This document shows, piece after piece, positions 1 through 35,675 of a stretch of DNA of 35,675 bases. Position numbers and translations under genes: made by a program. The notes beneath the pieces are model-generated. The model saw only the letters and a program-made list of their open reading frames with translations. It searched no databases and was not told the DNA's origin. How positions within the stretch are numbered: the first letter of the stretch is position 1; each line of letters opens with the position of its first letter. Source of the DNA: Minisyncoccota bacterium (GTDB lineage: Bacteria > Patescibacteriota > Minisyncoccia > Phycocordibacterales > UBA9973); NCBI GenBank assembly GCA_025453495.1, contig JALOQM010000006.1, positions 1 to 35,675 on the forward strand. Direction: 5' to 3'.

Positions 1-285
1 CCTCAATGTTCGTGTGGGTAGTACGACGTGTTTTCATAGTAGTTGTTGTCCTCATGAAATCAAGTGGAACGGTCGTATCTTCTTATAAAAGAGTAAACAC
101 ATCATAACACAACGACAAAATGACTTTTCACTAAAAGTATTCACAATCTCATCACTGTCAATGTGAAAACAAATAAATACTCCAAACCGCGAGTATTTCA
201 CGATGTTGTATTCCAAAGTTTCGTCACATATGACAATCAAACCGCTGGTGGTAAGACAAATTCGTTATAAACGCCGATATGGTGC

Positions 286-834
286 TTGATGATTGCTTTG
301 TTGTCTTGTTTCTATCATCCCATTTTTTCCTTTTTTCCATATCAACAAGGGAGAGAATATTATTTGTACGTGTCCTTGTACTGCCGGTGCATGACTTCAT
401 ACAGGGTAAAAGAAATACTTCGTACACCAGACCCAAAGATTATTATTGCAGGTTCGGGTATGTCTGCAGGTGGTCGCATCATACATCATGAACGCAATTA
501 TCTCCCAGATCCAAAGAACACAATTCTTTTGACCGGCTATCAAACACCAGGGACACTTGGTCGCATGATTCAACAAGGTGATACAGGGGTGCGGATCATG
601 GGAGAAGAAGTGCCAGTCCGCGCAACAGTACTCACAATTGAAGGATATTCAGGACATAAAGATTCTCAAAATCTTCTCTCGTTTGTTGAAGACTCAGCAA
701 ATACACTAAAAAAAGTCTTTGTTGTGATGGGTGAGCCGAAATCATCGTTATTTTTTGTACAGAAACTTCGTGATCATCTTGCCATTGATGCGTCAGCACC
801 AATGGCAGGAGAAAGTGTTGAGATTGAATGTTAA
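286..834 (+). CDS. C-terminal part of a beta-CASP / metallo-beta-lactamase-fold RNase-like protein; N-terminal MBL region not found upstream
   Basis: IIIAGSGMSAGGRIIHHERNYLPDPKNTILLTGYQTPGTLGR...VRIMGEEVPVRATVLTIEGYSGHKDS is the typical C-terminal half of beta-CASP RNases; similarity begins only at about nt 395. Confidence 0.7.
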   Translation: MMIALLSCFYHPIFSFFPYQQGREYYLYVSLYCRCMTSYRVKEILRTPDPKIIIAGSGMSAGGRIIHHERNYLPDPKNTILLTGYQTPGTLGRMIQQGDTGVRIMGEEVPVRATVLTIEGYSGHKDSQNLLSFVEDSANTLKKVFVVMGEPKSSLFFVQKLRDHLAIDASAPMAGESVEIEC

Positions 835-864
835 TGGGGAGGGTGTTTATGCTATACTTACCCT

Positions 865-1500
865 ATGCATACAAATAATTCTCTTGAAAATACAGAAAAG
901 CATGGTCATGCGCGCATAAAAATTTGTGTTTCAGGTGCCGCCGAGACTGGACACTGCGGTCGCAATGCTCTCGCTGATGCAAAAACATTGGGACGTGAAA
1001 TAGTGCTACAGGATGCAATTCTTGTGACTGGAGCGACAACAGGCTTTCCACTTTGGAGCGCAATGGGAGCAAAGGAGGTAAATGGTATTTCTATAGGCCT
1101 TTCTCCTGCAGCAAATGAACGTGAGCACACGAATGTGTATCGCCTTCCTATTGATTATATGGATTTTATTATCTATACCGGTTTTGGGTATCCGGGTCGT
1201 GATTTACTCCTAGTTCGCTCAGCTGACGCTGTCATTATCGGTTGTGGTAGAATTGGCACGATTCATGAATTTACCATAGCATTTGAAGATGCAAAGCCAA
1301 TCGGTATCCTCGAAGGTGATTCGCACACTGATGAAGTGATTAAGATGATTATTGAAAAGGGGCATCGTCCGAATCCAAAAATTGTTTTTGATTCTGATCC
1401 AAAACGCCTTGTTGAACGTGTCATTGAACTAGTTAAAAAAGATAAAGTGGAGGAATACCGTGTCGGAACAAACTCCACCGAAACTAGCATTACTAACTAG
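865..1500 (+). CDS. LOG/SLOG family Rossmann-like nucleotide-binding protein (TIGR00725-like)
   Basis: KICVSGAAETGHCG...LVTGATTGFPLWSAMGAKEVNGISIGLSPA...ADAVIIGCGRIGTIHEFTIAFEDAKPIGIL. Confidence 0.65.
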   Translation: MHTNNSLENTEKHGHARIKICVSGAAETGHCGRNALADAKTLGREIVLQDAILVTGATTGFPLWSAMGAKEVNGISIGLSPAANEREHTNVYRLPIDYMDFIIYTGFGYPGRDLLLVRSADAVIIGCGRIGTIHEFTIAFEDAKPIGILEGDSHTDEVIKMIIEKGHRPNPKIVFDSDPKRLVERVIELVKKDKVEEYRVGTNSTETSITN

Positions 1501-1507
1501 TTAGTGT

Positions 1508-4045
1508 ATGTCTTTTGAAGTCTATACCACAAAGACAGTTGAAGAGACTTTTTCCGAACTAGATACAAGTGTAAGAGGGCTTCGCGAGTTTGTCGCCCAT
1601 GAACGACTCACTACCTACGGCAAGAATACTATTGCTGCAAAAGAAACGACCTGGTATGAGGTATTATTTAGGCAATTTACATCCCCTTTTGTATATATTC
1701 TTTTTTTTGCTTCAGTTTTATCGTTTGTAACAGGTGGAGTCATTGATAGTATCATTATTCTTGTCTTTATACTTATCAATGCAATACTTGGTTTTTTCCA
1801 AGAATATCATTCTGAACGTTCACTCTTGGCACTCAAGCAGTTCGTCAAATCACTTTCTCGTGTACGCCGCAATAACAATGAAATGCTTATCAGCACCGAA
1901 GAGCTTGTCCCTGGTGATCTGCTTATCCTTGGGACTGGCGATATTGTCCCTGTTGATGCACGTGTCATCTCAGTAAACAACTGCAGTGTTAACGAGGAGT
2001 CACTAACCGGAGAATCAAAGCATGTATTCAAGTCTCCAGATGCTCTGCATGTGGCAGCGACCGCGGTGCATACTGCTTCAAATATTGTATTTGCGGGAAC
2101 TTCTGTTGTTGGAGGTATGGCTGAATGTATTGTGCTCTCGACTGGGTCGGCATCGTGCATGGGAGACGTTGCGAAACTTGCAATAGAAACACATCGTACA
2201 AGTGCATTTGAGCAAGGAATCTCACGCTTTAGTCGCTTTATTCTCAGAATGGTTGTCGTTATTACAACGCTACTTTTTGTCGTACACACATATATACAAG
2301 GTGGTAATGATCTCGGTGAGACCATACTCTTCTCAATTGCCCTTGCTATCTCAGTAATTCCTGAAGCATTGCCAGTGGTGACAACTATAGCACTTTCGCG
2401 CGGTGCGTTATCTCTTGCAAAGGATAAAGTGGTGGTGCGCAGACTCTCTGCCATCGAAGATCTCGGCAGTATTGAAGTTCTTGCGAGTGACAAGACAGGG
2501 ACATTGACCGAAAACACGCTAACTGTTGTCGGGATACATGCTTCCGACAAAGCGCTCTGTCAGCGGTATGCGACACTTGGTTCATCATTTCTTGGTGCCA
2601 AGAAGCGTGATCCGAATAATGCTTTTGATCTTGCACTCTGGCAGAAGCTTTCTATTACTGAACAAGAGACGCTCAAAGAGTATCGCTATATAAGCGAGCG
2701 CCCGTTTGATCCTGAGAAAAAAACAAATAGTGTCCTTCTTTCAGTAGACGGTAAAAATATACTCATTGTGCGTGGTGCCCCAGAAGTAGTCGTTGATGTG
2801 TGTCCAGAACTCTCGAATGCAAGTAAAAAAGAAATACTTGATTGGGTAGCTCAAGAAGGAGAACTTGGCAGACGTACTCTCGCAATTGCAGTAAAAGAGT
2901 GTGATTTTGACAGAGCACATTGTGCTGATGATGAGTATACCCTCAGTTTTGCTGGTACTATTTCTTTTGCAGACAATTTGAAATCAAGCGCCAAGGAGGC
3001 AATACGGAAAGCAAAAGAACTCGGTATTCAGGTAAAGATTTTGACTGGAGACGGTCCTGAAGTATCTCGCGCGGTAGCAAGAGAAGCCGGTATACTTGTC
3101 GATGATGGTGAGCTTGTGTACACTGGTGACGTTTTTGAGCGCTTGACTCCAGAAGAGAAACGAAAAGCGTTGGAAGAATCACATGTTTTCACACGCTTAA
3201 ATCCGAAACAAAAATATGAAATTATACAGTACATGAGTGAACGCCATTCGGTTGGATTTTTGGGAGAGGGTATTAATGATGCATTGGCACTCAAGCTTGC
3301 AAACGTAGGATTAGTTGTTGAAGGAGCAGCAGATATTGCTCGAGATGCTTCCGATATTGTCCTTCTTAATTCAAGCTTGCTTGTTATCATTGAAGGTGTT
3401 GAGAACGGTCGCAAGATGTTTGCCAATATTATCAAATATCTCAAGATCACACTCACATCGAATTTCGGCAATTTTTACTCAGTGGCTATCGCATCGTTCC
3501 TTATTCCATTTCTCCCAATGTTGCCAATACAGCTTCTCTTGCTCAATTTGCTTTCTGATTTTCCGATGATTGCAATTGCGACTGACACTGTGGATAGTTC
3601 TGAAGTCTCGCGTCCGAGAAAGTATCAATCACATGAAATCATTCGCGTCGCAATACTCTTTGGTCTCCTCTCAACACTCTTTGATCTCATCATCTTTTCA
3701 CTATTTTATCAGCGCGACACAGCAGTACTCCAGACAAATTGGTTTATTGGCTCTACACTCACAGAGCTTGCACTTATTTACTCTATGCGTACTATGTTGC
3801 CGTTTTGGCGTGCAGTCCGTCCAGGTCGGACTCTTTCGCTGCTTTCGATAGCAGGAGTTGTGTGTGCAGTGTTTCTGCCGTTTTTGCCATTTGCTATGGG
3901 ACTTTTTACATTCATTCCACCAACTATGGCTGACCTGCGACTCATTTTCTTTGTAGTAGCTATCTATTTTGTCGTCACAGAGAGTGCAAAGCTTTTGTAT
4001 GTGAAGCTTGGGAAGCTCCGTTTACAAAAAGTACAAAATATATAA
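1508..4045 (+). CDS. Cation-transporting P-type ATPase, MgtA-like
   Basis: DKTGTLT phosphorylation motif, TGD motif, MgtA-like C-terminal region (SNFGNFYSVAIASFLIPFLPMLPIQLLLLNLLSD). Confidence 0.9.
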   Translation: MSFEVYTTKTVEETFSELDTSVRGLREFVAHERLTTYGKNTIAAKETTWYEVLFRQFTSPFVYILFFASVLSFVTGGVIDSIIILVFILINAILGFFQEYHSERSLLALKQFVKSLSRVRRNNNEMLISTEELVPGDLLILGTGDIVPVDARVISVNNCSVNEESLTGESKHVFKSPDALHVAATAVHTASNIVFAGTSVVGGMAECIVLSTGSASCMGDVAKLAIETHRTSAFEQGISRFSRFILRMVVVITTLLFVVHTYIQGGNDLGETILFSIALAISVIPEALPVVTTIALSRGALSLAKDKVVVRRLSAIEDLGSIEVLASDKTGTLTENTLTVVGIHASDKALCQRYATLGSSFLGAKKRDPNNAFDLALWQKLSITEQETLKEYRYISERPFDPEKKTNSVLLSVDGKNILIVRGAPEVVVDVCPELSNASKKEILDWVAQEGELGRRTLAIAVKECDFDRAHCADDEYTLSFAGTISFADNLKSSAKEAIRKAKELGIQVKILTGDGPEVSRAVAREAGILVDDGELVYTGDVFERLTPEEKRKALEESHVFTRLNPKQKYEIIQYMSERHSVGFLGEGINDALALKLANVGLVVEGAADIARDASDIVLLNSSLLVIIEGVENGRKMFANIIKYLKITLTSNFGNFYSVAIASFLIPFLPMLPIQLLLLNLLSDFPMIAIATDTVDSSEVSRPRKYQSHEIIRVAILFGLLSTLFDLIIFSLFYQRDTAVLQTNWFIGSTLTELALIYSMRTMLPFWRAVRPGRTLSLLSIAGVVCAVFLPFLPFAMGLFTFIPPTMADLRLIFFVVAIYFVVTESAKLLYVKLGKLRLQKVQNI

Positions 4046-4048
4046 ACT

Positions 4049-4549
4049 ATGCAATCACTCTTACTGCTTCCAGGAAATAGTATTCGTAATAAAGAGTGGC
4101 TCTCTTGTATGCGTAACGCCTTTGAAAATGATTTTCATGTTTCAGCTATTGCATACGATCATTGGACTACTTTAGATCAAATGGATTTCTCGGCTGAAGT
4201 TGAGAAAATAAAAAATCTCAATACTCGATTTGATATAGTTGTAGCGAAGTCTGCTGGTGTAGCTTTGGCACTTCTTGCAGTTTCCAAGAGGTATATACAG
4301 CCAGAAAAAATGATCTTACTTGGCACTCCACTCACAGCGATGCTTTCTGATGCAGAAGGCGCAAAACTCCTTCATGAGAATATGGTGCCGACAGTATATA
4401 TCCAACAATCGCATGATCCCTATTGTCCTTTTACCGAAGCAAAAAATACACTCGAAAAATTACTAAAAGAAAATGACTTACTTATCAAGGTAGAAGGAAA
4501 CGATCATTCCTACAATACTCCACTAGAAATAAAACCATTCCTCCACTAA
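4049..4549 (+). CDS. Alpha/beta-hydrolase-like protein
   Basis: N-terminal LLLLPGNS, AKSAG nucleophile-elbow-like motif, C-terminal ...NDHSYNTP; starts 3 nt after the ATPase stop. Confidence 0.6.
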   Translation: MQSLLLLPGNSIRNKEWLSCMRNAFENDFHVSAIAYDHWTTLDQMDFSAEVEKIKNLNTRFDIVVAKSAGVALALLAVSKRYIQPEKMILLGTPLTAMLSDAEGAKLLHENMVPTVYIQQSHDPYCPFTEAKNTLEKLLKENDLLIKVEGNDHSYNTPLEIKPFLH

Positions 4550-4582
4550 AAAATCCCCAATCTGGGGATTTTTTAGTGGAGG
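4540..4582. terminator. Bidirectional intrinsic terminator between convergent genes
   Basis: Perfect 20-bp arms CCTCCACTAAAAAATCCCCA / TGGGGATTTTTTAGTGGAGG with a 3-nt loop. Confidence 0.85.
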
Positions 4583-4583
4583 A

Positions 4584-4928
4584 TTACATGACTGCTTTGA
4601 CGATTCGAGCAAATACTTCTGGATGATTCTTTGCAAGATCAGCGAGGATTTTGCGGTCAAGCAGGATATCTTTCTTTTTGAGTGCACCTATGAGCTTGCT
4701 GTAGGAAATACCGAGTGCTTTTGCGCTTGCGCTGATATTTGTCTGCCAAAGAGCACGTTTATCAGCTTTTTTGTCTTTTCTGTGTGCAAATGCATGTGCG
4801 CCAGCGTGACGGATTGCTTCGCGTGCTTGTGCCTCTTTGGTACTTCTACCGAAACGATAGCCTTTCGTTTGCGACAGTATTTTTCGACGACGCTTATTCT
4901 TTATTGTTCCTCTTTTAACTCGTGTCAT
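4584..4928 (-). CDS. rplT: 50S ribosomal protein bL20
   Basis: MTRVKRGTIKNKRRRKILSQTKGYRFGRS...; follows infC-rpmI. Confidence 0.97.
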   Translation of the reverse strand: MTRVKRGTIKNKRRRKILSQTKGYRFGRSTKEAQAREAIRHAGAHAFAHRKDKKADKRALWQTNISASAKALGISYSKLIGALKKKDILLDRKILADLAKNHPEVFARIVKAVM

Positions 4929-4966
4929 ATGGGTGGTGTTAGCTTGTAACTACTAGGGACTGTTTA

Positions 4967-5152
4967 TTAATTAAATGGAAGCAAGTGACTCTTTGCTTTG
5001 ACAGAGATAGTAAATTCCTTACCCTTTCTTCCCGCAAGCTGCTTTGTGCGGGACTGCTTAGCGTTGTAATGGTTAAAGCCCGGCTTCTTTCCGATGAGTT
5101 TGCCGTTCTTTGTGATCTTGAGTCTCTTTGTATATGATTTGTTTGTTTTCAT
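4967..5152 (-). CDS. rpmI: 50S ribosomal protein bL35
   Basis: MKTNKSYTKRLKITKNGKLIGKKPGFNHYNAKQSRTKQ; conserved synteny. Confidence 0.95.
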   Translation of the reverse strand: MKTNKSYTKRLKITKNGKLIGKKPGFNHYNAKQSRTKQLAGRKGKEFTISVKAKSHLLPFN

Positions 5153-5175
5153 GCTATGTGTAGTGAGATTGCAAA

Positions 5176-5685
5176 CTATTTCTTGTCTCGTTCGATGGTG
5201 ACGAAGATACCTTTTGGTCCCTTCTTGAAACCATCTGCGATTCGGTAATTCTCGGTAATGAGATGAAGTACGCGCTCCAGTCGTTCTTTGAGAAATGCCT
5301 CCTGCATGTACTTTGCTCGACCGGAAAGGTAGAGCTCTATTTTGATGCGGTGACCTTCTTTGAGCCAGTTTGAAGCGGTTTTGGCTTTGAGTGTAAGGTC
5401 ATGGTCGCCGGTAGCGATTTTGACCTGGATGGATTTTGTCTCAGTTGGTTTTGCACCTGACTTCGCCTTCTTCTGTTTCTTATTCTGCTCGTACTGGAAT
5501 TTACCATACTCCATGATTTTTGCAATCGGGGGAGTGGTATTTGGTGATATCTCTATAAGGTCGAGATTGCTGTTTCGAGCAAGCTCAATGGCATCGCGTG
5601 TTGCCATAATACCGAGATTTTCACCACCATGACCGATGACTCTGACTTCAGTTGCGCGTATTTGGTTGTTTATTCGTTCTCTCAA
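5176..5685 (-). CDS. infC: Translation initiation factor IF-3 (proposed TTG start at 5685; the ORF track extends to 5742)
   Basis: RERINNQIRATEVRVIGHGGENLGIMATRDAIELA...SPNTTPPIAKIMEYGKFQYEQ; homology starts at about LRERINNQIRA; TATTAT lies 7 nt before an in-frame TTG. Confidence 0.93.
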   Translation of the reverse strand: MRERINNQIRATEVRVIGHGGENLGIMATRDAIELARNSNLDLIEISPNTTPPIAKIMEYGKFQYEQNKKQKKAKSGAKPTETKSIQVKIATGDHDLTLKAKTASNWLKEGHRIKIELYLSGRAKYMQEAFLKERLERVLHLITENYRIADGFKKGPKGIFVTIERDKK

Positions 5686-5778
5686 TAGGCTGATAATAGT
5701 GTATTTCTCGAGAAAAGTAAATGCAGTAGCGCAACTTTGCACCTTTTTTTATTTTCCATAATCTGCTTTAGTTAGTGT

Positions 5779-6522
5779 ATGGATCAAAAGACTATTGGTA
5801 TATACAAGAATCTTGGAGAAACACCGCTTGCGGCGCTTGATCGCTTGCGACTTGAACGACCTGAACTTACACATGAGACGCTCTCATATATAGGCCGTCT
5901 GGATCCGATGGCAGAAGGTGTGATGCTTGTGCTTGTTGGAGAGGAAAATAAGAACAGAGAGGCATATCTTGGACTTGATAAGGAGTATGAGTGTGAGGTG
6001 CTGTTTGGTGTTTCGACTGACACAAGCGATTTACTTGGTCTGGTAACAAAAAATGCTATCGCGGATTTTGTTGCAAAAGATACTGTGGCAGAAAACATAA
6101 AACTATTTCTCGGCAAACGTCAACAAGAATACCCCATCTATTCATCAAAACCAGTTAAAGGAAAGCCATTACATGTATGGGCGCGCGAGGGGAGGATTGG
6201 CGATATAGAAATACCAAAAAAAGAAATCGAAATCTATGCAATTAAACTTCTTGATTTTTATACGATCGAAAAACAGGTCTTGCAAAAGATAATCGAGGAA
6301 CGCATTGCGCTTGTGTGTGGCGATTTTCGTCAAGCCGAAATTCTCGCACAGTGGCAGGAATATTTTGAACAAAACATTCCTGCATTGCTTCCGGTCGCCA
6401 AACTCCGCGTCCGGGCTTCGAGCGGAACATATATGCGTGTGCTTGCTTCAGATATTGGGCAAAAACTTGGTGTTCCAGCCCTTGCGATAGGTATTAAAAG
6501 GTTAGCTATTATAAAAAAATAG
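5779..6522 (+). CDS. truB: tRNA pseudouridine synthase B-like
   Basis: SYIGRLDPMAEGVMLVLVGEE..., KEYECEVLFGVSTDTSD, C-terminal RVRASSGTYMRVLASDIGQKLG. Confidence 0.88.
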   Translation: MDQKTIGIYKNLGETPLAALDRLRLERPELTHETLSYIGRLDPMAEGVMLVLVGEENKNREAYLGLDKEYECEVLFGVSTDTSDLLGLVTKNAIADFVAKDTVAENIKLFLGKRQQEYPIYSSKPVKGKPLHVWAREGRIGDIEIPKKEIEIYAIKLLDFYTIEKQVLQKIIEERIALVCGDFRQAEILAQWQEYFEQNIPALLPVAKLRVRASSGTYMRVLASDIGQKLGVPALAIGIKRLAIIKK

Positions 6523-6543
6523 CCCCGCACATTAGCGGAGCTA
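6520..6543 (+). terminator. Hairpin terminator candidate after truB
   Basis: TAGCCCCGC-ACATTA-GCGGAGCTA stem just after the truB stop. Confidence 0.5.
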
Positions 6544-6561
6544 TCTGAATTTCTTCCGAAT

Positions 6562-6789
6562 CTAAATACGACAAACCAAGAAGTTCTGTTTTTCTTCTTC
6601 ATTTGCGTATATTGCCAAGATAGTATCTTCTTTTTTGAGAAGTTCTTGACCAACAACAGAGCTTTCCCTCACAAGTCTAAGTCCACAACTTTCAGGAATA
6701 TCTACGGAATCGTTCTCATGGTTGTGAAGTAATTCTGCTGCTGCTTCTTGAATTTTTCGTTGAAGATTCTCTGTAAATTTTATCGCCAT
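6562..6789 (-). CDS. Hypothetical protein, 75 aa
   Basis: ORF with ATG, located between flanking genes; no recognised family. Confidence 0.5.
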   Translation of the reverse strand: MAIKFTENLQRKIQEAAAELLHNHENDSVDIPESCGLRLVRESSVVGQELLKKEDTILAIYANEEEKQNFLVCRI

Positions 6790-6827
6790 GCGTGAAAGAG
6801 TATTATCCTAATTATTATAATATACTG

Positions 6828-7508
6828 TTACTTATCTTTTGTCAAGTGATATTGCATCTCACGCTCAAGTGATGCGATTTGTGCTTCGTCATCAAAGAAC
6901 GGAGCGATTTTCTCCATCCCTGGTTCGCGTGCATACGGATTCTCATCAGTGAGAATAAGTTTTACCGCAGCGCCGAAATCGATGACAACAGGTTTCCCTG
7001 TTTCAGCCTCAATCATAATATTATCTTCGCGGAGATCACGGTGATAAATACGATATTCATTATGCATTTTCTCAACAAATTTTTTTAGATTCTTCCAGAA
7101 GAATTCGCTGTTATATGTTTCAGGAAGTTCTTTTTTATCTCGTAAAATCTCACCAAGTGTGGGGCCGTTGATTTTTTCCATAGCAAGTAATTGCTTTCCT
7201 CCTTTCATGATAGTAAACAGGGGGATAGGTACTTTAACTGTGTTGTCAATTTCATGAAGTGTTTCCAGGAAATCAACCTCATCTTCCACATTATTAAAAA
7301 GATGGTCTTTGTTTCGAGTTACTGATTTATAGCAAATATTATTTTCTGGATCTTCGTAGACACTTGCAAAGTTTCCGAAACCAATCGGTTCATTCTCACT
7401 AAACAGACGTTCTGTGAAATTGATAATAGCAGTGGTAAATATTTCCTGACGTTTTTCGATGGGTATATGTTCTGAATGAATTTCTTTAAGAATTGCCTTA
7501 TTTTCCAT
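6828..7508 (-). CDS. Small Hanks-type (RIO/LPS-kinase-like) protein kinase
   Basis: GFGNFASVY loop, CYKSV lysine, YHRDLREDNIMIE catalytic loop, VVIDFGAAVKL DFG motif. Confidence 0.75.
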   Translation of the reverse strand: MENKAILKEIHSEHIPIEKRQEIFTTAIINFTERLFSENEPIGFGNFASVYEDPENNICYKSVTRNKDHLFNNVEDEVDFLETLHEIDNTVKVPIPLFTIMKGGKQLLAMEKINGPTLGEILRDKKELPETYNSEFFWKNLKKFVEKMHNEYRIYHRDLREDNIMIEAETGKPVVIDFGAAVKLILTDENPYAREPGMEKIAPFFDDEAQIASLEREMQYHLTKDK

Positions 7509-7578
7509 AGATAAACTCTATTGTATAGGTATATAGCCAAGGGAGCAATATTGCTTTATTTTATGGATAAAATAGTGC

Positions 7579-7606
7579 TTGACTTCTTTGTATATATGAC
7601 TATACT
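7579..7606 (+). promoter_or_regulatory. 16S rRNA promoter
   Basis: TTGACT (7579-7584), 16-nt spacer, TATACT (7601-7606), followed by a hairpin-rich leader. Confidence 0.75.
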
Positions 7607-7775
7607 GTCTTGGCGTCTCTGAAAGGAGTCGCTTTTCATTTAGAACCTCGACAATCAAATTGAATTAAGAACATACAAGAACTTGAAACAAGTTCCCAGC
7701 CCCGACCTTCCGGTCGGGCACCGACAATAGCAATAGTCGGTAGTAATTTGAGTAGAGCTACGGATCGCATGAGAA

Positions 7776-7798
7776 ACTATTTTTTCTTTTGTTCCGCT
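7776..7798 (+). other. 5' arm of pre-16S processing stem
   Basis: ACTATTTTTTCTTTTGTTCCGCT pairs with AGCGGAACAAAAGAAAGAATAGT at 9518-9540 (one G-U pair). Confidence 0.85.
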
Positions 7799-7831
7799 TC
7801 TAGTACGAATTCGCTTATTTATAGGCAGGAT

Positions 7832-9385
<1,554 letters not shown>

Positions 9386-9517
9386 AAACCGTTATCTGTA
9401 TCGCTTCGGCATACAGTAAACTTACGGAGTCGATATTATGTGCCTCAATTGAGCACGTAATAGTCCAGGCGTGCGATGGACTTAAAAGTACGCTGACATG
9501 AGGGAAAGTACCCATAG

Positions 9518-9540
9518 AGCGGAACAAAAGAAAGAATAGT
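9518..9540 (+). other. 3' arm of pre-16S processing stem
   Basis: Complementary to 7776-7798. Confidence 0.85.
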
Positions 9541-9564
9541 ATTCTTGATAGTAAAGAAAAAAGA

Positions 9565-9600
9565 GTACAAAAAACCACCCACATGGGTGGTTTTTTGTAC
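9565..9600 (+). terminator. Terminator of the solitary 16S transcription unit
   Basis: Perfect inverted repeat GTACAAAAAACCACCCA-CA-TGGGTGGTTTTTTGTAC. Confidence 0.9.
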
Positions 9601-9763
9601 GGCATATAAAATTAGTATGCACCACTAGATATTTTCCATGGTGTTGGGATAGTATGGTAAATTTGACAATATATATACTATATTTTTTATTGAATTGAAC
9701 AATAAAAATAAAATATAAAAAACAAAGAAAAATGGGAAAAAACCAATTTTTGACTGCTTTCAG

Positions 9764-10250
9764 TTGGCAACACAAAGAATCGTAGTAGAGGCAGTGCATA
9801 ATTTCCATGCACTTAATTTTTTCTGTGATGAGTTTAACAGTGATCAGCAAGTATGGAGAGACATACAGCATGATTTTACACCTATTGTGTATTCTTCACC
9901 AAAAATTATTCTCGCAAGTTATGACCTTATTGGAAAAGAAATTACTGCTGAAGATTTACTTTTGAAAGCGAAAGCTCTCAAAATTTATGCAGAAGTAGAC
10001 CTTGCTCACATTGCGGAGGTTCTGTATCGTCAAACAGATAAAAATCAAAAACTCTTAGTAAAAGGAGACGGTAAATATAATTTTTTTTTGGGTTAAAAGT
10101 AAAACAAAAGGTTTGCAAGCTGTTATGTTCTGGAACACTTTCCGAGAATGGAGCGCCAGCTTTACTGATGCAAACCTCTCAATAGATGCAAATCGAACAG
10201 ATTTCACATTTAGTCCTGGTAGTCATCATTTTTTTCTGTATATGGAATGA
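9764..10250 (+). pseudogene. Hypothetical gene split by a frameshift at a T9 run (ORF 9764-10096 plus continuation to 10250)
   Basis: ORF ends NFFLG* at the T9 run (10081-10089); the +1 frame continues WVKSKTKGLQAVMFWNTFREWSASFTDANLSIDANRTDFTFSPGSHHFFLYME*, followed by a terminator. Confidence 0.5.
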
Positions 10251-10260
10251 AGTTAGTTTT

Positions 10261-10287
10261 AAAGCTGCTGGAGACAGTAGCTTTTTT
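10261..10287 (+). terminator. Intrinsic terminator
   Basis: AAGCTGCTG-GAGA-CAGTAGCTTTTTTATT. Confidence 0.65.
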
Positions 10288-10355
10288 ATTTAAATACTCT
10301 TTCACTATTTTCTTTGACTTTATTATCTATATATTGTAATTTGTTATCGGACATA

Positions 10356-10407
10356 GTTTGGATTGTTTTTATAGATTCTGATTGGATTTTGTAAAAACAA
10401 TCTAAAC
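10356..10407 (+). promoter_or_regulatory. Long 5'-UTR stem-loop upstream of the small ORF at 10417
   Basis: GTTTGGATTGTTTTTA / TAAAAACAATCTAAAC, 16-bp arms with one G-U and a 20-nt loop; promoter TTGACT-17-TAATTT just upstream. Confidence 0.55.
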
Positions 10408-10416
10408 CTCAATCAC

Positions 10417-10605
10417 ATGTCGAAAATAATAAATGACGACTCCCGCTTTCTTGCACTCTTTATTATAATGATAACCTTAATTATCTTTTATGTAACGAGT
10501 GATTTTAGTCACTTTGGGGAGACAGAAAAATTAGAACCTCTTTCATCTGGACTCGATAGTGTGGAGAATGCTCTTGATGCTACTGATCCACAATTTAAAA
10601 AATGA
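10417..10605 (+). CDS. Small single-TM protein, 62 aa
   Basis: ATG ORF with hydrophobic segment FLALFIIMITLIIFYVT, own promoter and terminator. Confidence 0.55.
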   Translation: MSKIINDDSRFLALFIIMITLIIFYVTSDFSHFGETEKLEPLSSGLDSVENALDATDPQFKK

Positions 10606-10610
10606 ATATA

Positions 10611-10642
10611 AATCCCGTACAGTGTTAGTGCTGTATGGGATT
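10611..10642. terminator. Intrinsic terminator between convergent genes
   Basis: AATCCCGTACAG-TGTTAGTG-CTGTATGGGATT followed by a T-rich tract. Confidence 0.75.
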
Positions 10643-10649
10643 TTATTTA

Positions 10650-12509
10650 TTACTCTTCCAACACTTTTTCAATTTGAAATCTTTGATTGAGTTTCACGAT
10701 GTTTTTTTGTACTTGTAGTATTTCACTACGCTTCAAACGCACAGAGAGGAGAAGTCCTTCCATTGTGTCTTTTGAAAATGCTTGATCAAATATGAAGTTA
10801 CCAAGCGAGTAGGCGATATAGCCACCGTTATAGTGCTCTGTGTCTTGGATTACATGCGGATGGTGACCGATGACGAGCTTTGCCCCAGCATCAATTGCAC
10901 GGTGTGCGAGATCCTTTTGTCTTTCTGTATGTTCACCTGTTTTATATTCTTCACCCCAATGAAAAGAAACGACAAGCACATCACATTGTGCCGCCGCGTC
11001 TTTGATGCTTTGTTCAAAATGTGGATCATTTGCAAGTAGGATACCAGGTGAAGTCTCAGTAGCTCTAATCCATGCTGGTCCGACATCAGAGAAGCCAAGA
11101 TAGCCAATTTTTATCCCCTTTTTCTCAATTATTTTTGGTTGTTTGGCTTCTGCTCTATTTCCGCCACCGCCGACAAATTCCATACCAGCATTTTGTATTC
11201 GAAGAAGGGTGTCACTAAATGCCTCGCGACCCCAATCGCCAGCATGATTGTTTGCAACTGAGAGCACATCAAATCCAGCATCTCTGACTGCAATGAGAGA
11301 TTTTGGTTCCATGCGAAATGAATAGATAGATCCCTCGTCAGCACCTTTGTCAGATGCAGGACCTTCGAGATTTGCAAAAGCGATATCAGCGCGCGCGACC
11401 TCTGGAGCATGTGTAAACAATCGTCCATAGTCACCACCGAAGTATGCATAGACATTTTGTCTCACACCACGATCAAGCATGATATCACCCGCGAACACAA
11501 GATCTATCTCATCATCTGGAATCTTATACAAATCTTCAGCAGGCGCAGCAAATGGATATGCATCTGTATCGCCATAGTAGACGTTATTTTTTATATAAGT
11601 GAGCAGTGCATCGGTATCACGTTTACGATCAGCGCTTTTGAGCAGTATGACGGTCAATTTTTTCTCTTCACCGTTTGCAAGTGGCAAGGTAAATAGTCCG
11701 ATATTTGTCTGCCGTGCTTCGTCAATGTAGCCCGATTTTGAGCCATTATAGCCTCGCGCACGGAGGAACTGGCTGATGTTGTACCAGGTGTGCTGTTTGT
11801 AGCTGTATTTGGCTACTTTACTGATATCAAAAATAAGCGGCTGGTTTTTTGTGATATGGGAAGCAAGAATGAAGAGGTCACGAACGGTAGATATATTTTC
11901 GGGAGAAAGACCTGTTGGTTCGACATAAGTGGTATTTGTCATGGCAAGTTTTGCCGCAGTTGCATTCATTCGTGTAATGAATTGCTCTCGATCATCTGTC
12001 TCAGCAATGATTTCCGCCGCATCATTTGAAGACTCAATGAGCAATGGATACAGTAGTGCACCAAGTGTTATTTTTTCTCCCACGCGGAAATTACCGTTTT
12101 CGCCATAGGTTGCAAGTGCGCGTCTTGATGCAGTTGTTATCCTCTCTTGGTCGAAGGTTCCTAGTGATACGAGTGCTGTCATGAGTTTTGAGATTGAGGC
12201 GACAGGGAAGGGTGTTTCTGGATTTTTTTCCACGATTATTTCTCCAGATGAAATATCACCGACGAGATACGCTTCGGCGGAGATTTTTGGTAAAGGTACA
12301 TCACGCTTGATGAGGTATGAGGGACCTTCAGTCACTTCAGTTTTGGTAAGCTCCAGAGATTCTGTAGCTCCTTTTTGTGCTTCTTTCCCAAATAGAGAAG
12401 AGTATGCGCGACTGCCACCATCGACAGCAAGCGCTGTGACACCAATACCCACTCCAATTGCAATACAGATAGTAAGTACTCGTAGTATCGCTGTTTTATA
12501 CAAATGCAT
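10650..12509 (-). CDS. Fusion protein: N-terminal D-alanyl-D-alanine carboxypeptidase-like serine hydrolase plus C-terminal CapA-type metallophosphoesterase
   Basis: N-terminal TM; SISK (SxxK), SSN (SxN) and KSG motifs; then DLVFAGDIMLDRGV...FANLEGPASDKG...VLSVANNHAGDWG...VVSFHWGEEY...IGHHPHVIQ (CapA). Confidence 0.9.
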   Translation of the reverse strand: MHLYKTAILRVLTICIAIGVGIGVTALAVDGGSRAYSSLFGKEAQKGATESLELTKTEVTEGPSYLIKRDVPLPKISAEAYLVGDISSGEIIVEKNPETPFPVASISKLMTALVSLGTFDQERITTASRRALATYGENGNFRVGEKITLGALLYPLLIESSNDAAEIIAETDDREQFITRMNATAAKLAMTNTTYVEPTGLSPENISTVRDLFILASHITKNQPLIFDISKVAKYSYKQHTWYNISQFLRARGYNGSKSGYIDEARQTNIGLFTLPLANGEEKKLTVILLKSADRKRDTDALLTYIKNNVYYGDTDAYPFAAPAEDLYKIPDDEIDLVFAGDIMLDRGVRQNVYAYFGGDYGRLFTHAPEVARADIAFANLEGPASDKGADEGSIYSFRMEPKSLIAVRDAGFDVLSVANNHAGDWGREAFSDTLLRIQNAGMEFVGGGGNRAEAKQPKIIEKKGIKIGYLGFSDVGPAWIRATETSPGILLANDPHFEQSIKDAAAQCDVLVVSFHWGEEYKTGEHTERQKDLAHRAIDAGAKLVIGHHPHVIQDTEHYNGGYIAYSLGNFIFDQAFSKDTMEGLLLSVRLKRSEILQVQKNIVKLNQRFQIEKVLEE

Positions 12510-14415
12510 AATCGATCACTTTTTTGTTGAGATCGGCGTTGGTGACACGGATTTTGACCTTGTCGCCGATCTGGAATGTTTTTTTTGTTTTCTTGCCAAC
12601 GATACGCATATGCTTCTCGTCGAGTTCATAGAAGTCATCACCGAGGTCTTTCATGCGAATCATACCTTCACATTTGGACGCTTTTTCTTCAGCATAGACA
12701 CCCCACTCTGAAACACCAGTGATAACGCCATCAAATGCCTGTCCAATACGCAATGACATATATTCAATCTGCTTATATTTGACTGATGCACGTTCTGCGT
12801 CAGCTGCTTCTTTTTCTCTCTGACTGGCAAGTGTACACATCTGCTCGTAACTTTCCCACTGTTTCTTGTCGATATCGCGACCATGTAAATACTCTTCGAA
12901 AAGTCGATGGACGATCACGTCCGGATATCGACGAATAGGAGAAGTGAAATGTGTGTAGTATTCAAATGCTAATCCAAAGTGGCCGATATTTTTTGTCGAA
13001 TAGATTGCTTTTGCCATACTACGGATGATGGCGGTATGAATCGTTTCTCGCTCTTCTTTGCCCTCGAGTGATTCGAGTAATATGTTGATCTCAGAAGAGG
13101 GGATGATGCCATCATGAGTTTTGACATTGTACCCAAGTTTTTTAAGGAAAGTGACGAGATTTTCTGTTTTCTCTTTATCTGGTAGATCGTGAATACGATA
13201 GACGAAGATACGCTCTTTTTTTGTCTCAGTATCTACGAATTCAGCCACTTTTCGGTTGGCTAGAAGCATAAACTCCTCGATGAGTTTGTTGGTATCTTGT
13301 CTAATTTTCTTATAGACAGCGATGGGAACCCCATTTGTATCTAGTTTGAATTTCACCTCTTCTTGATCAAGAGAAATCGCTCCAGCAGCAAAACGCTGTT
13401 TTGTAAGTGCTTTGGCGATCGTGTTCAGTAGTGTGAGTTCATTGTGATAGGCACCTCCACCAGTATCGAGTACTGCCTGAGCCTCTTCATACGTAAAGCG
13501 CTTGTCTGAGTGGATGATTGCCTTGCCATACCATGCATCATACACAGTTCCTTTTACATCCATAATAAATACTGCACTCATTACTAGTCGATCAACGTTT
13601 GGCTTGAGACTACAGAGGTCGTTGGAAAGTATTTCTGGGAGCATGGGGATAGTGCGGTCGACAAGGTACACAGATGTTTGTCGTTTGATTGCTTCGCGAT
13701 CAAGCGCGCTCCCTGGTTTCAGATAATGTGATACATCGGCAATATGGATACCAATTTCGTAGTGTCCGTTTTCAAGTACACGGAAAGACAATGCATCGTC
13801 AAAGTCTTTGGCATCTTCGGGGTCAATGGTAAAAGTAGTCGTCCCTCTGAAGTCTCTGCGCCCCTGTGCTGCGACTTCCATATCTTCGGAAAGTAATTCT
13901 GCCGCTTCTTTTTCTACATCATCTGGAAATCCTGTACTAAAGCCTTTTTCAAGGGCGATCGCTCGCATTTCGGCGTTGTTTTCTCGAGGTATGCCAAGCA
14001 CTTCAACAATCTCGCCGATGGGTGATTTCTTCGGGTCTTTCCAGTCAGTGATAACGCAAAACACTTTTTGTCCAATATGTGCGTCCTTGAGTTTATCTTC
14101 GGGAATAAGGATATCGGTATACATTTTTGTGTCACTTGGCACAAGGAAATAGTAAGGACCGTCTTTTTCAAGCACACCAGCAAATCCTGCTTTAGCGCGC
14201 TGTATAATCTCGATGATTTCTCCAGTGAGTTCTTTGTCTTGAGTAGTGCTATGTAGTTGTACACGGACTTGATCTCCATGCAATGCGGTATTTAGAAATG
14301 GTGTGTCAATTTCAATCGAGGTTGCAAGCTCTTTGTTTCTGACATAGCCAATACCTTTTGTGGTGAGGGAAATAGTGCCCTCGATTGTCTGTTGCGCGGG
14401 TGTATGTGATTTCAC
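12496..14415 (-). CDS. rnr: Ribonuclease R (RNB family exoribonuclease), GTG start
   Basis: TFTIDPEDAKDFDDALSF...GIHIADVSHYLKPGSALDREA...TIPMLPEILSNDLCSLKP...HFTSPIRRYPDVIVHR plus C-terminal S1 domain. Confidence 0.95.
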   Translation of the reverse strand: MKSHTPAQQTIEGTISLTTKGIGYVRNKELATSIEIDTPFLNTALHGDQVRVQLHSTTQDKELTGEIIEIIQRAKAGFAGVLEKDGPYYFLVPSDTKMYTDILIPEDKLKDAHIGQKVFCVITDWKDPKKSPIGEIVEVLGIPRENNAEMRAIALEKGFSTGFPDDVEKEAAELLSEDMEVAAQGRRDFRGTTTFTIDPEDAKDFDDALSFRVLENGHYEIGIHIADVSHYLKPGSALDREAIKRQTSVYLVDRTIPMLPEILSNDLCSLKPNVDRLVMSAVFIMDVKGTVYDAWYGKAIIHSDKRFTYEEAQAVLDTGGGAYHNELTLLNTIAKALTKQRFAAGAISLDQEEVKFKLDTNGVPIAVYKKIRQDTNKLIEEFMLLANRKVAEFVDTETKKERIFVYRIHDLPDKEKTENLVTFLKKLGYNVKTHDGIIPSSEINILLESLEGKEERETIHTAIIRSMAKAIYSTKNIGHFGLAFEYYTHFTSPIRRYPDVIVHRLFEEYLHGRDIDKKQWESYEQMCTLASQREKEAADAERASVKYKQIEYMSLRIGQAFDGVITGVSEWGVYAEEKASKCEGMIRMKDLGDDFYELDEKHMRIVGKKTKKTFQIGDKVKIRVTNADLNKKVIDYAFV

Positions 14416-14421
14416 CTCACC

Positions 14422-14427
14422 ACTATA
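14422..14427 (-). promoter_or_regulatory. Leaderless extended -10 (TGC-TATAGT) 6 nt before the rnr GTG
   Basis: Reverse strand reads CATGC TATAGT GGTGAG GTG. Confidence 0.6.
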
Positions 14428-14446
14428 GCATGAAATAGCCTTTTAT

Positions 14447-14474
14447 TTGACTTTTTAGTTGTTTCTGCTAATAT
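14447..14474 (+). promoter_or_regulatory. rpsP promoter, leaderless geometry
   Basis: TTGACT-16-TAATAT (TGC extended -10), then TCCTCGC and ATG at 14482. Confidence 0.75.
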
Positions 14475-14481
14475 TCCTCGC

Positions 14482-14787
14482 ATGTTAGCTATCAGATTAC
14501 AGAGAACCGGCAGAAAGAACAATGCGAGTTTTCGTGCTGTTGTCACTGATTCAAAAAATGCGGCAAAAAGCCGCAAGTTTTTGGAGGTTGTCGGTTCATA
14601 TGAGCCCAAGAAAGGCGTTACTCAATTTGCGACCGATCGCATCAAGTATTGGTTGTCACATGGAGCTAAGCTCTCTGACACAATGCACAATTTCCTAGTT
14701 AAGGAAAAAGTGATCGAAGGTAAGGCGAGAAATGTCCTCTCCAAAAAAGCTCCAACAAAAAAGCGCAAAGAAGCGAAAAATTCCTAA
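14482..14787 (+). CDS. rpsP: 30S ribosomal protein bS16
   Basis: MLAIRLQRTGRKNNASFRAVVTDSKNAAKSRKFLEVVGSYEP. Confidence 0.95.
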   Translation: MLAIRLQRTGRKNNASFRAVVTDSKNAAKSRKFLEVVGSYEPKKGVTQFATDRIKYWLSHGAKLSDTMHNFLVKEKVIEGKARNVLSKKAPTKKRKEAKNS

Positions 14788-14790
14788 TGT

Positions 14791-14825
14791 AAAAAGCACC
14801 CCGACCGATTGGTTGGGGTGCTTTT
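14791..14825 (+). terminator. Intrinsic terminator after rpsP
   Basis: AAAAAGCACCCCGACC-GATT-GGTTGGGGTGCTTTT. Confidence 0.8.
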
Positions 14826-14833
14826 GTCTTGCG

Positions 14834-14863
14834 TTGACAGGCCACTTTGTCTAAAGTACTATT
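14834..14863 (+). promoter_or_regulatory. Promoter of the KH-domain gene
   Basis: TTGACA-17-TACTAT. Confidence 0.7.
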
Positions 14864-14950
14864 CTCTATAGCAGCAGTGACGTCGAGTACTGCGCTATTA
14901 CAAAAAGAATTCCTCGGCACCGAAAGGCTCGCCGAAAAAAGAAAATACAT

Positions 14951-15259
14951 ATGGCAGACATGGATAAAGAGTTTCTCGAGTATGTTGTCAAAGCATTGGT
15001 TGACAATCCAAACGATGTAAAGATCGACCGCAAGGTCGATGAGATGGGCGTCTTGATCACCCTTTCAGTCAACCCGGCTGACATGGGTAAGATCATTGGT
15101 CGCCAAGGCAATACTGCAAAAGCAATCCGCACGCTTCTACGTGTGATCGGTATGAAGAATAATGCTCGCGTCAACTTGAAGATCAACGAGCCGGAAGGCG
15201 CAAGTCGCCCGAGCGCGTCATCAGTAGATCAGGCAATGGAGGATCTCAAAGGAATCTAA
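14951..15259 (+). CDS. khpA: KH-domain RNA-binding protein (KhpA/YlqC-like)
   Basis: VNPADMGKIIGRQGNTAKAIRTLLRVIGMKNNARVNLKINEP; located after rpsP. Confidence 0.88.
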   Translation: MADMDKEFLEYVVKALVDNPNDVKIDRKVDEMGVLITLSVNPADMGKIIGRQGNTAKAIRTLLRVIGMKNNARVNLKINEPEGASRPSASSVDQAMEDLKGI

Positions 15260-15283
15260 ATAGTATTTTGTATCTGAAATAGT

Positions 15284-15315
15284 AACACAAAACCGCCGTA
15301 CGGCGGTTTTGTGTT
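15284..15315 (+). terminator. Intrinsic terminator
   Basis: Perfect inverted repeat AACACAAAACCGCCGT/ACGGCGGTTTTGTGTT. Confidence 0.85.
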
Positions 15316-15392
15316 ATAGTGCCTAATATTGCTCATGAATTTATTGGCAACACTACAATGGTGGGTCTGAAGAACAGCAAGTTCACCCGACA

Positions 15393-15833
15393 GTGAAAGC
15401 AATTGTATTCAATGCAGATGGACACATTGCATTGTTTGGTGGACTTCTTCCTGGTGGTGTTGAAGAAGGAGAGACCGATGAGCAAGCATTGCATCGTGAA
15501 TGTTTGGAAGAAATCGGCTGTTTAATAGAAATTGAAAGCTCACTAGGAATGGTGATACACTATCGTGATGTTCTTAGAAAGAGATATGAGCTTCGGGCAT
15601 ATGTCGTTCGTTACGTCGGGATGCCTATTGCACTTACTACAGATCAAGAGCGCGAAATTGGAGTGACTCTTGTGTGGTTGCCTATTGATGAAGTTATAAC
15701 TCATATTGAGAAAAACATAAAAGATCTGCAAGACACAAAATCTGAATTCTATCCTGATGGCGTACACCAGGGAAAGCTGTATAATAGGCAAACGAGCCTT
15801 ATTTTTTTTAAAGAAATAAAATCACGTTCATGA
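15393..15833 (+). CDS. NUDIX hydrolase (N-terminus possibly affected by a 1-nt indel)
   Basis: NUDIX box GGVEEGETDEQALHRECLEEIGC. Confidence 0.85.
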   Translation: MKAIVFNADGHIALFGGLLPGGVEEGETDEQALHRECLEEIGCLIEIESSLGMVIHYRDVLRKRYELRAYVVRYVGMPIALTTDQEREIGVTLVWLPIDEVITHIEKNIKDLQDTKSEFYPDGVHQGKLYNRQTSLIFFKEIKSRS

Positions 15834-16510
15834 GATTCCATGTCATAACTATTTTCCCCGAAAGCTTGGATTCATATATACATGAGTCAATTATTGGACG
15901 AGCAATACGCGAAAAGAAGATTGACGTGCGCTTTTATAACCCGCGTGATTTCGTCGTAGTTGGTAAAAGTCAAAAAGACAAAGACAAGCCATACTTGCGT
16001 GTTGATGATAAGCCATATGGTGGTGGTCCTGGTATGGTAATGGAAGCACTCCCAATTCTAAAAGCTGTAGCTTTGGCAGAAAAGAAACTGAAAAATAAAA
16101 AATTGAAACCAAAGATCATACATTTTTCTCCTTCTGGAAAAAAGTTTACAACTGCATACGCGAAAACTACAGCAAAAAAATACGCAGACGTCATACTTAT
16201 CTGTGGCAGATACGAAGGTATCGATTCTCGTGTTGATAAGATACTCAAGACCGAACTTGTCTCGATTGGTGACTATGTGCTCACGGGTGGGGAATTACCA
16301 GCAATGGTTGTCCTTGACAGTATCGCACGTCAGATTCCAGGCGTGCTTGGCACATTTGCGTCACTTGAAGAAGAGCGTATTTCTTCATCTCAATTTTACA
16401 CACGTCCAGAAGTGTTACTCTATAAAGGAAAAAAGTACCGTGTGCCAAAAGTCTTGCTTTCGGGGAATCACAAGAAGATAAACGAGTGGCGGGAATCAAA
16501 GAAGAAATAA
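15830..16510 (+). CDS. trmD: tRNA (guanine-N1)-methyltransferase
   Basis: MRFHVITIFPESLDSYIHESIIGRA...DDKPYGGGPGMVM...ICGRYEGIDSRV...SIGDYVLTGGELPAMVVLDSIARQIPGVLG. Confidence 0.96.
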   Translation: MRFHVITIFPESLDSYIHESIIGRAIREKKIDVRFYNPRDFVVVGKSQKDKDKPYLRVDDKPYGGGPGMVMEALPILKAVALAEKKLKNKKLKPKIIHFSPSGKKFTTAYAKTTAKKYADVILICGRYEGIDSRVDKILKTELVSIGDYVLTGGELPAMVVLDSIARQIPGVLGTFASLEEERISSSQFYTRPEVLLYKGKKYRVPKVLLSGNHKKINEWRESKKK

Positions 16511-16566
16511 AATCTAGTAGTTTCTGCTATAGCAGAAACTATCACACACAATGAGTAGTCTTTGTT

Positions 16567-16665
16567 TTACCATCTTGGCCCGTTATCAAGCCAGCCGAGA
16601 TACGCACCTATTGCGATGAGTGCTAATATCAGTAGTATGAGTGATGTATATGATTTTTTAGGCAT
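16567..16665 (-). CDS. Very small single-TM protein, 32 aa (below the ORF-track cutoff)
   Basis: MPKKSYTSLILLILALIAIGAYLGWLDNGPRW*; TATACA/TTATAC -10-like box about 10 nt upstream. Confidence 0.45.
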   Translation of the reverse strand: MPKKSYTSLILLILALIAIGAYLGWLDNGPRW

Positions 16666-16708
16666 TATTTGTCCTGTATAATCAATATGTATACCCGCTT
16701 AGTATATC

Positions 16709-17632
16709 ATGCAAAACAACACTGAAAATAATACCTATACAGTTCTGCTTTTCTATAAATATGTATATATAGCTGATCCTGTAGCACTTCGCGATAGTCA
16801 GCGCGTACTTTGCGAGCGACTTGATTTGAAGGGGCGGATTATTGTTGCTCATGAGGGTATAAATGCTACATGTGAAGGCACTGCAGAAAACGTTGCTCTC
16901 TATCGCGCTGAGCTTGAAAAAGATCCTCGCTTCCAAAATATTCACTATAAATATTCCCAAGGTACTGGTACTGCATTTCCAAAACTTTCTGTCAAAGCAC
17001 GCAAAGAAATTGTAAGTCTCCATCTTGGTGAGGAGGATTTTGATCCCAATGTGACAACAGGTGTACATCTAGCACCAGAAGCACTTCGCGCATGGTTTGA
17101 AAAAGGAGAAGAGTTTACGATTGTCGATATGCGCAATGACTATGAGCATAAAGTTGGAAAGTTTGAAGGCTCGGTCTGTCCACCACTTGCAAACTTCCGC
17201 GATCTCCCGAAAGTGATGAATAAAATTGAGCCACTCAAAAACAAAAAGGTACTCACTGTTTGTACTGGCGGTGTACGCTGTGAAAAAGCATCTGGCTATC
17301 TCATAAAACAAGGATTCACAGATGTCTATCAACTCGACGGTGGAATCGTCAGCTATATGGAAAAATATCCAAACATGGATTTCAAGGGTAAGCTCTATGT
17401 ATTTGATACTCGTGTGACGATAGGGTTTGATGTCACTAATCCGAAGCATGAAATCATCGGTCGCTGTGAACAATGCGGGACTTCTTCTGAGCAGTATGTA
17501 AACTGCACTGGTGCCACGTGCCACAGGCATTTTATCGCGTGTGAAAATTGTCAGAGTGCTGCAGGTGGTAGTTTATTGTGTCCACTTGGCTGTACTACCG
17601 CCGTTGAAAAAAATGCACCTGCTTTGGTATAA
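16709..17632 (+). CDS. trhO: Rhodanese-like tRNA uridine hydroxylase TrhO (YceA/UPF0176)
   Basis: RIIVAHEGINATCEGT...FTIVDMRNDYEHKVGKFEGSV...VLTVCTGGVRCEKASGYLIKQGFTDVYQLDGGI, C-terminal Cys-rich region. Confidence 0.92.
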   Translation: MQNNTENNTYTVLLFYKYVYIADPVALRDSQRVLCERLDLKGRIIVAHEGINATCEGTAENVALYRAELEKDPRFQNIHYKYSQGTGTAFPKLSVKARKEIVSLHLGEEDFDPNVTTGVHLAPEALRAWFEKGEEFTIVDMRNDYEHKVGKFEGSVCPPLANFRDLPKVMNKIEPLKNKKVLTVCTGGVRCEKASGYLIKQGFTDVYQLDGGIVSYMEKYPNMDFKGKLYVFDTRVTIGFDVTNPKHEIIGRCEQCGTSSEQYVNCTGATCHRHFIACENCQSAAGGSLLCPLGCTTAVEKNAPALV

Positions 17633-17633
17633 T
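17604..17633 (+). promoter_or_regulatory. pheS promoter embedded in the trhO 3' end
   Basis: TTGAAA-18-TATAAT, 11 nt before the pheS ATG. Confidence 0.7.
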
Positions 17634-17644
17634 CAGAATATTCT

Positions 17645-18349
17645 ATGGAATCTGAACTACAAAAAGGATACTTGCACCCGATTACCGCAATGATACGAGA
17701 TATTATCACTATCTTTGGTGAGCTTGGATTTACTGTTGGTGAAGGACCTGAGCTTGAGACTGAGCAGTACAACTTTGATGCGCTCAATGTGCCAGCACAG
17801 CATCCTTCTCGTGATATGCAAGATACCTTTTGGCTCAAACCAAAAAGCGCGGGCAGTCTCCTTCGCACACATACCACATCAGTAACCGCACGAGAACTTA
17901 CGGCATTTACAGGTGCCCCAATCAGAAAGATTTTTCCCGGCAAAGTATTTCGAAACGAAGCGACAGATGCCACACATGAAGCGCAGTTTTATCAACTTGA
18001 TGCGGTATATGTGGATCGTGACGTTTCACTTGCACATCTAAAAGGCACGTTAGATTATTTTTTCAAGAAACTTCTCGGTAATGATATCGAAATTCGTTTC
18101 CGCCCCAGCTATTTCCCATTTACCGAGCCGTCGATTGAAGTAGATATTAAATTTAAGGGCAAGTGGCTTGAAGTAATGGGTGGGGGGATGCTTCATCCAC
18201 AGGTCATGCAGGTGGCAGGTATTGATCACAAAGCCTGGCGTGGGTTTGCTTTTGGCGGTGGGATTGATCGTCTTGTTATGATCAAGCATGGGATTGATGA
18301 TGTACGCTTACTCTATAATGGTGATCTGCGTCTAGTCAATCAATTTTAA
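17645..18349 (+). CDS. pheS: Phenylalanine-tRNA ligase alpha subunit, short form lacking the N-terminal coiled-coil domain
   Basis: HPITAMIRDIITIFGELGFTVGEGPELETEQYNFDALNVPAQHPSRDMQDTF...GMLHPQVMQ...GFAFGGGIDRLVMIKHGIDDVRLLY. Confidence 0.95.
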   Translation: MESELQKGYLHPITAMIRDIITIFGELGFTVGEGPELETEQYNFDALNVPAQHPSRDMQDTFWLKPKSAGSLLRTHTTSVTARELTAFTGAPIRKIFPGKVFRNEATDATHEAQFYQLDAVYVDRDVSLAHLKGTLDYFFKKLLGNDIEIRFRPSYFPFTEPSIEVDIKFKGKWLEVMGGGMLHPQVMQVAGIDHKAWRGFAFGGGIDRLVMIKHGIDDVRLLYNGDLRLVNQF

Positions 18350-18353
18350 TTTT

Positions 18354-18710
18354 ATGGATACTTTTTTTAAAAACTTTTTCTTAAAGAAAGAGCAAAAGTC
18401 TTTGATTCACGAGGAATTCAAAAAGTCTCCAGATGGATTTTGGTACTGGAATAGTTATTGGAATCTACCATTCAAGCCTGAATTTAAAGTAGGTTTTGCA
18501 TTTAATGATATCTCGCTCTTGGATGATTTTCCTTTTATTGGAAAGATTGGTTTAAATACTGATGGAAAGTGTAAATATTATGGCTTGGTTTATGGACATT
18601 CAAAAGTTGGTGGTTATAAAAAAGATGATCTAGTTAGTTGGGTAAATAAATTTCCAGAATCTCAATTTTTTGCAGAATTAGATGATTTTGGTGTAGCGAA
18701 AGAAAAGTAA
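18354..18710 (+). CDS. Hypothetical protein inserted between pheS and pheT
   Basis: 118-aa ATG ORF, 4 nt after the pheS stop and 6 nt before pheT; no recognised family. Confidence 0.65.
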   Translation: MDTFFKNFFLKKEQKSLIHEEFKKSPDGFWYWNSYWNLPFKPEFKVGFAFNDISLLDDFPFIGKIGLNTDGKCKYYGLVYGHSKVGGYKKDDLVSWVNKFPESQFFAELDDFGVAKEK

Positions 18711-18716
18711 AATTTT

Positions 18717-20615
18717 ATGAAAATTTCTTATAACTGGCTCAAGTCATATTTCAAAGATCCTTTGCCGTCACCCGAGAAACTCGCAGAGCTTTTTACATTT
18801 CGGTTTGCAGAAGTAGAATCTATTGAATCAGTGGGTGAGGATACAGTGCTCGATGTCAAAGTGCTTCCTGATCGTGCGCATTACGCGCTTTGCCATCAGG
18901 GAATTGCCATTGAGACAAGTGCGATCATGGGATTGCCTCTCGCCATTCCCGAGTATGTGCCAAAGATCGGCACGGACAAAAAAGTCCCAGTTAATATTGA
19001 AAACAGTACACTCTGTAGACGTTATACAGCGCGCTATATACACAATGTCACAGTACAAGAATCACCAGACTGGCTCAAAGAGCGACTTGCTACAATCGGT
19101 CAGCGCCCGATCAATAGCATTGTCGACGTGGCCAATTTCATCATGTTTGACATGGGGCAGCCGCTCCATGCATTTGATGCGGACAAGGTAGAAGGCACGA
19201 TCACTGTACGCATGGCTCTCTCGGGTGAGCAGATAACAACACTTGATGGCAAAGAAGTGCTATTGTCGCCCGAAGTGCTCGTCATTGCTGATGCTCTTGG
19301 ACCGCTTGCCATTGCTGGGATCAAGGGCGGAAAGCGCGCAGAGGTAGATTCGGCAACTAAAAATATTATTCTTGAAGCAGCACATTTTGATCCAGCATAT
19401 ATACGTAAAGCAAGTGGTATTCTTGGTATTCGTACTGATTCTTCAAAACGTTTTGAAAACGAGATTACGCCAGAATGGGCAGCACCTGGGAGTGATCTTA
19501 CAGCAGCGCTTATCGGAGAACTGTCTCCAGATTCTGTTGTTGGAGAAATAAGCGATCTGTATACAGTGAAAGATGCGCGACGGACAATCGTTTTTGATCC
19601 TGCATTTGCAGTATCGATGCTCGGAGAGACGATTGATAGTGCCACAATGGCAAACATATTCTCTGCGCTCGGTATTGTTGCCACAAAAAAGGGGGAACTG
19701 TATACGCTTGCGATTCCGCCGGAACGGCTCGACCTTACAACTCCCGAAGATGTCGCCGAGGAAATCGGACGACTCTATGGTTATGAGAATATACCGCCGA
19801 TTGCGCCACCGAAGCTTCCACATGCGCTCGCACCGCTGAAGTCCATCTACTATGAAGAGAAGATCCGTGATGCGCTTGTCACAGAAGGGTATTCTGAAAT
19901 CTTTACCTATTCATTTATGAAATCCGGCGTTCTTGAAATTGAGAAATCGCTTGCGTCTGACAAGAACTTCTTGCGCGCCGGACTGCGGTCAAATATGGCA
20001 GAGGCGCTTGAGAAGAATGGATACAATGCGGATCTGTTGGGATTGGATGATATAAAGATTTTCGAGATCGGGAAAACCTTTAATGCGGACGGAGAACACA
20101 CAAAGGTATGTGTCGGCGTGAGGAAGTTGAAAAAACAGAAAGGTGTAACAAGTAAGACTATACTCGAAGAAATGCTTGCGAAGCTACCTGAGTTAGATCT
20201 TTCTTTCTCGATAACTGAATCAGGTATGGATACGATTGCAGAGGCAGAGCTCTCTGTCGCCACCTTGCCTGAAGCTCTTTCTTGGGGTTTGAAACCTTAT
20301 ATACAGAACACTGTCGCGTACAAGAAAATTTCTTCCTATCCTTTCATTGTGCGTGATATAGCGATGTTCGTTCCAGTCGACACATCCGAAGATGCCATTG
20401 CGACGGTACTTCGAAGCGAAGCAGGGGAATTGCTCGCAAATCTCCGGCTCTTCGATATCTTCACCAAGACATTCCCGGACGGTACGCAAAAGACATCCTA
20501 TGGCTTCCGTCTGGTGTTCCAGTCATACGAAAAGACGCTTTCCGATGAAGAAGCAAATGCGATTATGTCTGGTATACACGCAACCGTTGTCACCAAAGGT
20601 TGGGAAGTGCGGTAA
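18717..20615 (+). CDS. pheT: Phenylalanine-tRNA ligase beta subunit, lacking the EMAP/OB-fold B2 domain
   Basis: MKISYNWLKSYF...PDRAHYALCHQGIAIETSAIMGLPL; B3/B4 region; C-terminal FDX-ACB YPFIVRDIAMFVP...SYGFRLVFQSYEKTLSDEEAN. Confidence 0.95.
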   Translation: MKISYNWLKSYFKDPLPSPEKLAELFTFRFAEVESIESVGEDTVLDVKVLPDRAHYALCHQGIAIETSAIMGLPLAIPEYVPKIGTDKKVPVNIENSTLCRRYTARYIHNVTVQESPDWLKERLATIGQRPINSIVDVANFIMFDMGQPLHAFDADKVEGTITVRMALSGEQITTLDGKEVLLSPEVLVIADALGPLAIAGIKGGKRAEVDSATKNIILEAAHFDPAYIRKASGILGIRTDSSKRFENEITPEWAAPGSDLTAALIGELSPDSVVGEISDLYTVKDARRTIVFDPAFAVSMLGETIDSATMANIFSALGIVATKKGELYTLAIPPERLDLTTPEDVAEEIGRLYGYENIPPIAPPKLPHALAPLKSIYYEEKIRDALVTEGYSEIFTYSFMKSGVLEIEKSLASDKNFLRAGLRSNMAEALEKNGYNADLLGLDDIKIFEIGKTFNADGEHTKVCVGVRKLKKQKGVTSKTILEEMLAKLPELDLSFSITESGMDTIAEAELSVATLPEALSWGLKPYIQNTVAYKKISSYPFIVRDIAMFVPVDTSEDAIATVLRSEAGELLANLRLFDIFTKTFPDGTQKTSYGFRLVFQSYEKTLSDEEANAIMSGIHATVVTKGWEVR

Positions 20616-20653
20616 ATACTGGATTTTTGGCTTTTTTGTGTTAGTATATGCCC

Positions 20654-20899
20654 ATGGATTCTGAGATGCGTCAGATTCTCCTTGAAACAGCCGAGCTTAC
20701 CAGGGAGAACAATAAAATACTGCGTAAGATCCAGAGAGCAGGCAGATGGAGTAGGGCGTTTTTGATCTTTCGCTACGTGCTCATCGCTGCGCTTGCATTT
20801 GGAGCTTATATATATCTGGAACCGTATCTCAAGAATCTCATCAGTGCCTACAATGGCATCTGGGATAGTGTCCAGAACATTCAAGGTTTTGTGAAATAA
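20654..20899 (+). CDS. Small membrane protein with N-terminal helix (track start 20648; second ATG 20654 preferred)
   Basis: MDSEMRQILLETAELTRENNKILRKIQRAGRWSRAFLIFRYVLIAALAFGAYIYL; TAGTAT 6 nt before ATG 20654. Confidence 0.6.
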   Translation: MDSEMRQILLETAELTRENNKILRKIQRAGRWSRAFLIFRYVLIAALAFGAYIYLEPYLKNLISAYNGIWDSVQNIQGFVK

Positions 20900-20914
20900 T
20901 TGTTTGTGTGTATT

Positions 20915-20987
20915 GCTTGGGTAGCTCAGTTGGTAGAGCATTCGCCTGAAGAGCGAAGGGTCACCGGTTCGACCCCGGTCCCAAGCA
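20915..20987 (+). tRNA. tRNA-Phe (GAA), CCA not encoded
   Basis: GCTTGGG/CCCAAGC acceptor, TTCGC-CTGAAGA-GCGAA anticodon arm, ACCGGTTCGACCCCGGT T arm. Confidence 0.97.
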
Positions 20988-20988
20988 C

Positions 20989-21381
20989 ATGGAAGGAATT
21001 AATCCAGAAATATTAAATACACAAATAAGAAGGCAAGAGGCAACCGACTCCGTGTACACTTCACGTGTTTCAAATAAAAATGCAATCCGCTCTATACTTG
21101 GTGATTATGAGCGTCGGTCTTATGAAGAGCTTTCAATGTTAGAAAAGAATTATGAAAGTATTTTGAGACTTCTTAAGACATCTACTAGTGATTTTGAAGA
21201 GATAAAGTATCATTATGCAGCTATTTTGCGTACTGAGGCTGAAAGCGCTGGTGATATGACATACGATATTGCAGAGCATTTATTGACGATACTAGATAAG
21301 GCACAATTACAGTCTGAAATAGAAGATGAGATTGCTGCTATCAGACGTGAGCAAATACTTCTTCAAGCAAAAGCAAACTAA
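20989..21381 (+). CDS. Hypothetical protein, 130 aa, starting 1 nt after the tRNA-Phe discriminator base
   Basis: MEGINPEILNTQIRRQEATDSVY..., charged helical protein; terminator right after the stop. Confidence 0.65.
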   Translation: MEGINPEILNTQIRRQEATDSVYTSRVSNKNAIRSILGDYERRSYEELSMLEKNYESILRLLKTSTSDFEEIKYHYAAILRTEAESAGDMTYDIAEHLLTILDKAQLQSEIEDEIAAIRREQILLQAKAN

Positions 21382-21407
21382 AATCCCCTGTACGGGGATT
21401 TTAGTTT
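21375..21407. terminator. Intrinsic terminator between convergent genes
   Basis: AAACTAAAATCCCC-TGTAC-GGGGATTTTAGTTT. Confidence 0.8.
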
Positions 21408-21408
21408 G

Positions 21409-21858
21409 TTAGACTGATTTTACTTTGACTGTCGCTTTCTTGTCTTTATCTATTTTTGGTAGTTTGACTGTGAGTAGGCCATTACACTCTGTCGCTTCTG
21501 CTTCTTCGGGTTCGATTTCATGTGGCAGAAGAATAGTGCGGGAGAAAGAACCCCAGTAGAGTTCTTGTGCAAAGTAGTTTTCTTCGCTGATAGTTCTGTT
21601 TCCTTCGCGTTTGCCTTTGATGGTGATCATGTCGCGAGTGATATTGACTTGTAGATGTTCAGGATCGACACCAGCAACCATTGCTTTAACAATGATGTCT
21701 TTTGGTGTCTGATAGACATCGACAGAAAGTTGCCCTTCTTCCTCTACCCATTCCTCACGTTCTGTTGGTATTTCTACTGTTTCATCATAGAGCGGTTCTT
21801 CGGTCTCAGTCATACGTATCCCACCTTTTAATTTTTCAAAAAAAGACAATTTTTTCAT
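21409..21858 (-). CDS. Hsp20/alpha-crystallin small heat-shock protein
   Basis: GQLSVDVYQTPKDIIVKAMVAGVDPEHLQVNITRDMITIKGKR...FSRTILLPHEIEPEEAEATECNGLLTVKLPK. Confidence 0.92.
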   Translation of the reverse strand: MKKLSFFEKLKGGIRMTETEEPLYDETVEIPTEREEWVEEEGQLSVDVYQTPKDIIVKAMVAGVDPEHLQVNITRDMITIKGKREGNRTISEENYFAQELYWGSFSRTILLPHEIEPEEAEATECNGLLTVKLPKIDKDKKATVKVKSV

Positions 21859-21861
21859 ATA

Positions 21862-22563
21862 TTAGATATGTATACTACGGTTGCTACTCATACGACGTAG
21901 TTTTTCGAAAAGAAGCATAATGATAATAGTGACCACCCACAGAAAACCAAATGTCCGTAGGAAGCTGTTCCTGCTCTCGTTCATTATAAAAAAGTTAAAA
22001 ATACTGTGCAAGGCAATTGCACTTCCGATACCCATGAGTAGATACAGGATCTTGGTAAAGACTCCTTTGTAGAAAGCAAGCCCAAGGAACACACCGATTG
22101 CTCCACTTGCCACAGCGTGGAGAAGAGTTGCACCCATAAATCTGAGTGTACCAGTCAAAAGACCTGCCGCCGTACCTTCGGTCATAATTGGATGTATAAG
22201 AAAAATAGAGTTTTCAAATGCTGCGAAACCAAGTGCGGTTGTCATGAAATAGATCGGATAATCAACAGGTTCATCAAGATAGAGGCTATGGAAAGTAAGT
22301 AGTGTAACTCCAGCAAACTTTAGCAGTTCCTCAATAGCAGCCCAGACAACGATGAGCGTCTGTGTGTCACTGAAATATGCTGTTGCGAGGCGTTGCATCG
22401 GAATTACAAAGATGACAATTCCCATACCGATGACGAATGCAAGAAAAAGAAGACCTCGTGGTTCTTTGTGTACATCATTCTTGAGCCAAAACCACAACCA
22501 CAACAATGCCGGAACTAGACCACCTAAAAATGATACTATGAGTATGTTTGGATCATGCGTCAT
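21862..22563 (-). CDS. PrsW-family intramembrane metalloprotease
   Basis: WAAIEELLKFAGV (EExxK), GFAAFENSIFL, LLHAVASGAIG, multiple TM segments. Confidence 0.88.
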   Translation of the reverse strand: MTHDPNILIVSFLGGLVPALLWLWFWLKNDVHKEPRGLLFLAFVIGMGIVIFVIPMQRLATAYFSDTQTLIVVWAAIEELLKFAGVTLLTFHSLYLDEPVDYPIYFMTTALGFAAFENSIFLIHPIMTEGTAAGLLTGTLRFMGATLLHAVASGAIGVFLGLAFYKGVFTKILYLLMGIGSAIALHSIFNFFIMNESRNSFLRTFGFLWVVTIIIMLLFEKLRRMSSNRSIHI

Positions 22564-24779
22564 TGTGTAGGCCAGCGCTCTATCATGAGTAGCGCTCTAT
22601 CGCCCTGTTCTTTTGGAAGCAGTGCCCAGATTTCTTCGGTAACAAATGGCATAAATGGATGCAGAAGTACGAGATTTCTTTTTAAGATTTCATAGAGGAT
22701 ACGCTGTCTTGAGTGTTTCTCTTCGGTAGTACCGTTCTTCATTATCTCTTTACTGCTCTCAAGTATGACATCAGCAAATCGATGCCACACGTATTGGTAG
22801 ACTTTTTCTCCCGCCATATAGAAACGATATTCCTCGATGTCTTTTGTCATTTCTGTTTCAAGGAGAGACATTTCCGCAAGGAGTGATTTGTCATTTTCAT
22901 TAATTGTAGGTTTAGTATCTATAACCGATTCGTCGATACTCGAAAGCACGAAGCGTGTAATGTTCCACAATTTGTTGGCAAAGTTTTTGTAGCCTTTGAT
23001 TTTGTCTTCGGAAATTCTCGAATCGGTACCAGGTGTGTTTCCGATGATGAGCGCCATGCGCCCCGCGTCTGCGCCGAATTTGTCGGCAACGTCAATCGGA
23101 TCAATACCATTGCCGAGCGACTTTGACATCTTGCGTCCCTGCGCATCACGCACAGTGCCGTGGAGATAGACAGTATGGAAGGGGACAGTACCGAGCGCGT
23201 AGCCGGTCATGAGGATCATGCGTGCAACCCAGAAGAAAAGAATTTCATAGCCGGTCTCGAGGACGTCGGTCGGATGATATATTTCAAAATCTTTTGTTTT
23301 TTCGGGCCAGCTGAGTGTTGAGAATGTCCAGAGTGCTGACGAGAACCAGGTATCAAGCGTGTCTGCGTCCTGTACCCAACCATTGCCAGTTGGTGCTTCA
23401 ACGCCTGTATATGTCTCATCACCCTTATACCAGACAGGAATGCGGTGGCCGTACCAGATTTGGCGCGAGATACACCAATCGCGGAGGTTTTCGATCCAGT
23501 GGAAATAGGTCTTGCTGAAGTGATCCGGAATGATGGCGACCTGTCCGCCAGCGACAGTTTTCGTCATGATTTCCTTTAGCGTGACCTGTGATCCTGATTC
23601 GATACCCTTGATCTGTGAATCGGCAATAGTGAATGGTTTGTTGACGTCGACAAACCACTGGAGCTTCGGGAGCGGCTCGATGATGCCGCCGGTGCGCTCT
23701 GCGGTAGAAATATTTTGATTCACTTCCTCTTCTTTTTCCAAAAGACCCTCCTGTTTTAGCCATGCAACGACGACGTCGCGAGCAACAGTCGTTTTCTTGC
23801 CAAGAAGACGCTCATCTCCAACAGTCATTTTGGCGTATTCGTTGATCACTTGGGGGCGTGGTAAATTATGCCTATCAGCTATTTCCCAGTCGATGATCGA
23901 ATGCGCGGGAGTAACACCGAGCGCGCCAGTGCCGAATTCCTTCTCGACGGATTGATCAGCGATAACTTTTATGTGAATCGGTACACCGCAGAACACCACA
24001 TCGTATTCTTTGCCGACAAACGCACTGTAGCGCTCATCGTCAGGATGCACGGCGACTGCCACGTCGCCGATTTTTGTTTCAGGACGGGTGGTCGATATGG
24101 AGATAGGGAAGTCTTTGGAATATTTGAAAGTGTACAGCTTCGCCTTGCGTTCTTCATACACGATCTCATCATCGGCAATCGTGGTCTGGCCTTTTGGATC
24201 CCAATTGACGATCCTGTGGCCGCGATAGATCAAGCCGTCATTGTACATTTTTTTGAACATTGTCCGAACTGCTTTTGTGCGAGTTTCATCAAGGGTGAAT
24301 GCCTCACGTGACCAATCACAAGAGGAGCCCATGACACGAATCTGTGAAGCAATGCTGTCGTGGCTTGCTTGCGCAAATGTTTCGACGCGTTTGAGAAATT
24401 CTTCGCGTCCGAGATCGTGCCGTGACTTGTCTTCTTCTTTTTTTATAATGCCTTCAACTTTTGATTGTGTCGCGATCGCGGCATGATCTGTGCCTGGGAT
24501 CCAGAGCGTGCGGTCGCCCCGCATGCGGTGGTAGCGGATCATGATGTCTTCGAGCGTGAGCATCATTGCGTGACCCATATGGAGCACGCCGGTGACATTT
24601 GGTGGTGGCATGATGATGGTGAAGGGTTTTGCATCTGATGCGGTCACTCCTTTTTCTATACAGACATCTGGATTAAAAAATCCGGACTCTTCCCAAGCTT
24701 TGTAAATACGCGCTTCAGTTTCTTTGGGATCGTAGGGTTTTAGGAGCGTAGTTAATTTTGGTGTGTTATCCAATTCCAT
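22560..24779 (-). CDS. valS: Valine-tRNA ligase (preferred start 24779; ORF track extends to 24899)
   Basis: PPPNVTGVLHMGHAM (HIGH-like), GRKMSKSLGNGIDP (KMSKS), homology begins at MELDNTPKLTTLLKPYDPKETEARIYKAWEESGFF. Confidence 0.96.
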   Translation of the reverse strand: MELDNTPKLTTLLKPYDPKETEARIYKAWEESGFFNPDVCIEKGVTASDAKPFTIIMPPPNVTGVLHMGHAMMLTLEDIMIRYHRMRGDRTLWIPGTDHAAIATQSKVEGIIKKEEDKSRHDLGREEFLKRVETFAQASHDSIASQIRVMGSSCDWSREAFTLDETRTKAVRTMFKKMYNDGLIYRGHRIVNWDPKGQTTIADDEIVYEERKAKLYTFKYSKDFPISISTTRPETKIGDVAVAVHPDDERYSAFVGKEYDVVFCGVPIHIKVIADQSVEKEFGTGALGVTPAHSIIDWEIADRHNLPRPQVINEYAKMTVGDERLLGKKTTVARDVVVAWLKQEGLLEKEEEVNQNISTAERTGGIIEPLPKLQWFVDVNKPFTIADSQIKGIESGSQVTLKEIMTKTVAGGQVAIIPDHFSKTYFHWIENLRDWCISRQIWYGHRIPVWYKGDETYTGVEAPTGNGWVQDADTLDTWFSSALWTFSTLSWPEKTKDFEIYHPTDVLETGYEILFFWVARMILMTGYALGTVPFHTVYLHGTVRDAQGRKMSKSLGNGIDPIDVADKFGADAGRMALIIGNTPGTDSRISEDKIKGYKNFANKLWNITRFVLSSIDESVIDTKPTINENDKSLLAEMSLLETEMTKDIEEYRFYMAGEKVYQYVWHRFADVILESSKEIMKNGTTEEKHSRQRILYEILKRNLVLLHPFMPFVTEEIWALLPKEQGDRALLMIERWPTQ

Positions 24780-24787
24780 ATGAGAAA

Positions 24788-24815
24788 ATAGTAGCATTTT
24801 GAAGGGTTTTTTCAA
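24788..24815 (-). promoter_or_regulatory. valS promoter, near-leaderless geometry
   Basis: Reverse strand TTGAAA-16-TACTAT (TGC extended -10), 8 nt, ATG. Confidence 0.65.
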
Positions 24816-24902
24816 AACAGAGTATTTGACTAAATCACTGTTCTGTAGTAATTTTTGACTAGTTATTCTTTCTATATATTCACGAATCTCAAACTGCAAC
24901 GC

Positions 24903-25412
24903 ATGGAAAAGAGTACACCAGATACGTCGCTTGCCACGTATATTGCCGGCATGAATAATATCAGTCGATTGAAATCGATCACCGAAAACACTATAGCTGG
25001 TATCGAAAAAAGCGCACTTCAGCCGATACTTGACGAACTCAGCGCGTCTCTATCTGGTGAATGGGAAAAATTGTTTGCTAGTGTTTTTTCTTTTGAGTCA
25101 CCTGGTAGTGCGGCTGATAAAAAGTGGAACATGCAGGAAGCTTTGGTTCTTTCTGGTGATCCAGTAGTGATTACGATATACACATTCACCCTCACCGAGC
25201 TCAAAGAAGCCGGTTTCAAATCAGTTATGAACTGTTTAAACAGTCTGAAAACAGTTAATGCGGCATTGGGCGGAAATATATCCGTAAAAAGCATGCATGA
25301 GCTTGTCGGTGTCACACCGGAGCATGTCGGAGAGGCTGCCGTGCACCTATATTTTGAAATTGGCTCTTGTGAGCAAAGGGCTATAACACGGGTGAAAATT
25401 AACAGAGCATAA
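24903..25412 (+). CDS. Hypothetical protein (MEKSTPDTSLATYIAG...)
   Basis: Open frame with ATG at 24903, promoter-like TTGACT upstream, terminator downstream. Confidence 0.6.
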   Translation: MEKSTPDTSLATYIAGMNNISRLKSITENTIAGIEKSALQPILDELSASLSGEWEKLFASVFSFESPGSAADKKWNMQEALVLSGDPVVITIYTFTLTELKEAGFKSVMNCLNSLKTVNAALGGNISVKSMHELVGVTPEHVGEAAVHLYFEIGSCEQRAITRVKINRA

Positions 25413-25432
25413 AAAGAACTCATCATGTATTG

Positions 25433-25460
25433 AAACAGCGCACATAACAGTGTGCTGTTT
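25433..25460 (+). terminator. Intrinsic terminator
   Basis: AAACAGCGCAC-ATAACA-GTGTGCTGTTTTT. Confidence 0.7.
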
Positions 25461-25595
25461 TTAATTACCCAAGTAACCCCTGTCTTAAAAGGAAACGCCT
25501 ATGTGCACGTAGAGCTGTCGAAAGGTAGGGATGTGTCATTTTTAATGTTTTATATCAGTTTAGTGATTCTAAGTTATAGGCATAGTAGAGTATAC

Positions 25596-25624
25596 TTGAC
25601 AAATATCGTTTTATAGTTTATTAT
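25596..25624 (+). promoter_or_regulatory. Promoter of the HTH gene at 25663
   Basis: TTGACA-17-TATTAT, AT-rich leader of about 30 nt with no SD motif. Confidence 0.75.
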
Positions 25625-25662
25625 CAATATTAAAATAATGTTCCACATAAAAATAAATAAGA

Positions 25663-26070
25663 ATGGCCTTACACATTGGAAAAATTATTCGCCAACATCT
25701 TGAGGAATTGGGGATGACGAAAAGCGAGTTTGCTCGTCGTATCAGCAGTTCGCCGCAAAATATCTATGGTATTTTCAAACGCAAGTCGATCGATACCGAG
25801 CTGCTGCGTGAAATTTCGCGCACCCTCAATTACGATTTCTTTCAATACTATTCTTCATCTGCACTTGTTGTACACGAAGACAAGGCTGCATACGGCAAAG
25901 CTCAGGTAATGACCGCTATGGAACTCCAGCGCGAACTTGATGCCGCCAAGAAAGAGCTTGAAATTCTGCGCAGCGAGAATGCTTACCTGAAAGAAATTCA
26001 CAAGCTGCTCAAAGAAAGATCAGATGCTGATCCTGCTCCTGTTCAGAACCCCAGTACAAAGGGGAAATAA
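25663..26070 (+). CDS. XRE-family helix-turn-helix protein with C-terminal coiled coil, Bacteroidota-like
   Basis: HIGKIIRQHLEELGMTKSEFARRISSSPQNIYGIFKRKSIDTELLREISRTLNYDFFQYYS, then ELQRELDAAKKELEILRSENAYLKEI. Confidence 0.8.
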   Translation: MALHIGKIIRQHLEELGMTKSEFARRISSSPQNIYGIFKRKSIDTELLREISRTLNYDFFQYYSSSALVVHEDKAAYGKAQVMTAMELQRELDAAKKELEILRSENAYLKEIHKLLKERSDADPAPVQNPSTKGK

Positions 26071-26083
26071 ATTTTCCACAAAC

Positions 26084-26116
26084 AAAAACCGCTTCTAATT
26101 TTGGGGCGGTTTTTTC
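26084..26116 (+). terminator. Intrinsic terminator
   Basis: AAAAACCGC...GCGGTTTTTT. Confidence 0.75.
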
Positions 26117-26178
26117 TATGTTGCTATTATAAATAATTTATGGTAAAGTATTTTTTAGTATAAACTAAATCTACTACC

Positions 26179-26538
26179 ATGAGTGAAAAAATGAAATACA
26201 GTGGAACACTCTTCCTTGAATGGAATGATCCTCTCAAACCGCGCTTAATGCTAAGAGCCAATAATGGTCATAAGTATCCAATTTTAAACGATGACGACCT
26301 GGTTATTTTCAAAAAGGAAACAGGCGAAGAGTTGGTTAAATTATGGGAAGGAAGTGTTCGCATCAGTACACATAAGTCTACCTTTTCTCTTTTTGTAGGT
26401 TCTTTTGAAAAAAACTTCATTGTTGAAATGGGAATTATTGAAAATATCGATGCAGAAATTATGAAACGTTCTTTTTTAGAAGAAGTTCCGGCTGAACTTC
26501 ATACTAAAGGAGAGCATGCTGTATGGCTTGATGGTTAA
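26179..26538 (+). CDS. Hypothetical protein, 119 aa
   Basis: ATG ORF with upstream -10-like element and downstream terminator. Confidence 0.6.
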   Translation: MSEKMKYSGTLFLEWNDPLKPRLMLRANNGHKYPILNDDDLVIFKKETGEELVKLWEGSVRISTHKSTFSLFVGSFEKNFIVEMGIIENIDAEIMKRSFLEEVPAELHTKGEHAVWLDG

Positions 26539-26552
26539 TTGAATTTCATACC

Positions 26553-26588
26553 ACAGACGATCAATATATACTCTATTGGTCGTCTGTT
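26553..26588. terminator. Intrinsic terminator between convergent genes
   Basis: ACAGACGATCAA ... TTGGTCGTCTGT TTTATT. Confidence 0.7.
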
Positions 26589-27815
26589 TTATTGTAGTCG
26601 CATACCACCATCCGCTTTGATTGATGCGAGTGGTACACCTTCTCGCCCAGAGGTTTTCCCAAGCGTTTTGCGCTTGAGAAATCTAAAGTACCCCGCAATC
26701 CCGATCATAAGCGCATTGTCTGTTGAGAGATCTTTGCGTGGGAAGTACAGGGCAAGTTTTGGAAAATCTTTTTTTTGTGCTGAGCGGAATGCATCCTCAA
26801 GTGCGCTATTACTTGCGACACCACCGCCAAGTAGGAGTGTCTTTGCCTTGTATGTTGTGACCGCACGCATGGTTTTCTTTAGGAGGACATCGACAACAGC
26901 ATTTTGAAATGCATAGGCAATATCTTTTTTTATTTGTGTATCAAGTGTACCAAGGTCTCGTATGAGATAGAGTACAGCAGTCTTCAGTCCCGAGAAAGAG
27001 AAGTCGAAGTTTTGCGTATGGAGCATGGGACGGGGAAGTATGATCTTTGGATTCTCTTTTCCTTCTTTTGCAAGGCGAGATATCTCAGGGCCACCAGGAT
27101 AGGGAAGTCCAAGCATACGCGCTACTTTATCGAATGCTTCACCAGCAGCATCATCGACAGTCTCACCGACGATCGTATAGTGCATCCAATTTTTAGCAAC
27201 CACAATCTCTGTGTGTCCGCCTGAGACGAGAAGTGAGACCGCAGGGAAGGCGACTGGTTGAATAGACTCTCTCTGAGAAGGGCGTTTATTTTTCTCTGAT
27301 GTCTTTTTTTGTAGCGCTATGATGGATGAGACGATATGTCCTTCCATATGGTTAACCGGCATCACTGGGATATTCCAAGCGATCGCCAGTGCCTTGGCAA
27401 AGCTGATTCCAACCCAGAGTGCAGGCTCGAGTCCGGGACCATTTGTGACAGCAATGAGGTCAATTTTTGGTTTTTTTATTTTTGGAATGTATACAAGGAA
27501 TTGCTCGAGGAGTTCTGGTTCACGCATGAGTATCTTTTGTATCTTTTTGATCTGCGCTTTTGTAAGTGTTTCTTTTTTGCTCTTTTTCTCAAGGCGTGCA
27601 GTATGGAGAATCTTTTTGAGTACCGGTATAGCGTTTTTGGCATGCTCACGCTTGGCCATCATAGGGAAGACACCACCAAACTGTGCGTGAATGGCGATCT
27701 GCGAAGAGACTTCATTGGCAAGGATGGTAAATGCCGGCTTTTTTAAACTGCCTGAAGCTTTGAGTACTGAAAGTGCTGTCTCGTCACAAGATGTCTCAAT
27801 AGAGAGGATATGCAT
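26589..27815 (-). CDS. tsaD: tRNA N6-adenosine threonylcarbamoyltransferase, with Lys-rich internal insertions
   Basis: MHILSIETSCDETALSVL...AVTNGPGLEPALWVG...VNHMEGHI...LLVSGGHTEIV...GETVDDAAGEAFDKVARMLGLPYPGGPEI...LLLGGGVASNSALE. Confidence 0.96.
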   Translation of the reverse strand: MHILSIETSCDETALSVLKASGSLKKPAFTILANEVSSQIAIHAQFGGVFPMMAKREHAKNAIPVLKKILHTARLEKKSKKETLTKAQIKKIQKILMREPELLEQFLVYIPKIKKPKIDLIAVTNGPGLEPALWVGISFAKALAIAWNIPVMPVNHMEGHIVSSIIALQKKTSEKNKRPSQRESIQPVAFPAVSLLVSGGHTEIVVAKNWMHYTIVGETVDDAAGEAFDKVARMLGLPYPGGPEISRLAKEGKENPKIILPRPMLHTQNFDFSFSGLKTAVLYLIRDLGTLDTQIKKDIAYAFQNAVVDVLLKKTMRAVTTYKAKTLLLGGGVASNSALEDAFRSAQKKDFPKLALYFPRKDLSTDNALMIGIAGYFRFLKRKTLGKTSGREGVPLASIKADGGMRLQ

Positions 27816-27821
27816 GCAAAT

Positions 27822-27849
27822 ATACTAGCAGAAATAGGCAGTATTTCAA
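27822..27849 (-). promoter_or_regulatory. tsaD promoter, leaderless geometry
   Basis: Reverse strand TTGAAA-16-TAGTAT (TGC extended -10), 6 nt, ATG. Confidence 0.75.
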
Positions 27850-27923
27850 TTTATTTGACATCACCTTCTTGGTGTTATATTCTTGGCTAGGAATTTTCAA
27901 AAAATAAAAAAACTTCAGCAATT

Positions 27924-28352
27924 ATGGATAAATCAGATTTCGAACCTATCGCCATACTCTTTGTTGGTAACGATAGTCGTGTACCACCTGCTTGCGAAAA
28001 AATCATTATTGATGCAATTTCTAACATGTCGGACATTGAGCCACTTGTTTTTGGAACTGTAAGTGAGCTTGATGAGTGGATTGGACAAAGTGTACACACT
28101 TCACGGAGTATTATTCTTTCAAGCTCGATCAATAGTGCAGATGGTATGCAAGTGATTTCTATGCATGTTGCAGAACGTGTCGCTACTATTTTTGTTGTAA
28201 ATATTGCTGGTGAACAGCAAATCATCAGAGAAGCAGAAAAAAATAAAAAAGTTACTATTTTGTCGTTTACGCCTGGTATGGTGTATCACACATTAGCTAC
28301 TGATATTATTAATGCAATTACACAAAAAAATGCACAGCCTGCTAATCGCTGA
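27924..28352 (+). CDS. Hypothetical protein, possibly receiver-like alpha/beta fold
   Basis: ATG ORF with TTGACA/TATATT promoter upstream; IAILFVGNDSRVPPACEKII... alternating alpha/beta pattern. Confidence 0.5.
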   Translation: MDKSDFEPIAILFVGNDSRVPPACEKIIIDAISNMSDIEPLVFGTVSELDEWIGQSVHTSRSIILSSSINSADGMQVISMHVAERVATIFVVNIAGEQQIIREAEKNKKVTILSFTPGMVYHTLATDIINAITQKNAQPANR

Positions 28353-28404
28353 TATGAGAGTACTGGAACAGCTCTATACAATTCGTTTTGACTGTAGTAT
28401 ACTA

Positions 28405-28496
28405 AGTAGCAGTTGCTGTTCTTTTCTTGGTATTGCGCGGTAGTGTGTGTTCTGCGCAAGACCCTCGAAACCGGCCCAAGTGGCCGGTTTCTTTTT
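28405..28496 (+). ncRNA. Candidate small RNA or structured 3' UTR with strong terminator
   Basis: TATACT box, stem TTGCGC...GCGCAA, then GAAACCGGCC-CAAGT-GGCCGGTTTC TTTTT; no ORF. Confidence 0.3.
28467..28496 (+). terminator. Strong intrinsic terminator
   Basis: GAAACCGGCC-CAAGT-GGCCGGTTTC followed by TTTTT. Confidence 0.85.
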
Positions 28497-28529
28497 ATTA
28501 TGGTGTTTTTTTGCTACCATGCATAAAAA

Positions 28530-29102
28530 ATGAAAAAATCTATTATTTCGATAAATGGTTTTCCTGGTAGTGGTAAATCAAGCACAGCAAATGGTGTGGC
28601 AAAAGCACTCGACTATAAACGTTTTTCGTCGGGTGATTTTATGCGTAATGCTGCTATCTCAAAAGGTGTTTCTCTCAATGCATTTTCTAGTATGGCAGAA
28701 AAAGATCCTTCGATTGATTATATGATCGATGCGGAAGTGAAACGTGCAGGAACTATGGAAAATTTGGTGATTGATTCACGATTAGCATTTCATTGGATAC
28801 CAGAGTCTTTTAAAGTCTATTTGGTACTTCCATCCGAGATTGCAAAAGAGCGAGTCCTCAATAATCTCAAGGAGAATGAGCTTCGCAAAAGAAGCGAGTA
28901 TGCACCAACAAGGGACGAGGTCTATCAAAAAATCACTGAGCGTTTGGCAAGCGAAAAAAAGCGCTATAAAGAGCTGTATAATATTGATCACACTGATAAG
29001 AATAATTATGATCTTGTTGTTGATACAAATACCAATACTCTCGAAGAAGTTATTCAACTAGTTGTAAAAGAATATAAGAAGTGGCAGCAATTAGAGAACT
29101 AA
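28530..29102 (+). CDS. Cytidylate-kinase-like P-loop nucleotide kinase
   Basis: IISINGFPGSGKSSTANGVAKALDYKRFSSGDFMRNAA...NLVIDSRLAFHWIPESFKVYLV. Confidence 0.75.
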   Translation: MKKSIISINGFPGSGKSSTANGVAKALDYKRFSSGDFMRNAAISKGVSLNAFSSMAEKDPSIDYMIDAEVKRAGTMENLVIDSRLAFHWIPESFKVYLVLPSEIAKERVLNNLKENELRKRSEYAPTRDEVYQKITERLASEKKRYKELYNIDHTDKNNYDLVVDTNTNTLEEVIQLVVKEYKKWQQLEN

Positions 29103-29132
29103 TGTAGAGTCTAGATACTCTCTCATTTTTAT

Positions 29133-29208
29133 TGGTGCGCGATAAGGGATTCGAACCCCTGGCCTTCCCCACGTCAAGGGGACGCTCTACCAACTGAGCT
29201 AACCGCGC
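29133..29208 (-). tRNA. tRNA-Val (GAC), CCA encoded
   Basis: Reverse strand GCGCGGT...TCCCC-TTGACGT-GGGGA...AGGGGTTCGAATCCCTTATCGCGCACCA. Confidence 0.96.
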
Positions 29209-29331
29209 AAATTGTATTGGTTTTCAAATACAAAAGGTACTCTAGCACGGAACTGATCCTGAGTAAATAATTGTTTTGATCTATTCGAAATATAATATAT
29301 TGTAAAAAAGTATAAAAAATAACTCATAATA

Positions 29332-29359
29332 AAAAACGTCTTCATACGAAGACGTTTTT
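29332..29359. terminator. Intrinsic terminator
   Basis: AAAAACGTCTTC-ATAC-GAAGACGTTTTT. Confidence 0.8.
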
Positions 29360-29368
29360 GTGTTTAAG

Positions 29369-29896
29369 TTATTTCCGCTTAGGTAGAAGCAGTGCAATTA
29401 CGAGTATAAATGATGTGAGTGAGAGCATCGGGATTGTCATATAGCCAAACTCAATAAATGGGATTTGACCGCACACTGAAATACCATCCGCACCTATATC
29501 ACACGCAAGAGCACCCACATTAAACATTTGACCGTAGTAGTGATAAAGAGCGATACCACCCCCAATACTAGAGAGTCCGAGTGCAATTTTTCGAGCAAGT
29601 ATGCTTTCTCTAAAAAGCAGTACACCAAGTACGGCTACTTGTGGGTAGAGAAAGAATCGTTGAACATAGCAGAGAGTGCATGGTGCAAAGCCGATGACAT
29701 CGGAATACACAAGACTAAACACTGTACCAAAAAGCGCTGTTAAAAATGCCAATATGATGCTATACCGCTTTGCCACACGGTTCACATACCAGTCTTTTTT
29801 GAAGATAAGAGATGCAAGTAGTAGCAGGGTGACTACTTGCGCGAGAATACCAAATAATGAAACAACGACATTAAAGTTTTGTGCAAATGGACTCAT
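29369..29896 (-). CDS. DsbB/BdbC-family disulfide bond formation protein
   Basis: FAPCTLCYVQRFFLYPQ motif, four TM segments, second Cys pair ACDIGADGISVCGQ. Confidence 0.88.
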   Translation of the reverse strand: MSPFAQNFNVVVSLFGILAQVVTLLLLASLIFKKDWYVNRVAKRYSIILAFLTALFGTVFSLVYSDVIGFAPCTLCYVQRFFLYPQVAVLGVLLFRESILARKIALGLSSIGGGIALYHYYGQMFNVGALACDIGADGISVCGQIPFIEFGYMTIPMLSLTSFILVIALLLPKRK

Positions 29897-29902
29897 GGTT
29901 GG

Positions 29903-30277
29903 CTATTGAGGGAGCGCGCAGGATGTCTTTTCTGCAAGTACAGTAAGTGGGACTTCTCCGTTTAGTGTTGTCCCATCAGCAAATGTCCATGTCGGATAAC
30001 TTGCGATACCTTTTTCTTTGCAAATATTTGTCTGACCTCGGCCGTCTGGGGTAGAGCACTCAATGTACGGAAGGAGTTTTTGTGACTTACCAAATGACTT
30101 CTTTTGGGTTTGGCAGTGTGGACACCAGAATGCTCCATAAAACTGTGCACCCGAATCTTTGACGCAGGTTGCAAAGCCATCAAGTGGGCCAGGTGCTTGT
30201 GAATAGCGAACAAGTGCGTATATGCCGCCACCGATGAGTACGAGAATAATGATCCAGATTGTGAGTTTTTTTGCCAT
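29903..30277 (-). CDS. Membrane-anchored thioredoxin-like protein
   Basis: N-terminal TM; AQFYGAFWCPHCQTQKKSFGKSQKLLPYIECST...GIASYPTWTF. Confidence 0.85.
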   Translation of the reverse strand: MAKKLTIWIIILVLIGGGIYALVRYSQAPGPLDGFATCVKDSGAQFYGAFWCPHCQTQKKSFGKSQKLLPYIECSTPDGRGQTNICKEKGIASYPTWTFADGTTLNGEVPLTVLAEKTSCALPQ

Positions 30278-30423
30278 GTATAGTAACTATGTTATGTGTA
30301 ATGCAGTCTAGTATACATTAATATAAGCTATGTTGCATCAGTGTGTTTTCACACCACACACAGTACTGTTTCTAAGTTAGTGCAGTAGCACCTTTTTGCA
30401 TTTATTGGTTGCCATTAGCGTGG

Positions 30424-30429
30424 TATAGT
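30424..30429 (+). promoter_or_regulatory. Leaderless extended -10 of crtE (GTGGTATAGT)
   Basis: TATAGT at 30424-30429, 6 nt, ATG at 30436. Confidence 0.65.
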
Positions 30430-30435
30430 ATTGAA

Positions 30436-31458
30436 ATGCATTTCTCTGAATTTCGTACTTGGTTTAATAGCAGTTTTTCTGATTTATTACTCAAAAAAGC
30501 TCATGCATTTTCTGCAATCGGAAGCGGTGTTGATGTCTTGCCTATTGCTTCTTATGTTGCTTCGATCGCACAAGATGGAAAGCGATTCCGCCCATTTTTG
30601 GCATATTGTGCAAGCGGTCTCACCACCGATGAACGTGACAAACATTTTTTGCTATTTGCAGCTATCGAACTCCTGCATATATTTGCGCTGATTCATGACG
30701 ATATAATGGACGGAGCAGACACTCGACATGGTATTGTCTCTGCTCATAAGAAATTTACCAAATTATATGGTGATACAATCTCCAGTTCGATCGGTATACT
30801 GCTTGGTGACATTGCATTTACATGGGCGTACGAGTGTCTTTTTGAATATATGCAGGCATTTCCGAAATTTCAGTCTCGTATCATAGAAGAATATACCAGG
30901 CTTCTGCAAGAGGTTACTCATGGTCAGCTACTAGATATTCTTTCGCCTGCGCAACAGCCACTTGGTATAAAAGCAATTGTCGAGAAAATGACACTGAAAA
31001 CTGCACGTTACTCTTTTGTGCAACCGATGCGCATAGGATTTATCATTTCCGGCGACCATGCCGCTGATCAATTATTTGCTGAAGCATACGGTATATCGAT
31101 CGGTATTGGGTTTCAATTGCAAGATGACGTACTAGACACACTCCCTGGTTCTCAAACTGGAAAAACACGATTTGTTGACATACGATCTGGGCAACAGACG
31201 CTGATTTCATGGTATATGCGTCATCATGCAGACACTCTTTATCAAGAAAAGTTTCTAAAAGTGTTTGGTGTAGCTGACCTGTCTCCAGCTGCTGAAGATG
31301 ATTTGGCAGAACTTCTCGAATCTTCTGGTGCATTGCCGTATGTGCGTACGCAATCGGAACAGTATTTTAATCAAGCCTTTGAAGCAGTGCATACTGATAG
31401 ACAAGATGCGCAACTATGGCAAGAGATACTCAATTTCGTTCGACAACGCAAAAAATAA
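30436..31458 (+). CDS. crtE: Geranylgeranyl diphosphate synthase-like polyprenyl synthetase (track start 30409)
   Basis: LLHIFALIHDDIMDGADTRHG (DDxxD), GFQLQDDVLDTLPG second Asp-rich motif; next to crtB and crtI. Confidence 0.88.
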   Translation: MHFSEFRTWFNSSFSDLLLKKAHAFSAIGSGVDVLPIASYVASIAQDGKRFRPFLAYCASGLTTDERDKHFLLFAAIELLHIFALIHDDIMDGADTRHGIVSAHKKFTKLYGDTISSSIGILLGDIAFTWAYECLFEYMQAFPKFQSRIIEEYTRLLQEVTHGQLLDILSPAQQPLGIKAIVEKMTLKTARYSFVQPMRIGFIISGDHAADQLFAEAYGISIGIGFQLQDDVLDTLPGSQTGKTRFVDIRSGQQTLISWYMRHHADTLYQEKFLKVFGVADLSPAAEDDLAELLESSGALPYVRTQSEQYFNQAFEAVHTDRQDAQLWQEILNFVRQRKK

Positions 31459-31460
31459 CT

Positions 31461-32312
31461 ATGGCGAAACAACCACTGGTAAAGCGTATGCAGTCTAGTA
31501 TCAAAAAGTACGGCAGAGGGTATTATCGCGCAACGTTTTTATTCCCTCGAAAAATCAGGGAGGCTACGTGGGCGTATTATAGATTTGTCCGAGTACCAGA
31601 TGAAATCGTCGACAGTGGAGAATCTATTGACCCTACTGCTGGTCTTTCGGCATGGGTCAGCGCATGGACTGCTGTTCTTCACGGAGAAAATGAGGCGCCA
31701 GATGCGTCACTTATAACTTTCAGGCAGGTTATGCAAGAGTATAAAATCCCGACAGAATACTCATTTGATTTTTTGAAATCCATGGAACAAGATCTTACCG
31801 TCTCTCGATATCGAACATATGTAGATCTCAAGCAGTATATGTACGGCTCTGCTGTTGTAGTTGGGTATACAATGAGTCATATTATTGGATTTCAGGATGG
31901 TGCACTGCCGTATGCGCGAGCTCTTGCAGAGGCCTTTCAAATGACCAACTTTCTTCGAGATATTAAAGAAGACTACAATAGACGCGGGCGTATTTATCTG
32001 CCAGTCGAAGACATGGTGCGATATGCTGTCACAGAATCACATATTCGCGAAGAGCGAGTAGATGCTGCATGGCGTGCGCTTATGCAGTTTGAGATTGCGC
32101 GTACCCGCGCATTGTACGAAACAGGAGTCGCAGGTATCAGATACTTACATCCACAGGGAAGGAGAGCAGTATATGCAGCAGCTCTTATATATAAGCAGAT
32201 CCTCGATACAATTGAAAAGAATGAGTATGATGTCTTCACGTGTCGCGCAATAGTGAGCCCTTTTCAAAAAACAGTGCTATTATTGAAAGCGCTATGCAAA
32301 AGAAATCTGTAA
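31461..32312 (+). CDS. crtB: Phytoene synthase (track start 31416)
   Basis: YYRATFLFPRKIREATWAYYRFVRVPDEIVD, QMTNFLRDIKEDYNRRGRIYLPVEDM. Confidence 0.93.
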   Translation: MAKQPLVKRMQSSIKKYGRGYYRATFLFPRKIREATWAYYRFVRVPDEIVDSGESIDPTAGLSAWVSAWTAVLHGENEAPDASLITFRQVMQEYKIPTEYSFDFLKSMEQDLTVSRYRTYVDLKQYMYGSAVVVGYTMSHIIGFQDGALPYARALAEAFQMTNFLRDIKEDYNRRGRIYLPVEDMVRYAVTESHIREERVDAAWRALMQFEIARTRALYETGVAGIRYLHPQGRRAVYAAALIYKQILDTIEKNEYDVFTCRAIVSPFQKTVLLLKALCKRNL

Positions 32313-33799
32313 TCATTATTGGTGGCGGTATTGGTGGACTTGCACTTGCTGGAATGCTCGGCAAAGCTGGCTATAAAGTCACGGTCTTGGAAAAAAATGA
32401 GTCAGTCGGTGGTCGGGCGCGTATATTTCGTCAGAATGGCTTTACATTTGATATGGGACCAAGTTGGTACATGATGCCTGATGTATTTGAGCACTATTTC
32501 AAGATTCTTGGCGAGGATATTCATAGCTACTATGCGCTTAAAAAGCTCTCACCCTCTTATCAGATTACTCTCAAAAGTGACGGTAAAAGCTATTGTTTTT
32601 TTTCTGATATGGAGCGCAATAAGGCGCTTTTTGATCAGGTTGAACCAGGCGCTGGTAATGTCCTTGAAGTATTTCTCAATCAGACAAAACAGCAATACGA
32701 AATCGCAAAACATGCATTCATGTATAAAAATTATGATACTGTATTTGATTTCTTTAATTGGCGCGTACTGACCGAAGGAGCAAAGCTTCCATTGTTTAAA
32801 AAACAGCGTGCCATCATAAACAAAAAGTTCAAGAGTGAAATCTTGCGCAAGGCATTACAATACCAAACTGTCCTTCTCGGTACAGCACCAGGTGATACGC
32901 CAGGCATCTATTCGCTCATGAACTATGTTGATCTTGTGCTTGGAGAATGGTATCCAGATGGTGGTATACACGCAGTACCAAAAGCACTTGAGACGATCGC
33001 GCGTAAATACGGAGCGGAAATTCGTACGAATGCACCAGTTGCAGGTATCATTATCGAAGAGGGGAGTGCAAAAGGGGTACAGCTTGCAACTGATGAATTA
33101 CTTGTTGCAGATATTGTAGTTTCCAACGCTGATGTAGCGTATACCGACCTTACCCTGCTCCCAAAAGCCTATCAAACGAAATCTGAAAAATACTGGAATT
33201 CACGTACGCTCGCACCAAGTGCATTTATCTTGTATCTCGGAGTAAAGGGTGCACTTCCTGGTATTGAACATCACAATCTCCTCTTTACCAAAGATTGGGA
33301 AAAAGGATTTGGTGAGATATTTGCTACACCAACTTGGCCTGAAGATCCTTCAATGTATATCTGTATGCCATCTAAGACCGACCGCTCTGTCGCCCCAGAA
33401 GGACATGAGAATCTTTTTGTTCTTGTGCCTATTGCAGCAGGACTTACCTATACAGAAGATTTTGCGCAGGAGTATGCCAACAAAGTGATTGCTGAGATTG
33501 CAACTTATTACAATATCCCTGACCTTGCTGGTCGTATCGTGGTACAGCGTTCTTATAGCGTCAAAGATTTTATGTCTGACTACAATGCATTTAAGGGTAC
33601 CGCACTCGGACTTGCGCATACACTCTCACAAACTGCCATCTTTCGCCCCAATAATGTGCATCCAAAAGTGAAAAATCTGTTTTATGTTGGTGCAGGGACA
33701 AATCCTGGCATTGGCATGCCAATTTGCCTTATCTCAGCCGAACTTGCCTATAAGCGAATAGAAGGTATACCACATCCCTTTCCATTGGAGCGTATTTAA
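32294..33799 (+). CDS. crtI: Phytoene desaturase (track start 32240)
   Basis: VIIIGGGIGGLALAGMLGKAGYKVTVLEKNESVGGRARIF FAD motif; C-terminal LFYVGAGTNPGIGMPICLISAELAYKRI. Confidence 0.95.
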   Translation: MQKKSVIIIGGGIGGLALAGMLGKAGYKVTVLEKNESVGGRARIFRQNGFTFDMGPSWYMMPDVFEHYFKILGEDIHSYYALKKLSPSYQITLKSDGKSYCFFSDMERNKALFDQVEPGAGNVLEVFLNQTKQQYEIAKHAFMYKNYDTVFDFFNWRVLTEGAKLPLFKKQRAIINKKFKSEILRKALQYQTVLLGTAPGDTPGIYSLMNYVDLVLGEWYPDGGIHAVPKALETIARKYGAEIRTNAPVAGIIIEEGSAKGVQLATDELLVADIVVSNADVAYTDLTLLPKAYQTKSEKYWNSRTLAPSAFILYLGVKGALPGIEHHNLLFTKDWEKGFGEIFATPTWPEDPSMYICMPSKTDRSVAPEGHENLFVLVPIAAGLTYTEDFAQEYANKVIAEIATYYNIPDLAGRIVVQRSYSVKDFMSDYNAFKGTALGLAHTLSQTAIFRPNNVHPKVKNLFYVGAGTNPGIGMPICLISAELAYKRIEGIPHPFPLERI

Positions 33800-33859
33800 A
33801 ATATTAAAAACTATCTTTTAAAGAGGTTTATATTTTTTACTATATAGCAATATTACAGC

Positions 33860-34711
33860 CTACCAAATATTCTTCGCAAAAAGCTCTATAGATACAGCTG
33901 CACCAATGAGCGTGTTGATGAGTGGGAAGTATGTATAGAGTCGGAAAAGCGCTTCGTCAGTCTCTGCTTTAGTTGAACGATGCATGAAGTATGAGAATGT
34001 GATCGCGCCGATGATACTTGCAACGGGAATGATGTCACGTACGAGATATGCCGCAAGGAGGTAGAGGAACCAGCAGAGGTATATGGTGTTGCGCGCACCG
34101 ATCATGATAGCGATAGTACGAAGTCCTGCCTGGAAGTCTGCCTTGATATCAGGCACTGCACTGTAGGCATGCATCCCTACAGCCCAAAGTATACCCGCGA
34201 TAACTCCGAGCGCAGGGAAGTGTACTCCTCCTGCAAGATAATAACCAAATACTCCTGTTGCGACATAGTGTCCTGCAGAGAAGAGTGAATCGATCACAGG
34301 ACGGACCTTTGCACGGATCGGGTATGCTGAGTACATACTTGCGAAGAACACGAATACGATAAACGAGGTGATGAGAGGGGTGGTAAGCGGGACCAAAAAG
34401 AAAAAGGGGATGTTCGTCAGTATGATCCATTTCCAGAGAGTGCGACTTTTTTCAGGAGTTACAAGGGCTTCATAAGCGTTATCACCCTTTTTAGGATTGA
34501 GTTTGTCAGTCTCGTAATCATAGATGTCATTGATGCCATAAATGAGAATATTGGCCGGGAGAATGAAATAGAATGCAAATACCCAGTATCGCCAGTCAGA
34601 AAAAAATCCAAAGCCGTTGAGTGCTGCCACGGTGCCAACAAGTCCAAAAGTTGCTCCTTCATAGAGCCAGAAGCGCGGGCGCGAGATGCGAATTACTTCA
34701 CTAAGTTTCAC
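33860..34711 (-). CDS. UbiA-superfamily prenyltransferase, probable lycopene elongase (CrtEb/LbtA/Lye-like), GTG start
   Basis: ISRPRFWLYE, NDIYDYETD (NDxxDxxxD), DIKAD second motif, multiple TM; convergent to crtEBI. Confidence 0.8.
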   Translation of the reverse strand: MKLSEVIRISRPRFWLYEGATFGLVGTVAALNGFGFFSDWRYWVFAFYFILPANILIYGINDIYDYETDKLNPKKGDNAYEALVTPEKSRTLWKWIILTNIPFFFLVPLTTPLITSFIVFVFFASMYSAYPIRAKVRPVIDSLFSAGHYVATGVFGYYLAGGVHFPALGVIAGILWAVGMHAYSAVPDIKADFQAGLRTIAIMIGARNTIYLCWFLYLLAAYLVRDIIPVASIIGAITFSYFMHRSTKAETDEALFRLYTYFPLINTLIGAAVSIELFAKNIW

Positions 34712-34717
34712 TAAATA

Positions 34718-34723
34718 ACTATA
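34718..34723 (-). promoter_or_regulatory. Leaderless extended -10 of the UbiA gene (GTGGTATAGT)
   Basis: Reverse strand TTGGTGG TATAGT TATTTA GTG. Confidence 0.65.
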
Positions 34724-34894
34724 CCACCAATATAACTTTCACGGCACTAAGTTATTTTTGCAAGCGTATATAAGTTTGTACTTCCGTTGGTAGTCTTTCA
34801 AAATTTACTTAAAAGTTGAAGCCATGCTTGAATAATTCATAGTAGCTTAACATCTCTTTTTATATAGTGAAGATAATTCCATACTTTATTTCGC

Positions 34895-34939
34895 AAAAAA
34901 CAGCACCGATGACCTAGTCAGGTAGACGGAGCTGTTTTT
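34895..34939 (-). terminator. Terminator-like hairpin downstream of the NUDIX gene
   Basis: Reverse strand ACAGCTCCG...CGGTGCTGTTTTTT. Confidence 0.5.
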
Positions 34940-35058
34940 GTATGCTTTTCGTGCTAGCACGAAGTACTGAGCCTTCTTGAGATAGAACCCTGTGGTTTGT
35001 TGGCCTGTAAGGCTTTTATGAGATTTTTCAGTGTATCATTTCGACCCTTCTCGAGAGA

Positions 35059-35487
35059 CTACAACTTTAAGAGAATTTCATTGAGCGATCTTGATCTGTT
35101 TTGGGGAAGAGAGTCCTTGTTAAGCCATTTAGCCTCAGAAATTTCTCGTTGGTTCTTAATGATATCCGTTTGGTGTGTCTTGGCAAAAAACAAATGGACA
35201 ATATCTTTTTTATATTCCGCTTCACTTGTATAGCTTCCCAGTTGCTTTAGTTCTGAAATATCAATTCCAACCTCTTCCTTAACTTCTCTCATTGTCGCAT
35301 TCTCCAACGATTCATTTCTGTGACATCCCCCGCCTGGGATTGTCCAATAGTCGCCAGAGTAAGTGGTTTTTATAAGGAGATATTCATTGTCTTGATTTTG
35401 GACAAGACACTTCACACCAGTGGTTTTTGGTCTTACCAAGAACCAATATATTCTTCTTAAAAAGTTGAGTATCTTATATACATTCAT
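35059..35487 (-). CDS. NUDIX hydrolase
   Basis: GGGCHRNESLENATMREVKEEVGI NUDIX box. Confidence 0.88.
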   Translation of the reverse strand: MNVYKILNFLRRIYWFLVRPKTTGVKCLVQNQDNEYLLIKTTYSGDYWTIPGGGCHRNESLENATMREVKEEVGIDISELKQLGSYTSEAEYKKDIVHLFFAKTHQTDIIKNQREISEAKWLNKDSLPQNRSRSLNEILLKL

Positions 35488-35578
35488 CCTGATAATTATA
35501 TCGCGTATCTCGAAATTCTGTAGCTATGCAGAACTACCGAATTATTGCATTGACGCTTTTCGAGCGCTCTCTAAAAGG

Positions 35579-35650
35579 TGACCCCACGGGGAATCGAACC
35601 CCGATTACCGGCTTGAAAAGCCGATGTCCTAACCGTTAGACGATGGGGCC
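35579..35650 (-). tRNA. tRNA-Glu (TTC), CCA not encoded
   Basis: Reverse strand GGCCCCATCGTCTAACGGTTAGGACATCGGC-TTTTCAA-GCCGG...GGGGTTCGATTCCCCGTGGGGTCA. Confidence 0.95.
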
Positions 35651-35675
35651 AAACGGTCAAATACGATAGCTACTA

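Follow-up and report, generated by a model that had tools for sequence, protein, structure and literature searches.

A predicted carotenoid cassette with a lycopene elongase-like prenyltransferase in a patescibacterial genome

Layout of the cassette and its genomic setting

The window, by which is meant the whole stretch of 35,675 nucleotides analyzed here, is contig C1 of a genome of 685,189 bases (12 contigs, 96.95% complete, 0.01% contamination). The genes crtE, crtB, and crtI are packed on its forward strand as an operon, and a gene encoding a UbiA prenyltransferase faces crtI from the reverse strand. The relevant features are given below.

30278..30435, no strand: intergenic region between the divergent thioredoxin-like/DsbB genes and crtE, in which the promoter of the cassette probably lies
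30436..31458, + strand: crtE, trans-isoprenyl diphosphate synthase, predicted geranylgeranyl diphosphate (GGPP) synthase (Pfam, NCBIfam)
31461..32312, + strand: crtB, phytoene synthase (Pfam, NCBIfam)
32294..33799, + strand: crtI, phytoene desaturase (NCBIfam; nearest equivalog CrtID)
33860..34711, - strand: ubiA-type prenyltransferase gene, predicted lycopene elongase (LyeJ/CrtEb-like), with a GTG start and convergent with crtI

The open reading frames are intact in all four genes. On the basis of the N-termini of relatives, crtE most likely starts at the ATG at position 30436 rather than at 30424, and a comparison with relatives most likely places the start of crtI at the ATG at 32294. The 3' end of crtB and the start of crtI overlap by 19 bp, and the identical overlap is present in three other loci (L012, L013, and L014). 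A sequence-only reading of this DNA had proposed a crtE-crtB-crtI locus with an associated UbiA gene and with no cyclase, ketolase, or hydroxylase. The locus is confirmed by the intact frames and by Pfam and NCBIfam matches over their cut-offs, and indeed no gene for any of these three enzymes was recognized around the cassette. Divergent from crtE, at 29369-30277 on the reverse strand, are a DsbB-family gene and, beside it, one for a small thioredoxin-like protein that is anchored in the membrane and has a CPHC motif; together they look like a disulfide-forming pair.

Misbinning of the contig is unlikely given its housekeeping genes (pheS, pheT, valS, tsaD, trmD, rpsP, rplT, and infC, named by reading the translations), the low contamination of the bin, and the G+C content of the cassette, which is 0.431 versus 0.422 for the remainder of the contig. 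In addition, the nearest homologues of the cassette among the best 80 of 259 relatives belong to Candidatus Paceibacterota, Taylorbacteria, and Nomurabacteria. The CPR-like origin suggested by the sequence-only reading is borne out by these same features.

Families, motifs, and relatives of the encoded proteins

The three proteins of the operon all score above the curated Pfam cut-offs: CrtE in PF00348 (E=2e-40), CrtB in PF00494 (E=2e-62), and CrtI in PF01593 (E=2e-28). CrtI also belongs to the NCBIfam family TIGR02734 (crtI_fam), with 486 bits against a cut-off of 238. Inspection by eye revealed the motifs DDIMD and DDVLD in CrtE, DEIVD and DIKED in CrtB, and GGGIGG in CrtI. Membership in PF00348, PF00494, and TIGR02734, together with the presence of the catalytic motifs, supports the prediction that CrtE, CrtB, and CrtI constitute a phytoene/lycopene core pathway. 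In the genome, which was searched family by family, PF00348 is represented only by CrtE, the sole trans-prenyl synthase found, and PF00494 only by CrtB. The best equivalog for CrtI is CrtID, a bifunctional phytoene desaturase/3,4-desaturase, with an NCBIfam score of 595 bits. As this lies under the cut-off of 640, 3,4-desaturation by the enzyme is a lean. One acidobacterial and one flavobacterial CrtI score 629 and 580, respectively, both also below 640, and two haloarchaeal enzymes score ~750. No second CrtI/CrtD over the cut-off was found in the genome.

The UbiA protein falls within PF01040 (E=9e-22, over the curated cut-off) and within the NCBIfam prenyltransferase family NF009516/PRK12875, where its score is 223 bits against a cut-off of 205. 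Its scores in the families of the quinone (UbiA, MenA), chlorophyll, and GGGP prenyltransferases are 19-38 bits. The gene at the LyeJ position in Halocatena salina, between crtI and an annotated cruF, scores 426 bits in NF009516/PRK12875. The family holding the haloarchaeal LyeJ-position genes thus includes the UbiA protein of the window, and the linkage to crtI is present as well. The motifs NDxxDxxxD and DxxxD pointed out in the sequence-only reading correspond to NDIYDYETD (residues 61-69) and DIKAD (residues 188-192), the acidic residues of which are invariant in six relatives. Amino acid identity to the haloarchaeal homologues is low, at about 28-35%. A model of the protein, with a mean pLDDT of 76, matches the UbiA structures 4tq4 and 4tq3 with DMAPP or GPP (E 1e-5); a sequence search of the PDB with UbiA gave no meaningful match (E about 0.8-1). 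We know of no residue signature for C5 addition to, or 1,2-hydration of, lycopene.

For comparison across groups, 85,462 species genomes were scanned with the UbiA alignment, which yielded 259 relatives, and the best 80 of the 259 were kept. The scan employed two peptide patterns taken from patescibacterial sequences and therefore favors close relatives. The loci were annotated with profiles made from the family's own genes and then counted. Groups were assigned from record titles, except that L021, L027, L029, and L037 were assigned by their position in the trees. All counts are lower bounds; some loci are cut by contig ends. Among these best 80 of 259, crtI and ubiA are convergent in 23 of the 29 patescibacterial, 19 of the 19 acidobacterial, 14 of the 14 flavobacterial, and none of the nine archaeal loci. 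A crtE gene lies in the fetched stretch in 17/29, 0/19, 0/14, and 1/9 of these groups, respectively, and cruF is nearby in 10/29, 19/19, 1/14, and 3/9. The archaeal loci have crtI-crtB-ubiA in a single direction. Such runs occur in Methanocalculus, Methanofastidiosia, Thermoplasmata, Borrarchaeum, and others (L083, L084, L085, L091, L093, and L094), and thus the archaeal elongase-like gene is not confined to the haloarchaea. In the flavobacterial loci (L040, L042, L049, and 11 more) no crtB was recognized near the convergent pair.

Closer to the window, relatives in another genus have CrtI and UbiA proteins that are 75-76% and 78-85% identical, respectively, and retain both the gene order and the 19-bp overlap of crtB and crtI. 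Within the same family, crtB (PF00494) is present in eight of 148 genomes, representing seven of 25 genera. One of these relatives, L011, has cruF (PF04240) directly adjoining the UbiA gene. Another same-family locus, L015:877-3263, displays the order crtB-crtE-crtI and adjoins a Nudix gene. Genome G008 carries near-identical crtB copies at two contig ends (L011 and L017), one with cruF-ubiA-crtI and the other with crtE, a duplication that is probably a strain mixture or an assembly break.

The UbiA tree was built from 80 sequences with a careful method and without outgroups, those of a first version having had branches of length 10. The window groups with L018 and L019 (100/99) inside a patescibacterial clade of 17 sequences (99/95) that includes L021, L027, and L029. 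The haloarchaeal, other archaeal, and Microbacteriaceae genes lie across a 92/95 branch from it. In the CrtI tree, constructed from 68 sequences by a quick method, the window belongs to patescibacterial sets of five (99) and nine (SH-aLRT 100) sequences. The Patescibacteria do not form a single clade in either tree, and at least five switches between patescibacterial and non-patescibacterial states are needed on the UbiA tree, a pattern suggestive of transfer between phyla. The earlier assignment of UbiA as a carotenoid enzyme agrees with its grouping among carotenoid-linked prenyltransferases, and the pathway assignment as a whole survives in view of the curated family matches and the crtI/ubiA linkage.

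Predicted pathway and the supply of precursors

The four genes probably encode a self-contained route that starts from imported isoprenoid diphosphates of C5-C15 and ends in an acyclic C50 carotenoid, predicted to be red, that would protect the membrane. CrtE would convert imported IPP/DMAPP or short allylic diphosphates to GGPP, CrtB would join two GGPP molecules to form phytoene, and CrtI would desaturate phytoene to lycopene. The UbiA protein would then add a dimethylallyl unit onto each end of lycopene, giving first the C45 and then the C50 compound, with or without hydration. The end product may be bisanhydrobacterioruberin, since CrtI is nearest to the bifunctional CrtI/CrtD enzymes; if 3,4-desaturation does not occur, a flavuxanthin-like or tetrahydro compound would be expected instead. 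No match to CruF (PF04240) was observed in the genome at E<=0.1. Full bacterioruberin is therefore unexpected, and the cassette is not classed as a bacterioruberin pathway. Given the absence of a CruF match and of a second CrtI/CrtD over the cut-off, the pathway most likely yields an acyclic C45/C50 carotenoid and stops before bacterioruberin. By analogy with known C50 carotenoids, the pigment probably rigidifies the membrane and provides photo- or oxidative protection. The role as a rhodopsin antenna put forward in the sequence-only reading is unsupported: no microbial rhodopsin (PF01036) was found in the genome, although none of the control genomes gave a match over the cut-off either, so that the sensitivity of this search is uncertain.

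The searches for precursor synthesis covered IspH, HMG-CoA reductase, UppS, Dxr, IspG, and type 1 Idi. The genome gave no match to IspH, HMG-CoA reductase, or UppS. When the E. coli proteins HisS, Dxr, UppS, Idi, and IspG were combined into one query, HisS was recovered as the positive control (E 6e-71) along with a Nudix protein weakly similar to Idi, and Dxr, UppS, and IspG gave no match. Among the 148 same-family genomes, HMG-CoA reductase is present in none and IspH in one (L098, genome G128), which comes from a bin with 6% contamination, and this lone match could be a contaminant. This Nudix protein, on contig C9 (L113:1423-1983) and similar to YfcD/IPP isomerase, scores 48 bits against the type 1 isomerase cut-off of 105.8. 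It lacks the cysteine of the SVCGHP motif of E. coli Idi and has no ENE, and it was rejected as a typical IPP isomerase. Nudix genes near the cassette (35059-35487 in the window and L015:161-814) fall below every cut-off and were likewise rejected. The expectation that precursor pathways would be missing from such a genome held for the enzymes covered. Since no precursor synthesis was found, import of IPP/DMAPP or short allylic diphosphates, whether from a partner or from the surroundings of the cell, is the most likely supply. Patescibacteria usually live off other microbes and are thought to be host-dependent for lipids and cofactors. Rickettsia, which relies on isoprenoids from its host, is a precedent (PMC6854040).

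Three other explanations must be weighed against such a route. The pathway might end at lycopene or another C40 compound, with the neighboring UbiA protein prenylating some other substrate, such as a quinone, lipid, or sugar-lipid. The breadth of the UbiA enzymes is consistent with this, as are the solved-structure relatives, which are UbiA homologues such as digeranylgeranylglyceryl phosphate synthase, and the haloarchaeal homologues L102 and L104, which sit outside carotenoid clusters. The adjacency of crtI and ubiA in three bacterial groups and the archaeal crtI-crtB-ubiA runs argue otherwise, as do the scores of 19-30 bits in the UbiA, MenA, and chlorophyll synthase families versus 223 for PRK12875, and no further trans-prenyl synthase was found for a quinone tail. 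A C40 end point is considered unlikely.

It is quite improbable that the cassette functions on IPP/DMAPP made in the cell by a missed route, whether through MEP or mevalonate enzymes that are divergent or through genes that fall in assembly gaps. With a genome 97% complete in 12 contigs, single absent genes could be gaps, the type 2 isomerase and lower mevalonate enzymes lay outside the searched set, and the C9 Nudix protein shows some similarity to the type 1 isomerase. Gaps in one assembly cannot explain, however, the near absence of HMG-CoA reductase and IspH across the family; the Nudix protein is without the Idi cysteine and ENE motif, and the same query recovered HisS. There is very little likelihood, finally, that the genes are an inactive relic, acquired by a cell with no precursor supply and now being lost. 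The failure to find IspH, HMG-CoA reductase, UppS, Dxr, and IspG and the patchy occurrence within the family would fit such a history. Against it stand the intact frames, the protein identities, gene order, and overlap kept in the other genus, a composition like that of the rest of the contig, and the well-supported patescibacterial clades in both trees.

Relation to known systems and biological meaning

In Haloarcula japonica, C0507 is CrtI/CrtD, C0506 is LyeJ, and C0505 is CruF (PMC11946383). Like this haloarchaeal crtI/crtD-lyeJ-cruF cluster (also L100 and L101), the window encodes a CrtI near CrtID, a phytoene synthase, and a predicted UbiA-type lycopene elongase, the last belonging to the same NCBIfam family as that of the bacterioruberin cluster. 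It differs in having crtE in the operon, a convergent rather than co-directional ubiA, and no cruF found, and in residing in a bacterial genome in which no IPP pathway was found. The UbiA protein is about 33-35% identical to those of L100 and L101 (Halocatena and Halarchaeum plasmid copies). The acidobacterial cruF/ubiA/crtI/crtB loci (L033-L036 and others) are similar in that crtI and ubiA are convergent and crtB lies behind crtI. Among the best 80 of 259 relatives, all of these loci carry cruF and none has crtE in the fetched flanks, whereas the window has crtE and no cruF found.

The C50 cluster of Corynebacterium glutamicum has the order crtE-crtB-crtI-crtEb-crtY. It likewise comprises crtE, crtB, crtI, and a UbiA lycopene elongase (PMC3598387). 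The actinobacterial C50 cyclase subunits CrtYe/CrtYf were not recognized among the annotated neighbors in the window. Unlike in the actinobacterial clusters (Microbacteriaceae L092 and L095-L097), the layout is a different one, and the UbiA protein lies far from the Microbacteriaceae branch.

That some Patescibacteria have lycopene elongase genes is already known. A 2023 study described lyeJ, crtD, and cruF from Baikalibacteria of Lake Baikal and from other Patescibacteria and suggested a role in cold membranes (PMC9948471). A lycopene elongase, predicted in the case of the window, and a desaturase nearest to the CrtI/CrtD type are common to those organisms and the window. The genes described there are accompanied by cruF and in Baikalibacteria are unclustered, and the passages considered contain no account of a convergent crtE-crtB-crtI/ubiA cassette or of a tie to absent precursor genes. 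The surprise first attached to carotenoid genes in a CPR bacterium is accordingly lessened as regards the genes themselves; it stands as regards the precursor genes, which were not found. In the carotenoid literature on Parcubacteria and Nomurabacteria, as far as it was covered, we found no description of the conserved cassette in which crtE accompanies the convergent genes, of its cruF-less form, or of its occurrence without found precursor genes. The less expected feature is a cassette without cruF that includes a GGPP synthase of its own.

Tentatively, and with somewhat more doubt than confidence, it may be proposed that many Patescibacteria run a full C50 pathway on scavenged isoprenoid diphosphates, the pigment being the sole use of the scavenged IPP/DMAPP in a host-dependent bacterium. 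The cassette would then include a GGPP synthase for want of any other isoprenoid metabolism in the cell. Lycopene-elongase-like genes reach well beyond the haloarchaea and actinobacteria, and the Acidobacteria and Flavobacteria share the convergent layout. A C50 pigment, or its Raman signal, would be a visible marker for finding and sorting such cells. With a conserved pigment pathway and no precursor synthesis found, the lineage is a concrete example in which isoprenoid scavenging can be tested.
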